DNA from: Pusillimonas sp. T7-7
GTDB lineage: Bacteria; Pseudomonadota; Gammaproteobacteria; Burkholderiales; Burkholderiaceae_B
Direction of reading: 5' to 3'
Assembly: GCF_000209655.1 (NCBI RefSeq)
Contig: NC_015458.1
Span: 2,108,001-2,172,000 of the forward strand
Length of the DNA: 64,000 nucleotides
The position numbers and the translations under genes were made by a program. Of this stretch, positions 1 to 64,000 are shown piece after piece. A model generated the notes under the pieces. That model was not told where the DNA came from, searched no databases, and saw only the letters and a list, made by a program, of their open reading frames with translations. The stretch's first letter is position 1; every line of letters begins with the position of its first letter.

Positions 1-942
1 CGGCGCCCAGCGCTGTAATTCTTCGTCCATATACTGGGCGAACTCTTGGGGCTGATTGCCCACCGGTTCCATGAACTGACTACTCAGGCGCGCCTGCACG
101 TCTGGATGATGAATGGCCTTGATGAGAGCATCGGTCAGTTGGACCTTGATGTCGTCGGGTATGCCCGATGGCGCCACAAAGCCTATCCAGCCCGACCCCT
201 CTATGCCGGGGATGCCCAATTCAGCAACGGTAGGCGTATCGGGCAGAAAACCGACGCGTTCGCTATAGACCACAGCCAGCGCGCGCAGCCTGCCATCATT
301 GACCAGCGGCATGACAGCAATGGGAGGAAGCGCCGCAAAGTGCGTATCGCCCGCCACCAATGAAGTCACGGCTGCGGGCGATGAGGGATAAGGCACATGA
401 ACCGCCTGACCGCCCGCCCGCTCAAGCAAGAGTTCAACCGACAGATGTGAAATCGTACCGGCGCCCGTGGAAGGGAAGTTGTACTGCGATTTAGGGTCTT
501 TTACTGCCGCCAGCAGTTCATCCAAAGACTTGATGGGCGACGAGGCCGGAACCACCAGGATATTGGGCTGATGTACACCCAAGGTCAGTGGGTCAATGTC
601 CTTTTTGGGGTCATAGGGCAGTTCTTTGTACAGCACGGTATTGTTCACCATGGGGCCTGTGATGGAAACACCAAAGGTGTAGCCGTCTGGGGCAGCCTTG
701 GCAATCACCGATGTGCCCAGATTACCGCTGGCGCCTGGCCGGTTCTGCACTACGATAGTCTGGCCCAGCGTCTGGCTGGCCTGCTCCGCAATAAGCCGCG
801 CCGCCACATCCGGACTGGAGCCCGGACCAAAAGGAACAACCAGGGTCAATGGCTTGGCAGGCCATTTCTCGGCTGCCACTACAGGCATTGAAATGCCTAG
901 TGCCAAAAGGGCCGCCAAACCGGCGTGTATCAGACTGCGCAT
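1..942 (-). CDS. Bug/TctC-family periplasmic solute-binding protein (3' end cut by window)
   Basis: The reverse strand is open without a stop for 314 codons from the ATG at 942 to the window edge. It starts with a signal peptide (MRSLIHAGLAALLALG..., likely cleaved near PVVAAEKWP). Family features follow: a 'LTLVVPFGPG' strand, 'GQTIVVQNRPGA', 'AKAAPDGYTFG' and a late 'LPDTPTVAELGIPGIEGSGW'. Bug proteins are usually about 320-330 residues, so only some 10-15 C-terminal residues are missing. They bind carboxylates or similar small solutes in the periplasm and are expanded in Alcaligenaceae, mostly without the TctAB membrane subunits; none are seen here. The ligand cannot be told from sequence. 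It lies 45 bp downstream of hslR on the same strand. Confidence 0.93.
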   Translation of the reverse strand, partial: MRSLIHAGLAALLALGISMPVVAAEKWPAKPLTLVVPFGPGSSPDVAARLIAEQASQTLGQTIVVQNRPGASGNLGTSVIAKAAPDGYTFGVSITGPMVNNTVLYKELPYDPKKDIDPLTLGVHQPNILVVPASSPIKSLDELLAAVKDPKSQYNFPSTGAGTISHLSVELLLERAGGQAVHVPYPSSPAAVTSLVAGDTHFAALPPIAVMPLVNDGRLRALAVVYSERVGFLPDTPTVAELGIPGIEGSGWIGFVAPSGIPDDIKVQLTDALIKAIHHPDVQARLSSQFMEPVGNQPQEFAQYMDEELQRWAP

Positions 943-987
943 AATGGGTGTGACTCCTTTGTTTTTCGTGTGCAAAGTTTACAGCAG

Positions 988-1371
988 CTATCGCCCTTTT
1001 ATCTGGCCAATCAGCCTTCTATCACGTTTCGTGGGTCGCCCGGCGGCAATATCAAGGGCGGGCTCTGGGGCAAGCCGCTTCATCTCGGCAGCATGCTCAC
1101 GCGCGGCAACGCTTTCCGGCGTTTCTTCATAAAGCAGGCGTGCGACGGGCGCGGGCCCCCTTACATTACTTATTGCCAGTACGCGAACCTCGAGGGCCGG
1201 GCCATCCTTGCGCATACTGACCAGATCGTCAGCCGCAACTTCACGTGCGGGTTTGGCGGCCTGACCGTTTACCAATACACGCCCCTTGCTGATCTCTTGC
1301 GCTGCCAAGCTACGGGTTTTATAGAAACGAGCCGCCCATAGCCATTTGTCGATTCTGATCTTTGCCATCAT
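988..1371 (-). CDS. hslR: Ribosome-associated heat shock protein Hsp15 (S4 domain)
   Basis: A protein of 127 residues with an N-terminal S4 RNA-binding domain (about residues 4-65, starting 'KIRIDKWLWAARFYKTRS') and a basic C-terminal tail ('GRPTKRDRRLIGQIKGR'), the standard Hsp15 layout. Hsp15 binds free 50S subunits that carry a stalled nascent chain and helps recycle them after heat stress. Two adjacent ATG codons exist (1371 and 1368); the first follows a short GGA. It lies 19 bp downstream of pagL on the same strand, so the two are probably co-transcribed by read-through. Length and motif order fit the family well. Confidence 0.93.
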   Translation of the reverse strand: MMAKIRIDKWLWAARFYKTRSLAAQEISKGRVLVNGQAAKPAREVAADDLVSMRKDGPALEVRVLAISNVRGPAPVARLLYEETPESVAAREHAAEMKRLAPEPALDIAAGRPTKRDRRLIGQIKGR

Positions 1372-1390
1372 TCCGGAGCCACTGAAAGTC

Positions 1391-1930
1391 TTAATATCGA
1401 TACGTATACATCAATTGCAGAATATTCAACCCAGGGTTCGGCCGTTTGATGCCGGCATTGGAGTAATGGGAAAAACGCAAACCCACGCGGCTAGTGTCTG
1501 AAAGATAGGCGCCTACGCCGATATGATCACCAAACTGGAACGCTGTGCTCAGATTCTTGTCGGCAAAGTCAGTGCGTGAAAAAACACTTGCCCCGACCCC
1601 AGCTTCGAGATAATAACGATCATTCCACGACCATCTGAGAAATGGCGTAGCACTGAATTGCCAAACACGGGACGGCGAGCGCGAACCTTGTGCCATCCAG
1701 TACGCCGCACCCAGTTCCGCCACCAGATCCAGGCGCCCGTAGCCGTCTGAAAATTTGTAGGTCCACAATGAAGGGGATTCCCAGGCGATTTCCGCCCGGC
1801 TATAGTGATTACCATAACCAGCGCTGACGCTGACGCCACCAAAAGTGGGCTCAGCCGTGCTGATATTCGCCATAAAAAGCATGGCAGCCAGTCCTGCCGC
1901 CAACACACTCACTTTTATGATTTGAGCCAT
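1391..1930 (-). CDS. pagL: PagL-type lipid A 3-O-deacylase, outer membrane
   Basis: A protein of 179 residues with a signal peptide (cleavage likely after ISTA), beta-barrel-like strands and a C-terminal aromatic residue (YTYRY), typical of an outer-membrane barrel. Near the C terminus is the PagL motif around H155 and S157 ('FSHYSNAGI' then 'PNPG'), the catalytic His and Ser of the family. PagL removes the 3-linked acyl chain of lipid A in the outer leaflet and so alters endotoxin recognition. The third triad residue, a Glu 14 positions after the His in the characterised enzyme, is Asn169 here (codon at 1424-1426); see findings. First gene of a small unit with hslR. Confidence 0.88.
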   Translation of the reverse strand: MAQIIKVSVLAAGLAAMLFMANISTAEPTFGGVSVSAGYGNHYSRAEIAWESPSLWTYKFSDGYGRLDLVAELGAAYWMAQGSRSPSRVWQFSATPFLRWSWNDRYYLEAGVGASVFSRTDFADKNLSTAFQFGDHIGVGAYLSDTSRVGLRFSHYSNAGIKRPNPGLNILQLMYTYRY

Positions 1931-2006
1931 ACAACACCTGTTGAATATCTTGCAATAATTTCACACACTCGCAATCATAGAGCAAATTACATACTGAATC
2001 TGGCGA

Positions 2007-2026
2007 GCCAACGTAGCTCAGCTGGG
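2007..2026 (+). other. tRNA 5'-half-like fragment (possible tRNA remnant)
   Basis: Twenty bases read like the acceptor 5' strand plus the D-arm of a tRNA and contain a perfect A-box (TAGCTCAGCTGG). The expected D-stem return, anticodon arm, T-loop and matching 3' acceptor strand (CGTTGGC) are not found in the next 100 bp. It may be a decayed tRNA end or a chance match. Confidence 0.3.
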
Positions 2027-2109
2027 ATATGATTCAAGCTGCTAGTTTGCCCTAATCCAAGCTTGTGCGCTTTGCCTGCACGTCTCTTTCATCAACAGGA
2101 TCCACCTCT

Positions 2110-2868
2110 ATGCAGCAACGAGTTCTTGTCACAGCCGGAGCAAATGGAATCGGGCTGGCTATCGCCCGATGCTTTGCCGCCGATGGCGCCCGTGTTCATA
2201 TCGCAGACATCGACCAGAACGCGGTCTCAGCCATAACAGACGCCAACGATCAGATCAGCGGCTCAGTCGCCAACATCAGCGACCCAACGGCAGTCAAGCG
2301 CTTGTTCGACGAGGTGCAAACCCAGTTGGGGGGCCTCGATGTGCTGGTCAACAACGCGGGTGTGGCGGGCCCCACCGCATCGGTAGAAGAGTATGATCCC
2401 GCTGCCTGGCTCGCAGTCATGAATGTCAATCTGAACGGTACGTTCTATGTCACCCAGCAAGCCATCCCGCTGTTGAAGCAATCTCGTCAGGCTTCCATCA
2501 TCATCATGTCTTCCGTTGCAGGACGTTTCGGCTATCCCAACCGCTCTGGCTATTCGGCCAGCAAATGGGGGCTGGTGGGCTTGGCCAAGACGCTGTCCCT
2601 GGAACTTGGCCCATGGGGCATTACCTGCAACACCATCCACCCCGGCGCCGTAGATGGCGCACGTATACAAAACGTCCTGGAGGGCCGTGCAAAGCTTTCA
2701 GGCCGCAATTTGAAACAAGAAACTGAGGACGCCCTGCTCAACCAGGCCATCAAGCATTTTGTCGACCCTGCCGATATCGCCGAGCTGGTCAAGTTTCTGG
2801 CGGGAAAACATGCCCGCTCAATTTCCGGCCAGCTATTCCCCATTGACGGCGACTCAAAAACAGCATAA
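2110..2868 (+). CDS. SDR family NAD(P)-dependent oxidoreductase
   Basis: A classical short-chain dehydrogenase of 252 residues. The cofactor motif is near the N terminus ('VTAGANGIGLAIA'), NNAG follows ('LVNNAGVAG'), the catalytic Ser is in 'IIIMSSVAG' and the YxxxK pair in 'YSASKWG'; the C-terminal 'GKHARSISGQLFPIDGD' is typical of the FabG-like branch. I start at the ATG at 2110, preceded by AGGA; an in-frame GTG at 2065 would add a 15-residue extension unlike the family. The substrate is unknown. The gene stands alone, 54 bp ahead of the phospholipase D-like lipoprotein gene. Confidence 0.9.
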   Translation: MQQRVLVTAGANGIGLAIARCFAADGARVHIADIDQNAVSAITDANDQISGSVANISDPTAVKRLFDEVQTQLGGLDVLVNNAGVAGPTASVEEYDPAAWLAVMNVNLNGTFYVTQQAIPLLKQSRQASIIIMSSVAGRFGYPNRSGYSASKWGLVGLAKTLSLELGPWGITCNTIHPGAVDGARIQNVLEGRAKLSGRNLKQETEDALLNQAIKHFVDPADIAELVKFLAGKHARSISGQLFPIDGDSKTA

Positions 2869-2922
2869 TCATGCACAGGCACAAGCTGACGGCCAGCACA
2901 CTGGCGCCCTCAAGGAAAAAAA

Positions 2923-4482
2923 GTGATAGTTAAAGTCACCAGCACCCTGGGAGCGGGCTTGCTCCTATGCGTGGCCATCTTGCTTGGGGGATGTTCACAC
3001 ACCGAGCCCCAGCACCAGACAAACACCCAGGCGTTTTCCGCCGCAGAAACCCGGGACACGCGTCTTGGAAAAGCCATCGCCCCGCTAGCTGAAAGGCATA
3101 AGGGCCTTACAGGCATACGCTTGTTGGGCGATCCGCACGACGCCTTTGCCGCCCGCATGCTGTTGGCCAAGGCCGCCGAACGCAGCCTGGACATTCAAAT
3201 GTACATATGGCGCAACGACACAACCGGGACCTTGCTGCTGGAAGCCCTGCATGACGCCGCCGATCGAGGGGTACGCGTACGCCTGCTGATCGATGACAAC
3301 GGGACTGCAGGCCTGGATACACAGCTGGCAGCCCTGGATTTCCATCCCCATATCGAAGTGCGCCTGTTCAATCCCTTTTACTTTCGAAAGCTGAAAATAC
3401 TGGGCTACCTGACCGACTTCAAACACGCCAATCGGCGCATGCACAACAAGTCCTTCACGGCCGACAATCAGGCCACTATTATTGGCGGACGCAATATCGG
3501 AGACGAGTACTTTGGCGCCACTCCCGATGCGCTGTTCTCCGACCTCGATGTACTGGCGATGGGCGCTGTCGTTCAAGAGCTCTCTGATGACTTCGATCGT
3601 TATTGGGCCAGCCAGTCATCATTTCCCGTGTCGCAGGTACTGCCGGCGGCCACGCCACAAGATCTCGAGACGTTGTCATTGGCGGCACAAAGCACCGAAA
3701 ACTCGTCCGCTGCTGAATCGTACTTGAAAGTGCTCGGCGAGCTGTCGATCATCCAACAACTCATAAAAGGCGACCTTCCACTGGTATGGGCTCCCGCCCG
3801 CATGGTCAGCGACGACCCCGCAAAAGGTCGGGGCGACATCAATCCCCAGGAGTTGCTGATTCATCAGTTAGCCGACATCGTCGGTGAACCCACCCGAAGC
3901 CTGAATCTCGTTTCCTCGTATTTTGTTCCCACGAAAACTGGTACCAATGCCCTTGTTTCCATGGCTGAAAAAGGAGTCGAGGTAAAGGTATTCACCAATT
4001 CGCTGGCCGCGACCGACGTAGCGGCCGTGCATGCAGGCTACGCCAAATGGCGTAAAGATTTGCTGAAGGCAGGCATCGAGCTATTTGAGATGAAACCCTC
4101 TGAGTCCGGCACGCCTCAACCTGAATCAAGGCCTGGGCGTTTCGGCAGCTCGGGCTCCAGCCTGCACGCCAAAACATTCTCTGTGGACAGCATGCAGTTC
4201 TTTGTGGGCTCTTACAACTTTGATCCCAGATCGGCAAAATTGAATACAGAGCTGGGCTTTATCATTGAAAGTCCGGTCTTGGCCAAACAGATCGACAAGG
4301 CCTTCAACACCGACATCCCCGAACGCTCATACGAGGTGCGCATGTCGCCCGAAGGAAGCCTGTACTGGCTGGAACGCAAAGACGGTAAACTGCTGCGCCA
4401 TGATACCGAGCCCGACACCAGCGCCTGGCAGCGTGCCAGCGTATGGTTTGCGTCTCACCTTCCCATAGACTGGCTGCTATAG
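2923..4482 (+). CDS. Phospholipase D-like (double HKD) lipoprotein
   Basis: A protein of 519 residues starting at GTG with AAGGA just upstream. The N terminus is a lipoprotein signal with lipobox LGGC (Cys about residue 24), so the mature protein is probably anchored to a membrane facing the periplasm. Two HKD half-sites are visible: 'MHNKSFTADNQATIIGG' and 'LHAKTFSVDSMQFFVGS', each followed by the usual N and E/D pattern ('GGRNIGDEYF', 'GSYNFDPRS'). This is the phospholipase D / cardiolipin synthase superfamily, but lipidation and the absence of N-terminal membrane helices separate it from ClsA. The likely activity is phosphodiester hydrolysis or transfer on phospholipid; the substrate is not established. 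It ends 67 bp before tRNA-Cys. Confidence 0.85.
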   Translation: MIVKVTSTLGAGLLLCVAILLGGCSHTEPQHQTNTQAFSAAETRDTRLGKAIAPLAERHKGLTGIRLLGDPHDAFAARMLLAKAAERSLDIQMYIWRNDTTGTLLLEALHDAADRGVRVRLLIDDNGTAGLDTQLAALDFHPHIEVRLFNPFYFRKLKILGYLTDFKHANRRMHNKSFTADNQATIIGGRNIGDEYFGATPDALFSDLDVLAMGAVVQELSDDFDRYWASQSSFPVSQVLPAATPQDLETLSLAAQSTENSSAAESYLKVLGELSIIQQLIKGDLPLVWAPARMVSDDPAKGRGDINPQELLIHQLADIVGEPTRSLNLVSSYFVPTKTGTNALVSMAEKGVEVKVFTNSLAATDVAAVHAGYAKWRKDLLKAGIELFEMKPSESGTPQPESRPGRFGSSGSSLHAKTFSVDSMQFFVGSYNFDPRSAKLNTELGFIIESPVLAKQIDKAFNTDIPERSYEVRMSPEGSLYWLERKDGKLLRHDTEPDTSAWQRASVWFASHLPIDWLL

Positions 4483-4494
4483 CGAAAGAAATGA

Positions 4495-4500
4495 TATACT
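4495..4500 (+). promoter_or_regulatory. Possible -10 element ahead of tRNA-Cys
   Basis: TATACT lies about 50 bp upstream of the mature tRNA 5' end and just after the preceding stop codon. No convincing -35 hexamer is seen 17 bp further upstream, so this is tentative. Confidence 0.3.
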
Positions 4501-4549
4501 CTTTTGCTTTACGGATTTTGGCGTAATAGTTTTTTAGTCCAAAATTTTC

Positions 4550-4623
4550 GGCGCAATGGCAGAGTGGTTATGCAGCGGATTGCAAATCCGTGTACCCCGG
4601 TTCGATTCCGAGTTGCGCCTCCA
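4550..4623 (+). tRNA. tRNA-Cys (anticodon GCA)
   Basis: A full cloverleaf can be folded. The acceptor strands GGCGCAA (4550-4556) and TTGCGCC (4613-4619) pair perfectly, the anticodon loop carries GCA at 4582-4584, the T-arm contains GGTTCGATTCC, and the discriminator T at 4620 is followed by an encoded CCA (4621-4623). Length is 74 nt, normal for tRNA-Cys with its short variable loop. Confidence 0.97.
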
Positions 4624-4642
4624 GTATTTTCTGCAACCCCGG

Positions 4643-5086
4643 TCAGCGGCCTGCATCAAAATCAAGCAAGCGCCCGTCGGCGGCGAATTCGGCATCAAAC
4701 TCGCGTCCATCAGAAAGGCGCCCTTCGATCTCGATGCGCCCACCCTCTTCGAACTCAATTTTCTCCAGCCTGGCATCGTTAGGCCACGATGTGTTCTTGG
4801 CGACAGGCGCTGGAATAAGGCTGCGGACGTCTGCGACGGGAAAGAGCTCATTCCCGCGAGCCTCGATATCTTCGATTTCATTCTTCCCGTTAAGGTCAAC
4901 CTCAACACGGAAACCGCTTGGCAAGGTACCGCCAACACGGCGGCCATATTTAGCGTTCGGCTTTTCCCGGATTTGAATATCGGTGAGCCCAAGATCAGTG
5001 ACTGTTTGCGGAAGGTCTTGAGCAACTGCGGTTCCGGAAGTGGCGAGGCAGACCACTATTGCAAGCTGCGAAAATGTGAATTTCAT
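4643..5086 (-). CDS. Small exported PepSY-like protein of unknown function
   Basis: A protein of 147 residues with a Sec signal peptide (MKFTFSQLAIVVCLATSGTAVAQ) and a mature part made of two similar halves: each has a 'VEVD/IEIEGRLSDGREF' beta-hairpin with an acidic turn, which resembles PepSY-type periplasmic domains. I do not recognise a specific family and give no function. It converges on tRNA-Cys (20 bp apart) and is divergent from the MetI-like gene across a 315-bp gap. Confidence 0.72.
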   Translation of the reverse strand: MKFTFSQLAIVVCLATSGTAVAQDLPQTVTDLGLTDIQIREKPNAKYGRRVGGTLPSGFRVEVDLNGKNEIEDIEARGNELFPVADVRSLIPAPVAKNTSWPNDARLEKIEFEEGGRIEIEGRLSDGREFDAEFAADGRLLDFDAGR

Positions 5087-5401
5087 GGAATTTACCTTTG
5101 ACAGGGCCCTTTCAATGAAAGGCGTGGGAGGGTGAATATGAGCTTCTAACGGAATGATAAACGGACTGCATGCTTTGTCTGTTTGCGTGTTGTAGAAATT
5201 CGATCATAGCTATACTTGGTTCAGCAAGCCACCTAACGACTGATCGAAGCCGGGCATGCGTATAGCCGCCGTGGCCGCTATTTTTACATGCCATCGCAGC
5301 CTTCCGTTTATCACTTCCAGCTATTAGCTCGCGTCAAAACAATCGTTCCCTTCCATAGCACCGACACCTACAATTTTCGAGTCCCTTCCAGGAATCAGGC
5401 C
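5087..5401. other. Divergent intergenic region, 315 bp
   Basis: This separates the reverse-strand PepSY-like gene from the forward MetI-like gene and must hold both promoters. A TATACT at 5211-5216 could be a -10 element for the forward gene. A 60-codon reverse frame at 5112-5294 has no start context and no recognisable composition, so I do not call it. No metN-like or metQ-like sequence and no SAM riboswitch-like structure was noticed. Confidence 0.5.
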
Positions 5402-6052
5402 ATGTCGTCGCCCCCGCTCGACCTTTTCATTACCTCGTTTGGTGAAACACTGCTTATGACCGGCGTGTCAGGCTTTCTGGGGTCCATAATCGGTGCCTTG
5501 CTGGGCTTGTTTTTGCATCTGACCCAGCGCCATGTGATTGCCCCGACGGCCGTATCCCGAGCCTTGGGGTTGGCAATACACGGCCTGCGATCCACACCAT
5601 CCATCATCATCCTGGCCGCAACCATCCCCCTGGCGCACGTCCTTCTGGGAAATACCAGCGGGCTGCTTGCCACCATCGTCCCGCTGAGCATCATCGCCAC
5701 CTCGTTTATAACGCGCTACGTAGAGGCAGCCATGAACAAGGTTGACCGCCATGTCATCGAGGCTGCCCAAACCATGGGCGCCTCTTATGGGCAGATTATC
5801 TGCAGAGTCCTAATGCCCGAGGCGTCTGCCGACATCATTGCGGGTCTGGGCATTACCCTGGCAAGCCTGGTTGGTTATTCAGCACTGGCCGGCGCCATAG
5901 GCGGCGGGGGGCTGGGCGATTTAGGCATACGCTACGGCTACGCCAATTTCCTGCCCGAAGTCATGTTGGCCGCCGTTGTGATGCTTATTGTTCTGGCAGA
6001 AACCTTCCATGTACTGGGCGATATGCTGGCCCAACGCTTGAACCAGCGTTAG
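5402..6052 (+). CDS. MetI-like ABC transporter permease (methionine-type), orphan
   Basis: A protein of 216 residues, the usual MetI length, with about five membrane segments. The cytoplasmic EAA loop that docks onto the ATPase is clear ('EAAQTMGASYGQIICRVLMPEA'), as are MetI-like stretches ('GLAIHGLRSTPSIIIL', 'GAIGGGGLGDLGIRYGY'). I start at the ATG at 5402 because in-frame upstream codons would add an extension with no membrane character. In most bacteria metI sits between metN (ATPase) and metQ (binding lipoprotein); neither is adjacent here, so partners must be encoded elsewhere or the gene is a leftover. Substrate by family: D/L-methionine. Confidence 0.82.
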   Translation: MSSPPLDLFITSFGETLLMTGVSGFLGSIIGALLGLFLHLTQRHVIAPTAVSRALGLAIHGLRSTPSIIILAATIPLAHVLLGNTSGLLATIVPLSIIATSFITRYVEAAMNKVDRHVIEAAQTMGASYGQIICRVLMPEASADIIAGLGITLASLVGYSALAGAIGGGGLGDLGIRYGYANFLPEVMLAAVVMLIVLAETFHVLGDMLAQRLNQR

Positions 6053-6135
6053 ACTGTCTCGAACGGCACACAAGTAGCGCTCCACCATATCTTGCGGCGG
6101 CGCACCGGCCTCGAACAGAAAGTAATCACAACACC

Positions 6136-6771
6136 ATGGATGAGCAAGTAATCGCCGCAATGGCACGGTGGCCGGACGTACCTGATGTATACGGCTGGCT
6201 CTCACTGTCGGAGCGCGGAGAATGGCGCCTGCATCCGCAAGGCGACGCCTTGCTGCCCCAGCACTGTGCTCCAGGAGCCTGCTGCAGTCCGGGCGAAGCC
6301 ATTTCCAGCACCACCATTTTGCAGTTTATGAATCGCAATTATGCCGTTGACGACGCTGGTCAGTGGTACTTTCAGAACGGGCCGCAAAGAGTGTATGTGC
6401 GCCTGGACGCCGCCCCCTATATTTTGCACACCGTAAACGAAGGCTCCGAACATCGCCTGCGCAGCCATACCAGTCACGATATTGCGAGCATTTCAGGCTG
6501 GTGGTTGGACGACGACGGCAAGCTGTATGCACAAACCAACATAGGTCCGGGCCTGGTCGCTGGTCGAGACCTGCCCACATTGCTGGCCGAATTGATTCTG
6601 ACTGACGGCACCCCCCTGCTTGACGCACTGGAGCATGAGCTGGGTGATCAGCAACTGATTCATTGGGGCAGGCAAAATCCGGCTGCAGCACTGAGTTTTT
6701 GCTCTGCATCCAGTATTGAAGACAGGCTCGGCTTTGTGCGCTGCCCCGCATTGAGTAGAATCACGCCATGA
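6136..6771 (+). CDS. Conserved protein of unknown function
   Basis: A protein of 211 residues that looks soluble, with no signal peptide. A central beta-rich segment runs through 'GQWYFQNGPQRVYVRLDAAPYIL' and 'ISGWWLDDDGKLYAQTN', and an N-terminal stretch contains a Cys cluster ('HCAPGACCSPG'). I believe similar proteins sit upstream of a Nudix gene in other Burkholderiales but cannot name the family with certainty. Its stop overlaps the start of the Nudix gene (ATGA at 6768-6771), so the two are translationally coupled. No function is proposed. Confidence 0.75.
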   Translation: MDEQVIAAMARWPDVPDVYGWLSLSERGEWRLHPQGDALLPQHCAPGACCSPGEAISSTTILQFMNRNYAVDDAGQWYFQNGPQRVYVRLDAAPYILHTVNEGSEHRLRSHTSHDIASISGWWLDDDGKLYAQTNIGPGLVAGRDLPTLLAELILTDGTPLLDALEHELGDQQLIHWGRQNPAAALSFCSASSIEDRLGFVRCPALSRITP

Positions 6772-7358
6772 CCTCGCAAGCACCACCCTTTTACTTCCCC
6801 GCGCCACGCACGCAGAAATTTTGCAGCCAGTGCGGCACCCGAATTACACAAAGAATCCCGCCCGACGATAACCGCACACGCGACGTCTGCGAGCATTGCG
6901 GAGCCGTGCACTACCAGAACCCGCGTAACGTTGTGGGTGTACTGCCAGTGTTGGACGACCGCATTCTGCTATGCCGCCGCGCCATTGAACCGCGCTACGA
7001 CAAATGGACGCTGCCCGCTGGATTCATGGAATTGGGGGAAACCACGGCGCAAGGAGCCATGCGTGAAACCCAGGAAGAAGCCGGTGCGCAAATAGAGCTG
7101 GGCCCGCTCTACACTGTGATCGATGTCCCCCATGCCGAGCAGGTACATTTCTTTTATCTGGCAAAGGTGTTAAGCGAAGAGCTCTACCCAGGCCCCGAAA
7201 GCCTCGAAGCCGCGTTCTTCCATCTGGATGATATCCCATGGACTGAGCTGGCATTCCGGACTATTGTCACCACGCTTGAGCATTACATTGCCGATCTCAA
7301 GACTGGCGTGTTTCCCGTACACCATTACGATATTCCTGTCCCCTTCCCAAAGCATTAG
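6768..7358 (+). CDS. Nudix hydrolase with N-terminal zinc ribbon
   Basis: A protein of 196 residues. A zinc ribbon comes first (CSQC at about residues 17-20 and CEHC at about 42-45), then a Nudix domain with the complete box 'GFMELGETTAQGAMRETQEEAGA'. Such ribbon-Nudix proteins resemble the NADH pyrophosphatase group, but the NudC specificity motif is absent, so the nucleotide substrate is open. It overlaps the preceding gene by 4 bp and is followed after 7 bp by aat; this tight spacing suggests one operon from 6136 to 9933. Confidence 0.9.
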   Translation: MTSQAPPFYFPAPRTQKFCSQCGTRITQRIPPDDNRTRDVCEHCGAVHYQNPRNVVGVLPVLDDRILLCRRAIEPRYDKWTLPAGFMELGETTAQGAMRETQEEAGAQIELGPLYTVIDVPHAEQVHFFYLAKVLSEELYPGPESLEAAFFHLDDIPWTELAFRTIVTTLEHYIADLKTGVFPVHHYDIPVPFPKH

Positions 7359-7365
7359 GTTTTTC

Positions 7366-8118
7366 ATGGCAAGCTTGATCTGGCTGGATGATTGCGCGCC
7401 GTTTCCTGACCCCGACGCAGCCCTGCCCGAAGGTTTGCTGGCGGTCGGCGCCAATCTGACCGTCGAGCGCCTGGCCCAGGCCTACCGGCGCGGCATTTTC
7501 CCGTGGTTCAACGAGGGCGACCCCATTTTATGGTGGAGCCCGGACCCACGCATGGTATTGACCTGCGACGAATTCAAGACATCACATTCGCTATCCAAAA
7601 AACTACGCCAAATTGCCCGCAATGAAGGAACTGACTCAGTCCGAATCCGTGTCAGCACCAATCTGGCTTTCGCAGCGATCATTCGTGGCTGCGCAGAGCC
7701 GCGCGGCATGCAGCATGCCACCTGGATCTCGCCCTCAATCCAGGCAGCCTATACAGCTTGGCATAAAGCCGGAGCAGCACACAGCATTGAAACCTGGATA
7801 GACGGGGAGCTGGCTGGCGGTTTGTACGGAGTGTGCCTGGGCAGGTTTTTCTTTGGCGAATCCATGTTCAGCCGAGCTACCGACGCCAGCAAGATAGCCC
7901 TGGCGTACTTGATCCGCTTTCTGTCCATACGAGGTATCAGCCATATAGATTGCCAGCAGCAAACCGGCCATCTTGCAACCCTGGGCGCACGCCCTCTAAG
8001 CCGCAAGCAATTTCTGGATTTATTGAACAAGGCACTGCAATACCCCGCCCCGGAATGGGGACGGGGCGAAATATTGCAGTCGGGACAGCTTGCCCGCTGC
8101 GAGGAGATAACGCGATAA
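7366..8118 (+). CDS. aat: Leucyl/phenylalanyl-tRNA--protein transferase
   Basis: A protein of 250 residues. The family motif '[24 protein letters not shown]' lies at about residues 40-65, with '[20 protein letters not shown]' in the catalytic core. The enzyme adds Leu or Phe to N-terminal Arg/Lys of proteins, making N-degrons for ClpS/ClpAP. I start at the ATG at 7366, directly after the Nudix stop; the frame stays open upstream inside the Nudix gene but that stretch is not protein-like. The next gene, bpt, acts in the same N-end-rule pathway, a pairing common in proteobacteria. Confidence 0.96.
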
Positions 8119-8149
8119 TGGTTGCTATACAGCGCTACCGGTCCTTGCC

Positions 8150-8878
8150 ATGAGCCACTTGTCTGAACCAGGCTTTGAAACCCTGCAGTTTTATTCGACG
8201 GCCGTCTATCCATGCAGCTATCTACCTGGCCTGGGCGCCCGTTCACAGGTGGCGGCGCCTACGCACCTGATCAACAACGAAACCTATTCCCAGCTGGTCG
8301 AGCAAGGCTTTCGGCGCAGCGGCCTGTTTACCTACCGTCCTCACTGTGACAAGTGTCAGGCATGCCTGCCCATACGCGTGGACGTCACCGGCTTCAAAGC
8401 CAACCGCAGCCAGCGCAAAACATGGAAGCGACACAGCGAGCTGATTGCCCGAGAACTGCCACTGCACTGGAACAACGAGCATTTTGAACTGTATCAGCGC
8501 TACCAATCAGGCAGGCATCCTGGCGCCGGCATGGACGAAGACAGCCGCAGCCAGTACACTCAATTTTTACTGACCAGCCGCGTCAACTCCAAAATCATTG
8601 AGTTCCGACTGCCCTCTGGCTTGCTGCAAATGGTATCCATCATCGATGTGCTCGATACCGGCCTTTCATCGGTCTATACCTTTTTCGACCCGGATGCCGC
8701 AGGCAGCCTCGGCACCTACGGCGTGCTGTGGCAACTAGACTTATGCCGCAGTCTGCAACTGCCTTGGTTATACCTGGGCTACTGGATCAGAGAAAGCCGT
8801 AAAATGGCGTATAAATCGCAATACCGGCCCTTTCAGATACTCAGGCATGGCGTCTGGGCCGAGCCTCCCATGGCCTGA
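8150..8878 (+). CDS. bpt: Aspartate/glutamate leucyltransferase
   Basis: A protein of 242 residues of the ATE1/Bpt family. It has the N-terminal Cys-containing region ('YPCSYLPG' and '[15 protein letters not shown]') and the C-terminal GNAT-like domain ('[23 protein letters not shown]', '[20 protein letters not shown]'). It transfers Leu to proteins with N-terminal Asp or Glu, feeding the ClpS/ClpAP degradation route. It lies 31 bp after aat and 14 bp before pyrD, consistent with a single transcript. Confidence 0.95.
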
Positions 8879-8892
8879 GAACCACTGCTCGC

Positions 8893-9933
8893 ATGTCACT
8901 TCTATTCAATACTTATTCACTGGCGCGCCCCGCTCTTTTTTCGCTGGACGCTGAAACCGCGCACGATATTACGCTACGGTCCTTGCAGAAAGCTTACGAC
9001 TGCAGTCTGACCCGCGGGCTGATGGTCTCTCAACCAGAATATGCCACCTCCCTGATGGGACTGACTTTGCGCAATCCCGTTGGGCTGGCAGCTGGCCTGG
9101 ACAAGAACGGCGCCCATATCGACGCTTTGGGCAATCTGGGTTTCGGCTTTGTAGAAGTCGGTACCGTCACCCCCCTTGCGCAAGCGGGCAACCCCAAGCC
9201 ACGCATGTTTCGTTTACCGCAAGCCCAGGCACTGATCAATCGCCTGGGTTTCAATAACCAGGGACTGGCCGCCTTTGTTGCCAATGTCCAAAAAAGCCAG
9301 TGGCGCAAGCACGGCGGAATTCTTGGGCTGAACATAGGCAAGAATGCCGCAACCCCCATAGAGCGGGCCGTCGACGATTACCTACTGGGTCTTGAGGGCG
9401 TCTACCCGCATGCCGACTACATCACCGTCAATATTTCGTCGCCCAACACGCAAAACCTGCGCACGCTGCAAGGGCAGGATGAGCTGACACAACTGCTGCT
9501 GCCACTACAAGAGAAACGCAAGGCGCTGGCTGATCAGCACGGCCGGCAAGTACCCATGGTCGTCAAGATCGCACCCGATTTAAGCACAGAACAAATTGAT
9601 GTGATTGCCGGGCTGCTGCCCCGCTACGGAGTCGATGGCGTCATCGCCACCAACACTACCCTGTCGCGCGATGCCGTTCAAGGCCTGCCCCACGGCCAGG
9701 AAGCAGGTGGCCTTTCAGGCCCGCCCGTGCATGCCTTGTCTTTGCAGGTTATCGCCCGCTTGCGCCAACAGCTAGGCGCGAACTTCCCCATTATTGGCGT
9801 AGGCGGCATCTTGTCGGGTCAACAGGCAAAAGAAAAAATATCGGCAGGGGCTGACGCTATCCAGCTATATACAGGATTGATCTATCGCGGACCCGCCCTG
9901 ATCAGTGAATGCGTGCATGCCCTTAAACAATAA
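8893..9933 (+). CDS. pyrD: Dihydroorotate dehydrogenase (quinone), class 2
   Basis: A protein of 346 residues that oxidises dihydroorotate to orotate in pyrimidine synthesis and passes electrons to membrane quinone. Visible class 2 features are the N-terminal amphipathic helix region ('[14 protein letters not shown]'), '[13 protein letters not shown]', '[22 protein letters not shown]', the catalytic loop '[15 protein letters not shown]' and '[13 protein letters not shown]'. The length and the N-terminal membrane-association segment separate it from the shorter soluble class 1 enzymes. It ends the operon and is followed by a strong terminator. Confidence 0.97.
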
Positions 9934-9954
9934 ATGCGCGCCAGCCATACGACA

Positions 9955-9984
9955 AAAAGCCCAAGGCAAGGCCTTGGGCTTTTC
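9955..9984. terminator. Bidirectional rho-independent terminator between pyrD and the phasin gene
   Basis: A perfect 13-bp stem (9955-9967 with 9971-9983) around an AAG loop, with A4 and T4 as the outermost pairs, lies between two converging genes. It can terminate both transcripts. Confidence 0.9.
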
Positions 9985-10024
9985 TGTTACTGCCAGATTG
10001 CTCCGTTAGGGGAGCAGTCGAGTT

Positions 10025-10612
10025 TTAGTTGGCAGCGCTGGCGCGGCGGGCGCGAGGAGCAGCCTTGGTAGCGGCTTCGGCGGCGTCTGTAGCAGCCTTG
10101 AACGTTGCGCTGGTGGCAGCATTGATGTTGGACTCAGCGGCTTCGGTAGCCTGGCGGGTAGCCTTGGCAACCGATTCGTAGGCGCTGTTGGCGGTAGCCA
10201 GCGAGGACTTCAGCAGGGCCACGGCGCCTTCGGAGCCGGTAGGCGCATTTTTCGAGATTTGGTCAATGGCGTCTGAAACCTGGCGTTGGCCTTGAGCGAT
10301 TTGCTCTTCGGTCAGCTTGGACAGGTCGCCTTGAACACCCGAAACGATGTCATAGACATGCTTGCTGTAAGCCAGGGCTTTTTCAGCATTGGGCTGAACC
10401 AGGCTGGACGTGAAGGCCACGGCTTCCTGTGCATCTTTCAGTTCGATGGCTTCTTGCGACTTCTGCGCCACTTCATCAAAAGTAGCCTTGATGACTTTCA
10501 GGTTCAGGTCGACAAGCTTTTCGAAGCCACCGAAGAAAGTGCCTTGAATAGCCAGAAGATTGTCCAGCGAAGCTTTTTGGCTGGCCAGTACTTGTTGGGG
10601 GATTGCGCTCAT
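10025..10612 (-). CDS. phaP: Phasin (PHA granule-associated protein)
   Basis: A protein of 195 residues, helical throughout, with the phasin_2-type opening ('SAIPQQVLASQKASLDNLLAIQGTFFGGFEKLVDLNLKVIK', of which the 'FEKLVDLNL' core is diagnostic) and an Ala/Lys-rich C-terminal tail. Phasins coat polyhydroxyalkanoate granules and control their number and surface. The gene is monocistronic: it ends at the shared terminator and starts next to a 350-bp upstream region with inverted repeats that could be operator sites for the PHA-sensing repressor PhaR (not in this window). Confidence 0.93.
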   Translation of the reverse strand: MSAIPQQVLASQKASLDNLLAIQGTFFGGFEKLVDLNLKVIKATFDEVAQKSQEAIELKDAQEAVAFTSSLVQPNAEKALAYSKHVYDIVSGVQGDLSKLTEEQIAQGQRQVSDAIDQISKNAPTGSEGAVALLKSSLATANSAYESVAKATRQATEAAESNINAATSATFKAATDAAEAATKAAPRARRASAAN

Positions 10613-10963
10613 GAGATTTCCTTTAAATGAATCGCTACGCGATTCCTGATAATTGAACGGGGTTCAAACATAAAAATAAAGAAGGCTAAGCAAATCACCT
10701 AACTTGTGTGAAAACCTTCTTGCTGCATCGCACAAAAATCATTTTACCTTAATAAACAATCATGTCAAGAATTATTTGTTGCATCGCAACAATAAAGTCA
10801 TACTTCCAAACAAGGTTATTTTCTGCAAATCATCTGGAAAATTAAGGGTTAACCTGGGCGACAAAACATGCTTTTTGCCCTAGCATTCAGCCCCGCTTGT
10901 ATTGATCTTCACATCATTACATCAATAGCTTTCCGTTTCGTTACAAAGACACTTGGAGTCTGA
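10613..10963. promoter_or_regulatory. Divergent promoter region (phasin / Bug gene) with PhaR-like inverted repeats
   Basis: A 351-bp region without genes. Three inverted repeats stand out: GAATCGC-TAC-GCGATTC at 10629-10645, 17 bp ahead of the phasin start; TTGTTGC-ATC-GCAACAA at 10776-10792, perfect 7-bp arms; and a related imperfect copy at 10720-10735, which shares TGCATCGCA with the latter 56 bp away. PhaR operators described in other bacteria are TGC/GCA dyads, so regulation of the phasin by PhaR is a reasonable inference. The rest is AT-rich and holds no open frame I would call. Confidence 0.5.
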
Positions 10964-11944
10964 ATGAAGTCCCACACACTGAAACTTGGCGCCGCCCTGT
11001 TTGCCAGCGCGCTGCTTAGCGCAGGCGCCGCACAGGCAGCCGATTATCCAGATCATGCCGTCAATATGGTGGTGCCCTTTTCCGCTGGCGGCCCAACCGA
11101 CAACGTTGCACGTTCCCTGGCCGAAGCCATGCGGCCCACGCTGGGCGAAACCATCGTCGTCGAGAACAAGGCCGGAGCCGGCGGCACGATAGGCACCAGC
11201 CAAGTAGCGCGCGCAAAGCCCGACGGCTACAGCTTCCTGCTGATGCACATCGGTTTTTCGACGGCGCCATCACTGTACAAAGACCCTGGTTACAATCCCA
11301 AGACCAGCTTTGAACCCATCGGCCTGGTGGTCGACGTGCCCATGACCATCATCGCACGCGCCGACTTCCCACCCAACAATATCCAGGAACTGGTCGAGTA
11401 CCTGAAGGCCAACAAAGACAAAGTATCACTGGCCAATGCCGGCATCGGCGCCGCCAGCCACCTATGCGGCACCATGTTCACCAATGCCATCGGCGTCGAT
11501 CTGCTGACCATCCCATACAAGGGTACCGGACCCGCCATGAACGATCTGTTGGGCAAGCAGGTTGACGTGTTGTGCGACCAAACCACCAACACGACCCAGC
11601 ACATCAAGGCCGGCACGGTAAAAGCCTATGCTGTCACCAGCAAGCAGCGCGTTCCCACACTGCCCGAGCTGCCCACCATGCAAGAGTCAGGTTACGATGG
11701 CTTTGAAGTAGGTATTTGGCACGGCATGTGGGCACCCAAGGGTACGCCCAAGCCTATTACCGACAAGCTGACTGCAGCACTGCAGGCAGGCCTGGCCTCT
11801 GAAGACTTCCAGAAGCGCATGGCTGGCCTGGGCGCCACCGTTCTGACGGACCAAGCCAACCCTGAAGCACTGACCAAAAAAGTAGAGCAGCAAGTTCCCC
11901 AATGGGCCGAACTGTTCAAAAAATCGGGCATACAAGCCCAATAA
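10964..11944 (+). CDS. Bug/TctC-family periplasmic solute-binding protein
   Basis: A protein of 326 residues, full length for the family, with a signal peptide ending AGAAQA. Typical elements are 'VNMVVPFSAGGPTDNVARSLAEAM', 'GETIVVENKAGAGGTIGTSQVARAKPDGYSFLLMH' and a late 'VPTLPELPTMQESGYDGFEVGIWHGMWAPKGTPK'. It binds a small, usually carboxylate-bearing solute; the ligand is unknown and no TctAB permease genes are next to it. The gene is followed by a strong terminator and converges on an IclR-type regulator, which is a candidate for its control. Confidence 0.94.
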   Translation: MKSHTLKLGAALFASALLSAGAAQAADYPDHAVNMVVPFSAGGPTDNVARSLAEAMRPTLGETIVVENKAGAGGTIGTSQVARAKPDGYSFLLMHIGFSTAPSLYKDPGYNPKTSFEPIGLVVDVPMTIIARADFPPNNIQELVEYLKANKDKVSLANAGIGAASHLCGTMFTNAIGVDLLTIPYKGTGPAMNDLLGKQVDVLCDQTTNTTQHIKAGTVKAYAVTSKQRVPTLPELPTMQESGYDGFEVGIWHGMWAPKGTPKPITDKLTAALQAGLASEDFQKRMAGLGATVLTDQANPEALTKKVEQQVPQWAELFKKSGIQAQ

Positions 11945-11965
11945 GCAGGCACTGGCATCTTGCGC

Positions 11966-12005
11966 TACGCCCCGCCTACCCTTGCAGGCGGGGCGTATTT
12001 TTTTA
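11966..12005. terminator. Rho-independent terminator after the Bug gene
   Basis: A GC-rich perfect 12-bp stem (11966-11977 with 11986-11997), an 8-nt loop and a T-rich run (11998-12005) on the forward strand. It overlaps the stop end of the converging IclR gene. Confidence 0.9.
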
Positions 12006-12815
12006 TTGAGCCACCTCGTAGCCCAGCGCTTCGGATATCTGCGCAGCGGTACGTAGCAGTACGGGTATCCATTCATCCCGCATGCGCTCTGCGGGCGCCG
12101 AAATCGACAAACCTGCCTGCAGCTTGCCGGTATCATCATAGACGCCGGCTGCAATGCAGCGTACGCCCAACTCCAGCTCTTCGTTATCCCGCGAATAGCC
12201 GTGACGCCGCACCAGCGCCAAATCGCGATCGAGCTGATCGGCTTCTGTGATGCTGTTGCGTGTTGTACCCGCCAGGCCGGTACGCATGACATAGGCCCTG
12301 ACCTGCCGGGGGTCGCTGACCGATAGGAACAATTTGCCGGTGGAAGTCAGGTGCAGGGGGGCACGCCCCCCGATGGCCCGCACGACCTGCATGCCGGAAC
12401 GCTCACTCCAGGCACGTTCGATATAAACAATTTCATCGCCCTGCTGCAATGACAAGTTGATGGTCTGACCCGTGAGCTTATGCAGTTCACGCATAGGCTC
12501 CAGAGCGACCTCACGCACGTTGAGCCGGCCTTTTACCAATGAGCCCAGCTCAAGCAAGCGCATCCCAAGTTGGTACTGACCGCTATCGACACGCTCCACG
12601 TACCGGCCCACAACCAAGTCATTCAAGATCCGGTGCGTCGTCGATGTATGTAAACCGGTAGCTGCTGCCAAGTTTTTCAGCGCGACGGGATCGGATTGCT
12701 GCGCCAATACGTCGAGCAAGCGCATGGCACGCTCAAGCACCTGTATGGTGATGGAAGAGTCATGAATGGCCGAAGTGCCTTTCAGAGCCGAAGTCAATAA
12801 AGAAGATCGTGGCAT
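12003..12815 (-). CDS. IclR-family transcriptional regulator
   Basis: A protein of 270 residues. An N-terminal winged helix-turn-helix ('ITIQVLERAMRLLDVLAQQSDPVALKNLAAATGLHTSTTHRILNDL' region) is followed by the IclR effector domain with 'APLHLTSTGKLFLS' and 'YSRDNEELELGVRCIAAGVYD'. I start at the ATG at 12815 (MPRSSLL); a further upstream ATG at 12875 would add a non-family extension. IclR proteins control catabolic operons in response to small acids. Its convergence with a Bug gene suggests, but does not show, a shared substrate. Its upstream region carries GCGACGCAACAAT, close to the dyad sequence ahead of the phasin gene. Confidence 0.92.
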   Translation of the reverse strand: MPRSSLLTSALKGTSAIHDSSITIQVLERAMRLLDVLAQQSDPVALKNLAAATGLHTSTTHRILNDLVVGRYVERVDSGQYQLGMRLLELGSLVKGRLNVREVALEPMRELHKLTGQTINLSLQQGDEIVYIERAWSERSGMQVVRAIGGRAPLHLTSTGKLFLSVSDPRQVRAYVMRTGLAGTTRNSITEADQLDRDLALVRRHGYSRDNEELELGVRCIAAGVYDDTGKLQAGLSISAPAERMRDEWIPVLLRTAAQISEALGYEVAQ

Positions 12816-12884
12816 AGTCTTATTTTGATGCGACGCAACAATCCCATAATATGAAAAAAATCCCCACTCTGGCAAGTGTTATTT

Positions 12885-13697
12885 TTAAACAGGACTAAGT
12901 TCGCCGCCCACTTTTGCCACTTCGGCCCTTAAGAAAGCCAATGCCTGGGCAGCAGCCTCGGGCTCACCCTTAACCCCAAGATCAATATGCGGTTGGCCGG
13001 TTCCTCCCATGCTGGGCAGGCTGAACGCCTTGACCCCGGGCCAGCGTCTTTCGACCTCTTCCAAGGCGGGTGTAATGCGTGATTCGGGCAATTTGAACAC
13101 TAGAAAAGAATGCTCAACACGCATGGATTGATGCTGTAGATGACGATAGCGGGTATCGAGCGTCCATTCCATCATGGGCCAGGCCATAACAGGAAAGCCT
13201 GGCATAAACGTATGATCTTTAACGAAAAAACCAGGTATTTTGTTGTAGGGATTGGGGACGACTTCAGCACCCGCCGGAAAAACACCCATTTGCAGGCGCT
13301 GCTGGTTTTCTGGCAGACTCATGTCGGCACTGCCCTGGCCCCGCCGTTCATTATCTGCGCACCGCTCAGTAATCAATCGTTCTGCCTCGGGATGCAAAGC
13401 CAGGTCGACACCCAGCGCCTGCGCCGCAGCCTGACGAGTCTGATCGTCGGGCGTTGCACCTATGCCGCCACATGAAAAGACAATATCATCAGTATTAAAA
13501 CTGCGCACCAGCGTGGCCGCGATGACGTCACGCTCGTCAGAAACGAATTCTGCACCCGACAGCTGCATGCCTCGCTTTGACAACAGTTCGATCAGCTTGC
13601 AGAAATGTTTGTCCTGACGTCTTCCCGACAATATTTCATCGCCAATGATAATCAAGCGGACTTTACGAGTTGCCATGCTCTGTATTGCAGTATTCAT
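12885..13697 (-). CDS. CinA-like molybdopterin-binding domain protein
   Basis: A protein of 270 residues containing the MoaB/Mog-type domain found at the N terminus of CinA: 'RLIIIGDEILSGRRQDKH', 'VFSCGGIGATPDDQTRQAAAQALG' and 'VVPNPYNKIPGFFV...HTFMPGFPVMAWPMMEW'. The C-terminal nicotinamide-nucleotide amidase domain of full CinA is missing, so this is the stand-alone form usually labelled competence/damage-inducible protein A. By homology it may act on nucleotide phosphates (ADP-ribose-like), but its true role is uncertain. An alternative start lies at 13676 (MATRKV). Confidence 0.88.
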   Translation of the reverse strand: MNTAIQSMATRKVRLIIIGDEILSGRRQDKHFCKLIELLSKRGMQLSGAEFVSDERDVIAATLVRSFNTDDIVFSCGGIGATPDDQTRQAAAQALGVDLALHPEAERLITERCADNERRGQGSADMSLPENQQRLQMGVFPAGAEVVPNPYNKIPGFFVKDHTFMPGFPVMAWPMMEWTLDTRYRHLQHQSMRVEHSFLVFKLPESRITPALEEVERRWPGVKAFSLPSMGGTGQPHIDLGVKGEPEAAAQALAFLRAEVAKVGGELSPV

Positions 13698-13730
13698 ATT
13701 GGCGCAATCCTCATCAAGATGGAATAGACA

Positions 13731-14522
13731 TCAGGCATCAATAATCGTTTGCGCGCGCAATTGCCTTAAGGACTCCAGGCCAAAATGCGCAAAGACCAGT
13801 GCCGAAAAGACAGGCAGGAATAGCCAGGCCGGCGGAAAGAGGTTGATCAGCGCAAGAATGCAGCCAATCAGCCACCACTGACGATTATGCTGGCGCCACA
13901 GCAGCCGACGCTCTTGGGCGCTGGCATGCTCGATGGTGGCATCGACCCGAAGCATGCGCGTAAAAGCAAAAGACCACCAGAAAAGAGGCAGCAGGACAGC
14001 AAAGGGAGGAATCAGCCACAAAGGCATGGTCACCAGCCATCCAATGGCAAAAATACAGCCCACCCATATGGCGTTCCAGGCGCCTACCGCAGTGGAATAC
14101 CGGCCTTGACGCAACACCCCTTGATATTCGCCCTTTTCAAGGTGACGCAAGACGATGGGCATGACAAAGACAGCAGCGATGATCAAGCCCAAAATACCCG
14201 AAATAGGCAACAAAATACCGACGGCCAGCAATGGCACCAGATAAAGCTTGATGGAAAACAGGCCTATGGCCAGCATCCATTGATCGAGCTGATTTATAAA
14301 ACCCCACTCGGACGCCTGCATGTTCAACCAAGAGGTGAGCGGATCCCAGAAGGCCCAAAGCAATATAATGGCCCCCAGCAACGCAATCAAAAACGGCAGG
14401 AACAGGGCCAGCAGCATTTTGGGATGGCACTGCGACACCAACGCCCGCTTGAATGCCTGGCCGACTGCCGACAAGCCGCCCGCTGGCAACGGCGCACGCA
14501 CTGCAAGATTAGATTGGCTCAT
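13731..14522 (-). CDS. EI24-domain integral membrane protein (CysZ-like)
   Basis: A protein of 263 residues with about six hydrophobic segments and the EI24/CysZ pattern: an N-terminal 'AFKRALVSQCHPKMLLALFLPFLIALLGAIILLWAFWDP' segment, then 'GWLVTMPLWLIPPFAVLLPLFWWSFAFTRMLRVDA' and 'HNRQWWLIGCILALINLFPPAWLFLPVFSALVFAHFGLESL'. CysZ is a sulfate-transport protein, but the EI24 family is broader and no sulfur genes are nearby, so I do not claim sulfate transport. It lies between the CinA-like gene (same strand) and a divergent thioredoxin-like gene. Confidence 0.85.
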   Translation of the reverse strand: MSQSNLAVRAPLPAGGLSAVGQAFKRALVSQCHPKMLLALFLPFLIALLGAIILLWAFWDPLTSWLNMQASEWGFINQLDQWMLAIGLFSIKLYLVPLLAVGILLPISGILGLIIAAVFVMPIVLRHLEKGEYQGVLRQGRYSTAVGAWNAIWVGCIFAIGWLVTMPLWLIPPFAVLLPLFWWSFAFTRMLRVDATIEHASAQERRLLWRQHNRQWWLIGCILALINLFPPAWLFLPVFSALVFAHFGLESLRQLRAQTIIDA

Positions 14523-14583
14523 AGATACAGCCTTGAATCAATGACACGACTATCATAGTCAAACCCGGTCCCATTTGTCTTTT

Positions 14584-14967
14584 ATGCAAGTATTCGAAGC
14601 CCAACATAATATATCTGCCCTGGCCGCCCGATTGCGCGGGCATGACGGCTTGGCCGTCGTCTGTTACTGCGCCGCATGGTGTGACACGTGCACAGAATAC
14701 CGGCCTGACTTCAATGCGCTGGCCAGTAAATTGCCCCAGCACACCTTTATATGGGTGGATATTGAAGAAAATCCAGAGCTGCTTGGCGACGAAGATGTAG
14801 AAAACTTTCCGACCCTACTGATACAAGACCAGCGTGGCAGCCTGTTTTTTGGAACACTGCTTCCCCATATCAGTCATCTTGAACGCCTGATAAGCAGTCT
14901 GGATAAGGACTCGCCCCTGGTTGAACAGAGCCCTGGAGCGCTGCTCGACTTGCTGGGCGACGCTTGA
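14584..14967 (+). CDS. Thioredoxin-fold protein
   Basis: A protein of 127 residues with a thioredoxin-like core: 'LAVVCYCAAWCDTCTEYRPDFNALA' with active-site WCDTC (normally WCGPC), then 'FIWVDIEENPELLGDEDVENFPTLLI' containing the cis-proline (FPT). There is no signal peptide, so it is cytoplasmic. The dipeptide between the cysteines (Asp-Thr) is unusual and would shift the redox potential. I use the ATG at 14584; a TTG nine bases upstream is the other option. It converges on rhlE 28 bp further on. The partner is unknown. Confidence 0.85.
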   Translation: MQVFEAQHNISALAARLRGHDGLAVVCYCAAWCDTCTEYRPDFNALASKLPQHTFIWVDIEENPELLGDEDVENFPTLLIQDQRGSLFFGTLLPHISHLERLISSLDKDSPLVEQSPGALLDLLGDA

Positions 14968-14995
14968 AAGAGCCAAGCCCCGCCACAACGCCGTA

Positions 14996-16363
14996 TTAGC
15001 GCCCGCCCAGCAGAATACCAACCGACTTCTTGCCAACCGACGTCACGGATTTGGACTGCGAGGTATCAGCCTTGCCTGCATTGGATGAAGGCACGTAGGG
15101 TTTATAGAAGAATTCGTCTACCGGCTTGGACGGCACAGTGCTGCTGGCGTAGCTGCGACGATCACCGCGACCAGCCGGGCTTCGGCGCGAAGATGTAGAC
15201 AATGCAAGCTGGCCACGAGGGATCTTGGCCTTGATGAGTTTTTCGATATCGAGCAGATATCGCTCTTCTTCGGGCGTGAAGAAAGCAATGGCCTCGCCGG
15301 TATTGCCCGCACGCCCGGTACGACCGATACGATGAACGTAGTCTTCCGCGTTGTAGGGAAGATCGTAATTGATGACGCAAGGCACGCCGGCCACATCAAG
15401 GCCACGGGCGGCGACGTCGGTGGCCACCAGCACCTCGAGCTCTCCGGCCTTGAAGGCATCCAGCGCCTTCATGCGATCGAGCTGGCTTTTGTCGCCGTGT
15501 ATGGATTCGGCCTTGACACCATCTCGCACCAGTTCGCGCGCCAGACGGCTGGTACCGATCTTGGTGTTCGAAAAGACAATAACCTGATTGAAACCACGTG
15601 ATTTGACTAAATGCACAACGGCGGCACGTTTGTCGCTGCCCGCGAGCGGATAGGCGATTTGCGTTACCGTGTCGGCCGTTGCATTACGGGCCGCCACTTC
15701 GATTTCCGCGGGATTGCTCAGGTAGCTGCGACCCAGCTTGCGGATTTCATTGCTGAATGTGGCGGAAAACAGCAAACCCTGGCGCTTGGCAGGCAACAGC
15801 CGCACAATACGATCAAGGTCTGGCAGAAAGCCCATGTCGAGCATGCGGTCAGCTTCATCGAGGACCAATATGCCAACCTGGCTCAGATTGACGTTTTTTT
15901 GCTCGACGTGATCCAGCAAGCGACCCGGCGTGGCAATCAGGATTTCGCAGCCTCGGCGCAAGGCATCGCGTTGTGGGCCGATATCGACCCCGCCAAATAC
16001 CACCGTGGAACGTAATGGCGTAAATTTCGCGTAAGTCGTGACACTGTCAGCGACCTGATCAGCCAACTCGCGAGTAGGCGTCAGAATCAAGGCCCGTACC
16101 GGATGGCGTGCCGGCGATGCGCTGGTGTTGGCAAACTGCATCAGCCTGTGGAGTATGGGCAGCGTAAAAGCCGCTGTTTTGCCCGTTCCGGTTTGCGCCG
16201 CCCCCATAACGTCACGGCCATCCATGACCATGGGCATGGCCTGGGCCTGAATAGGCGTAGGTGTGGTGTATCCGGTTTCGGTTACCGCTTGCAGAACGCT
16301 GGGATGCAGACCGAAATCGGAAAAAGTGGGGGCTGGGGTATCGATATGTGTAGTGTCAGTCAT
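14996..16363 (-). CDS. rhlE: DEAD-box ATP-dependent RNA helicase, RhlE type
   Basis: A protein of 455 residues. Motifs appear in order: Q motif ('FSDFGLHPSVLQAVTETGYTTPTPIQ'), Walker A 'AAQTGTGKTAAF', 'PTRELADQV', DEAD in 'LVLDEADRMLDMGF', SAT in 'LLFSATFSNEI', 'VATDVAARGLDV' and 'HRIGRTGRAG'. The C-terminal tail is short and Ser/Lys-rich. RhlE helps ribosome assembly and mRNA turnover. The start codon at 16363 has no Shine-Dalgarno sequence; instead the mRNA reads ACCTCCTT just upstream, and the leader can form several hairpins (see separate entry and findings). Confidence 0.95.
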   Translation of the reverse strand: MTDTTHIDTPAPTFSDFGLHPSVLQAVTETGYTTPTPIQAQAMPMVMDGRDVMGAAQTGTGKTAAFTLPILHRLMQFANTSASPARHPVRALILTPTRELADQVADSVTTYAKFTPLRSTVVFGGVDIGPQRDALRRGCEILIATPGRLLDHVEQKNVNLSQVGILVLDEADRMLDMGFLPDLDRIVRLLPAKRQGLLFSATFSNEIRKLGRSYLSNPAEIEVAARNATADTVTQIAYPLAGSDKRAAVVHLVKSRGFNQVIVFSNTKIGTSRLARELVRDGVKAESIHGDKSQLDRMKALDAFKAGELEVLVATDVAARGLDVAGVPCVINYDLPYNAEDYVHRIGRTGRAGNTGEAIAFFTPEEERYLLDIEKLIKAKIPRGQLALSTSSRRSPAGRGDRRSYASSTVPSKPVDEFFYKPYVPSSNAGKADTSQSKSVTSVGKKSVGILLGGR

Positions 16364-16567
16364 TGAAGGAGGTTGATGCCCGGAGCGGGAGTATCCCGCG
16401 CCTAGTGCGCTGCTTTCAGCACACTTGCGTTATAACCCGGGTATTTTAACGCAGCATGCGCTTACATCATGACTTGACGATGTACAGCGCCTGAATGCAT
16501 CCATAAAAACGCCGAAATGTCGTTAAAAGCATACGCTTTGACGAATTTTTCGGGCCGACATCCTTAC
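16364..16567 (-). promoter_or_regulatory. Structured 5' leader of rhlE with anti-Shine-Dalgarno-like sequence
   Basis: Read on the reverse strand, the leader can form, in order: TGCGTTA/TAACGCA arms (16447-16453 with 16426-16432) around a short ACCCGGGT palindrome; an imperfect stem at 16405-16424 with a 4-nt loop; and a perfect 6-bp stem at 16385-16399 with a 3-nt loop. The eight bases complementary to 16366-16373 equal the 3' end of 16S rRNA (ACCTCCTT). On the forward strand the same place reads AAGGAGGT followed by ATG and a 9-codon frame. Translational control or autoregulation is inferred only. Confidence 0.45.
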
Positions 16568-16912
16568 TCAAAAAAATCCAGCCACGGCTTTCAATACCCA
16601 GTAGGCAACCATGCCGCCTACGATCACCATCACTGTGCTACGGGTACGCCAGAACACCAGGACCGCTGCAATAGCGGCCAAAACCCGGATATCCACCGCC
16701 GCAGGACCCGACTCGGCCCAGGGCAATAGCTCGGGGACCAGAATGCCAACCAGCGCGGCAGTCGGCGCATATCGCAGTGCGCTGCGTACCGAGTCGGTCA
16801 GGGGAATATGCTCACCGAACAGGAAGTATCCGGAACGCGTCAAAAAACTGCATAGTGTCAACAGGACAATTGCCCCCAGAATATACAGATCGTATTCGAG
16901 ATCGCCAGTCAT
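16568..16912 (-). CDS. azlD: AzlD-type branched-chain amino acid export subunit
   Basis: A protein of 114 residues with four hydrophobic segments ('LYILGAIVLLTLCSFLTRSGYFLF' first) and the AzlD pattern 'SALRYAPTAALVGILVPELL'. AzlD is the small partner of AzlC; together they export branched-chain amino acids or analogues across the inner membrane. The start overlaps the azlC stop (ATGA at 16909-16912), so the two are translationally coupled. The gene pair points away from ilvE, whose product makes the probable export substrates. Confidence 0.93.
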   Translation of the reverse strand: MTGDLEYDLYILGAIVLLTLCSFLTRSGYFLFGEHIPLTDSVRSALRYAPTAALVGILVPELLPWAESGPAAVDIRVLAAIAAVLVFWRTRSTVMVIVGGMVAYWVLKAVAGFF

Positions 16913-17655
16913 CGCGCCACACGCCTTTGAAGATTCATCCGGCGTTCAGTCAGCACTCCGGCGGCAATGCCTCCAACGACCGCGGCGGCCAGGCCCAGGC
17001 GCAGCGGCAGAGGCTGGGCCACCCAGGCAATCACACCCGCCGCCAACAGACACATGATCATGGGCCGCGTCTTGACCAGGGGAATCACAATGGCCATCAG
17101 GGCCAGTATGGCGGCAAACTCCAGCGACCAACTGGCCGGCACCAAAGAGCCTAGATAAATGCCCAGTAAAGAAAAAAGGTTCCAGGTGATCCAGCCGGGT
17201 ATGATGACCGCCAGCAGATACCACAGCTGATCTGGCGTTCCACGGGCCCGGCTCTCACCGTAGCGGGCCATGAACAGCACAAACGAGAAGTCAGTGCTCA
17301 GGTAACCCAGGAACAGTCGCTTGAACCAGGACAGGTGACGGAAAAAGGGCTGCAACGCCGCGGCAAAAATAACGAAACGTATGTTGACGACAGTGCCAGC
17401 CGCAAAAATCAGCCACAAGGGTGCTGAAGATTCCAGCAGAGGCAATGAGGTCAACTGCGCCGAGCCGGCATAGACCATCAGGGTCATCAAGGTGGCCATG
17501 CTCTCCGTCAGGCCCGACTTGACCAGGGCGATTCCTGTGACGAACCCCCAGGTGCCGGTGGCCACCAAGGCGGGCAAGACATCGATCAGGCCAGCCCGGA
17601 TGCTTTGCTTCTTGTTGGCATCGAGGCGCCAAGAGGCGAACCTGCACTCACTCAC
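16909..17655 (-). CDS. azlC: AzlC-type branched-chain amino acid export permease
   Basis: A protein of 248 residues with several membrane helices and AzlC signatures near the N terminus ('GLIDVLPALVATGTWGFVTGIALVKSGLT', 'LMTLMVYAGSAQLTSLPLL') and in the middle ('GYLSTDFSFVLFMARYG'). The start codon is GTG (17655-17653); an ATG three bases further upstream runs into a stop. It is the large subunit of the AzlCD exporter and is divergent from ilvE, with only about 80 bp between them, so the two units may share regulation by branched-chain amino acids. Confidence 0.93.
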   Translation of the reverse strand: MSECRFASWRLDANKKQSIRAGLIDVLPALVATGTWGFVTGIALVKSGLTESMATLMTLMVYAGSAQLTSLPLLESSAPLWLIFAAGTVVNIRFVIFAAALQPFFRHLSWFKRLFLGYLSTDFSFVLFMARYGESRARGTPDQLWYLLAVIIPGWITWNLFSLLGIYLGSLVPASWSLEFAAILALMAIVIPLVKTRPMIMCLLAAGVIAWVAQPLPLRLGLAAAVVGGIAAGVLTERRMNLQRRVAR

Positions 17656-17737
17656 GACATTATGACCCTACGCGAAAAACGGCTATTGTAAGCCTCCTGC
17701 GCTTGGTACAATCGAGCCTCATCTTTGGGAGAGCGCT

Positions 17738-18658
17738 ATGTCTATGTCTGATCGCGATGGCCTAATCTGGTATGACGGCAAAATGGTGCCATGGCGTAAT
17801 GCCACAACTCATGTGCTGACACACTCTCTGCACTATGGCCTGGCCGTTTTTGAAGGCGTTCGCGCCTACAACACCGACATGGGCACGGCTGTTTTTCGCC
17901 TGCAAGACCACACACGGCGCTTGTTCAATTCAGCCCACATCTATCAAATGGGCATCCCCTACGACCAGGACACCATCAACGCGGCACAGCTCGATGCCGT
18001 ACGCCAGAACGAGCTCGAGTCCTGCTACATCCGGCCACTGGTGTTCTACGGCTCCGAAAAAATGGGGGTGTCGCCCAAGGGTGCGCAGGTCCATGTCGCC
18101 ATTGCCGCCTGGCCCTGGGGCGCCTATCTGGGCGAAGAAGCCCTGCAGCAAGGCATACGCGTCAAAATTTCTTCTTATGCCCGTCAACACGTGAATGTAA
18201 CGATGCCTCGCGCCAAAGTCGCCAGCACTTATGCCAACTCCATCATCGCCAACGCCGAGGCCCTGGACCACGGCTACGATGAAGCCATTTTGCTTGATAC
18301 CGACGGCTTTGTAGCCGAAGGGTCGGGCGAAAATATCTTTATCGTCAAAGACGGTGTACTGTGCGAACCTGAGATCGCTTCAGCGCTAACCGGCATTACA
18401 CGCTCGACCATTCATGCACTCGCTTCCGACCTGGGCATTCCCCTGCTTACCAAACGCCTCACCCGAGACGACCTTTATATCGCCGACGAAGCATTCTTTA
18501 CAGGAACCGCCGCCGAGGTCACGCCCATACGCGAAGTCGATCGCCGCGTCATCGGCACAGGCAGTCGCGGCCCCATCACCGAAAAACTGCAAAAGGCATT
18601 TTTCGATGTCGTGAACGGCAAAAATCCCAAATATCATCATTGGCTAAGCAAGATATAA
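17738..18658 (+). CDS. ilvE: Branched-chain amino acid aminotransferase
   Basis: A class IV PLP aminotransferase of 306 residues. Visible landmarks are 'THVLTHSLHYGLAVFEGVRAY', 'RLQDHTRRLFNSAHI', the PLP lysine region 'NVTMPRAKVASTYANSIIANAEA' and 'DGFVAEGSGENIFIVKDG'. It makes Leu, Ile and Val from their keto acids. A GGGAG precedes the ATG at a normal distance. Downstream genes on the strand (zinc finger, SnoaL-like, YheT) follow at 54, 54 and 9 bp, so they may form an operon, although no functional link is obvious. Confidence 0.96.
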   Translation: MSMSDRDGLIWYDGKMVPWRNATTHVLTHSLHYGLAVFEGVRAYNTDMGTAVFRLQDHTRRLFNSAHIYQMGIPYDQDTINAAQLDAVRQNELESCYIRPLVFYGSEKMGVSPKGAQVHVAIAAWPWGAYLGEEALQQGIRVKISSYARQHVNVTMPRAKVASTYANSIIANAEALDHGYDEAILLDTDGFVAEGSGENIFIVKDGVLCEPEIASALTGITRSTIHALASDLGIPLLTKRLTRDDLYIADEAFFTGTAAEVTPIREVDRRVIGTGSRGPITEKLQKAFFDVVNGKNPKYHHWLSKI

Positions 18659-18712
18659 GTCGTTCCAGCATATTGATACTCGTCTGTTTATATTTATCTA
18701 CTAGGATCCACC

Positions 18713-18925
18713 ATGAGCAGTACCCCAAAAACCGCCGTTCCCAAAGATGAAACCATTTTTGTGCAAGCCCAAGACTTGCCCCTATACTGTCCGGGCCCTC
18801 ATGCGCCGCTCTGGAGCATGCATCCGCGCGTATATATTGAAGTGGTCAAGACAGGCAAGGCGCTATGCCCCTATTGCGGCGCCGCCTATCAACTGAAAGA
18901 CGGTGAAAAGGTACACGGACACTAA
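18713..18925 (+). CDS. CHCC-type zinc-finger protein (NDUFS6-like)
   Basis: A protein of 70 residues. Potential zinc ligands are spaced as in the CHCC zinc-finger family: a Cys in 'LPLYCPGP', His residues in 'HAPLWSMHPRVYIEV' and the CPYCG pair near the C terminus. The eukaryotic relative is the complex I subunit NDUFS6; bacterial members are short stand-alone proteins of unknown role, typically located near ilvE in beta-proteobacteria. No membrane segment or signal is present. Confidence 0.9.
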   Translation: MSSTPKTAVPKDETIFVQAQDLPLYCPGPHAPLWSMHPRVYIEVVKTGKALCPYCGAAYQLKDGEKVHGH

Positions 18926-18979
18926 TAGGCCCCGGCGCTCTCGCTGCCGCCCCGCCCTCTCCCCTGGATTCCTGTTTTT

Positions 18980-19402
18980 ATGTTCACAACACCACAAGAG
19001 GCCGAGCAGGCGTTTTACGAAGCGCTGCGACAAGCCGATCTTGCACTGATGATGCGGGTTTGGGCCGACGATGAAGAAGTAGTCTGTATACATCCGGGCG
19101 GAATGCGGACCATAGGCCACGATGCCCTGAAAAGCACCTGGCAGCAAATCTTTACGAATGGGCCCGTCAATATCCAGCCCATACAGCCCATGGTCATGAC
19201 CAGCGTCATGAGCTCCATCCATGTGCTGATTGAACAACTGACAGTCAGCACCTTGCAAGGCAGCCAGTCAGCTCACTGCTATACCACCAATATTTTCCAC
19301 AAAGGCCGATCGGGCTGGAAAATGGTCTTGCATCATGCCTCCCACGCGCCGCAGGAAATCGATTTATTCGATTTGCAGGACCGGCCCGACACGCTGCACT
19401 GA
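18980..19402 (+). CDS. SnoaL-like / NTF2-fold protein
   Basis: A protein of 140 residues with the short cone-shaped NTF2 fold pattern: an N-terminal helix 'PQEAEQAFYEALRQADLALMMRVWADDEEVVCIHPGG', a helix 'GHDALKSTWQQIF', then a beta-sheet ending 'GWKMVLHHASHAP'. This is close to the DUF4440/SnoaL_3 type. Such proteins may be enzymes or binding proteins; no catalytic residues can be assigned here. It lies between the zinc-finger gene and the YheT hydrolase gene. Confidence 0.85.
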   Translation: MFTTPQEAEQAFYEALRQADLALMMRVWADDEEVVCIHPGGMRTIGHDALKSTWQQIFTNGPVNIQPIQPMVMTSVMSSIHVLIEQLTVSTLQGSQSAHCYTTNIFHKGRSGWKMVLHHASHAPQEIDLFDLQDRPDTLH

Positions 19403-19411
19403 AGGCGGGTT

Positions 19412-20503
19412 GTGACAGCGCAGATAGACACCTCTCCCTGCCCCAGCCCTGCCTGGCTGCCCGGCGGACACTTGCAAACCGTATACGGCGTCCTGATGGC
19501 ACGCTATCATCGTATTGCGTTCGCTCGTGAACGCGTCAATACACCAGACGGCGACTTTCTGGATTTCGATTGGACGGGTCCAGGCCTGTTTTCAGATCGC
19601 CTGGCCAACGGCCAGTCTGCGCAAATCGACCAAGCCTTGCAAAAAACCGCGGCACATCGCTGGCTCCAGGACGACGACTGGGAAACACTGCCCACGACTC
19701 CCGGCACCCCGGCCCTGATTTTGTTTCACGGTCTCGAAGGCAGCAGCCGCAGCCACTATGCGCAAGCCATCGCACAGTATTTCAGGGCGCGCGGCTGGGT
19801 CGTCGTCATTGCCCACTTCCGCAGCTGTTCGGGATTTCCCAATCGCATGGCACGAGCCTATTACTCGGGCGATTCGGCAGATATCGAGTTTATGCTGGCA
19901 ACGGCGCGTCAGCGTCTGCCGCACGCACGCTGGCATGCGGTAGGAGTATCGCTGGGCGGCAACGCCATGCTTAAACACCTGGGCGAACAAGGCGACAACA
20001 TCTCATGGCTAGCCTCAAGCGCTGCCGTGTCCGTCCCTATGGATCTGCTTGCGTGCGGCACACAGTTGTCCGACACGACAATAGGCCAACGCCTGTATAC
20101 CCGCTATTTCCTGAAAACCATGAAAGCCAAGATCAGCGAGAAGGCCAAGCGCTTTCCAGGCAATATTGATGTTTTCAGGTTAAGTCAGTGCAAGACACTG
20201 CGCGAGTTCGACACCCTGTACACCGCCCCCATGCATGGCTATAAGAATGCGCTCGACTACTGGACCCGGGCATCAAGCAAACCACACCTGAAGTCCATCA
20301 CAGCACCTACCCTGATACTGAATGCCCGCAACGATCCTTTTGTTCCGGGTCCTTCATTGCCTGGTTCACACGACTGCTCGTCCAGCGTGCTGTTGCACCA
20401 ACCCGCCGACGGCGGGCATGCGGCCTTCGTTACCGGGCCCTTTCCAGGCCATATAGGCTGGCTCCCAGCTCGGTTGGCGCGCTTTTTTGACAACGGCACC
20501 TAG
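19412..20503 (+). CDS. YheT-family alpha/beta hydrolase
   Basis: A protein of 363 residues with a GTG start nine bases after the previous stop and GAAGGCGGG upstream. The YheT/ABHD pattern is clear: 'PSPAWLPGGHLQTVYG' at the N terminus, 'LILFHGLEGSSRSHYAQAIA', nucleophile elbow 'GVSLGGNAML', the acid in 'LNARNDPFVPG' and the His in 'PADGGHAAFV'. The substrate is unknown; relatives are annotated as putative esterases. It probably ends the ilvE transcript and converges on bepA 43 bp away. Confidence 0.92.
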   Translation: MTAQIDTSPCPSPAWLPGGHLQTVYGVLMARYHRIAFARERVNTPDGDFLDFDWTGPGLFSDRLANGQSAQIDQALQKTAAHRWLQDDDWETLPTTPGTPALILFHGLEGSSRSHYAQAIAQYFRARGWVVVIAHFRSCSGFPNRMARAYYSGDSADIEFMLATARQRLPHARWHAVGVSLGGNAMLKHLGEQGDNISWLASSAAVSVPMDLLACGTQLSDTTIGQRLYTRYFLKTMKAKISEKAKRFPGNIDVFRLSQCKTLREFDTLYTAPMHGYKNALDYWTRASSKPHLKSITAPTLILNARNDPFVPGPSLPGSHDCSSSVLLHQPADGGHAAFVTGPFPGHIGWLPARLARFFDNGT

Positions 20504-20546
20504 TCAGCCCGATAGACCGACCGCGCCGCACACGTCGGGGAAGGAC

Positions 20547-22052
20547 TCAAGACTTGAAACGCTCCAACAGCTGGCGATCTGATTGCAGGCGGTCTTTAAG
20601 CGTGCGTATCTGAACATCGAGTTCGGATTGCACGTAAAAATCTTTCGACATGCTTCGAGCCTGCTCCAGCTGGGCAACCGCCGAAGGCAGAGCCCCAGTC
20701 AGCTCATAGTAGCTGGCCATGGCACGCCGCGCCTCAATATGTCGGCCCAGGCGCTCATAGCTTTGCGCCTGCAGCTGATGCAGCCGTGGCACATCGGGCC
20801 ATTTCCTGGTCAGTTGCGCAAGCAACTCAACAGCCTGTGCATCCTGACCCGTTTTCTGCAAGGTCTCGGTTCGTGCCAGGGCCACCACCTGGCTGTCAGG
20901 CCAACGCGCCCAAGCCGATTGTGACAAAGACAAAGCCTGGGCCTTGTCCCCTTGATCCAAAGCCAAGGCTACCGCCAGGCCGGCTATTTCAGGGCTGCTC
21001 CTTCCTTGCTGCTGTGCCTGCGCCAATGCCTGCCGGGCGCCAGGCAAGTCCTTTTTTTGCCAGGCCGCATACGCCAGGCCATACCAGGCGGCCGACTGCT
21101 CGACTCCGGTTTTTTGCTTCGCATCGAGGCGCAGCTTATCCAGCGCATTGCGTAAAGGCGTGCTGCTGCGAGCCTGCAGCACACGCAGCTTGGCCCTTAT
21201 GTACCAAAACGCATCAGAACTCTGGGGCGATGTCCCCGGCAATCTGGCAACCCGGTTCTGGATGTCGGACATGCGCTGAATGGAAAGGGGGTGAGTGCTG
21301 GTATAGCCACCGCCTGAACCTTCATTGAGTCGGGAGGCATTGCCCAGCCGCTCGAACATGTGCACCATACCGCGCGGGTCGAAGCCGGCTTTTCGCATCA
21401 TTTCGAAGCCGGCACGATCCGCCTCTTGTTCAGCTTGCCGCGAGAACCCCAATTGCTGATCGACTGCAGCAGCCTGACCAAAGGCCGCCACACCCATGGC
21501 CAGATCGCCACTGCCGGAAAGAGCAGCCAGCAAGGCTGCCGCCAGGGCGGCAATGACCACATTGCCGCTTTGCGAGCGCTGCGTCATGCCGCGCGCAATG
21601 TGGCGCTGAACGACGTGGCCGATTTCGTGCGCAACCACCGACGCCAGCTCGGATTCAGTCTGGGCCGACACCAACAAGCCGCTGTTGACGCCTATATAGC
21701 CGCCCGGCAAGGCAAAAGCGTTGATCTGAGGGTCGCGTACGCCAAATATGGTAATGCGCTGACTGGCCCCGCCCGATGCATGTGCTGCCAGGCGTCGGCC
21801 CAGATCGGTCAGATACTGGCTGACATCGGGGTCGGCGATATAAGTGGGGTCTCGACGCCCTTGCTCCATGATGGCATCACCCAGCGTTCGCTCCAGAGAG
21901 GGCGAAAGCTCGACTGCCGATGCCGAACCCATACTGGGTATACCCACTGGCTGACTGGTCCCCGGCCCACTCCAGCACATCAGCGTGACAAGCCCAGCAC
22001 ATATCATGCGAGAGCGAAACCGGAATCGGAAAGCAGTTTGAGTGGCAGTCAT
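20547..22052 (-). CDS. bepA: Periplasmic M48 metalloprotease with TPR tail (BepA-like)
   Basis: A protein of 501 residues. A signal peptide (RMICAGLVTLMCWSGPGTSQ) is followed by an M48 peptidase domain with the zinc motif HEIGH and the third ligand in 'SRQAEQEADRAGFEMM', then a C-terminal half rich in TPR-like helices. BepA acts in the periplasm as a protease and chaperone for outer-membrane proteins such as LptD. I start at the ATG at 22052, because the frame upstream runs into the CtaG-like gene and is not protein-like. It lies 19 bp downstream of that gene on the same strand. Confidence 0.92.
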   Translation of the reverse strand: MTATQTAFRFRFRSRMICAGLVTLMCWSGPGTSQPVGIPSMGSASAVELSPSLERTLGDAIMEQGRRDPTYIADPDVSQYLTDLGRRLAAHASGGASQRITIFGVRDPQINAFALPGGYIGVNSGLLVSAQTESELASVVAHEIGHVVQRHIARGMTQRSQSGNVVIAALAAALLAALSGSGDLAMGVAAFGQAAAVDQQLGFSRQAEQEADRAGFEMMRKAGFDPRGMVHMFERLGNASRLNEGSGGGYTSTHPLSIQRMSDIQNRVARLPGTSPQSSDAFWYIRAKLRVLQARSSTPLRNALDKLRLDAKQKTGVEQSAAWYGLAYAAWQKKDLPGARQALAQAQQQGRSSPEIAGLAVALALDQGDKAQALSLSQSAWARWPDSQVVALARTETLQKTGQDAQAVELLAQLTRKWPDVPRLHQLQAQSYERLGRHIEARRAMASYYELTGALPSAVAQLEQARSMSKDFYVQSELDVQIRTLKDRLQSDRQLLERFKS

Positions 22053-22071
22053 GAGTCCGAAAAAGCGAAGA

Positions 22072-22935
22072 TCAGGAAACGGGTGCAACCACCGCCTGTT
22101 TACGTCGCTGAATATCCTGTTTATTGGGCAATCGGTTTTTGGCAGACAAACGCATGAGTGTCGCCAATGCGAACAGCAAACCAAACACTTCAACAAAGCC
22201 TGCCAGCACCCACATGGTCAGCCCGCCTATGGCCTGGTCGGTCAGGGCGGTCATGCCCGGAATTGCCCGGCCGCATAAGTCGAAAATGGGATACAAATCG
22301 TATTCGGTGAATGTAATGACCGCTCCCACCACCATTTGCGGCACCATGGTCAGCACCGGAGAAATGATGCGCCCTCCGGGCGACAGCACAGCAGGGGGGC
22401 TGGGACGACGATCCAGAATAAGATTCCAGTACATGAATCCGCTGATCACCACCGACCAATTCATGAAACGGTACAGGCGCCAGTCGAGCATGGAGTAGAA
22501 CTGCACTGTGGGAATCAGGAAACCGACTACCAGCACCACGAATAGGACAGGCACCAGGATTTTATTGGTCAGTATGGCTTCCAGCGCACGGCCAGGGGTA
22601 CTGATGCGGAAATCGCGCAAACGCAGGCGCCACCTCATGGGCAGGCCGGCACGCAGTACCTGGCCCGGATAGGCGCCCATGATCAGCAAAGGCCCCAAGT
22701 GGTGCAGAACCAGATGCTGCAAGCGGTGTATGAAGAACATGCGTTCGGCGTAGTAGTCGACACGCGTGTGCAGCGACAGGTATAAAAACGCTACGCCGAT
22801 CCAGAAAAAAAGCTGTCTTGCGAAGCTGACTCGATGCACTCTGCAGCCTCGCAGAAAGAGCCAGGCGCCCGCAAAAAACATCAGTAACAACGTAGGAGAA
22901 AACTCCCAGGGCGTCAGCCAATCAAGGACTATCAT
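22072..22935 (-). CDS. CtaG-family (caa3-type) cytochrome c oxidase assembly protein
   Basis: A protein of 287 residues with about seven membrane helices. CtaG_caa3 motifs are visible: 'MFFIHRLQHLVLHHLGPLLIMGAYPGQ' (His-rich, putative metal-binding), 'FMNWSVVISGFMYWNLILD' and 'LTMVPQMVVGAVITFTEYDLYPIFDLCGR'. Members help deliver copper to cytochrome oxidases. The ATG at 22935 is chosen over a TTG six bases upstream. No oxidase structural genes are nearby, so it is an isolated assembly factor or has diverged in function. Confidence 0.88.
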   Translation of the reverse strand: MIVLDWLTPWEFSPTLLLMFFAGAWLFLRGCRVHRVSFARQLFFWIGVAFLYLSLHTRVDYYAERMFFIHRLQHLVLHHLGPLLIMGAYPGQVLRAGLPMRWRLRLRDFRISTPGRALEAILTNKILVPVLFVVLVVGFLIPTVQFYSMLDWRLYRFMNWSVVISGFMYWNLILDRRPSPPAVLSPGGRIISPVLTMVPQMVVGAVITFTEYDLYPIFDLCGRAIPGMTALTDQAIGGLTMWVLAGFVEVFGLLFALATLMRLSAKNRLPNKQDIQRRKQAVVAPVS

Positions 22936-22965
22936 GAACAAAAAATTCTGTAAGCGCGAACCCGG

Positions 22966-23301
22966 CTAGTTTAAAGCAATATGGCGCCGGTCGCCCCACT
23001 GCACCTTGTGCACCCCCGGAAACTGGCTAAGCTGGCGGGCTTGCGACATGAGCACAGAGCGAAGTTCGGGTGGACAATGAATGGTGACACAGGCACGGGC
23101 CATATCGTGCGTAAGGGCGTGGTCGACCATAAGGGTTGCCACGCGCAAACCCGAACCCTCGAAGCCCAGATAAATTTGCTTGCGCACATCGGCAAGCAAA
23201 TTTCTTGGACAAACTACGGTAAGCCGCGAAGTAGAGCTGGGGACACGAACAGGAGCGGACTGAACGCCAGCACGACGCAGAAATAAATTGAAAAGACGCA
23301 T
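22966..23301 (-). CDS. Small protein with ACT-like fold pattern, unknown function
   Basis: A protein of 111 residues (115 if the ATG at 23313 is used). I prefer the ATG at 23301 because a GGGGGG run lies four bases upstream. The C-terminal 70 residues show a beta-alpha-beta-beta-alpha-beta order ('RLTVVCPRNLLADVRKQIYLGFEGSGLRVATLMVD', then 'ACVTIHCPPELRSVLMSQARQLSQFPGVHKVQWG'), like ACT domains or the cytoplasmic C-terminal domain of MgtC. No membrane domain is present. It lies 30 bp upstream of the CtaG-like gene on the same strand. Function unknown. Confidence 0.6.
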   Translation of the reverse strand: MRLFNLFLRRAGVQSAPVRVPSSTSRLTVVCPRNLLADVRKQIYLGFEGSGLRVATLMVDHALTHDMARACVTIHCPPELRSVLMSQARQLSQFPGVHKVQWGDRRHIALN

Positions 23302-23636
23302 AAAACCCCCCATTGCCTTGCGCGCGCCATTGGCGCAACGCCTGAAACCGCTACCTGCGGGCAGCTGGTTTGCGTATTAAATACGGCGGGAGTTTGTATG
23401 AAGCTGATACTTCAAACTACCACGCCCTTGGAAAATCCAGGGCGCGGCATGAGCGGAGCTTGGGTGAGCTTGCCAGCCTTAAACGCACCTGGTGAAGAAA
23501 TAGCCGATACTAGATCGACTGCTACCGTCGCCGGGGTCGGAATTCACCACGAGGCTCCTGTAAAATTGACAGCTTTCATTGTAACGTCGTAGCGAGCTAG
23601 GGACAACCCTTATCTCGTTTGAAAATAGCGCGATGG
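23302..23636. other. Intergenic region of about 330 bp with a possible 64-codon frame
   Basis: No recognisable gene or RNA family is present. A forward frame from ATG 23398 to 23592 has a fair ribosome site (GGGAG five bases upstream) but the 64-residue product has no known motif or composition bias. A bulged hairpin (CGCCCTTGG with CCAGGGCG) lies inside that frame at about 23425-23447. Two reverse-strand genes flank the region. Confidence 0.3.
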
Positions 23637-24080
23637 TCAATATACGTAACCATCCAGCCAACCCATGGCGGTGTAGACGTGCATGACGATCAACGCCAAG
23701 CCGAACATCAAGACTGTACCGCCCACAAATGTGGTCACGATGGCAGCAATGACGGGCCCCCAGCCGGTGCGCGTGGTTTGTCCTGAGCCGGCATTGTATT
23801 TTTCGTCGAATTTTTCGTCAGGCTTCAGGGCGAAGATCAGCGCTTCAATGTAACCGGCGGCAATAGGTATGATCAGCACCAGAAAGGGAGGGCTGTCCCA
23901 CCACACCGGATAAAGCTGCGTCAACACCAACATAAGCACCGTGAACAAGGTCCACAACCAGGCCCGGGCACGACCCATGTACCAGGCATGGATGCCAAAA
24001 ACACCTAGCAGACAAGCCAGCCAGGCGGCAACCGCCTTGCTGCGGTGAGGTACTGGAACAGCAATAGTGCTCTGAGTCAT
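23637..24080 (-). CDS. TM2-domain membrane protein
   Basis: A protein of 147 residues. The N-terminal half carries the TM2 pattern ('SKAVAAWLACLLGVFGIHAWYMGR', two helices joined by a GxHxxYxG-like turn); two or three further hydrophobic segments follow ('FLVLIIPIAAGYIEALIFAL', 'VIAAIVTTFVGGTVLMFGLALIVMHVYTAMG'). TM2 proteins are inner-membrane proteins with no agreed function. I start at the ATG at 24080. The gene is divergent from the UbiH-type hydroxylase gene with about 60 bp between. Confidence 0.82.
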   Translation of the reverse strand: MTQSTIAVPVPHRSKAVAAWLACLLGVFGIHAWYMGRARAWLWTLFTVLMLVLTQLYPVWWDSPPFLVLIIPIAAGYIEALIFALKPDEKFDEKYNAGSGQTTRTGWGPVIAAIVTTFVGGTVLMFGLALIVMHVYTAMGWLDGYVY

Positions 24081-24143
24081 AATCCCGGTTCTACTGATAA
24101 AAGACCTACAATTTTGGATATTGTAGTCAAGCATGGAAAACGC

Positions 24144-25298
24144 ATGGATAAGCCCACCTACGATATCGTCATCAGCGGCGCCGGGCCGGCCGGCAGCGCG
24201 CTGGCGCTCATCCTGGCTGGCAAATCACCAAAGCCGGAGCGCATCGCACTGCTGGGCCGGCAGCTTCGTGCCGGCCCGAGCCGCGATGGTGCTGTCGACC
24301 CGCGCACCCTGGCCTTGAATCATGGCAGCCGGGTCTTACTCGAACACCTGAATGGCTGGCCCGCCGAATCAGCCAGCATCAACACCGTCCATGTGTCGCA
24401 ACGCGGTCGCCTGGGGCGCACACTGATCAAGCACGATGAGCTGGGTGTACCGCAACTGGGCAGCGTCGTGTCCTACGACGCGCTGCTGGCAACCTTGCAT
24501 CAGGCTCTACAGCACAGCGGCATCACCCTGCTGGAGTCGGCCACAACGCCGGTACGCGGGCCAGGTCATATCACTTTCCAGGCCAATGGATCGACGCTAA
24601 GCAGTGCACTGGCCATTCAGTCTGACGGCGCCAGGCCCCAAGGCATAGAACGGCATTACAAGCAGCATGCCCTCCTTGCCACTATACAGGCCTCGCAGCC
24701 CAGGAAGAACTGGGCATTCGAACGTTTCACCCGTCAAGGGCCTTTGGCTGTCCTGCCCCACCCTCAAGGCGACGACCTGTACGGCATCGTATGGTGCTGC
24801 GCTCCCGAACAAGCCCGGCATCTGCACAGCCTGCCCGACACCGAATTCGCCACTGAGCTGAACGCGATGTTCGGCGAGCGGCTGGGCCGACTCCAGTGCC
24901 TGGGCGCACGCCACATCTTTCCCTTGAGCCTGCATGCGGGCCCCTCATTGATCAACGACCGGACCGTAGCCGTAGGAAACGCCGCCCAGACTCTGCACCC
25001 GGTAGCCGGGCAGGGGCTGAACCTGGGGCTGCGCGATGCCGCCCAACTGGGCCAGGCTCTGGCGCCATGGCTGGCCCAGACCGATACTGACCCGACACCC
25101 TTGCTGGCCCGTTTTGCCAGCATGCGTCGCCCCGATCGTTGGCTCACGGCAGGAATTACCGACTTCCTGCCCCGTGTATTCAGCACGGGCAACCCGCTTA
25201 TCGAACATGCGGGCGGACTAGCCCTGCTGGCGCTGGACATGGCCCCAGCGCTACGCACTCCCCTGGCCCGTCATCTGTTGCAGGGCATGCGCACCTAA
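24144..25298 (+). CDS. ubiH: UbiH/VisB-type FAD monooxygenase of ubiquinone synthesis
   Basis: A protein of 384 residues. The FAD motif is at the N terminus ('DIVISGAGPAGSALALIL'), an Arg-containing stretch follows ('RDGAVDPRTLALNHGSR'), and the second FAD motif reads 'TVAVGNAAQTLHPVAGQGLNLGLRDAAQLG', which matches UbiH, where Asn replaces the Asp of the usual GD motif. UbiH-type enzymes hydroxylate the ubiquinone ring. Within this family UbiF/UbiI-like functions cannot be excluded. It lies upstream of dusB-fis-purH. The last codons form one arm of a 23-bp perfect palindrome. Confidence 0.82.
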   Translation: MDKPTYDIVISGAGPAGSALALILAGKSPKPERIALLGRQLRAGPSRDGAVDPRTLALNHGSRVLLEHLNGWPAESASINTVHVSQRGRLGRTLIKHDELGVPQLGSVVSYDALLATLHQALQHSGITLLESATTPVRGPGHITFQANGSTLSSALAIQSDGARPQGIERHYKQHALLATIQASQPRKNWAFERFTRQGPLAVLPHPQGDDLYGIVWCCAPEQARHLHSLPDTEFATELNAMFGERLGRLQCLGARHIFPLSLHAGPSLINDRTVAVGNAAQTLHPVAGQGLNLGLRDAAQLGQALAPWLAQTDTDPTPLLARFASMRRPDRWLTAGITDFLPRVFSTGNPLIEHAGGLALLALDMAPALRTPLARHLLQGMRT

Positions 25299-25336
25299 AG
25301 GCCTTGCGGGAACAGGCCTTTAGGTGCGCATGCCCT
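25282..25336. repeat. 23-bp perfect inverted repeat spanning the ubiH stop codon
   Basis: Arms 25282-25304 and 25314-25336 are perfectly complementary with a 9-nt loop (TGCGGGAAC). The left arm contains the last five codons and stop of ubiH; the right arm is their exact inverted copy. No T run follows in either direction, so it is not a classical intrinsic terminator, though it can form a very stable mRNA 3' hairpin. Confidence 0.93.
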
Positions 25337-25378
25337 CTTCGCCCACCCCGAATGCGCGGAGAGGGTTAAAATCTTTTG

Positions 25379-26440
25379 ATGCGCATCGGCTCCTGGTCTC
25401 TTCCCAACCCTGTTTTCGTCGCCCCCATGGCGGGTGTAACCGATCGCCCCTACCGCAAATTGTGCAAGACGCTGGGGGCGGGTTATGCCGTATCTGAAAT
25501 GGCTGCCAGCAACCCGCGCCTCTGGAACAATGTCAAAACCTCCCGGCGCCTGAATCACGAAGGCGAAATCGACCCGGTCGCCGTTCAGATAGCCGGATCG
25601 GACCCTGACATGATGGCAGAGGCGGCCATCTTCAATATAGATAAGGGCGCCCGCATCATTGACATCAATATGGGCTGCCCGGTCAAGAAAGTGTGCAATG
25701 TGGCGTCGGGATCTGCGCTGCTCCGCAACGAGCAGTTGGTCGCACGCATTCTGCGCAGCGTGGTTGATGCCTGCCAGCCGCGCGATGTTCCAGTTACACT
25801 GAAAACGCGCACCGGGTGGGATCGCGAATCACGCAATGCCGTGCATATTGCCCAATTGGCGCAAGATATCGGGGTTGCCGCCATCACTTTGCACGGACGT
25901 ACCCGCTGCGACCTGTACCAAGGCGAGGCAGAGTACGATACGATACGTGATGTGAAGCGGGCATTACAGATTCCCGTCATTGCAAATGGGGATATCGATA
26001 GTCCCGAAAAAGCCAAATACGTACTAGAGTACACAAACGCCGACGCAGTCATGGTCGGACGTGCAGCTCAGGGCAGGCCCTGGATTTTTCGTGAAATCAG
26101 CCATTACCTGGTCCATGGCAGCCACTTGTCGCCACCCACCTATGGCGAATTGCGTGACTGTCTGCTGGACCACCTGGAAGATCACTACCAGTTTTATGGC
26201 GAATTCACCGGAGTCCGCTCGGCTCGCAAGCATATAGGCTGGTATCTGGCCGACCTGCCAGATGCCCAAAGTTTTTTGCCACAGGTCAACGCCATCAGCA
26301 GTACCAGCGAACAAACCCGCGCCATCGCGCAATGGTTTGATCGCCATCCACCCAACGAGCCAATAATGGCCAGGGCGACAGAAAGCGCAAGCGCCTGCCA
26401 GCCCGAAAATATCATCACCAAGGATCATGAGTACATCTAA
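25379..26440 (+). CDS. dusB: tRNA-dihydrouridine synthase B
   Basis: A protein of 353 residues. Dus signatures are 'VFVAPMAGVTDRPYRKLCKTLGAG', 'VAVQIAGSDPDMMAEAA', the catalytic Cys loop 'DINMGCPVKKVCNVASGSALL', 'ITLHGRTRCDLYQGEAEY' and 'VMVGRAAQGRPWIF'. It reduces specific uridines in the tRNA D-loop using FMN and NADPH. The start is the ATG at 25379, with a TTG directly before it. The 3' end overlaps fis by 14 bp, the conserved dusB-fis arrangement in proteobacteria, so fis expression probably depends on this transcript. Confidence 0.96.
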   Translation: MRIGSWSLPNPVFVAPMAGVTDRPYRKLCKTLGAGYAVSEMAASNPRLWNNVKTSRRLNHEGEIDPVAVQIAGSDPDMMAEAAIFNIDKGARIIDINMGCPVKKVCNVASGSALLRNEQLVARILRSVVDACQPRDVPVTLKTRTGWDRESRNAVHIAQLAQDIGVAAITLHGRTRCDLYQGEAEYDTIRDVKRALQIPVIANGDIDSPEKAKYVLEYTNADAVMVGRAAQGRPWIFREISHYLVHGSHLSPPTYGELRDCLLDHLEDHYQFYGEFTGVRSARKHIGWYLADLPDAQSFLPQVNAISSTSEQTRAIAQWFDRHPPNEPIMARATESASACQPENIITKDHEYI

Positions 26441-26669
26441 CCCCCTGGAGCAATCAGTACGAGCCCAACTCGAACGCTACTTCACCGACTTGGGCGATGA
26501 AGCCCAGCCACGCGATCTGCTGGCAATGGTTGTCAATTGCGTCGAGCGCCCGGTGCTGCAAATTGCCCTTGAACATACCCACGGCAACCAGTCCAAGGCG
26601 GCCGAAATGCTGGGCATCACCCGCAGCACCCTACGCAAGAAGCTGCTGGCGCACGACCTGCAACCCTGA
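26427..26669 (+). CDS. fis: DNA-binding protein Fis
   Basis: A protein of 80 residues with the C-terminal Fis helix-turn-helix ('HGNQSKAAEMLGITRSTLRKKLLAHDL'). It is shorter than the 98-residue enteric Fis at the N terminus, as usual in beta-proteobacteria, and so lacks most of the beta-hairpin arms used to activate Hin/Gin invertases. It acts as a nucleoid and growth-phase regulator. It starts inside the dusB 3' end with AAGGATC upstream, and purH follows after 24 bp. Confidence 0.95.
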   Translation: MSTSNPLEQSVRAQLERYFTDLGDEAQPRDLLAMVVNCVERPVLQIALEHTHGNQSKAAEMLGITRSTLRKKLLAHDLQP

Positions 26670-26693
26670 TTTCAAACCCTATATTCCGATTCC

Positions 26694-28286
26694 ATGAAAA
26701 TCCAGACCGCCTTACTTTCGGTTTCCGACAAAACCGGCATTGTTGAATTCGCCCAGGCTCTCGCACAGCGCGGTGTACGCTTGCTCTCTACTGGCGGCAC
26801 CGCCAAGCAGCTTGCCGCCGCCGGCCTCACGGTTACCGAAGTAGCCGCTCACACGGGCTCGCCCGAGATCCTCGATGGTCGGGTAAAAACCCTGCACCCG
26901 AAAATTCACGGCGGCCTGCTTGCCCGTCGCGACAGCGCCCAACATCTGAAAACCCTGGAAGAACATGGCATAGACCGCATAGACCTGCTGGTCGTCAATC
27001 TTTACCCTTTCCGTGAAACCATCGCCAAGTCAGGCTGCACTTTTGCCGACGCCGTTGAAAACATAGACATCGGCGGGCCTGCCATGTTGCGCGCAGCTGC
27101 CAAGAACCATGGCATGCAAAAAGGCGGCGTCACCGTTGCCATAGACCCTGCCGACTATTCCCGCATCCTGGCCGACATGGACGGCCCCCAAGGCGGCCCT
27201 TCCTACGCCTTGCGCCTGGAACTGGCTACCAAAACATACGCCCATACCGCCGCCTACGACGGCGCCATTGCCGCCTACCTGAGCAGCCTGTCGGCCGCAG
27301 AACCAGCACAAGACCAGGAGCCAGAGCGCGACCTCTGGCCCCAGAACCTGACTGTACAGGTCAAGCGACAGCAAATTCTGCGTTACGGCGAGAACCCGCA
27401 CCAATCGGCTGCCTTTTATGTCGATCAGCCCGTACATGCCGGCCTGCTGGGCAGCTACCGCCAGCTGCAAGGCAAAGAACTGTCCTACAACAACATCGCC
27501 GATGCCGATGCGGCGTGGGAATGCGTGCGCAGCTTCCAGGGCAGCGCCTGCGTGATCGTCAAGCATGCAAACCCCTGCGGCGTGGCGCTGGGCGACAGCC
27601 CTTTGCATGCTTATCAGCAAGCGTTCAAGACAGACCCCACCTCGGCATTTGGCGGCATCATTGCCTTCAATCGCCCGGTCGACGAAGCCACTGCCCAGGC
27701 AGTCAGCGGCCAATTCGTCGAAGTCCTGCTGGCGCCGGGCTACTCCTCGGAAGCACTGGCCGTCTTCGCCGCCAAGAAAAATGTCCGGGTGCTCGAAGTA
27801 CCGCAAGGCAACGGTCATAACGAATTCGACATCAAACGAGTCGGTGGCGGCTGGCTGGTACAGAATCCCGACGATTATCAGGTGCCCGAAGACACCTTCA
27901 AAATCGTCACAAAGCTCGCTCCAACCGAAATGCAAATGCAAGACCTGCAGTTCGCCTGGAAGGTAGCCAAATACGTCAAGTCGAACGCCATTGTTTTTGT
28001 CGGAGGTAGCATGACGCTGGGTGTAGGCGCTGGCCAAATGAGCCGCATCGACTCGGCGCGCATCGCCTCGATCAAGGCCGACAACGCGGGCCTGAGCCTG
28101 GTCGGATCTGCTGTGGCATCAGACGCTTTCTTCCCGTTCCGCGACGGGCTTGATGTTGTGGCCGACGCGGGCGCCACCTGCGTCATCCAGCCCGGTGGCA
28201 GCATACGCGACGACGAGGTCATCGCAGCCGCGAATGAACGTGGCATTGCCATGGTCTTCACGGGCGCACGGCATTTCCGCCACTAG
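26694..28286 (+). CDS. purH: Bifunctional AICAR transformylase / IMP cyclohydrolase
   Basis: A protein of 530 residues, full length. The N-terminal MGS-like IMP cyclohydrolase domain opens with '[33 protein letters not shown]', and the AICAR transformylase domain contains '[13 protein letters not shown]', '[13 protein letters not shown]' (catalytic Lys-His region), '[13 protein letters not shown]' and '[12 protein letters not shown]'. It catalyses the last two steps of IMP synthesis. It lies between fis and ruvC on the same strand with 24- and 33-bp gaps. Long antisense frames over this gene are shadows. Confidence 0.97.
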
Positions 28287-28319
28287 GACCTGTAACGCTA
28301 CTAAAGGAGTCGCGAAGAC

Positions 28320-28868
28320 ATGCGCATACTGGGCATTGATCCGGGCCTGCGTCGCACCGGCTTTGGCGTTATCGATGTCCAGGGCACGCGTCTGGTTTAC
28401 GTGACCAGCGGCACCATAGTCGTACCGTCCGACCAGGCGCTGGCCGGACGGCTCAAGGTCATTCTGGATAACATTCGCGAAGTCGTCCAGAGCACCCGGC
28501 CTACGGTATCGGCGCTGGAAAAGGTATTTGTCAATACCAACCCGGCCTCGACACTGCTGCTGGGGCAGGCTCGCGGCGCCGCCATGTGCGCACTGGCCGA
28601 CAGCCTCCTCGATGTACACGAATACACCGCCCTGCAAATCAAAAAATCCGTGGTGGGCAATGGGCACGCCGCCAAGGAGCAAGTGCAGAAAATGGTACAG
28701 CACCTGCTGGGCTTGAATGGCGTACCGGCAGCAGACTCGGCCGATGCGCTGGCCTGCGCCATCTGCCATGCTCATTTCCATCCGCTCACGCAACGCCTGC
28801 AAGACACAGGCCAACTGCCCATTTCCGGACGTTCCGGCCGGATACGCGGCGGCCGCTTGTTGGGCTAA
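28320..28868 (+). CDS. ruvC: Crossover junction endodeoxyribonuclease RuvC
   Basis: A protein of 182 residues. The four catalytic carboxylates are visible: D7 in '[17 protein letters not shown]', the Glu in '[10 protein letters not shown]', and the Asp pair in '[14 protein letters not shown]'. RuvC cuts Holliday junctions moved by RuvAB. GGAG lies upstream of the ATG at a normal distance. ruvA follows after 30 bp; ruvB is separated by a dehydratase gene on the opposite strand. Confidence 0.97.
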
Positions 28869-28898
28869 AGCCATACGTCTGTTGACAAGGATAATTCC

Positions 28899-29477
28899 AT
28901 GATCGGTCGCATTACCGGCACTCTGATTGAGAAAACCCCGCCCATCGTTTGCGTGGACGTAGGCGGCGTCGGCTACGAAATCGACGTACCCATGAGTACC
29001 CTGTACGATCTGCCCGACAACGGCGCCACCATCACGCTGTACACTCATCTGGCCGTACGTGAAGACGCCCACACTCTGTATGGCTTCTTGTCATCCAAGG
29101 AACGTAGCGCATTCCGGGCGCTGATCAAGGTCACCGGCATAGGCGCCAGAACAGCGCTGGCCGTACTCTCGGGTATGAGCGTCGATGAACTGGCCAACGC
29201 CATCACGCAACAAGAGACCGGTCTGCTGACACGTGTACCCGGCATAGGCAAGAAAACCGCAGAGCGCCTGTTATTGGAACTGCGCGGCAAGCTCGGAGGC
29301 GATCTGGCACACGGAGCCGGCACGGTTGCGGCGGGCCGCGACGATATTCTGAACGCTCTGCTGTCGCTGGGCTATTCAAACAGCGAAACCCAGGCTGCCT
29401 TGAAAAACCTGCCCGAAGGGGTGGATGTGGCTGAGGGAATACGCCTGGCACTCAAATCGCTTGCCCGGCGGCAATAG
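28899..29477 (+). CDS. ruvA: Holliday junction branch migration protein RuvA
   Basis: A protein of 192 residues with the three RuvA domains: an OB-fold ('[31 protein letters not shown]'), tandem helix-hairpin-helix motifs ('[16 protein letters not shown]' and '[16 protein letters not shown]') and the C-terminal RuvB-contact domain ('[20 protein letters not shown]'). It binds four-way junctions and loads RuvB. The downstream gene on the opposite strand begins its stop only 4 bp away, which is the end of this transcript. Confidence 0.97.
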
Positions 29478-29480
29478 ACG

Positions 29481-30449
29481 TCAGGCAGACTGCAAATTAC
29501 CGGCGTAGGCTGATAAATCAACGTTGCCGCCGCTGAGCAGCACGCCAATTCGTTTACCCTTGACCGAAACAATTTCGTTGAAGGCCGCCGCCGCCCCCAG
29601 ACAGCCGGTAGGTTCGACCACCATTTTCATGCGTTCGGCAAAGAACCGCTGCGCTTGTACCAATTGCTGATCACTGACGGTAAGAATGTCGTGCGCATGC
29701 TGCCGAATGATGGGAAACGTCAAGGATCCAAGCGCTTGCGTCAGGGCGCCATCGGCAATGGAGTCTGGAGGCGGGATGCGTATGATTTCGCCTTTGCGGA
29801 ACGACTGTTGACCATCGTTGCCCGCCTCTGGCTCGACACCATAGACGGCGCAATCCGGGTTGATGGCATGGGCGGCCAGCAAGGAGCCTGACAACAAGCC
29901 GCCGCCACCCATGGGGATGAACAAGGCGTCCAGGCCGCCGGCTTCTTCCAGCAGCTCTTTGACCGCCGTGCCCTGCCCTGCAATGACGTCGGGATGATTG
30001 AAAGGCGGAATCAGTGTCAGGCCGTGCTCTTCCATCAACTCACGGGCAACCTCTTCCCGGTCTTGCGTCTGGCGATCGTAGTCGACCACGCGCGCGCCAT
30101 AGCCCCGCGTAGCCGCCTTCTTGGCGGCTGGGGCATCGTGCGGCATGACAATAGTGGCCTGTATGCCCAGCAAGCGGGCGGCCAGAGCGACAGCCTGTGC
30201 GTGATTGCCGGATGAAAAAGCAATCACTCCGGCTTTCCGTTGCGCATCGCCAAGCTTGGCCAGTGCGTTATAGCCCCCGCGGAATTTGAAGGCGCCAATA
30301 CGTTGTAGGTTCTCGCACTTGAAGAACACCTGGGCGCCAAGCTGGGCATTTATGGTCGACGACGTCATCACCGGCGTAAGGTGTGCGACACCATCCAGTC
30401 TTTTGCTGGCCTGAACAACATCTTCGTAGGTGGGTAAGCTTGAGTCCAT
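29481..30449 (-). CDS. PLP-dependent threonine/serine (or hydroxyaspartate) dehydratase
   Basis: A protein of 322 residues, fold type II PLP enzyme. The PLP lysine lies in 'FFKCENLQRIGAFKFRGGYNAL', the substrate loop is 'SSGNHAQAVA', and the phosphate-binding Gly-rich loop is 'FIPMGGGGLLSG'; an 'SGGNVD' motif ends the protein. The short length (no ACT regulatory domain) and the AFKFRG motif resemble serine racemase and threo-3-hydroxyaspartate ammonia-lyase more than biosynthetic IlvA. The exact substrate is uncertain. It lies antisense between ruvA and ruvB. Confidence 0.88.
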   Translation of the reverse strand: MDSSLPTYEDVVQASKRLDGVAHLTPVMTSSTINAQLGAQVFFKCENLQRIGAFKFRGGYNALAKLGDAQRKAGVIAFSSGNHAQAVALAARLLGIQATIVMPHDAPAAKKAATRGYGARVVDYDRQTQDREEVARELMEEHGLTLIPPFNHPDVIAGQGTAVKELLEEAGGLDALFIPMGGGGLLSGSLLAAHAINPDCAVYGVEPEAGNDGQQSFRKGEIIRIPPPDSIADGALTQALGSLTFPIIRQHAHDILTVSDQQLVQAQRFFAERMKMVVEPTGCLGAAAAFNEIVSVKGKRIGVLLSGGNVDLSAYAGNLQSA

Positions 30450-30590
30450 GGGGTTCCACTATAGTTAACGACAAACAAGAACTAAGGAATTCTCGCCTAT
30501 CGGCAATTATGTTGCAATCGCCGTAAAGCTGCGCAAAACACTTTGCTTTAGAGTACGATAACCACTGTAAATATAATCAGCTACACAGCC

Positions 30591-31661
<1,071 letters not shown>

Positions 31662-31722
31662 TTGCTACACAGGCATGTAAGGCATGGGATCTCTATGACA
31701 TTGCCCGGAAAACCGACTCAGC

Positions 31723-33540
31723 TCATCCCTGAACACAGCGCAGCAAATCCTCTCCGTAGGCCTCAAGCTTGCGCACCCCCACGCCACTGATGCCACCCAA
31801 ATCCTCCAGTGACTGCGGGCAATTCAAAGCCACTTCACGCAAGGTTGCATCGTGGAAAATCACATAAGCCGGAACACCATGACTGCGGGCAACTTCAGCC
31901 CGCCAGACACGCAGATATTCAAAGCGCTGCTGAGCATCCGGCGGCAGCACGATGCCCGCATCCTTGCTTCGGGTACTGGCCGTGCGCCCATTTCGTGACT
32001 TTTTCTCGGGCTCACGCCTGAACATCAGCGTTTTCTCGCCCTTGAGCACCGCCCTGCTGTCCTCCGTCAAGGCCAGCGTGCCATAACCCTCATGGTCCAC
32101 CGCCAGCAGGCTTTGCGCCAGCAACTGGCGCAACACACCCCGCCAGGCCTGCTCAGACAAATCTTCCCCTATTCCAAAAACCGTCAGGCTTTCGTGCTCA
32201 TACTGCTTGACCCGGTCCGTCGTTTTGCCCCGCAATATGTCAATCAAATGCCCCGCGCCAAAACGCTGGCCACGCTCGCGCCAGAGCCTGTATACGGCAG
32301 ACAAGATTTTCTGTGCCGCAACCGTGCCATCCCAGGCCTGAGGCGGTTCCAGGCAGGTATCGCAATTACCGCAAGGCGTAATCGCCTGATCGAAATAAGC
32401 CAATAAGCGTTGGCGCCGACACGACACCGTTTCACACAAGCCCAGCATGGCATCCAGCTGTGCGCCCAGCCGCCGCCTGAAGACCTCATCGCCCGCCGAC
32501 TCATTGATCATGCGCCGCTGCTGGACCACATCTTGCAAGCCATAAGCCAGCCAGGCGGTCGCCGGCAAGCCATCGCGTCCGGCCCGGCCGGTTTCCTGGT
32601 AATACCCTTCTACCGACTTGGGCAAATCGATATGCGCCACGAACCGTACGTCGGGTTTGTTGACCCCCATCCCAAAGGCTATGGTGGCTACCATGACCAC
32701 GCCCTCTTCCCTTAGGAAACGGGCCTGATTGGCCGAACGCACGCTGGCATTCAGGCCCGCATGATAAGGCAGCGCCTCGATCCCGTTCTGACACAGGAAA
32801 TCAGCTGTTTCTTCCACCCTTGCTCGCGACAGGCAATACACGATGCCGCAATCGCCTTCATGCTCAGCCTTGATGAAAGCCAGCAATTGCCGCCTGACTT
32901 CATTCTTCTCGATAATCCGGTAACGAATATTAGGCCGGTCAAAGCTGGCTACAAAGTGCGGAGCATCGTTCAGGTCCAGGCGTTGTGCAATCTCACGCCG
33001 GGTCACCGAAGTGGCGGTAGCCGTCAGGGCCAGGCGCGGCACATCGGGCCAACGCTCATGCAGGATCGACAGACCCAGGTATTCAGGGCGGAAGTCATGG
33101 CCCCACTGCGACACGCAATGGGCTTCATCAATGGCAAATAGCGACACCCTACCCTGTTCAAGCAGCTCCAGGCAACGGTCAGTCAGCAAACGCTCGGGCG
33201 CAACGTATAGCAGATCAAGTTCGCCCCGCAGAAAGGCCTGCTCGACCTCGCGCGAGGTGCGCCAGTCTTGGGACGAGTTCAGAAAAGCAGCGCGCACACC
33301 CAATTCGATCAAGGCATCAACCTGGTCCTGCATCAAGGCGATCAAGGGCGAAATCACCACACCGACCCCCGGCCTGACCAAGGCAGGTATTTGATAGCAA
33401 AGTGATTTTCCGCCACCTGTCGGCATCAGCACCAAGGCGTCGCCGCCCTGCACGACATGATCAATAACGGCCTGCTGATCGCCACGAAAAGACTCGTAGC
33501 CAAAGACTTGCTGCAGGGTTTCCAGGGAAGATAAGGGCAT
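31723..33540 (-). CDS. recQ: ATP-dependent DNA helicase RecQ
   Basis: A protein of 605 residues with the standard RecQ order: motif 0/I ('[42 protein letters not shown]'), DEAH ('[20 protein letters not shown]'), helicase C domain ('[19 protein letters not shown]'), a zinc site ('CGNCDTC' plus upstream Cys), winged helix, and a C-terminal HRDC domain that ends close to the protein's end. It unwinds DNA 3'-5' in recombination and replication-fork repair. It converges on ruvB and is followed on the same strand side by the outer-membrane barrel gene 2 bp upstream. Confidence 0.96.
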
Positions 33541-33542
33541 GC

Positions 33543-34733
33543 TTAGTAAATAGGTACTGAGAAACGAATACCTATATCATAGTCGCCACCGTCCAGCTGC
33601 CGCTCTGCCTCAAGACCTATGCGCAAATTCGGGCTGTACCAGAACTGTTGAGTAAAGCCGAAGCTGCGCCGGCTGTCGCCCAACGATGTCTGCTCGTTCT
33701 CATATCTGCCGCTCAAGTCGCCCCAACGCCCCATAGGCACGGTCGCTGTCCATTGCTGGCGCTGTCCACCCACGGAAGGATCAGCGGTATATCGGCTGAG
33801 GTCTGCATATCCCGGTTCGCGATGCTCTCCCAGCCATGAAAGCCGCAGATCACCAAAGACATCCAGCTCGTAAGCGGCTTGATAGCGCAGACCGCCTTGA
33901 TCACCGACAGTCGCCTGCGCGAGGCCAGCGCTCCAGTTGCCCCAACTTGTGCGGTATTGCCCCCCCAGGCCTGTGGACACCAGTTCGGGCGCCACCTGCA
34001 ATTGGGACTCCAGCACGAAACTTGGGCTGATGCCGTAGCGAAAAACAGAATTGGCAGCGGTGGGTCCCAGCTCCAAGTCGCCCCCCGAACCTGAAGAATA
34101 ATCAAGCGCACCGATGGACAAGGCATATTGCCAATTATTTTCGACATCCTCTGCATTGACCAATGATGACTGCGATATGCTGATGCCGCCCAGCCGCGCT
34201 GAATTGCCCCAGGCCGGCGCAACAATATCCTTGCTGCCCAGGGCAATGTCCAGCCCGTCGTCGCCCTTATAGCTCCAGTTTTTTGCTCCTAGCGCCCAGG
34301 ACGTACCCCTTCCTGCAGACGAAGGCGTAAATTGCCTGCCACGGGGCGTGCTCAATGCGCCCCACAAACCAGGAGATGAAGGCGAGACGTCGCTGCCATG
34401 CCATATATCCGAGTCGCCAGGGCTCCAGGAAAAGCTGTAGGAAATATCTGGAATGCTGTCGGCCGCATCGGTGAAAATGGTTTCTTCATCGTTCACAACC
34501 GGTGTGGCGCCAGCGTCAGGCAAGGGGACAGGCGGAGCCACTTCGATTTGCGGAGCGGCAAATAGCTGCACCGGCGCCAGTTCACGCAATCTTTGGCTGT
34601 CAGCCTGCGCCGGCTGCCCCAGCAGCAGGCAAGCCAAGCCCGCGCATCGCAACAATACAGCTGCATGCACGAAGCCCACAGACGATAAAAACTTAACGAC
34701 ACACTGCAAAACCACCCCGCCAAACAAACACAC
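33543..34733 (-). CDS. Predicted outer-membrane beta-barrel protein, unknown function
   Basis: A protein of 396 residues (true start uncertain, since the first 20-30 residues are not a normal signal n-region). A hydrophobic stretch '[18 protein letters not shown]' looks like a Sec signal with cleavage before DSQRL. The mature part has alternating strands rich in Gly, Ser, Trp and Tyr and ends '[10 protein letters not shown]', a terminal aromatic typical of barrels inserted by BamA. The central region ('[17 protein letters not shown]') faintly recalls usher barrels. I assign no family. It lies 2 bp upstream of recQ and 5 bp downstream of the CLC gene. Confidence 0.7.
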
Positions 34734-34738
34734 TCGCG

Positions 34739-36532
34739 TCAGCGCAAGTGCCTGCCTGCCGAAAAATCCAGCATGGCTTCACCGCTGGTATCAAAAGACC
34801 TTTTCAGGGCGCTGTACTTTTCAAGCACCGCCGATTTGTACACAACCCCCAGCAGAGTGGGCTGCTCGCCACGACTGACCACAGGCAGTCGTTCACCCTG
34901 AAAATGGACAAAGTACTCTTGCGCCTGGTCCAGCGTCATATCAGGATGCAGCGTCTTGACAAAGTCCAGCCGCAGGACTTCGCCCGCCAGCTTGCTCTGC
35001 ACATCGCCCTGCCCCAACAATAAACTGGTCAAATCCTGTTGGGCAATCACACCTTGGTAAATATTCTTTTCATCCACAACGTACAGATACTTGACGGGAT
35101 ACTCCAGAAACATCTGCAAGGCATCACGCACGGGAGCCGTCGTGGCCACTACGGTATCGGCCGGACGAACCAGATCCTGGATGACAGTGTGCCTGAGCCG
35201 ATAGCGCAGCCAGGCATCACGCTCACGCACAACCGTTACATCGTACATGGCCACTTCCGCCACCGCACGGGACACAAAATGCGCAATCACGCAGGCAAGT
35301 ATCAAGGGCAAAACAATCTGGTAGCTGAGCGTCATTTCGAAAATCATCAGTATCGCCATCAGTGGCGCACTGGTCGCCGCTCCCAGGAAGCTGCCCATGC
35401 CCACCAGGACATACATATAAGTTTCCGCCGTCATGCCGGGCCAGAGCCATGTGACGACCATGCCAAACAGCGCCCCCAGCCCGCCGCCCACGAAAAGCGC
35501 GGGAGTAAACACGCCGCCCACGGCCCCCGAACCAACCGTAACAGCCGTGGCCAGTATCTTGAGCAGCAGAATGGCCAGCACCGCATACCATGTCCACGAT
35601 GCATGCAACAGGGAATGAACAACGCTATAGCCGTTACCCGCCACTTCGGGCATGATAATGAGCAACAAACCAAGCAGGCCGCCACCCAGGCCCAGCCTGG
35701 CCGGCAAAGGCCACTCTGTACGCTGGAACTGGCGTCGGGAAAAATCCAGAAACTTCAGAAACAATGGAGCGCCGAGGCCGGCGATCACGCCAAGCAAGAG
35801 GAATGGCAGCACCTCAAGGCCCGGAATCTGCGGCATGTCGCTGATGGCATAGGTAGTGTGGTATTGACCCGACAAACGCATGACAATGTTGGCCGAGGCG
35901 GCAGCCACCAATAACGGTCCCAGGCTTTGCATGCTCATGGTCCCCAGCACGATTTCGGCTACAAATAGCGCCCCGGCTATGGGCGCGCCATAGGCTGACG
36001 CAACGCCGGCTGCCGCTCCGCAGGCCACCAGCAAACGCAGGCGAGCGGTGCTGAAACGGGTAAAGCGGCCAATAACCGAGGCGCTGAGCGCGGCCAAATG
36101 CACCATGGCGCCTTCTCGGCCTATGGAGCCGCCCGAGGCAACCGAGCTTAGTGACGACAAGGAGCGCAGCAGGCCCTGACGTAAAGACAGGTGGCCATCG
36201 CCAATGGCCACCGCTTCCATGTAATCGGAATTGGTACTGCCTTTGAGCAGCTTGGACGCCCAGAGCAGAGCGCCCGCCACCACGCCACCCACCATTGGGA
36301 ACAACAGGCGGCCGTACCAGGGCAGCTCGCGCGTCACACCCACAATAGAGCCGCTGCGGCCGGTGGCCAGGTGCTGTACCAGACGCATGCCCTCATGAAA
36401 GGCAATCGTGGCAAACGCCCCCAGCGCCCCAACCAGGACAGCCCAGCACAGCATGGCGGGAAGGTCCGACAACCAGGAGTAGCCGGCAAGGCGTTCACGT
36501 ACCGACTGCACGGTGCTGCGTATCATGCTCAA
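34739..36532 (-). CDS. CLC-type chloride channel/antiporter with C-terminal CBS domains
   Basis: A protein of 597 residues. A CLC membrane domain of about ten or more helices comes first, with motifs 'ASGGSIGREGAMVHLAALSASVIG' (containing the gating Glu), 'GAAAGVASAYGAPIAGALFVAEIV' and 'GSGAVGGVFTPALFVGGGLGALFG'; then a CBS pair at about residues 450-580 ('PVKYLYVVDEKNIYQGVIAQQDL', 'YFVHFQGERLPVVSRGEQPTLLGVVYKSAVLEKYSALK'). CLC proteins of this kind exchange chloride for protons or conduct fluoride or chloride. After the gating Glu the usual Pro is replaced by Ala. No neighbour suggests the physiological ion. Confidence 0.9.
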   Translation of the reverse strand: MSMIRSTVQSVRERLAGYSWLSDLPAMLCWAVLVGALGAFATIAFHEGMRLVQHLATGRSGSIVGVTRELPWYGRLLFPMVGGVVAGALLWASKLLKGSTNSDYMEAVAIGDGHLSLRQGLLRSLSSLSSVASGGSIGREGAMVHLAALSASVIGRFTRFSTARLRLLVACGAAAGVASAYGAPIAGALFVAEIVLGTMSMQSLGPLLVAAASANIVMRLSGQYHTTYAISDMPQIPGLEVLPFLLLGVIAGLGAPLFLKFLDFSRRQFQRTEWPLPARLGLGGGLLGLLLIIMPEVAGNGYSVVHSLLHASWTWYAVLAILLLKILATAVTVGSGAVGGVFTPALFVGGGLGALFGMVVTWLWPGMTAETYMYVLVGMGSFLGAATSAPLMAILMIFEMTLSYQIVLPLILACVIAHFVSRAVAEVAMYDVTVVRERDAWLRYRLRHTVIQDLVRPADTVVATTAPVRDALQMFLEYPVKYLYVVDEKNIYQGVIAQQDLTSLLLGQGDVQSKLAGEVLRLDFVKTLHPDMTLDQAQEYFVHFQGERLPVVSRGEQPTLLGVVYKSAVLEKYSALKRSFDTSGEAMLDFSAGRHLR

Positions 36533-36634
36533 CCTGTTTCTGATGAATCACAAACCATAACGCAAGGCGATGACTTATTTCAATCCATTTCGGATGCTTG
36601 CCTCGCACCGAGGCAAGAGGCACACTTTCGGACT

Positions 36635-37336
36635 ATGGAAAATCCCCTGCTAAAAGTACTGGTGGTCGACGACGACCCCGCCCTGCGGCAATTGCTGGCC
36701 GACTATCTGAATCGTCACAATTACGACACACTGCTTGCGCCCGATGCCAGCGATCTGCCTGCACGCATCCAGCGTTACTCACCCGACCTTATCGTACTTG
36801 ACCGCATGATGCCAGACGGAGACGGGGCCGAGGCCTGCCGTCGCCTGCGGCAGCAGGGGGAAGACATTCCCGTCATTTTACTGACAGCCCGCGACGAAAC
36901 GGTTGACCGGGTCATAGGCCTGGAGGCCGGTGCAGACGACTATCTGGGCAAGCCATTTGATCCGCGTGAACTATTGGCCCGCATAGAAGCCGTACTGCGC
37001 CGCAAGAAAGGCGCTTCGGCGCTCAACAAAGACCAACCCGTATCGTTTGGCCCTTTCACTTTCGACCCGGCCACCCGCCAATTGTCCAAAGACGACGAAA
37101 CCATCAAGCTGACCGGAGGTGAAGTCAATTTGCTGGAAGCCCTGATCAATAACTCCGGCAAGCCACTCTCACGCGAGCGCCTTTTGGCGCTGGCGCGCGA
37201 CGACGATGAGGGCGAACGCAATGACCGCGCCATTGATATCGCCATCTTGCGACTGCGCCGCGCCATTGAAGACGATCCCAAGCAGCCACGCTGGATACAG
37301 ACCGTGTGGGGCGTGGGCTATCGGTTCTCGCCTTGA
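36635..37336 (+). CDS. OmpR-family response regulator
   Basis: A protein of 233 residues. The receiver domain has the acidic pair in 'KVLVVDDDPALRQLL', the phosphoacceptor D56 in 'DLIVLDRMMPDGDG', the Thr in 'PVILLTARDE' and the Lys in 'GADDYLGKPFDPRELLARI'; a winged-helix effector domain follows, ending 'WIQTVWGVGYRFSP', very close to E. coli OmpR at both ends. I start at the ATG at 36635, since the open frame upstream is antisense to the CLC gene. The histidine kinase gene begins 8 bp after the stop, so the two form a two-component operon. Confidence 0.94.
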   Translation: MENPLLKVLVVDDDPALRQLLADYLNRHNYDTLLAPDASDLPARIQRYSPDLIVLDRMMPDGDGAEACRRLRQQGEDIPVILLTARDETVDRVIGLEAGADDYLGKPFDPRELLARIEAVLRRKKGASALNKDQPVSFGPFTFDPATRQLSKDDETIKLTGGEVNLLEALINNSGKPLSRERLLALARDDDEGERNDRAIDIAILRLRRAIEDDPKQPRWIQTVWGVGYRFSP

Positions 37337-37344
37337 GAACCATC

Positions 37345-38721
37345 ATGAAGTTACGCAACTGGCTGCCAAGGTCACTGAGCACGCGCATGGTGCTGCTTAC
37401 ACTGGGCACCATTTTGCTGGTACAGGCAGCCACTTTTGCATCCGTTTCTTACTATAGAAAAAAATACACCGAAGAGGTAACGGTAGTATTTACGGCGACG
37501 ACGATACGCACGCTGCGTGCTGCCCTGGCAGAGATTCCATCGGTACAACGCGACGAGTTCGTACGCCAGGCCTCCCAGAACCAGTGGCACTTATGGTCGC
37601 GCACCCTGCCATCCAATACCAGTCTGGAGCACCGTCGTCCGCCGCGCAATCCGGCTCCACCTCCACCTGGCGACATACGCCACTCGCTGCGTACTTTCGT
37701 CCAGGCCCTGAACCTGCGTCTTGACGACGATACCCGTGTCGCCCTGTCCCGCGGCCCCGAGCCGCGCTTGTACATCTCTTTGCCTTACCCCCCCGTCAGT
37801 GCCGTACCACCAAACAGGGAATGGCTGGTAATACCACTGGACGGAATCGCCCCGCCCGTCGCCACCCCCATGATTGTCGTCTGGCTGAGCGGCATGGGTC
37901 TGTTGCTGCTGTTGGCCGCCGCCTTTTCCTGGCATATCACCCGACCGCTCACCCGACTGGCCAAGGCGGCCGACCAGTTGGCGGCCGGCCAGCCACAGCG
38001 CGTCACGCCCTCGGGCCCTTCTGAAACACGCATTCTGGGTGAACGCTTCAACGCCATGCTGGATACTCTGGCCGAATCGAATGCGGTCCAGCGCACCCTG
38101 TTGGCTGGCTTGCCTCACGATCTGAAGGGGCCTTTATCGCGCATGTGGCTGCGTATAGAGATGGTTGACGACCCTACATTCAAGGACGGCATGCTCAAGG
38201 ATGTCCAAGACATGCAGCGCATGGTCAATCAATTCATCGGTTTTGCGCGTGGATCCGACCCCGGCTCATACCAGTTCACTCGCCTGCGACTTAACTCCTG
38301 GCTGGATGAGCAGGTTGCGGCCTGGGAAAGTGCAGGCAGTCCCGTCAAGCTAGTCCGCATGCACCAGAAAACCCTTGTCATCAGCGGCGACAAGATGGCC
38401 CTGGGCCGTCTGCTGGACAACCTGATCACCAACGCCCTGAATCACGGCAAGCCCCCGGTCGAAGTCGCGCTCGATATCGTCGACGGCAACGCACTGATTA
38501 CAGTATCGGATCATGGTCCTGGCATCAGCGCCGAGCGGCGTATTGAAGCCCTGCGACCATTTTCTCGTTTGGACGACGCTCGTACCCTCACAGGTTCAGT
38601 CGGCCTGGGCCTGGCGCTGGCCGACAGCATTGCCCGTGCTCATGACGGCACGCTAGCCCTGGAAAATGCCAAGTGGGGAGGCCTGGAAGTACGAATAAGC
38701 CTACCCGTCCTGACACCGTAG
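37345..38721 (+). CDS. EnvZ-like sensor histidine kinase
   Basis: A protein of 458 residues. TM1 is at about residues 16-36, a Pro-rich periplasmic sensor region (including 'RRPPRNPAPPPPGD') follows, TM2 is at about 174-196, then a HAMP domain, the H-box 'LLAGLPHDLKGPLSRMWLRIEM' with phosphoacceptor H258, N-box 'DNLITNALNHG', and G-boxes 'SDHGPGIS' and 'GSVGLGLALAD'. It pairs with the preceding response regulator. The residue four after the His is Gly262 instead of Thr or Asn, the position needed for phosphatase action in HisKA kinases (see findings). The signal is unknown. It converges on the cytochrome bd-like operon 50 bp away. Confidence 0.93.
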   Translation: MKLRNWLPRSLSTRMVLLTLGTILLVQAATFASVSYYRKKYTEEVTVVFTATTIRTLRAALAEIPSVQRDEFVRQASQNQWHLWSRTLPSNTSLEHRRPPRNPAPPPPGDIRHSLRTFVQALNLRLDDDTRVALSRGPEPRLYISLPYPPVSAVPPNREWLVIPLDGIAPPVATPMIVVWLSGMGLLLLLAAAFSWHITRPLTRLAKAADQLAAGQPQRVTPSGPSETRILGERFNAMLDTLAESNAVQRTLLAGLPHDLKGPLSRMWLRIEMVDDPTFKDGMLKDVQDMQRMVNQFIGFARGSDPGSYQFTRLRLNSWLDEQVAAWESAGSPVKLVRMHQKTLVISGDKMALGRLLDNLITNALNHGKPPVEVALDIVDGNALITVSDHGPGISAERRIEALRPFSRLDDARTLTGSVGLGLALADSIARAHDGTLALENAKWGGLEVRISLPVLTP

Positions 38722-38771
38722 CCTGCTATTTGCTTAGTTCGTGCATTCGAATTAATCGAACAGCACCCTGC

Positions 38772-39821
38772 CTAGCCATCAAAATTCGGTGGCGTAGGCG
38801 GTATCGACAAACCGAACATCCGCCAATACACCCAGATGTTGAAGATCACCGCCACGGGCAGGGCGATGATCGTGGCCGACAACACCAACCACATTGAGTC
38901 GACCGAAGCTGCTGCGTCCCACAGCGTAATCTCGTCCAGCACCAGATAGGGGAAAAAGCTGTAGCCCAGGCCACCAAGCACTGTCATGAAAATCAGCAAG
39001 GTCATGAAGAATGGCAGTGCCGTAGTGCGATAACTGCTGTTGATCATGCGCTGCAAGCACATTTCAACCGACACAAAGCACACCAGCAGCATGCCCCACA
39101 TGGTCACCACGATCTGCCAGTGCGGCCCGTCGCTCCACTTCAGAAACACACCCGGATTGGCGAAAGCCAGGACGACGGAAACCGCCACTGCTCCCGCCGC
39201 AGACCAGCGTACCGCACGCCTGCCCCACATGACCGCGCGCGCGCGCAACTCGCCGGTCACCCGCATAATCAGCCAGGATGATCCCAACAAGCAATATGCA
39301 GCCACCGCACAAAGGCCTACAAACAGCGAGAACCAGATATAGCCAGGCTCGGAGTGATACGACACGACGATTTGCGCAAGAAGCAGGCCATGCGAAAACG
39401 CCGTCAGCAAGGAGCCAATGCCAAAGCCTGCTAGCCAGCGCTTTTGCAGCGCCTTCGGCGCGCGCAAGCGTATTTCAAAGGCAGCCGAACGCAGCAGGAC
39501 GCCCAGCCCCAGCAGACACAATGGTAGGTAGAGCTGCCCCATAATGCTGCCCGCTGCCTTGGGAAAAACCGACACGAACAGCCCCAAGCCCAGGAACAGC
39601 CAGAACTCATTCGCATCCCTCCAGGGGCTCAATAAGGAAAGCATGCGCTGCCTGGACTCCTTTGGGGCGAACAGCGTCAGGCAACCCACCCCTATATCGA
39701 ACCCGTCCAGTACCGTACCGGCCACGATAATGGCGAAAAACAGCAGCATGAATACCAAAGGCATCCAGAAAAATGGATCTTGTGCGCTTAAGCCCAGAGC
39801 GATAGCCAAAGCTTCTATCAT
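38772..39821 (-). CDS. cydB: Cytochrome bd-type oxidase subunit II (CydB-like)
   Basis: A membrane protein of 349 residues with about nine helices. CydB landmarks are kept: 'GTVLDGFDIGVG' near the N terminus, 'SPWRDANEFWLFLGLGLFVSVFP', and a C-terminal 'FFPYLVLDEITLWDAAASVDSMW' followed by 'WVYWRMFG'. Canonical CydB binds no haem and stabilises CydA. The start overlaps the stop of the subunit I gene (4 bp, 39818-39821), so the pair is translationally coupled. No cydX-like frame is evident downstream. Its partner subunit lacks the usual haem ligands, so an oxidase activity should not be assumed. Confidence 0.88.
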   Translation of the reverse strand: MIEALAIALGLSAQDPFFWMPLVFMLLFFAIIVAGTVLDGFDIGVGCLTLFAPKESRQRMLSLLSPWRDANEFWLFLGLGLFVSVFPKAAGSIMGQLYLPLCLLGLGVLLRSAAFEIRLRAPKALQKRWLAGFGIGSLLTAFSHGLLLAQIVVSYHSEPGYIWFSLFVGLCAVAAYCLLGSSWLIMRVTGELRARAVMWGRRAVRWSAAGAVAVSVVLAFANPGVFLKWSDGPHWQIVVTMWGMLLVCFVSVEMCLQRMINSSYRTTALPFFMTLLIFMTVLGGLGYSFFPYLVLDEITLWDAAASVDSMWLVLSATIIALPVAVIFNIWVYWRMFGLSIPPTPPNFDG

Positions 39822-41158
39822 GCCCTTCCCCTGCGACGGGCAACCGGCACCACGCCATAGCGCACGATATGGCGAAGCATTTGCAAGAAGCTGATGAGCA
39901 GCAATAAGTAAACCACCAGATGGGCAAGATACCCGCCCAGCAGCGCATATAAGGACGTTGTCCCCGCCACTTCACTTATTGTGACTGTGCCATTCACTGC
40001 GTATGGATAGGCGCCCAGCAACACATGGAACAAGCCAGCCAGCAGCATTAACCAGCCTGAAAACGTCATACCCGCCAGCACCTGCCGCCCCCATCGCGAC
40101 AACTCTCCCGGATCGTATCGTACCCGCCGGGCGCGCCACAAGGTCAGCCACGCTGCAAGCAGCATCAACAAGCCAGTCAGCGCAGCAAGCCGGAACGACC
40201 AGAACGTTGCAGACACCGGTGGCCGCATACCCGAAAACTGGTCCAGCCCCCGTAAAGCACCCGCTTGATCGCGCCCTATCCATGTGCTGCCCGCACCGGG
40301 CCATAGCCAGGCCAGGCGATTGGCATGCGCCTGTGTGTCGGGCCAGGCAAACAACACCAAGTCGGCCGGCTGACCACTTTCCCAGTAGGCAGCGGTAGCC
40401 GCCGCCTTGGCCGGTTGATGACGCGCCGTCATATGGCCGGTTCCGGCTGCTGCCAAACCCTGCAGCACTATGCTTACCGTAGCCAGCCATAGCGCCGACT
40501 TGAATACCAGACGCCCGCTTTCGTCCACGGGGCGGCGCAGGCTTTGGGCGGCAACCACACCAATCATGAGAAATGCCGTCGTCAGGAGCGCAGCCAGAAC
40601 AAAGAGCGCGGCATACCAGGGGAGCGCCGGATTGAATATGACGGCCACCCAGTCGAGCACCTGATACTGCCCATCGGCAAACAGCACGCCTGCCGGTGTG
40701 TGCGTCCAGGACAACAGCACCAATAGCCAGAGAACGCTTACGACTACACCCACCGCCACCATGAAGACCACCAGCGTATGCACCTTATCGGATAAATAAC
40801 GTTGCCCGAACAGCATGGCTCCCAGAAAGCAGGACTTGAACACATAAGCCGACAACACCCCCGCCGCCAGCAAAGGCCCTGCCACATTGCCGATTTTCTC
40901 GATAAGCTCAGGCCACAGGCTGCCGAACTGTATCAGTACCGGAAGACAGGCCGCAAAGCTTAAAATAAAGGCCAGCGCAAACACACGCACCCAAAAGCGG
41001 TAGGCCGCCGTCCAGGCGGCATGATTCGGCCCGCGCGAACGTAGCTTGAAGTACAGTAAAACCCACGCCAAGCCCAGCTCCAAGGCCAGAAACAGCAGCA
41101 TGAACCCCAGGCTAGAGAAAAACTGTATCTGAGATAACCACAATGTCGTGTGCGTCAT
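39818..41158 (-). CDS. Cytochrome bd-like subunit I lacking canonical haem ligands
   Basis: A protein of 446 residues with about nine membrane helices, related to CydA. Helix 1 ('LSQIQFFSSLGFMLLF') and the helix-3 region ('IQFGSLW' to 'DKVH') align to E. coli CydA without gaps. Recalled E. coli residues map as follows: H19 to M20, E99 to G100, E107 to K108, H186 to L185, M393 to A325, E257 to A256; K252 and R391 are kept (K251, R323), and a Q-loop remnant 'HQPAKAAATAAYW' remains, while GRQPW becomes GAYPY. There is no CXXCH site. It therefore probably does not bind the bd haems in the known way. Start at ATG 41158; an upstream in-frame codon would add 18 residues. Coupled to cydB. Confidence 0.85.
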   Translation of the reverse strand: MTHTTLWLSQIQFFSSLGFMLLFLALELGLAWVLLYFKLRSRGPNHAAWTAAYRFWVRVFALAFILSFAACLPVLIQFGSLWPELIEKIGNVAGPLLAAGVLSAYVFKSCFLGAMLFGQRYLSDKVHTLVVFMVAVGVVVSVLWLLVLLSWTHTPAGVLFADGQYQVLDWVAVIFNPALPWYAALFVLAALLTTAFLMIGVVAAQSLRRPVDESGRLVFKSALWLATVSIVLQGLAAAGTGHMTARHQPAKAAATAAYWESGQPADLVLFAWPDTQAHANRLAWLWPGAGSTWIGRDQAGALRGLDQFSGMRPPVSATFWSFRLAALTGLLMLLAAWLTLWRARRVRYDPGELSRWGRQVLAGMTFSGWLMLLAGLFHVLLGAYPYAVNGTVTISEVAGTTSLYALLGGYLAHLVVYLLLLISFLQMLRHIVRYGVVPVARRRGRA

Positions 41159-41272
41159 AATGAGCGCTAGTTTAGAGCCAGATCGGCATTTGTAAACCCG
41201 TAAAGCAAGCAAATAACGCTAGACGTGGCAAAATGCTTACTTCAACCGATAATTCCTGTTTATTAATTTTGT

Positions 41273-43039
41273 ATGACCTCTGCGCCATCTCCCGCACCCG
41301 TTTCCAACTTTCTGCGCACCATTATCGATAACGATCTCGCCCAGGGCCGTTATGCCGACAAGCGCTGGGCGGGCAAGCCGGGGCCAGCATCAGTCCAGGC
41401 ATTGGGTGACGGCGATCCAGCTCGGATTCGTACCCGATTTCCGCCAGAACCCAACGGCTACCTGCATATCGGGCACGCCAAAAGCATTTGTCTGAACTTC
41501 GGCCTGGCAAACGACTACCAAGGCGCCTGCCACCTGCGGTTTGACGATACCAATCCCGAAAAAGAAGAAGACGAATACGTCAACGCCATTATTGAAATGG
41601 TCGAATGGCTGGGCTTCGACTGGCAATACGGCAACGAAAACAACCGCTATTTCGCCAGCGACTATTTCGACTACATGTACCAGTTCGCCCAAGCTTTGGT
41701 ACAGGCTGGGCTGGCCTATGTCGACGAACAAAGCGCCGACGAAATGCGCGCCACGCGCGGCACACTCACGGAAAAAGGCACGAATTCGCCATGGCGCGAT
41801 CGTCCGGCCGAAGAGTCGCTGCGCCTGCTCGACGAAATGCGCGACGGCAAACATCCCGACGGCAGCATGGCTCTACGCGCAAAAATCGACATGGGCTCGC
41901 CCAATATCAATATGCGCGACCCGGTGATGTACCGCATACGACATGTGCCCCATCACCGCACAGGCGACCGCTGGTGCATCTACCCCATGTATTCCTGGGC
42001 TCACCCGGTCGAAGACGCCCTCGAAAGAATCACCCACAGCATCTGCACGCTTGAATTCGAAGACCAGCGTCCTTTTTATGATTGGATACTCAACCATCTG
42101 GCCGATTTGGGACAGCTGCAGCGGCCATTGCCGCGGCAGTACGAATTCGCCCGGCTGAACCTCAGCTACGTCGTGACCAGCAAGCGCAAGCTTTTACAAC
42201 TGGTGCGCGAAGGCTATGTCCAGGGCTGGGACGATCCACGCCTGCCGACGCTGGCCGGCTTGCGCCGACGCGGCTATACACCGGCATCCATACGCCTGTT
42301 CTGCGAACGCCTGGGTGTGTCGAAAGCCGACTCGCGTATTGACTATAGCGTGCTCGAACAAGCCCTACGCGACGACCTGGACCCTATCGCTGCTCGTAGC
42401 GTTGCCGTACTCGACCCGGTCAAGCTCGTGCTGACCAATTATCCGCAAGACCAGACTGAGCTGTGTCACGCCCCTCGCAACCCGCACGACCCCAATGCGG
42501 GCCAACGCGAGTTTCCGCTCAGCCGCGAGCTCTGGATTGAGCGCGACGACTTTCGCGAAGAGCCTCCCAAGAAGTATTTCAGGCTTTTCCCGGGCAATAC
42601 TGTGCGTCTGAAATACGGCTATATCATTCGCTGCACCGGCTGCGTCAAAGACGACAACGGCAACGTAACGGAAGTCCATGCAGAATATCTGCCGGACACC
42701 AAAAGCGGCACCCCAGGCGCCGACTCGGTCAAGGTCAAGGGCAATATCACCTGGATCAGCGCCGCCCATGCGATTCCTGCTGAAATCCGCCTGTACGACC
42801 GCCTGTTTACCGATCCGCACCCTGATTCGGGCGACAAGAACTTTCTGGATGCCATCAACCCGGACTCCTGCCAGACTATCCATGGCTGGCTGGAACCCGG
42901 TACCCTGTTGTCTGCCGACCACCCCATGCAATTCGAGCGGCTGGGCTATTTTGTTGCCGACCGCAAAGACTCGACCCCCGAAAAACCGGTGATCAATCGC
43001 ACGGCTACGCTCAAAGACTCCTGGGCGCAGCAAAAATGA
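41273..43039 (+). CDS. glnS: Glutaminyl-tRNA synthetase
   Basis: A protein of 588 residues, class I synthetase. The HIGH motif lies in 'RFPPEPNGYLHIGHAKSICLNFG' (about residues 45-67), the KMSKS-type loop reads 'SYVVTSKRKLLQLV', and the GlnRS anticodon-binding beta-barrels follow ('REFPLSRELWIERDDF', 'FRLFPGNTVRLKYGYIIRC'). It charges tRNA-Gln directly. It is divergent from the bd-like operon with 114 bp between, and precedes minC by 41 bp on the same strand. Confidence 0.97.
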   Translation: MTSAPSPAPVSNFLRTIIDNDLAQGRYADKRWAGKPGPASVQALGDGDPARIRTRFPPEPNGYLHIGHAKSICLNFGLANDYQGACHLRFDDTNPEKEEDEYVNAIIEMVEWLGFDWQYGNENNRYFASDYFDYMYQFAQALVQAGLAYVDEQSADEMRATRGTLTEKGTNSPWRDRPAEESLRLLDEMRDGKHPDGSMALRAKIDMGSPNINMRDPVMYRIRHVPHHRTGDRWCIYPMYSWAHPVEDALERITHSICTLEFEDQRPFYDWILNHLADLGQLQRPLPRQYEFARLNLSYVVTSKRKLLQLVREGYVQGWDDPRLPTLAGLRRRGYTPASIRLFCERLGVSKADSRIDYSVLEQALRDDLDPIAARSVAVLDPVKLVLTNYPQDQTELCHAPRNPHDPNAGQREFPLSRELWIERDDFREEPPKKYFRLFPGNTVRLKYGYIIRCTGCVKDDNGNVTEVHAEYLPDTKSGTPGADSVKVKGNITWISAAHAIPAEIRLYDRLFTDPHPDSGDKNFLDAINPDSCQTIHGWLEPGTLLSADHPMQFERLGYFVADRKDSTPEKPVINRTATLKDSWAQQK

Positions 43040-43080
43040 TGCACCGAAGTTTGTAAATCTTTATTAGCGAAAGAAAACTC

Positions 43081-43884
43081 GTGAGCGACGCCAAACCAAA
43101 AAACAAAAGCCCATCGGCGCTGGACTTCAAAAGCGCCACCCTCTACGCATTGCGTGTCGTACTGCGCAGCCACGACGACGGCGAGCTGCTTGCGGCACTT
43201 CAGCAACGCATGACCGATGCAGGAGCGTTCTTCGAGAACGAACCCGTCGTCATTGACGCAAGCTTGATTGCCGAAATCATCGATTGGTCCGCCTTGCTGC
43301 AAGCCTTGCGCGGCCACAGCCTGCATCCCGTAGGCGTCGTTGCCCAGGGCGCCAACCTGGAAGCGGCTCTGGCGCAAGGCCTGGCCGCGGTAGATCTGGG
43401 CAGCCCCACGCCCCGGCCAACCAGCCAGCCTGCGCCAGAGCAAGAAGTCCCTGTAGTGGCTCCGCCGCCGACAACACAAGGCAGCAATGCCAAGGCCAGC
43501 GCTGCGGAACAGCCTCCCCCCTCTGCAACGGGCGTTCCCGAAGTGGCGCCCGCGGCCATGGTCATCAACCGCCCCTTACGGTCGGGGCAACGCATTTATG
43601 CTCGGAACACCGACCTGATCGTGATTGGCGTGGTCAGTCAAGGGGCTGAAGTCATTGCCGACGGCAATATTCATGTATACGGGCCTTTACGCGGGAAAGC
43701 CATGGCTGGCGCCCGTGGCGACACCAGTGCACGTATTTTTACTACACAGCTGGACCCTGAACTGCTGGCTATCGCCGGCGTATACCGTGTAATCGAAAGC
43801 CAACTGGACCAGACCTTGCACAACCAGCCGACCATCATCCATTTGGACGACGATACCCTTAAAATTACAGCGCTAAACAAGTAG
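43081..43884 (+). CDS. minC: Septum site-determining protein MinC
   Basis: A protein of 267 residues with GTG start (AGCGAAAGAA upstream). The N-terminal FtsZ-inhibitory domain ('[31 protein letters not shown]') is joined by a long Pro/Ala-rich linker (about residues 105-155) to the right-handed beta-helix C-terminal domain ('[48 protein letters not shown]'). MinC blocks Z-ring formation near the poles when recruited by MinD. minD follows after 116 bp, more than usual, so it may have a promoter of its own. Confidence 0.96.
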
Positions 43885-44000
43885 CAGATATTTTTTGTTG
43901 CCAAGCTATCGGCAAATTAGCGTACGCTTGTGCGGTTTTGGTGCAATTTTGCATTACGATTACGTGTTTTATCAACAATACCTAAAGGAATTCTATCGTC

Positions 44001-44816
44001 ATGGCGAGAATTGTTGTGGTGACTTCCGGCAAAGGCGGTGTGGGCAAAACCACCACCAGTGCAAGCTTCTCCTCCGGACTGGCGATACGCGGCCACAAAA
44101 CTGTCGTTATCGACTTTGACGTAGGCTTGCGCAACCTGGACCTGATCATGGGTTGTGAACGCCGTGTTGTATATGATTTCGTCAACGTCATCCAGGGTGA
44201 GGCAACGCTGAATCAGGCGCTTATTCGCGACAAACAGCTTGAAAACCTGTTCATTCTTCCCGCCTCACAAACACGCGACAAAGACGCCCTGACCAAGGAA
44301 GGCGTTGAAAAAGCGCTGAACGACCTTGCCGAAATGGGTTTTGAATACATTGTTTGCGATTCACCCGCCGGCATTGAAACAGGTGCCTTGATGGCTTCGT
44401 ATTTTGCCGACGATGCCCTGGTTGTCACCAACCCTGAAGTCTCCTCGGTACGCGACTCTGATCGCATCCTGGGCATACTGTCGGCCAAATCACGCCGTGC
44501 TGAAAAGGGCGAAGAACCCATCAAGGAATACTTGCTGCTGACTCGCTACAATCCCAAGCGCGTAGCCGAGGGTGAAATGCTGTCGCTCAAAGATATCGAA
44601 GATATTTTGCGCATCAAGCTCATCGGCGTTGTCCCCGAATCCGAATCCGTGCTGCAGGCGTCCAACCAGGGCATCCCGGCCATCCATTTGCGTGACAGCG
44701 ATGTAGCGGTTGCCTATCAAGACGTTGTTGCCCGCTATCTGGGTGAAGAAAAACCACTGCGTTTTGTCGACTACGAAAAGCCAGGCCTGTTCAAGCGCCT
44801 GTTCGGAGGGAAATAA
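44001..44816 (+). CDS. minD: Septum site-determining ATPase MinD
   Basis: A protein of 271 residues. The deviant Walker A '[14 protein letters not shown]' is at residues 10-23, with '[31 protein letters not shown]' and '[18 protein letters not shown]' following, and the C-terminal membrane-targeting amphipathic helix is '[12 protein letters not shown]'. MinD-ATP binds the inner membrane, recruits MinC and is released by MinE, giving pole-to-pole oscillation. AAAGGAATT precedes the start. minE begins one base after the stop. Confidence 0.98.
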
Positions 44817-44817
44817 T

Positions 44818-45078
44818 ATGTCCCTGCTTTCCTTTTTTCGTGGCCAGAAAAAAACTTCCGCCAGCGTCGCTCGCGATCGCCTGCAGCTGATCCTGATCAA
44901 CGAACGGGGCGATGGCGTTACACCTGACTACCTGCCCCAGTTGCAAAAAGAGCTAGTCGAGGTGATCTCGCGTTACGTCAAGATCAGTCCTGACGACATC
45001 AAGGTCAATCTTGAACGTCAGGACTCACTCGAGATTCTTGAAGTCAAGATAGAAATGCCTCAAGCCGAAGCAAGATAA
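44818..45078 (+). CDS. minE: Cell division topological specificity factor MinE
   Basis: A protein of 86 residues. The N-terminal membrane-binding part is '[26 protein letters not shown]' (anti-MinCD region), the rest is the dimerisation domain '[43 protein letters not shown]'. It stimulates MinD ATPase and confines MinC to the poles. The open frame extends upstream into minD, but the ATG at 44818 after GGAGGGAAATAAT is the evident start. A terminator follows directly. Confidence 0.97.
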
Positions 45079-45084
45079 AAAAAG

Positions 45085-45113
45085 AACCCCAGGAGCATGA
45101 CTACCTGGGGTTT
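45085..45113 (+). terminator. Terminator-like hairpin after minE
   Basis: A perfect 9-bp stem, AACCCCAGG at 45085-45093 with CCTGGGGTT at 45104-45112, and a 10-nt loop starts 6 bp after the minE stop. The T tract is short (TTT), so termination may be incomplete. Confidence 0.65.
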
Positions 45114-45137
45114 AGCGACGGAGAAGACGTTTTCTTG

Positions 45138-45166
45138 GTTGATGCAGGGTAGAACCCTGCATCAAC
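45138..45166. terminator. Strong hairpin between minE and the OsmB-like gene
   Basis: A perfect 13-bp stem (45138-45150 with 45154-45166) with an AGA loop lies 2 bp from the stop codon of the converging lipoprotein gene. It can act on either strand; T-rich sequence follows weakly on both sides. Confidence 0.7.
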
Positions 45167-45168
45167 AT

Positions 45169-45396
45169 TTACCTGTTTTTACCTACCTGGTCGCCGATGA
45201 CGCCGCCTATGGCCGCGCCGCCCACCGTACCCAGTACGCCACCACCGGTTATCACTGCACCTGCGACGCCACCAAGGCCCGCGCCGGTTACCGTACTTTT
45301 CTGGCGATGGCTCATGCTGTCCCACGACGAACAGCCACCCATGGCCAAAGCAAGAAGACCGATAGCACCCAGTTTGCTTAATGTTGCTGCTTTCAT
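45169..45396 (-). CDS. OsmB-like small glycine-zipper lipoprotein
   Basis: A protein of 75 residues. It has a lipoprotein signal with lipobox 'AMGGC' (Cys22), a short polar stretch ('SSWDSMSHRQKSTVTG') and a Gly-rich zipper segment 'GAGLGGVAGAVITGGGVLGTVGGAAIGGVIGDQVGKNR', as in OsmB and SlyB-type lipoproteins. Probably outer-membrane anchored; often stress-induced in relatives. A good ribosome site (GGAGGT) lies 7 bases upstream of the start. Confidence 0.9.
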   Translation of the reverse strand: MKAATLSKLGAIGLLALAMGGCSSWDSMSHRQKSTVTGAGLGGVAGAVITGGGVLGTVGGAAIGGVIGDQVGKNR

Positions 45397-45528
45397 TTTT
45401 TACCTCCGGATATTGCAAGCATGGACTTAAAGTAGCCGATTTCAGGCCATCAAGCATGGCAGGAGGTACCGCCTTGTGAACATGCGCAACAAATGTTTCG
45501 ACAAGGCAAAAGCGCTACGAATATGCGG

Positions 45529-46071
45529 TTAACGCGCCTTGATCAGCGCCAATACTTCTTTGAACTGCGGATGGGCCGGTGTTTCCATCCATTCGAACAT
45601 GGCCATTTCCGCACTGATCCGTTCGAGCCCATAATGATCCCAGCGCGCACAAGCCGCAGCGAGATCCCCCGTGCGGCGCGACCCTGTGCAATCGGTGACC
45701 AGGATGGGTTGCAAACCCGCATCAGCCAAGCCAAGGCCGGTTTGTAACACACACACATGCGCCTCGGTGCCTAACAGCAACACTCTTTCGCGGCGGCACG
45801 GCAGTTCCTGCATGAAATGCGGCTCGCGGACCGCATTGAAGTGCCGTTTATGAATGACATGGTCGACCCAGCGCCGCAGCGCCGGATCGGTGGGGCCTAT
45901 TTTTTCAGCAAAATGTTCGGTGGCTATGACGGGCACACCCAACAATTGAGCCGCCTGCAGCAGGCTTGCGGTCGTTTGGATGAGGGCTGGATGATCAGCT
46001 ATGGCGGGCAGCAGCCCGGTTTGCATGTCAACCAGCAAGACCATCGTATCGTGCGTGCTCAGGGTAGTCAT
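45529..46071 (-). CDS. Isochorismatase-family hydrolase
   Basis: A protein of 180 residues. The catalytic triad of the cysteine hydrolase superfamily is readable: Asp in 'MVLLVDMQTGLL', Lys in 'DHVIHKRHFNA' and Cys in 'LLGTEAHVCVLQTGLGL'. It resembles the YcaC/ISOC1-type group rather than nicotinamidase, since the metal-ligand His set of the latter is not apparent. Substrate unknown. It lies 21 bp downstream of ettA on the same strand. Confidence 0.9.
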   Translation of the reverse strand: MTTLSTHDTMVLLVDMQTGLLPAIADHPALIQTTASLLQAAQLLGVPVIATEHFAEKIGPTDPALRRWVDHVIHKRHFNAVREPHFMQELPCRRERVLLLGTEAHVCVLQTGLGLADAGLQPILVTDCTGSRRTGDLAAACARWDHYGLERISAEMAMFEWMETPAHPQFKEVLALIKAR

Positions 46072-46092
46072 GGAAGCTCCGTCAGACGGACG

Positions 46093-47766
46093 CTATTTAA
46101 GCGCTTTATAGCGCAAGCGCCTGGGTTTGGCGCCTTCTTCGCCCAGGCGCCGCACCTTGTCCACTTCATATTCCTGGTAGTTGCCGTCAAAAAAGACCAG
46201 TTGCGAGTCGCCTTCAAATGCCAGTATATGGGTTGCAATGCGATCCAGGAACCAGCGGTCATGGCTGATGACCATCACGCTGCCGGCGAACTCCAGCAAG
46301 GCATCTTCCAGAGCGCGCAGGGTTTCAACGTCAAGGTCGTTGGACGGTTCGTCAAGCAGCAGCACATTACCGCCGGCGATCAGCGTCTTGGCCAAATGCA
46401 GCCGGCCACGCTCGCCCCCGGAAAGCTTGCCCACCTGCTTGTTCTGGTCGCCACCCTTGAAATTGAAACGGCCCAGGTATGCGCGCGACGGCATTTCAAA
46501 ACGCCCTACGGTCAGCAAATCAGCACCATCAGAGATGGCGTCGAACACGGTTTTGTCATCGGGCAGCGACTCGCGTGACTGGTCGACAAAAGCCAGTTTG
46601 ACCGTCTGGCCGACTTTGACAACGCCGCTGTCGGGCTGCTCTTGCCCGGCAAGCATGCGAAACAGCGTTGACTTACCCGCCCCGTTTGGCCCGATAATGC
46701 CGACGATCGCACCCGCCGGGACTTTAAAGCTGACATTGTCGATCAGCAGCCGGTCGCCATAGCCCTTGCTGACGTTCTCGAACTCGATGACCTCGTTGCC
46801 CAGGCGCTCGGCAACGGGGATGAAAATCTCTTGGGTTTCATTCCGCTTCTGGTACTCGTGGGACGACAGCTCTTCAAAGCGCGCCAGCCTGGCCTTGGCC
46901 TTTGCCTGCCGGCCTTTGGGGTTTTGCCTGACCCATTCCAGTTCTTTCTTGATGGTGCGTTGCCTGGCCGATTCTGAAGCCTCTTCCTGCTTCAGACGGT
47001 CGTCTTTTTGCTCGAGCCAGGAACTATAGTTGCCCTTCCAGGGAATGCCATGCCCCCGGTCGAGTTCAAGTATCCATTCCGCCGCATTATCAAGAAAGTA
47101 ACGATCGTGCGTAACACCCACGACGGTACCCGGGAACTTGCGCAGAAACTGTTCCAGCCACTCAACGCTTTCCGCATCAAGGTGGTTGGTTGGCTCATCG
47201 AGCAAGAGCATGTCGGGCTTGGACAGCAGCAGGCGGCACAGCGCCACGCGGCGCTTTTCACCGCCAGACAGATTGCCAATGACGGCGTCCCACGGCGGCA
47301 GACGCAAGGCATCTGCCGCAATCTCCATTTGATGCTCGATATCATCTGCGCCGCTGGAAGCAGCCGCTGCAATAATGGCTTCGAGCTCCGCCTGTTCGGT
47401 GGCAAGCTGGTCGAAATCGGCATCAGGCTCTGAGTAAGCGGCATAGACCTCTTCGAGCCGCTTGCGCGCGCTGAACAGTTCACCCAGGCCCTCTTCGACC
47501 GACTGGCGCACCGTGTGCTCAGGATTCAGGACGGGCTCTTGCGGCAGATAGCCAATATTGAGTCCCGCCATGGGAATGGCCTCGCCCTCGATCTCGCGGT
47601 CGATACCCGCCATGATCTTGAGCAGGGTCGACTTACCCGAACCGTTCAGGCCCAGCACGCCGATTTTGGCGCCCGGAAAAAAAGACAAGGAGATATCGCG
47701 CAGAATCTGGCGCTTGGGCGGCACAATTTTGCCAACCCGGTTCATCGTATATACGTATTGGGCCAT
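46093..47766 (-). CDS. ettA: Energy-dependent translational throttle protein EttA (ABC-F)
   Basis: A protein of 557 residues with two ABC domains. Walker A sites are '[11 protein letters not shown]' and '[11 protein letters not shown]'; signatures are '[16 protein letters not shown]' and '[16 protein letters not shown]'; the linker between domains contains '[14 protein letters not shown]'-like basic helices (PtIM). ABC-F proteins have no membrane domain; EttA binds the ribosomal E site and gates the first peptide bond according to ATP/ADP. The N-terminal '[42 protein letters not shown]' region is diagnostic. Confidence 0.97.
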
Positions 47767-47856
47767 AACAAGTCTAAGAATAAAAAACCGGAAACTTCTG
47801 AATAAGTGATTGTAGGCGGTTAAAATTAAAGTTCCACTCTAGTCCTGACGGTCGCC

Positions 47857-48351
47857 ATGTCCACAGAAGAAACGTCCCCGCTCGTCTTTACCGACGAAGA
47901 ACTTGATTTACTGGGCCGCACCGCCGATGCCCTGAGCGCGTATATGGGCAAGCCAGTGTTGGCTGAAATCATGAACGCCGAAGATACAGGCTTTGAGTGG
48001 GTCATCTTTGCTGTGCCGCTCGATGTCCAGGACGACCCCGACGACTACATACTGGTCCAGATTGGCGGCGTCGACGCCCGCTACGTGGGCAATACCGGGG
48101 GCATGACCATCAGCGATGGCGAAGTCTACGACTGCGAGTATCTCTGGGCCATCCAGCTATCTGATCTTGAAGGCGTACGCTACATCAAGGTCGATCAAGA
48201 GGGCGACGAAGTCGCCTGGGCAGACAAGCTGCAAGATATTCTGCCTTTCATCATGAAAGACGAAACCGTCAGCAGCGACGACGATGACCGGGACGACGAT
48301 GAAGATACGCCTGACCTGGATGACTCAGGCGAACCGCGCATCCTGCACTAA
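47857..48351 (+). CDS. Acidic conserved protein of unknown function
   Basis: A protein of 164 residues. An ordered part (about residues 1-138) is followed by an Asp-rich tail ('SSDDDDRDDDEDTPDLDDSGEP') that is surely disordered and strongly negative. The ordered part contains 'PDDYILVQIGGVDARYVGNTGGMTISDGEVYDCEYLWAIQLSDLEGVRYI'. I do not recognise a family. No signal or membrane segment is seen. It is divergent from ettA with about 90 bp between and converges on a glycosyltransferase gene. Confidence 0.75.
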   Translation: MSTEETSPLVFTDEELDLLGRTADALSAYMGKPVLAEIMNAEDTGFEWVIFAVPLDVQDDPDDYILVQIGGVDARYVGNTGGMTISDGEVYDCEYLWAIQLSDLEGVRYIKVDQEGDEVAWADKLQDILPFIMKDETVSSDDDDRDDDEDTPDLDDSGEPRILH

Positions 48352-48361
48352 AACACCCCAT

Positions 48362-49306
48362 TCAGGCCTGATGGCGTGGGTTGCGCAGTATCCGATCACG
48401 TATGTAAAGCAGCAAGCCCAGCGGCCACATCACGCCCACCAGCAGGCGTGATGCCCAGCCTTTCAACTCACGCCCCGCCGGCAGGGGCTGCTTGTTGCGC
48501 CTGAGATGCAATGAAAAACGCGTATAGCGCACTGCCGCCATCAGGAACGCCTGCGGCTTGTATCGGAACCACGGCAAACACTCCACGACCGTATCGTGCG
48601 CCAGCAGCCACAGGCCCAGCGCATGCTCCTGACCATCCCTACCCTGTCTGGTTAGCGCATCATTGCTGTCGTGATACACCCTGAACACCTGATTGACGAA
48701 TCGCGTGAGGTAGCCGGCACGGGCAATGGCCCGCCATACCAGGCTTTCGGGTACAAAACCGGCAATTTCCTCGGGAAAGGGAAACATCCGCAGCACATCC
48801 GTGCGCAGGCAACCGAATTTTTCGCCCTTGACGTGATACTTGAACGTCATATCGAGCGATGAAGCATCAAGCAGGTCGCGCGGATACATATCGCCCACAA
48901 TATGCCCATTGGGTCGTGCGCACAGTCCTGTAATCGCTACAAATCGATCACGTTCGCCAGCAGGAATATCACGCCAGGCAGTTGCCATGGCGTATAAGGC
49001 ATTGGTATCCAGGCTATCGTCGCTATCGAGCGCCACCACGAGCTCGCCGCTGGCTTTGTTGACGCCACGGTTAAAGGCGGTTTTCTTGTGCTGATTTCTT
49101 TGCCACATGTAGTGGATGGGAAAACTGGCTTCTTGCTGCCACTCCATGACCATCGCACGGGTATTGTCAGTAGAGCCATCGTCGACAATGACCCACTCGA
49201 AATCCTGGAACGACTGTTCGCCCAAAGACAGATAGACCCGCTCAAGAGTATGGGCTCTGTTATAGGTTGGTGTGACAACCGTAAAAAGGTGGCGCCAAGT
49301 GGTCAT
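48362..49306 (-). CDS. Family 2 glycosyltransferase
   Basis: A protein of 314 residues. GT-A features are 'LFTVVTPTYNRAHTLERVYLSLGEQSF', 'WVIVDDGSTDNTRAMV' and the DxD motif in 'LVVALDSDDSLDTNAL'; the acceptor part follows, with a hydrophobic helix near the C terminus ('LLVGVMWPLGLLLYI'), perhaps for membrane association. I start at the ATG at 49306. The acceptor and sugar are unknown; no other polysaccharide genes are adjacent, so it is isolated from a cluster. Confidence 0.88.
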   Translation of the reverse strand: MTTWRHLFTVVTPTYNRAHTLERVYLSLGEQSFQDFEWVIVDDGSTDNTRAMVMEWQQEASFPIHYMWQRNQHKKTAFNRGVNKASGELVVALDSDDSLDTNALYAMATAWRDIPAGERDRFVAITGLCARPNGHIVGDMYPRDLLDASSLDMTFKYHVKGEKFGCLRTDVLRMFPFPEEIAGFVPESLVWRAIARAGYLTRFVNQVFRVYHDSNDALTRQGRDGQEHALGLWLLAHDTVVECLPWFRYKPQAFLMAAVRYTRFSLHLRRNKQPLPAGRELKGWASRLLVGVMWPLGLLLYIRDRILRNPRHQA

Positions 49307-49349
49307 ACGACCTTCTTTATTCCCTGCTTCAATCAAACTATCATAGGTC

Positions 49350-49382
49350 AAAAAAAATCCACAGACCCAGGATCTGCGGATT
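49350..49382 (-). terminator. Rho-independent terminator of the 42-residue basic protein gene
   Basis: On the reverse strand a 10-position stem (one A/C mismatch; 49373-49382 with 49356-49365) with a 7-nt loop is followed by a run of eight T (49357-49350). Confidence 0.85.
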
Positions 49383-49452
49383 ATTTGCCAGAATTACGTA
49401 TTGATACCACGCGGTCTGGCAAGCCTTTACAGGCCGTTACTGATCAAATTGC

Positions 49453-49581
49453 TTAAACGCGCTTGACCTTTTCGAGCATTTTGAAAACGCCTTTGGGCGA
49501 GCGCACGAAAAGACGCTTGAATGCCTTGCCCAGGCAACGGCGTTCAAGGGTGTTGCGACGCGTACGTTTGATTTCTGCCAT
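49453..49581 (-). CDS. Small basic protein, 42 residues, unknown function
   Basis: An intact short frame reads MAEIKRTRRNTLERRCLGKA at the N terminus and ends in LEKVKRV. A Shine-Dalgarno sequence (CGGAGAT) lies six bases upstream of the ATG at 49581, and a good terminator follows 70 bp after the stop, so it is a self-contained gene. About a third of residues are Lys or Arg, giving a very high pI, with one Cys at position 16. The composition resembles ribosomal or RNA-binding small proteins, but I do not recognise the family. It is divergent from the large uvrA-like gene 144 bp away. Confidence 0.75.
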   Translation of the reverse strand: MAEIKRTRRNTLERRCLGKAFKRLFVRSPKGVFKMLEKVKRV

Positions 49582-49724
49582 GATGATCTCCGATCTGTGC
49601 ATAGTAGGCACGCAAAGCCGCGAGCCCAAAAAATTCAGTTAACCAGGCATTCTACCTAAAATTTGCCAGATCCACAAAAACAGCTTGGCCAAGACACTAG
49701 CGGAAGAACGATTATCATAGCGGA

Positions 49725-52700
49725 ATGAGCTCACATATCCGCATTTTCGGCGCACGCCAGAACAACCTCAAGAACCTTGATGTTTCCATCAATACCGGCG
49801 AACTGCTGGTCGTGACGGGTGTTTCGGGGTCAGGCAAAAGTTCGCTGGCTTTCGATACCCTTTATGCCGAAGGCCAGCGCCGCTACGTAGAAACCTTCTC
49901 GCCCTACGCTCGACAATTTCTAGACCGTATGGACAAGCCTCAGGTCGAACGTATCGAAGGCATATTGCCCGCCATTGCCATAGATCAGGTCAATCCGGTA
50001 CGCAATTCGCGCAGCACCGTGGGCACCATGACAGAGCTGAACGACCATCTGAAATTGCTGTTTGCGCGACTCGGACGACTATATTGCCAGTGCTGCGGCC
50101 AGCACGTGCAGCGAGACGATGCGCAATCCATACAACAGCAATTGGCCGCACGCGCACCCGAAGCCGGTGACCCTCGCCTGATCATCACCTTCCCGATCAT
50201 TGTCCCGGCCAACTACACCGAAGAAGAGGTGCGCGGCTTTCTGGAGCAACAAGGCTACACGCGCATCCACCATGAAGAAGTCCGCCTGCATACGCCCGCT
50301 CCGGCCAAAAGCAAAGGAAAAGGCAAGCGCACACCCAAGGCCGAAAAACTGCGTGTACTGCATGTGGTGCAAGACCGTTTCCGTTATGGCTCCGCCGAAC
50401 CCGAGCGCGTTATGGAAGCGCTGGACACCGCCCTGAAGCAGGGCGATGGCCACATCGCGATTCACGCCCTGCCCGACTCAGACAAGGAAGACAATCAGGA
50501 AACCATATGGCGCTTCAGCAACCGCCTGCACTGTGCCGCCTGCAATATTGAATACAGCACGCCACTGCCCAGCACTTTTTCATTCAACTCGCCCTTGGGC
50601 GCCTGCGAATCATGCCGGGGCTTCGGGCGTGTCATGGGCATAGACTACGGCCTGGTCGTACCCGACGAAAAGAAGACACTGCGCCAGGGCGCCATCAAAC
50701 CCTGGCAAACCAACAGCTACAAAGAATGCCAGACGGAAATGGAGCAATATGCTCCCGCTGCGGGCATACGCCTCGATACGCCCTGGCAAGACCTCACTGA
50801 AGAAGAAAGGCGCTGGGTGATCGATGGCACACCCGACTGGAAAGGCGGCAACAACGCCTGGAAAACGCAGTGGTATGGTGCACAGCGATTCTTTGACTGG
50901 CTGGAGTCTCGCGCCTACAAAATGCACGTGCGCGTGCTGCTTTCAAAGTACCGCAGCTATACGCCCTGCCCCGCTTGTGGCGGCGCCCGGCTCAAACCCG
51001 ACGCCACACTATGGCGACTGGGCAGCGTGGCCGGAAACACAGACGGCGCTTATCCGCGTTTCATGCCGGTGCACGCGCAATGGAGCCGTGCACAACTCGA
51101 TGCCCTGCCAGGGCTGGGCATCCACGATCTGATGCGTCTACCCATCAGTCGTGTACGCGACTATTTCCTGGACATCAGCTTTGGCGCCCAGATGGACGCC
51201 GCTATCGACCTGCTGCTGAATGAGGTCCGCACTCGCCTCAAATTTCTGTGCGATGTGGGTCTGGGTTATTTGTCGCTGGATCGCCAGAGCCGTACGCTGT
51301 CGGGCGGAGAAGTCCAGCGCATCAACCTCACGACAGCGCTGGGGACCTCGCTGGTCAACACATTATTTGTGCTCGACGAACCCTCCATCGGCCTGCACCC
51401 GCGCGACATGCACCGTGTGGTGGAAGTCATGCACCGCCTGCGCGCCAACGGCAACACTCTAGTGGTGGTTGAACACGATCCGCAAGTCATGATTGCCGCC
51501 GACCGCATCATGGATATGGGTCCCGGCCCGGGCGAGCGCGGCGGCCAAGTCGTCTTCGACGGTACGCCAGCGCAACTGCGCAATGCCGACACGCTGACAG
51601 GAAACTACCTGGGCAGTCGCCTGCGCGTCGAAGCGCCGCGCCCCATGCCTGTGGCCGCCAACACGCCACGTCTCGTTCTTGAAGGCGCCAGGGCCAACAA
51701 CCTTCAAAACGTATCCTTGTCGATACCGCTGGGGCGCCTGGTCTGCGTGACAGGCGTATCGGGTTCGGGCAAGTCGACCCTGATCCAGGATGTCCTCTAT
51801 CCGGCCCTACTCAAACAACAGGGCAAGCCTACTGAAGCGCCGGGTGAATATGATCACCTGCTGGGTGCGGAGCAACTGGCCGACGTCGTCATGGTGGACC
51901 AAACCCCCATAGGCAAGACAGCGCGCTCCAACCCCGCAAGCTACGTCGGCGCCTTCGACGCCATACGCAAACTGTTCGCCCAAGCCCCGATATCCAAAGA
52001 GCGAGGCTATACGGCAGGAACCTTCAGCTTCAACACCGGCGATGGACGCTGCCCAACTTGCGGCGGTACCGGCTTTGAGCATGTCGAGATGCAATTCCTG
52101 TCGGATGTATACCTGCGCTGCCCCGACTGCGATGGTAAACGCTTCCGTCCCGAAATTCGGGAGGTGCGGGTCGAACATCTGGGCCGCAACGCTTCGATCG
52201 ACGAAGTCCTGGAAATGACCATCAGCGAAGCCCTGGCATTCTTCAGCGGCCTGCGCGACGTCCAGTGGGCGCTGGCCCCTCTGGCCGACGTGGGGCTGGA
52301 GTATGTGCGCCTGGGCCAGCCGGTGCCTACGCTGTCTGGCGGCGAGGCCCAGCGACTCAAGCTGGCCGGCCACCTGGCTGCAGCGGCACGCAGCGGTATC
52401 TCGTCGGCCAAAGTCGCCAAGAAAGGCAGTCTGTTTTTATTCGATGAGCCCACGACAGGCCTGCACTTTGACGATGTAGCCCGCCTGATGCGTGCTTTCC
52501 GCAAGCTGCTGGCGGCCGGCCACTCATTGTTGATTATCGAACACAACCTGGACGTCATTCGTGCGGCGGACTGGCTGATCGACCTGGGCCCCGAGGGCGG
52601 CGACGCGGGTGGCCGCATTGTCGGCGTTGGCACCCCCCAAGATCTTGTATTCAACAAAGAGTCGCATACGGGCCAGGCGCTGGCCGACTACACAAGCGCC

Positions 52701-55460
52701 ATCGTCTACGAAGACAAATCGCAACAAGCCAGACAGTTGGCCGAGCCTACGCCACGCTACCAGAATGCAGCCGGCACACCACTGCAAACCGTCGTACGGC
52801 GCCGACACGGCCAGGGGCTGAGCATAGACATGGTCAATGCCCGCGAGCACAACCTGAAAGGCATCAACGTCAGCATTCCGCACGATACCTTTACCGTGAT
52901 TACGGGCGTGTCGGGTTCCGGCAAATCCACCCTGGCCTTCGACATCCTGTTCAATGAAGGGCAGCGCCGCTATCTGGAATCGCTTAATGCCTATGCCCGA
53001 GCCATCGTGCAGCCCGCAGGCAAGCCCGACGTGGATGCCATTTACGGCATCCCGCCCACCGTTGCCATTGAACAGCGCACCAGCCGTGGAGGCCGTAAAT
53101 CGACGGTCGCCACCATGACCGAGATTCATCATTTCCTGCGCTTGCTGTATGTCAAGCTGGGCACGCAGATGTGCCCTACCTGCAATGTGGCCGTCGAACC
53201 GCAGAAGGCTGAACAAATCGTCGCCCAAATCCTGAGAGACTACAAAGGCCGACATATAGGCATACTGGCGCCGCTGGTCAGCGCACGCAAGGGCTACTAC
53301 ACCGATCTGGCCAAATGGGCCGCCGGCAAAGGTCACTCTCATTTACGAGTTGATGGTGAGTTCGTACCAGTGTCACCCTGGCCACGGCTGGATCGGTATA
53401 AAGAGCACACTATTGAGTTGCCCGTAGCTGATTTGATCATCAATCCCAAGAATGAGGCAACGCTGCGTGAAGCTGTGCGCGAAGCGCTGGAGCATGGCCA
53501 GGGCTCCATGAGCATATTGCTGGATGTCTCTACAACGCAGGCCGACAGCCTGGACGAGCGCCGCAGCGCAACGCCCAACGCCTCCGCCGAACAAAGGCAT
53601 TTTTCGGTCAAACGGGCCTGCCCCAGCTGCGGCACAAGCTTTCCTGAACCCGATCCGCGCATGTTCAGCTACAACTCCAAGCATGGCTGGTGCAACAGCT
53701 GCTTTGGCACGGGCCTGCAATTGGCGGGCTTCGACGCCGAACAAACGGGCGAGGAAACCGCCTGGAACGCCTGGTACGAAGGCAATGTGGAAACCTGCTC
53801 CAGCTGTCATGGCGAGCGCCTTAACCCAGTCTCCAGGGCATTCCTATGGCGCGGACGCTCCATTGCCGAGCTGGCAGCCATGCCCGTATCCGACGCACAA
53901 AGCTTTTTCGACGGCCTGATCATCCGCGGGCGCGAAGGCGAAATCACCCGCGACATTCTTTCTGAAATCAAGGGGCGGCTCAGCTTCATGCGGGAAGTCG
54001 GCCTGGGCTATCTGGCGCTGGACCGTGCCGCCCCCACCCTGTCGGGCGGCGAAGCACAGCGCATACGGCTGGCCGCTCAGTTGGGTTCCAACCTGCAGGG
54101 CGTGTGCTACGTACTGGACGAACCCACCATAGGCCTGCACTCGCGCGACAACCAGATCTTGCTCAATGCCCTGGCATCGCTCGAAGGCAACGGCAACACA
54201 CTGGTGGTGGTCGAGCACGACGAAGACACCATACGGCGGGCCTCGCATATTATCGACATAGGCCCCGGAGCCGGTACGCGCGGCGGCATGGTGGTGGCGC
54301 AGGGCACGGCTCAAGACCTGATGGACAACCCGGCATCCGTCACAGGCCGCTACCTGAAGCACCCCTTGCAACACCCCTTGCAGCCGCGCCGCGCCATCAC
54401 AGACGAGACCGCCCTGATCACCGTCCAGAGCGCGCACTTGCATAACCTGCACAATGTCAATGCGCAGCTGCCAGTCGGTCGTTTGAGCGTGGTGACAGGC
54501 GTGTCGGGATCGGGCAAATCCACGCTGGCACGCGACGTACTGCTTGAAAATCTTTCGCAAGCGGTATCTCAGCGCAAAGATCCGGCATGGCATGGCTGCA
54601 CGGGCATTACCGGCTGGCAGGCCATAGACCGCGTGCTGGAAGTTGACCAGACTCCCATAGGCAAAACCCCACGCTCCTGTCCTGCCACCTATGTAGGCTT
54701 CTGGGACGATGTACGCAAGCTGTTTGCCGATACACGCGAAGCCAGGATACGCGGCTGGACTGCGGCACGTTTTTCATTCAACACCGGTGAAGGCCGCTGC
54801 CCCGTGTGCGAAGGGCAAGGCATGCGCACCATAGAAATGAGCTTCCTGCCCGACGTCAAGGTGTTGTGTGACGGCTGCAATGGCGAACGCTTCAACCGCG
54901 ACACCCTGGGCGTTACCTGGCGCGGCAAGAACGCTGGCGAAGTGTTGAAGATGGAAGTGGACGAGGCCGTGGAGTTCTTTGCTGCACATTCCAGAATCTC
55001 GCGCATTCTTCAACTGATGCAAGACGTCGGACTGGGCTACCTGACGCTGGGCCAGCCCTCTCCCACCCTATCGGGAGGAGAGGCGCAGCGCATCAAACTG
55101 GTGGCGGAGCTGGCCAAGGCGCGCCTGACCGAGGGCGTGATCAAGACCGGCCGGGCTTCCCGGATTCCGCACACGCTCTATGTGCTGGATGAGCCCACAG
55201 TGGGCCTGTCTACGGCCGACGTCGAGAAACTGATTCATGTGCTGCATCGCCTGGTCGACGCCGACAATACCGTGCTGGTCATCGAACACAACCTGGACAT
55301 CGTTGCGGAAGCCGACTGGATCCTGGACTTGGGTCCGGAAGGAGGAAACGGCGGCGGACGCCTGGTGGCGCAAGGATCGCCTGAGCAAGTGATGGGCATG
55401 AAAACAGTCTCGCATACAGGCGCTGCACTGGCAACATTCCTCAAGCAGGCGCAAGGTTGA
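49725..55460 (+). CDS. uvrA: Tandem UvrA-like excinuclease subunit (1911 residues, four ABC modules)
   Basis: A head-to-tail fusion of two complete UvrA-like units. Walker A sites lie near residues 32, 675, 1060 and 1591 (each GVSGSGKS), signatures near 525 ('LSGGEVQRINL'), 870, 1439 and 1782, and Walker B sites near 547, 903, 1460 and 1819 ('VLDEPSIGLHP', 'LFDEPTTGLHF', 'VLDEPTIGLHS', 'VLDEPTVGLST'). Cys-rich zinc sites occur in both halves. Both also contain a segment resembling the UvrB-binding domain (the second is clearest: 'YTDLAKWAAGKGHSHLRVDGEF'). UvrA normally works as a dimer of 940-residue subunits in nucleotide excision repair; here one chain could form that dimer. Probably a paralogue of a standard uvrA elsewhere. 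pabB starts one base after the stop. Confidence 0.9.
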   Translation: MSSHIRIFGARQNNLKNLDVSINTGELLVVTGVSGSGKSSLAFDTLYAEGQRRYVETFSPYARQFLDRMDKPQVERIEGILPAIAIDQVNPVRNSRSTVGTMTELNDHLKLLFARLGRLYCQCCGQHVQRDDAQSIQQQLAARAPEAGDPRLIITFPIIVPANYTEEEVRGFLEQQGYTRIHHEEVRLHTPAPAKSKGKGKRTPKAEKLRVLHVVQDRFRYGSAEPERVMEALDTALKQGDGHIAIHALPDSDKEDNQETIWRFSNRLHCAACNIEYSTPLPSTFSFNSPLGACESCRGFGRVMGIDYGLVVPDEKKTLRQGAIKPWQTNSYKECQTEMEQYAPAAGIRLDTPWQDLTEEERRWVIDGTPDWKGGNNAWKTQWYGAQRFFDWLESRAYKMHVRVLLSKYRSYTPCPACGGARLKPDATLWRLGSVAGNTDGAYPRFMPVHAQWSRAQLDALPGLGIHDLMRLPISRVRDYFLDISFGAQMDAAIDLLLNEVRTRLKFLCDVGLGYLSLDRQSRTLSGGEVQRINLTTALGTSLVNTLFVLDEPSIGLHPRDMHRVVEVMHRLRANGNTLVVVEHDPQVMIAADRIMDMGPGPGERGGQVVFDGTPAQLRNADTLTGNYLGSRLRVEAPRPMPVAANTPRLVLEGARANNLQNVSLSIPLGRLVCVTGVSGSGKSTLIQDVLYPALLKQQGKPTEAPGEYDHLLGAEQLADVVMVDQTPIGKTARSNPASYVGAFDAIRKLFAQAPISKERGYTAGTFSFNTGDGRCPTCGGTGFEHVEMQFLSDVYLRCPDCDGKRFRPEIREVRVEHLGRNASIDEVLEMTISEALAFFSGLRDVQWALAPLADVGLEYVRLGQPVPTLSGGEAQRLKLAGHLAAAARSGISSAKVAKKGSLFLFDEPTTGLHFDDVARLMRAFRKLLAAGHSLLIIEHNLDVIRAADWLIDLGPEGGDAGGRIVGVGTPQDLVFNKESHTGQALADYTSAIVYEDKSQQARQLAEPTPRYQNAAGTPLQTVVRRRHGQGLSIDMVNAREHNLKGINVSIPHDTFTVITGVSGSGKSTLAFDILFNEGQRRYLESLNAYARAIVQPAGKPDVDAIYGIPPTVAIEQRTSRGGRKSTVATMTEIHHFLRLLYVKLGTQMCPTCNVAVEPQKAEQIVAQILRDYKGRHIGILAPLVSARKGYYTDLAKWAAGKGHSHLRVDGEFVPVSPWPRLDRYKEHTIELPVADLIINPKNEATLREAVREALEHGQGSMSILLDVSTTQADSLDERRSATPNASAEQRHFSVKRACPSCGTSFPEPDPRMFSYNSKHGWCNSCFGTGLQLAGFDAEQTGEETAWNAWYEGNVETCSSCHGERLNPVSRAFLWRGRSIAELAAMPVSDAQSFFDGLIIRGREGEITRDILSEIKGRLSFMREVGLGYLALDRAAPTLSGGEAQRIRLAAQLGSNLQGVCYVLDEPTIGLHSRDNQILLNALASLEGNGNTLVVVEHDEDTIRRASHIIDIGPGAGTRGGMVVAQGTAQDLMDNPASVTGRYLKHPLQHPLQPRRAITDETALITVQSAHLHNLHNVNAQLPVGRLSVVTGVSGSGKSTLARDVLLENLSQAVSQRKDPAWHGCTGITGWQAIDRVLEVDQTPIGKTPRSCPATYVGFWDDVRKLFADTREARIRGWTAARFSFNTGEGRCPVCEGQGMRTIEMSFLPDVKVLCDGCNGERFNRDTLGVTWRGKNAGEVLKMEVDEAVEFFAAHSRISRILQLMQDVGLGYLTLGQPSPTLSGGEAQRIKLVAELAKARLTEGVIKTGRASRIPHTLYVLDEPTVGLSTADVEKLIHVLHRLVDADNTVLVIEHNLDIVAEADWILDLGPEGGNGGGRLVAQGSPEQVMGMKTVSHTGAALATFLKQAQG

Positions 55461-55461
55461 G

Positions 55462-56616
55462 ATGCTGTGCCGTTTTGAAAACCGCCTTTCAGGCCAGGCA
55501 TTGGAGCTGACTGAATTCAGCCATCGCATCACGGCTGGCTCGGAGACAGAACTGCCTACGGCATTTGCCCGGATCGCAGCGGCCCAGGATCAAGGCCTAT
55601 GGACCGCCTTGCTCCTGGACTACGAACTGGGCGAGTGGCTGGAGCCGGCATTTCTGAGCAATACGGCAACAGGACAGGGCGCCGCTGCAGGCCAACAGGC
55701 GCCCATGCCGTCACGCCCCCGTTTGACGGCCCTGATTTTTGCCCAGGCGCAGCACCAACCCGTGTGGGATGCGCCCCCATACAACCCTGACATTGCGCTC
55801 AAGATACGCCCATTGATCGACACCCGGCACTATCTGGCCAATATACGCTCTCTGCGTGACAGCATAGGACGCGGCGAGCTATACCAGACCAACTACACCT
55901 TTCCCATAGCCGTCGAAAGCCAGATAGCAGCTCAAGAACTTTACAGAACCATTGCCGCCAGACACCCAGCGGCCCATGCAGCCTATATCGAAGACCAGCA
56001 GCGCAGCGTACTTTCCTTCTCGCCAGAACTGTTTGTAGCCCGCCAGGGAGCAACATTGACAGTGCGTCCCATGAAGGGTACGGCGCCGCGCCATGCCGAC
56101 CCCGAGCAAGACAAAGCCGCAGGCCAGACGCTGCTGCACAGCGAAAAGAATCGCGCCGAGAACCTGATGATCGTCGACCTTTTGCGCAATGACCTGGGGC
56201 GTATTGCCACACCGGGCTCGGTCAAGGTAGAAAAACTGTTCTCATTGGAGCAGTACCCTTCCGTCTGGACACTGACTTCCACCATTTGCGCCGAAGCGCC
56301 TGATATCAGCCTGGAACACATGCTGCGTGCATTATTTCCCTGTGGTTCGATTACCGGCGCACCCAAGATCGCGGCCATGCAAAAAATAAAACAGCTGGAA
56401 GATCGACCGCGCGGCATTTATTGCGGCAGCATCGGCTGGCTGGCGCCGAACGGTGATTGTTCGCTGAACGTGGCCATACGCACCATAGAAATGCACGATG
56501 CGCGGCACGGTATCTTTGGTGTGGGCGGGGGTATTGTTTACGACTCTGACCCAGAACTGGAATGGCAGGAATGTATGTGGAAGGCTCGGATACTCAATAC
56601 AAATAACTGTGGCTAA
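55462..56616 (+). CDS. pabB: Aminodeoxychorismate synthase component I
   Basis: A protein of 384 residues of the chorismate-utilising family. Motifs: 'IGRGELYQTNYTFP', 'SFSPELFVARQG', 'LTVRPMKGTAPRH' (Lys used by PabB-type enzymes), 'LLRNDLGRI', 'GSITGAPKI' and 'GVGGGIVYDSDPELEW'. It makes 4-amino-4-deoxychorismate from chorismate with PabA (not seen here) for folate synthesis. It lacks the N-terminal extension of anthranilate synthase. The next gene encodes a class IV lyase, giving a pabB-pabC pair. Confidence 0.95.
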   Translation: MLCRFENRLSGQALELTEFSHRITAGSETELPTAFARIAAAQDQGLWTALLLDYELGEWLEPAFLSNTATGQGAAAGQQAPMPSRPRLTALIFAQAQHQPVWDAPPYNPDIALKIRPLIDTRHYLANIRSLRDSIGRGELYQTNYTFPIAVESQIAAQELYRTIAARHPAAHAAYIEDQQRSVLSFSPELFVARQGATLTVRPMKGTAPRHADPEQDKAAGQTLLHSEKNRAENLMIVDLLRNDLGRIATPGSVKVEKLFSLEQYPSVWTLTSTICAEAPDISLEHMLRALFPCGSITGAPKIAAMQKIKQLEDRPRGIYCGSIGWLAPNGDCSLNVAIRTIEMHDARHGIFGVGGGIVYDSDPELEWQECMWKARILNTNNCG

Positions 56617-56630
56617 GGTACGGACGGACC

Positions 56631-57302
56631 ATGACTGAACCCCAGAACATACAGCTGATAGAAACCATGCGGGTCGAACCCGGCGGGCTCATTCCCTTGC
56701 TGGCCGGCCATATGCAACGACTGGATGCATCTTGCCGCGTGCTGGGCTATGCACCGCCAACAGCCCTGGATGTCAGGCTACGCCAATATATAAACGGCCT
56801 GGACACCACTCAAACCCACCGGCTGCGACTGCTGCTCAGTCGAGACGGCGGCGTAACGCTGGCTTCCAGCATCTTGCCAGACACGCCCCAGCCAGTACAA
56901 CTGGCACTGCAGCCCAGGGCTTTGCAGGCCGACCCCTACTGGCTGCGGCATAAAACCACACACAGGCCTTGGTATGACGCGGCCCAAACCTGGCTGTCTG
57001 AAAACAGTGCGTTCTTCGATATTGTGTTCTGCAATGAACAGGACCAGGTTTGCGAAGCCAGCCGCAGCAACGTGTATATACAAGACAATGCCGGACGCTG
57101 GCTGACGCCACCGCCAAGCTGCGGCCTGCTCCCTGGTGTGCAAAGACAGAATTTACTGAACCGGGGACTGGTCACTGAGGCTATCATCAGCCGCCAGGAC
57201 TTGCTGAATGCACCCGCTGTCCGAGTGTCCAACGCATTACGCGGATGGCTGGATGCCGTGGTAGCCAGTCGCGACCAGACAAACAGCAGCACCGACGCAT
57301 AA
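56631..57302 (+). CDS. pabC: Aminodeoxychorismate lyase-like class IV PLP enzyme
   Basis: A protein of 223 residues. Class IV fold pattern: '[30 protein letters not shown]', the PLP Lys in '[16 protein letters not shown]', the Glu in '[11 protein letters not shown]' and '[15 protein letters not shown]'. Next to pabB it most likely releases pyruvate from aminodeoxychorismate to give p-aminobenzoate. It is somewhat shorter than the 270-residue enteric PabC. In other Burkholderiales the two activities are fused; here they are separate genes 14 bp apart. Confidence 0.88.
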
Positions 57303-57333
57303 TCCTTGCAATCCCCATACTGGACTCAAGACT

Positions 57334-57666
57334 TTGGAACTTCTACGCCTGGCTTTACTGTTTGCCATCACCGCCTTTGCAGAAATTGTGGGATGCTATC
57401 TGCCGTGGCTGGTCATCAAGCAGGGAAAATCCGCGCTGTTGCTGATACCTGCCGTCCTATCGCTGGCCCTCTTTGCCTGGCTGCTCACACTGCACCCAAC
57501 CGCCGCGGGAAGAACCTACGCGGCTTACGGCGGCATGTATATTGCTATCGCATTGCTATGGCTGCGTTTCGTCGAGGGCGTGTCCTTAACTCGCTGGGAT
57601 ATAGCTGGCGCTGCCATCGCCTTGACTGGCATGGCGGTCATCGCACTGCAGCCGTCAACAAGCTAA
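57334..57666 (+). CDS. ynfA: YnfA-family (UPF0060) small membrane protein
   Basis: A protein of 110 residues with four membrane helices and the family start '[34 protein letters not shown]', then '[51 protein letters not shown]'. YnfA is a small multidrug resistance-like protein, physiological substrate uncertain. The start codon is TTG, directly followed by the conserved N terminus; no in-frame ATG gives a better protein. It follows pabC by 31 bp. Confidence 0.9.
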
Positions 57667-57717
57667 GCTTATGGCTTAACCCAGGACTACACACAGCACA
57701 AGAGACAGGGATAGATC

Positions 57718-58368
57718 ATGCTGCACTCCCACATTGACCACATCGTCATTACCGCATCCTCGCTTGCAGCGGGTTCAGAATACATATACCGCGCCCTGGG
57801 GGTTCCACTGGAATCAGGCGGCGAACACCCGCGCATGGGTACCCATAACTTATTACTAAGGTTGGGCAAAGACGTTTATCTGGAAGTGATCGCCATCAAT
57901 CCCGAGGCACAACAACCCGACCGGCCATGCTGGTTCGGATTGAGCAGTCACTATAACCAGGCCACCGGCCTGGCAGGCTGGGTCGCCAGGACCAACGACA
58001 TCGTAGCGGCCTCTCAGGCCACGACCTTACCCCTGGGTCCGGTCGAAACCATGACGCGCGGGCCGCTAGCATGGCAAATCACCATACCTGATGACGGCAG
58101 GCTGGTCATGAACGGAGTCGCTCCCGCGCTTATACAGTGGAATGATGAACAGCATCCGGCAAGCCGCATGGAAGACATAGGTTGCACACTGGTGGGCCTG
58201 GAAGCGTTTCATACCGATGCGGCAAGTGTCCAGCAACTATTGGAGCAAATTGGTTTTGAAGGTCCATTTACCGTATCACCACTGGAGGCAGACGAAGCCC
58301 CTTACTTGATCGCACACATCCAGACACCCTCCGGGCCACGGCAGCTCGACAGCCGTCACGCTCCCTAA
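57718..58368 (+). CDS. VOC-family (glyoxalase-like) protein
   Basis: A protein of 216 residues with the glyoxalase_3-type layout: 'SHIDHIVITASSLAAGSEYIYRALGVPLESGGEHPRMGTHNLLLRLGKDVYLEVIAINPEA' holds the first beta-alpha-beta-beta-beta unit with potential metal His and Glu. The second half contains 'WQITIPDDGRLVMNGVAPALIQW'. Members are enzymes or binding proteins; substrate unknown. It converges on tcdA, 46 bp away, with no obvious terminator between. Confidence 0.86.
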   Translation: MLHSHIDHIVITASSLAAGSEYIYRALGVPLESGGEHPRMGTHNLLLRLGKDVYLEVIAINPEAQQPDRPCWFGLSSHYNQATGLAGWVARTNDIVAASQATTLPLGPVETMTRGPLAWQITIPDDGRLVMNGVAPALIQWNDEQHPASRMEDIGCTLVGLEAFHTDAASVQQLLEQIGFEGPFTVSPLEADEAPYLIAHIQTPSGPRQLDSRHAP

Positions 58369-58414
58369 AACGGGCTTATTCAGGCCTCTTCGGTCGGCTT
58401 ATTGTGAATTTTTT

Positions 58415-59296
58415 CTAGCTGACGAATTTCCCATTCAGGAAATACTGAATGGCCTCGTTGGCGGCAGCCATGCCCATGGCACCGGTTACAGTGACGACCG
58501 AGCCATAACCCGCACACGATAAACCCTGCAAGGCAGACGCTTCGGGTGCTTGCGTCGCGATCAAGCCAAGCTCCTGGCGGTCGGGCGCCTGCATGACAGG
58601 CACTTTAACCTTGGCCTGCTGCCATTGCGCCGGCAACAAGACAGCCTGATCAAACCACAAAGAGCGTACCCCCATTTTGGGTATACGCTTGCGCACCTTG
58701 CCCGCCTGGCTCGCCGCCTTGGGATAACCGTGCTGACGCCTGAGCGTATTGCGCAGCTTGGCCAGCAAGGCATCGTTGACAGCCGCAGACAAGTCGCCCG
58801 CACGCAAACTAAGCGGATTGGTCTTGCCACCCGCGCCCCCACACACCACAATTGGTATATTGCGTCGGCGAGCCTCAAGAATCATGGCTATCTTGGCCTG
58901 GGCCTGGTCGGTGCAATCGATAATAAGACGAACATCGCCAGCAAACAGATCCGCCACATTTTCAGGGCTGACGAAATCATCGATGATCTGCAAACGACAG
59001 GCCGGATTGATGCCATGCACGCGCTGCGCCATGGCCATCACCTTGGCCTGGCCCAATGTTTCATTTAGCGCGTGCAACTGCCGGTTGATATTAGATTCTG
59101 CAATATGATCAAGATCGATCAGGCTGAGCGCACCTATACCCGTGCGGGCCAGCGCTTCGGCGCACCATGACCCCACCCCGCCGATACCGGCCACCGCCAC
59201 ATGTGCAGCACTAAGGCTGCCCAGGCTTGCTGGGCCGTACAAACGCTCCAGGCCACCAAAACGGCGCTCTAGATCAAGGGAAACGGCATCGGACAT
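58415..59296 (-). CDS. tcdA: tRNA threonylcarbamoyladenosine dehydratase (TcdA/CsdL)
   Basis: A protein of 293 residues, E1-like (ThiF family). Nucleotide-binding motif 'VAVAGIGGVGSWCAEALARTGIG', 'LIDLDHIAESNINRQLHAL', 'IDCTDQAQAKIAMI' and the Cys-containing 'IVVCGGAGGKTNPLSL' are all in place. The enzyme cyclises t6A to ct6A in tRNAs reading ANN codons with ATP. The usual sulfur-transfer partners (CsdAE) are not in view. Length and motif spacing match the family. Confidence 0.94.
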   Translation of the reverse strand: MSDAVSLDLERRFGGLERLYGPASLGSLSAAHVAVAGIGGVGSWCAEALARTGIGALSLIDLDHIAESNINRQLHALNETLGQAKVMAMAQRVHGINPACRLQIIDDFVSPENVADLFAGDVRLIIDCTDQAQAKIAMILEARRRNIPIVVCGGAGGKTNPLSLRAGDLSAAVNDALLAKLRNTLRRQHGYPKAASQAGKVRKRIPKMGVRSLWFDQAVLLPAQWQQAKVKVPVMQAPDRQELGLIATQAPEASALQGLSCAGYGSVVTVTGAMGMAAANEAIQYFLNGKFVS

Positions 59297-59436
59297 GGCA
59301 GACTCTAGTAAAGCGGGGCATTGTATTGCGATGAATTTTCACACGAGCAGGAACTACGTATATCTGGCTCAGATGGAAGTTTACCTTCTAGGGCTTAAAA
59401 TAGATCTCAGCACCAACATCCGGAGCCGCCAGCAAA

Positions 59437-60087
59437 GTGAATACCGTTTTCTCGCCAGATCCCCATGCCATGCCCGCCCCCAGCAACTTCCGGCTGCTTA
59501 CCGATGCCGAACGCCAAGCATCACTGCAGGCGTCGCTGGCCGACTGGAGGCCCGACCAGGATCTATGGGTATACGGCTATGGTTCACTGATATGGCGTCC
59601 TGAATTTTATTTTTCTGAAAAACGGACAGCGCTTCTGCACGGCTATCATCGGGCCCTGTGCTTGTGGTCCAGGGTAAACCGGGGCACGCCCGACCAGCCC
59701 GGCCTGGTGTTCGGCCTGGATACTGGTGGTTCCTGCCAGGGCATGGCATTCCGTATCCCGGCCGGCGATGTCCCCACCGCCATGGAAGCACTCTGGCGCC
59801 GTGAAATGCCCAGTGGCGCCTATATACCCAAATGGCTGAACTGCCGCACAAACGATGGGCCGATTACCGCCCTGGCCTTCACCATGAACCGCAATACTGA
59901 CGCATACGTCAGCGGACTGCCGGTTGACCGGCTGGTGCAAATCGTTCGCAATGCCCATGGCAGCTATGGCCCCTGCATAGAGTACGTGCTGGAAACCGCA
60001 CAGGCCCTGAAACAATCAAACATACACGACAAACGGCTTCAGGCCCTGGTCGGCGCACTGCATACGTCCATGGCCCCAGGCAGCTAG
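59437..60087 (+). CDS. ChaC-like gamma-glutamylcyclotransferase
   Basis: A protein of 216 residues (205 if the ATG at 59470 is used instead of the GTG at 59437). It has the substrate loop '[15 protein letters not shown]', '[28 protein letters not shown]', the probable catalytic Glu in '[14 protein letters not shown]', and a C-terminal '[22 protein letters not shown]'. ChaC enzymes degrade glutathione to 5-oxoproline and Cys-Gly. A cation-transport link implied by the old name ChaC is not supported. The gene stands alone between tcdA (divergent) and pdxH. Confidence 0.9.
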
Positions 60088-60163
60088 GCCAAGGCGGCTG
60101 CCTCGCACCACAGCATCCGGTAAACTAGCAGCTATTCCCTTGATACTTATTGCATCTGCCATC

Positions 60164-60796
60164 ATGACTGTTGCCGATATCCGCCAGAGCTACGAAAAAT
60201 TCGAACTGATCGAAAGCACCCTGGCCGCTGATCCCTTCGAGCAGTTCACCCTGTGGTTCAACGACGCCCTGGCCGCCAAGGTAGCCGAGCCCAATGCCAT
60301 GACGCTGGCCACCACCACCCTGGCAGGCAGGCCTTCGGCACGTATCGTGCTGCTTAAGGGTTTTGATGCGCAAGGGTTCGTCTTTTATACCAATTACCTT
60401 TCACGCAAAGGGCATGAGCTGGCAGAAAACCCCAACGCCAGCCTGCTCTTTTTCTGGCCTGAACTCGAGCGTCAAGTTCGCATAGAGGGCGTCATAGAAA
60501 AAGCCTCAGCAGCCGAATCCGACACCTACTTTCAAAGCCGTCCGCTGGGATCACGCATAGGCGCCTGGGTATCGCCACAAAGCCAGCCCATCACCCGGGC
60601 AGAGCTTGAAGTACGCGCGGCCGAACTGACCAAATCCTTGGGCGAACAACCCGCCAGACCAGAGCATTGGGGCGGTTACCGCCTTAACCCTGATCGCGTC
60701 GAGTTCTGGCAAGGCCGCCCATCGCGGCTCCACGACCGGCTGGTGTTCCAGCGCGATACAAACCAGGCCTGGTCGCATATACGCCTGGCACCGTAA
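60164..60796 (+). CDS. pdxH: Pyridoxamine 5'-phosphate oxidase
   Basis: A protein of 210 residues. Motifs: '[32 protein letters not shown]', '[38 protein letters not shown]', '[20 protein letters not shown]' and C-terminal '[26 protein letters not shown]...WSHIRLAP'. It makes pyridoxal 5'-phosphate from PNP or PMP with FMN and oxygen. I start at the ATG at 60164; a TTG upstream is less likely. A flavin reductase gene follows 15 bp later, which may or may not be related to FMN supply. Confidence 0.97.
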
Positions 60797-60811
60797 GCAC
60801 CAGGCATCCAT

Positions 60812-61336
60812 ATGGCTCCAACAACTCCCGATTTCGATTCGCTCTTTTTCCGCTCCGCCCTGGGCCGATTCGCAACAGGTGTTACCGTCATCACCACCGA
60901 AAGCAATTCCGACAGCAAGCCATTGGGGCTAACCATCAGCTCCTTCAATTCGGTTTCGCTGGAGCCGCCCATGGTGCTGTGGTCCTTATCGCGCAGCGCC
61001 TCATCACTCATCCAATTCCGGCAATCCGAACGTTACGTCGTGCATGTGCTGGCAGCATCGCAGCTCCCTTTGGCAAAACGATTTGCCTATGGCTCTCAGG
61101 CACAGCGATTTGATGGCCTGGCATTGACTCGGGCGCCCGGCGGAACACTGATGCTCGATGACACCGAGTGTGCTGCCTGGTTTGAATGCTACAACCTGAC
61201 GCAGCACGTAGCTGGCGATCACATGATCTTTGTAGGACAAGTAGAGCATTGCCATCGCAACTTCAATCAACCGCTGGTGTACCATGCCGGCGATTTCGAC
61301 TTGACTCCGTCAACCGAGCCTTTATCGAGTAATTGA
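60812..61336 (+). CDS. Flavin reductase-like domain protein
   Basis: A protein of 174 residues with the flavin reductase-like split barrel: 'FFRSALGRFATGVTVITT', 'PLGLTISSFNSVSLEPPMVLWSLSRSASSLIQF', and 'HMIFVGQVEHCHRNFNQPLVYHAGDFD'. Such proteins reduce FMN or FAD with NAD(P)H, often to serve a monooxygenase partner. No partner monooxygenase gene is adjacent; the next gene encodes an FAD-dependent dehydrogenase of another type. It begins 15 bp after pdxH. Confidence 0.92.
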   Translation: MAPTTPDFDSLFFRSALGRFATGVTVITTESNSDSKPLGLTISSFNSVSLEPPMVLWSLSRSASSLIQFRQSERYVVHVLAASQLPLAKRFAYGSQAQRFDGLALTRAPGGTLMLDDTECAAWFECYNLTQHVAGDHMIFVGQVEHCHRNFNQPLVYHAGDFDLTPSTEPLSSN

Positions 61337-61375
61337 CAAACGGGCTGACGGGATAATCAACATGCAGGAAATTTT

Positions 61376-62500
61376 ATGGCAGCAGATATAGACTGCGTCG
61401 TCCTGGGAGCCGGCGTCGTCGGCCTGGCCGTCGCGCGCGAACTCGCCCTGACGGGACGGGAAGTCATGGTGATCGAGGCCAGCGAGGCCATCGGTACCGG
61501 CACGAGCTCACGCAATTCGGAAGTCATCCACGCAGGCATTTACTACGAGCCAGGCAGCCTCAAGGCGCAGCTATGTGTAGCGGGCAAACACTTGCTTTAC
61601 AGCTATTGCGACGAGCGCGGCGTGCCTTATAAAAAAACAGGCAAACTGATCGTAGCGGCAACGCCCGAGCAAAGCGCCCAGCTGCACCGGATAGCCGATC
61701 ATGCCCGAAGCAACGGTGTTGACGACTTGTATCAGATCAGCGGCGCCCAGGCCCGCGAGCTGGAGCCGGCGCTCGCCTGCGACGCAGCCCTTGTCTCGCC
61801 CTCGACCGGCATCGTCGATAGCCATGGCCTTATGCTGGCACTTCAGGGTGATGCCGAAAACCACGGCGCCCAGTGCGTGTTCCATACCGCCTTCCGCCAA
61901 GGCAAAGTGCTGGACTCGGGTGAGTTCGAGCTGGAATTCGAAGGCGACGAACCCATGACATTGACGGCAGGCAGCGTGATCAACTCGACGGGGCTGCACG
62001 CACCGGCTGTCGCCCGCAAGCTGCAGGGACAGCCAGGCGAGCTGATACCGCAGGCCTACTTCTGCAAGGGCAGCTACTTCACCTTGTCGGGCCGTTCACC
62101 CTTCAGCCGCCTTATTTATCCCATGCCCAACAACGCAGGCCTGGGCGTGCACCTTACCGTCGACCTGGGCGGCCAAGCCAAATTCGGTCCCGACACAGAA
62201 TGGATAGACGGCGAAGACTATACACTGGACCCCAAGCGCGCCGATGCGTTCTACGCCGCAGTACGCAGTTACTGGCCTGCCCTGCCCGATGGCGCCCTGA
62301 ACCCTGGCTACACCGGCATCCGTCCTAAAATCGTAGGGCCCGGCGCGCCAGCGGCCGACTTCGCCATCATGGGGCCGGCCACCCATGGCATCCCCAACCT
62401 GGTCAACCTGTTCGGCCTGGAATCACCCGCATTGACCGCTAGTCTGGCCATTGCCCAAGCAGTACGCGCAGCACTGGACGAAACACCACACAAGCGCTAA
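61376..62500 (+). CDS. LhgO-like FAD-dependent oxidoreductase (2-hydroxyglutarate type)
   Basis: A protein of 374 residues of the DAO superfamily. FAD motif '[52 protein letters not shown]' at the N terminus, '[13 protein letters not shown]', and the late '[12 protein letters not shown]' and '[26 protein letters not shown]' typical of L-2-hydroxyglutarate dehydrogenase (LhgO) and its homologues. It likely oxidises a 2-hydroxyacid and passes electrons to quinone; the substrate is inferred only from the family. It is followed after 11 bp by purU. Confidence 0.88.
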
Positions 62501-62511
62501 AGCACAACTTT

Positions 62512-63360
62512 ATGAAAGACTACATCCTGACCCTATCCTGCCCCGACCGCATCGGTATCGTACATAGTGTTACCGGCTGGTTACTGGGCCTGCACGGCAA
62601 CATTATCGATGCACAGCAGTTTGGTGACCTGGGTACCGAACGCTTTTTTCTGCGTGTGCACTTCGCCCTGCCCCAGCCTGCCGACACCGCCGAACTGGAA
62701 GCCTCTTTTGCGGCCACGGCAGAAAGGTTCGATATGGAGGCGCATATTTACGATGCGCAATGCAAGGCGCGCTTGCTGATATTGGTCAGCCGCCAGGGCC
62801 ATTGCTTGAACGACTTGCTGTTCCGCAAACATAGCGGGCAACTTCCCGTAGAAATTGCGGGTATTGTTTCCAACCATAAAGACTATGCTGCCATGGCCCA
62901 GGCCTACGGGATTCCATACCACTATTTGCCGGTGAACGCGGAGACCCGCGAGACCCAAGAGCAGCAAATTCTTGATATTGTGGCCAAAGAAAAAATTGAT
63001 CTGGTTGTGTTGGCACGGTATATGCAGATTCTGTCGAATAACTTATGCCAGGCTTTATCAGGCCGTGCCATCAATATTCACCATAGCTTTCTGCCCAGTT
63101 TCAAGGGCGCGCGCCCTTATCACCAGGCCCACGCGCGCGGGGTAAAAATCATCGGCGCCACCGCACACTATGTGACCGCCGATCTCGACGAAGGCCCGAT
63201 CATTGAGCAGGATATCGAGCGTGTGGACCACACACTGGAATCCCAAGACCTGACCCAAGTAGGCAGCGACGTCGAGTCCCTGGTGCTGGCTCGCGCTGTG
63301 CGCTGGCATGTGGAGCACCGGATTCTGCTGAATGGACAGCGGACGGTGGTTTTTCGGTAG
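62512..63360 (+). CDS. purU: Formyltetrahydrofolate deformylase
   Basis: A protein of 282 residues. An N-terminal ACT domain ('ILTLSCPDRIGIVHSVTGWLLGLHGNIIDAQQFGD') is followed by the hydrolase domain with 'VLARYMQILSNNLC', the active-site 'INIHHSFLPSFKGARPYHQAHARGVKIIGATAHYVTADLDEGPIIEQD'. It releases formate from 10-formyl-THF, balancing one-carbon pools and supplying formate for purine synthesis. It is close to the LhgO-like gene (11 bp) and converges on the gamma-glutamyltransferase gene. Confidence 0.96.
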   Translation: MKDYILTLSCPDRIGIVHSVTGWLLGLHGNIIDAQQFGDLGTERFFLRVHFALPQPADTAELEASFAATAERFDMEAHIYDAQCKARLLILVSRQGHCLNDLLFRKHSGQLPVEIAGIVSNHKDYAAMAQAYGIPYHYLPVNAETRETQEQQILDIVAKEKIDLVVLARYMQILSNNLCQALSGRAINIHHSFLPSFKGARPYHQAHARGVKIIGATAHYVTADLDEGPIIEQDIERVDHTLESQDLTQVGSDVESLVLARAVRWHVEHRILLNGQRTVVFR

Positions 63361-63397
63361 TCGGCTTCCGCTTTCTAACGGGATTGGTTTTGCCGGT

Positions 63398-64000
63398 TCA
63401 CCCCCCGGCTGCCACACCCTCCCGACGCGGATCAGCACCGCCCTCCAACCCGTCAGGCGTCAACCGGATACCTTGCAGGCCACTGGGAAAATCAACTTCC
63501 CGCACTTCATGCCCCATTGCCCGCAAGTCTTCGGCGACATCACGCAAAACAGTATCCTTCTCCAGATCCGTGTAGTGATTCCGGCTGCCGAAATTAGGCA
63601 GGTCAATAGCCTCTTGCAGACTCAAATTCCAATCCAGAACACCAACCAGCACCTTGGCCACAAAATTGATGATGGAAGCCCCGCCCGGAGAGCCGATCGC
63701 CATATAAGGCTTGCCATCCTTCAGCACCAGCATGGGCGACATCGAACTGCGTGGACGCTTGCCCGGTTCCAGCCGATTGACCACCAGCTTGTTCTGGGCA
63801 TCAACATCAGACAAAGAAAAATCAGTCAGCTGATTATTCAGAAGAAAGCCATCAACGAATATCTTGCTGCCGAATGCAGACTCTATGCTGCTGGTCATCG
63901 ACATCACACTGCCTTCGCGATCAACCACCACAATATGCGTCGTCGACGGCAGCTCGGGCGACGTATCTTCACCGCGAACTGCAAGCATGCCTACAGGGTC
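63398..64000 (-). CDS. ggt: Gamma-glutamyltransferase, C-terminal part (gene cut by window edge)
   Basis: The reverse frame is open from the window edge to a TGA at 63398 (about 200 codons). It contains the autocatalytic Thr in 'PELPSTTHIVVVDREGSVMSMTSSIESAFGS', the substrate-binding 'RPRSSMSPMLVLKDGKPYMAIGSPGGASIINFVAKVL', and a C-terminal 'GGADPRREGVAAGG'. The visible part is essentially the small subunit, released after self-cleavage at that Thr. The enzyme is normally periplasmic and cleaves glutathione; the signal peptide and large subunit lie outside the window. Confidence 0.95.
   Translation of the reverse strand, partial: DPVGMLAVRGEDTSPELPSTTHIVVVDREGSVMSMTSSIESAFGSKIFVDGFLLNNQLTDFSLSDVDAQNKLVVNRLEPGKRPRSSMSPMLVLKDGKPYMAIGSPGGASIINFVAKVLVGVLDWNLSLQEAIDLPNFGSRNHYTDLEKDTVLRDVAEDLRAMGHEVREVDFPSGLQGIRLTPDGLEGGADPRREGVAAGG

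Follow-up and report, generated by a model that had tools for sequence, protein, structure and literature searches.

The described systems closest to the locus reported here are the canonical cytochrome bd oxidases (CydAB/CioAB), the archaeal CydAA' and Nitrospira OR-N bd-like proteins, the NrfD/PsrC and ACIII ActC membrane subunits, and Bordetella cydAB3. CydAA' and the OR-N proteins are likewise members of the CydA superfamily that fall outside the qOR type. In CydA', haem ligands have been lost. CydAA' pairs have been described in Nitrospirales (PMC12342949). In Escherichia coli CydA, H186 and M393 are the ligands of haem b558, E445 is that of b595, and H19 and E99 lie opposite each other at haem d (PMC8324918). 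E107 is part of a proton path to the active site, according to titles cited by PMC6853902, and in E. coli bd-I a water chain, D119A-K57A-K109B-D105B-Y379B-D58B, leads towards the haem d propionate (PMC6853902).

A CydA-CydB gene pair

The window, the whole stretch of 64,000 nucleotides from Pusillimonas sp. T7-7 that was analysed, contains the following gene pair:

39818..41158, minus strand: CydA without haem ligands, 446 aa (Pfam PF01654, E value 7.6e-94, and ligand states)
38772..39821, minus strand: partner CydB, 349 aa (Pfam PF02322, E value 1.1e-55; 4-nt overlap with cydA)

The window CydA, whose annotated-type name is cytochrome bd ubiquinol oxidase subunit I, matched PF01654 (Cyt_bd_oxida_I) with 315 bits (cut-off, 26.2) and retains the subunit I bd fold in its predicted structure; together with the CydB partner, these features place it in the cytochrome bd superfamily. 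The partner matched PF02322 (Cyt_bd_oxida_II), so a true CydB lies next to CydA, unlike in CydAA', where two CydA-type subunits pair. The NCBI CydA and CydB models matched the pair only below their cut-offs. A preliminary description of the locus had reported an intact cydA frame coupled to a cydB with conserved DGFD and DANxxW motifs, and each of these points held: the frame is open from the ATG at 41158 across 446 codons, the two genes overlap by 4 nt, and the partner keeps both motifs. Upstream of cydA is the divergent glnS (named by position and sequence), and downstream of cydAB is a convergent histidine kinase-response regulator pair; the two-gene operon itself contains no redox partner gene. 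One further PF01654 protein is encoded in the window genome, a canonical CioA-type CydA (G000:C1:1185346) whose gene is followed by one of CydB type.

Loss of the haem ligands

Ligand columns were assigned with HMMER by alignment to E. coli CydA chains of known structure, and the genome's own canonical CioA gave identical columns. The codons at these positions are as follows:

41099..41101, minus strand: CydA M20 (H19, haem d ligand in E. coli), by alignment
40859..40861, minus strand: CydA G100 (E99 in E. coli), by alignment
40835..40837, minus strand: CydA K108 (E107 in E. coli), by alignment
40604..40606, minus strand: CydA L185 (H186, b558 ligand), by alignment
40184..40186, minus strand: CydA A325 (M393, b558 ligand), by alignment
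40019..40021, minus strand: CydA L380 (E445, b595 ligand), by alignment

The first five of these replacements, and that of GRQPW by GAYPY, had been read by eye in the preliminary description and were all recovered by HMMER and against the genome's own CioA; alignment also confirmed the retention of K252 (K251 in the window CydA) and R391. The earlier claim that three haem ligands had been lost was right about the loss and short in number, as all five known ligands are gone; the replacement of E445 by L380 had been overlooked. Also overlooked was the quinol site, where K252 is kept and E257 is replaced by A256. As described before, the window CydA has no CXXCH motif. Of the features that define a bd oxidase as an enzyme, the window CydA has neither the b558 nor the haem d/b595 ligands, nor E107, the combined K252 and E257 site, or GRQPW. 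The window pair thus shares with canonical CydAB/CioAB, nearest to it in the CydAs of other Burkholderiales families, the two-subunit fold, DGFD and DANxxW, K252, and R391, and differs in lacking the haem ligands, E107, and E257 and in having Arg in place of CydB W57.

A protein search yielded 440 relatives, 120 of which were listed and aligned; besides the window protein and the copy of it in the database, the resulting 121 rows comprised 119 further listed homologues, fragments included. Among these listed matches, His was found at H19 or H186 in 0 of 121 rows and Glu at E99 or E107 in 0 of 121, whereas the E107 position was Lys in 117 and the M393 position was Met in 15. For comparison with canonical proteins, 158 CydA rows (ten duplicate loci and L002 left out, and the fragment L029 dropped) were divided by E99 into 113 rows without it (haemless; 94 distinct sequences, 80 from named genomes, with some genomes present twice or thrice) and 45 rows with it (canonical; 44 distinct sequences). 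The difference at E99 is by construction, because the rows were divided on it; E107, H186, and E257 also separated the two groups without overlap. At the E107 position, the haemless rows had Lys (111) or Arg (2), and all 45 canonical rows had Glu. All five ligands were present in 44 of the 45 canonical rows; none was kept in 103 of the 113 haemless rows, one (a single Met or Glu) in 9, and three in L044.

L044 (genome G011) keeps H19, M393, E445, and GRQPY and lacks E99, E107, and H186, a natural half-way state that might hold some haem.

Phylogeny, distribution, and genomic place

The tree that the preliminary description had called for was built on 77 rows (32 chosen haemless and all 45 canonical rows; midpoint root). 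The haemless rows formed one branch with support of 100/100. With a root that is only a midpoint, the case for loss rather than gain of the ligands lies in their presence in all canonical lineages. L044 was the first to branch in the haemless clade, as stepwise loss would predict; the grouping of the remaining members had support of only 87/61.

Among 61 genomes searched (the window genome and 60 relatives), 29 of the 37 from the window family carry the haemless gene, by reading of loci; the other eight (G010, G014, G015, G017, G024, G025, G034, and G036) lack the pair. Named genomes gave 164 matching stretches; the best 80, retained for analysis, came from Pollutimonas, Pusillimonas, Candidimonas, Alcaligenes, Achromobacter, and Bordetella, among others. 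In an order-wide sample of 300 genomes, matches of >500 bits were confined to the window family. In the search of 61 genomes, the closest outsiders, from other families, had 35 to 39% identity and were canonical where read.

In 78 of the best 80 of the 164 loci, glnS lies divergently within 247 nt of cydA, and the remaining two are cut off there by the end of the contig; recQ lies nearby in 70 of the same 80. The canonical genes occupy a different place, with a MarR-type regulator gene nearby in 21 of 23 other-family loci of the order-wide sample. The genomic place is unchanged even in the most divergent members, L037 (36% identity) and L040 (39%), which makes vertical inheritance of the pair most likely. 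The pair is an old clade across a bacterial family (Alcaligenaceae), not a local oddity.

Relation to Bordetella cydAB3

In Bordetella bronchiseptica, cydAB3 (BB4012-4011) is predicted to encode a high-affinity bd oxidase (PMC11257404). The same source reports that a cydAB3 deletion mutant grew in air like the wild type and that persistence in mice did not depend on any one oxidase. Strains with cyd3 as the only oxidase were not obtainable, which its authors put down to low expression, cyd3 transcripts being low; nor could strains be obtained that had cco, cio, ctaD2, or cyo2 alone (PMC11257404). Because low expression was offered as the reason and these other strains are also missing, the reported results cannot be read as showing cyd3 to be inactive. 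A further paper repeats the Bordetella oxidase count and calls the enzymes biochemically uncharacterised (PMC13367067).

The annotated bd oxidase cydAB3 (BB4012-4011; bp3224-3225) fits the Bordetella members of the haemless clade in gene length and cydA-cydB spacing: the published deletion implies ~1338 nt from the cydA3 start to the cydB3 start (PMC11257404), versus 1334 to 1340 in eight Bordetella loci. With this match and by elimination (cydAB1 has cydX, and cioAB is named apart), cydAB3 falls to this clade, and orthology is probable on length, spacing, and elimination. The suggestion that the locus represents an undescribed system does not hold in the sense of a wholly unstudied system, since the probable orthologue has been deleted as a "high-affinity bd oxidase" (PMC11257404), and it is counted as such in Bordetella work. 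The named entries among the 120 listed homologues (of 440) likewise all bear the name cytochrome (bd/d) ubiquinol oxidase subunit I. If the complex is haem-free, respiratory-chain inventories of this bacterial family are off by one enzyme.

In 7 of 14 B. pertussis strains, cydB3 is broken (PMC11257404). BP3224 (B. pertussis cydB3) appears in a list of genes that contain a homopolymeric C/G tract (PMC1891110), and this may have a connection with the broken copies.

A remodelled polar path and a proposed function

The core of the preliminary description, a CydA that is unable to bind the bd haems in the established manner, is kept with CydB, and is not decaying, is borne out. Ligand loss is clade-wide, the predicted fold and the CydB partner are preserved, selection is purifying, and invariant changes occur in both subunits. 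As far as sequence can show, the pair is a real, old, and conserved haem-free derivative of cytochrome bd. The complex is very probably not an oxidase and would be unable to reduce oxygen.

The changes in both subunits include the following codons:

40985..40987, minus strand: CydA R58 (K57, E. coli proton path); Arg in 113/113 haemless rows, Lys in 40/45 canonical rows
39618..39620, minus strand: CydB R68 (W57 in E. coli); Arg in 113/113 haemless rows, Trp in 44/44 canonical rows
39615..39617, minus strand: CydB D69 (D58, proton-path end); Asp in 112/113 haemless rows; Asp in 38 and Glu in 6 of 44 canonical rows

By alignment, the other equivalents of the E. coli chain are CydA R120 (107 of 113 haemless rows) and CydB R120 and E116 (113 of 113 each); K109 is Lys in all 44 canonical rows. 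Further positions near-invariant in the haemless rows include CydA C110 (110 of 113) and CydB W63 (kept in all 113), R205 (113), W242 (112), E253 (112), and D302 (113; also 13 of 44 canonical rows). So the access path appears to survive with more fixed positive charge and a rebuilt end. It is not kept in every member, as L037 has lost CydB DGFD and D58.

L037 (genome G033), the most divergent member, also has a long CydA C-terminal tail.

We propose that an ancient loss of haem ligands would have turned a canonical bd oxidase into a pseudo-oxidase. The counterpart of the E. coli bd-I polar chain that takes protons from the cytoplasm to CydB D58 is still near-invariant, yet more basic (K57A to R58, K109B to R120, D105B to E116, and D58B to D69). 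By homology, the chain would now end at CydA K108 and CydB R68, near the former haem d/b595 pocket and its glutamates, with K108, R68, and D69 presumably close together. Through such a pathway, an ion or a small charged solute would be conducted, exchanged, or sensed; CydB would be the subunit under tighter constraint, and an anion would fit the Lys/Arg lining most easily. On balance, we favour the view that the product of the locus is a CydA-CydB membrane complex that is free of haem and redox-inactive, a pseudo-oxidase, with a proposed pathway for an ion or charged solute. The ion or charged-solute step itself is a tentative best guess, drawn from conservation and from a pathway described in another protein. 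More speculatively still, an oxidase might have become a haem-free transporter or channel in Alcaligenaceae, in which an Arg/Lys-recoated half-channel ending at K108/R68/D69 would move an anion or couple a solute to protons. If haem-free, the complex retains an entire oxidase scaffold for a different job, and the capabilities of the bd fold without haem become a testable question.

Alternative explanations

Of the 29 carriers, 27 were scanned with PF01654 (G023 and G029, incomplete or fragmented, were excluded), and another CydA with >520 bits was taken as canonical. A canonical CydA was found in 26 of the 27 carriers versus 4 of the 8 family genomes that lack the pair (Fisher P = 0.006), an association confounded by genome reduction in genomes that lack both. 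It could mean that the pair acts on canonical bd or other oxidases as a partner or regulator, by joining with their subunits, stabilising them, or competing for them; this is unlikely, as G009 (99% complete) has the haemless pair and no canonical CydA, the pair's own CydB changed along with its CydA, and there is no linkage to canonical genes.

In E. coli CydB, ubiquinone-8 is bound at positions homologous to the CydA haems. A haemless pair that kept such a site could be a quinone-binding module (store, carrier, or sensor), but a similar fold says nothing of function, none of the 113 haemless rows has E257, and GRQPW is disrupted everywhere except in L044-like rows, which makes such a module improbable.

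The preliminary description had pointed to H241, H247, and H413 as possible substitute ligands and to a possible electron-carrying role. None of these three columns reaches 60% His in the 113 haemless rows; the only columns that do are H127 (111 of 113; canonical, 44 of 45) and H430 (105 of 113; canonical, 12 of 45). A still-active protein in which other residues hold at least one haem, perhaps moving electrons, would be consistent with the conservation of H127, C110, and M115 (113 of 113) and with the three known ligands of L044. However, H127 and M115 also occur in 44 and 37 of the 45 canonical rows, where they are not known ligands, and no new conserved His/Met pair was found in the 113 haemless rows, so that C110 alone would have to serve. 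CydD is needed for bd assembly; of the 13 carriers examined for it, 3 had a score above the cut-off and 10, the window genome included, a score below. With no CXXCH and no redox partner gene in the operon, the electron-carrying role finds no support, and we regard a haem protein of this kind as quite unlikely.

Constraint was estimated as dN/dS (NG86) from six pairs of four congeneric genomes, with dS of 0.6 to 1.6 making the values rough: 0.08 to 0.15 for cydA, 0.05 to 0.07 for cydB, 0.04 to 0.05 for cioA, and 0.04 to 0.06 for cioB. The haemless cydA is thus less constrained than cioA, as its dN/dS is 1.7 to 3.4 times higher. A pair heading for loss and surviving by chance would fit this faster evolution, the 8 of 37 sampled family genomes without it, and the broken B. 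pertussis cydB3 copies (if cydAB3 is the orthologue), but it is highly improbable given open frames, dN/dS well below 1, CydB identity of up to 93% between congeners, invariant residues peculiar to the clade in each subunit, and one syntenic place family-wide.

CydA was more conserved than CydB in 926 of 945 canonical pairs and in 309 of 6,297 haemless pairs (pairs at least 97% identical in CydA were left out, and pairs are not independent). Among seven cio-type rows, CydA was ahead in just 13 of 21 pairs, so the reversal does not hold against every canonical type. Within these limits, constraint appears to have moved towards CydB.

Other features of the locus

A ClC chloride channel/antiporter gene with a CBS domain (34739-36532, minus strand) has the same orientation as cydAB. 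A clcA match was found in 26 of the best 80 of the 164 loci, and in L042, L062, L070, L076, and L127 clcA directly follows cydB among the probed genes. A 396-aa open reading frame (33543-34733, minus strand) has no Pfam match and lies beside clcA and recQ in many relatives.

The CydA C-terminal residues R441, R443, G444, and A446 (39818-39870, minus strand) are nearly invariant despite a model pLDDT of <50 there; part of this invariance may come from a cydB ribosome-binding site inside the end of cydA. The upstream sequences of relatives revealed one further element, by eye:

41169..41174, minus strand: -10-like TAAACT, 10 nt before the cydA ATG

A TAAACT/TACACT element of this kind occurs ~10 nt before the cydA start in most of 22 upstream sequences, from Pollutimonas to Bordetella, and this predicted element suggests a cydA mRNA with a very short leader or none, nearly leaderless.
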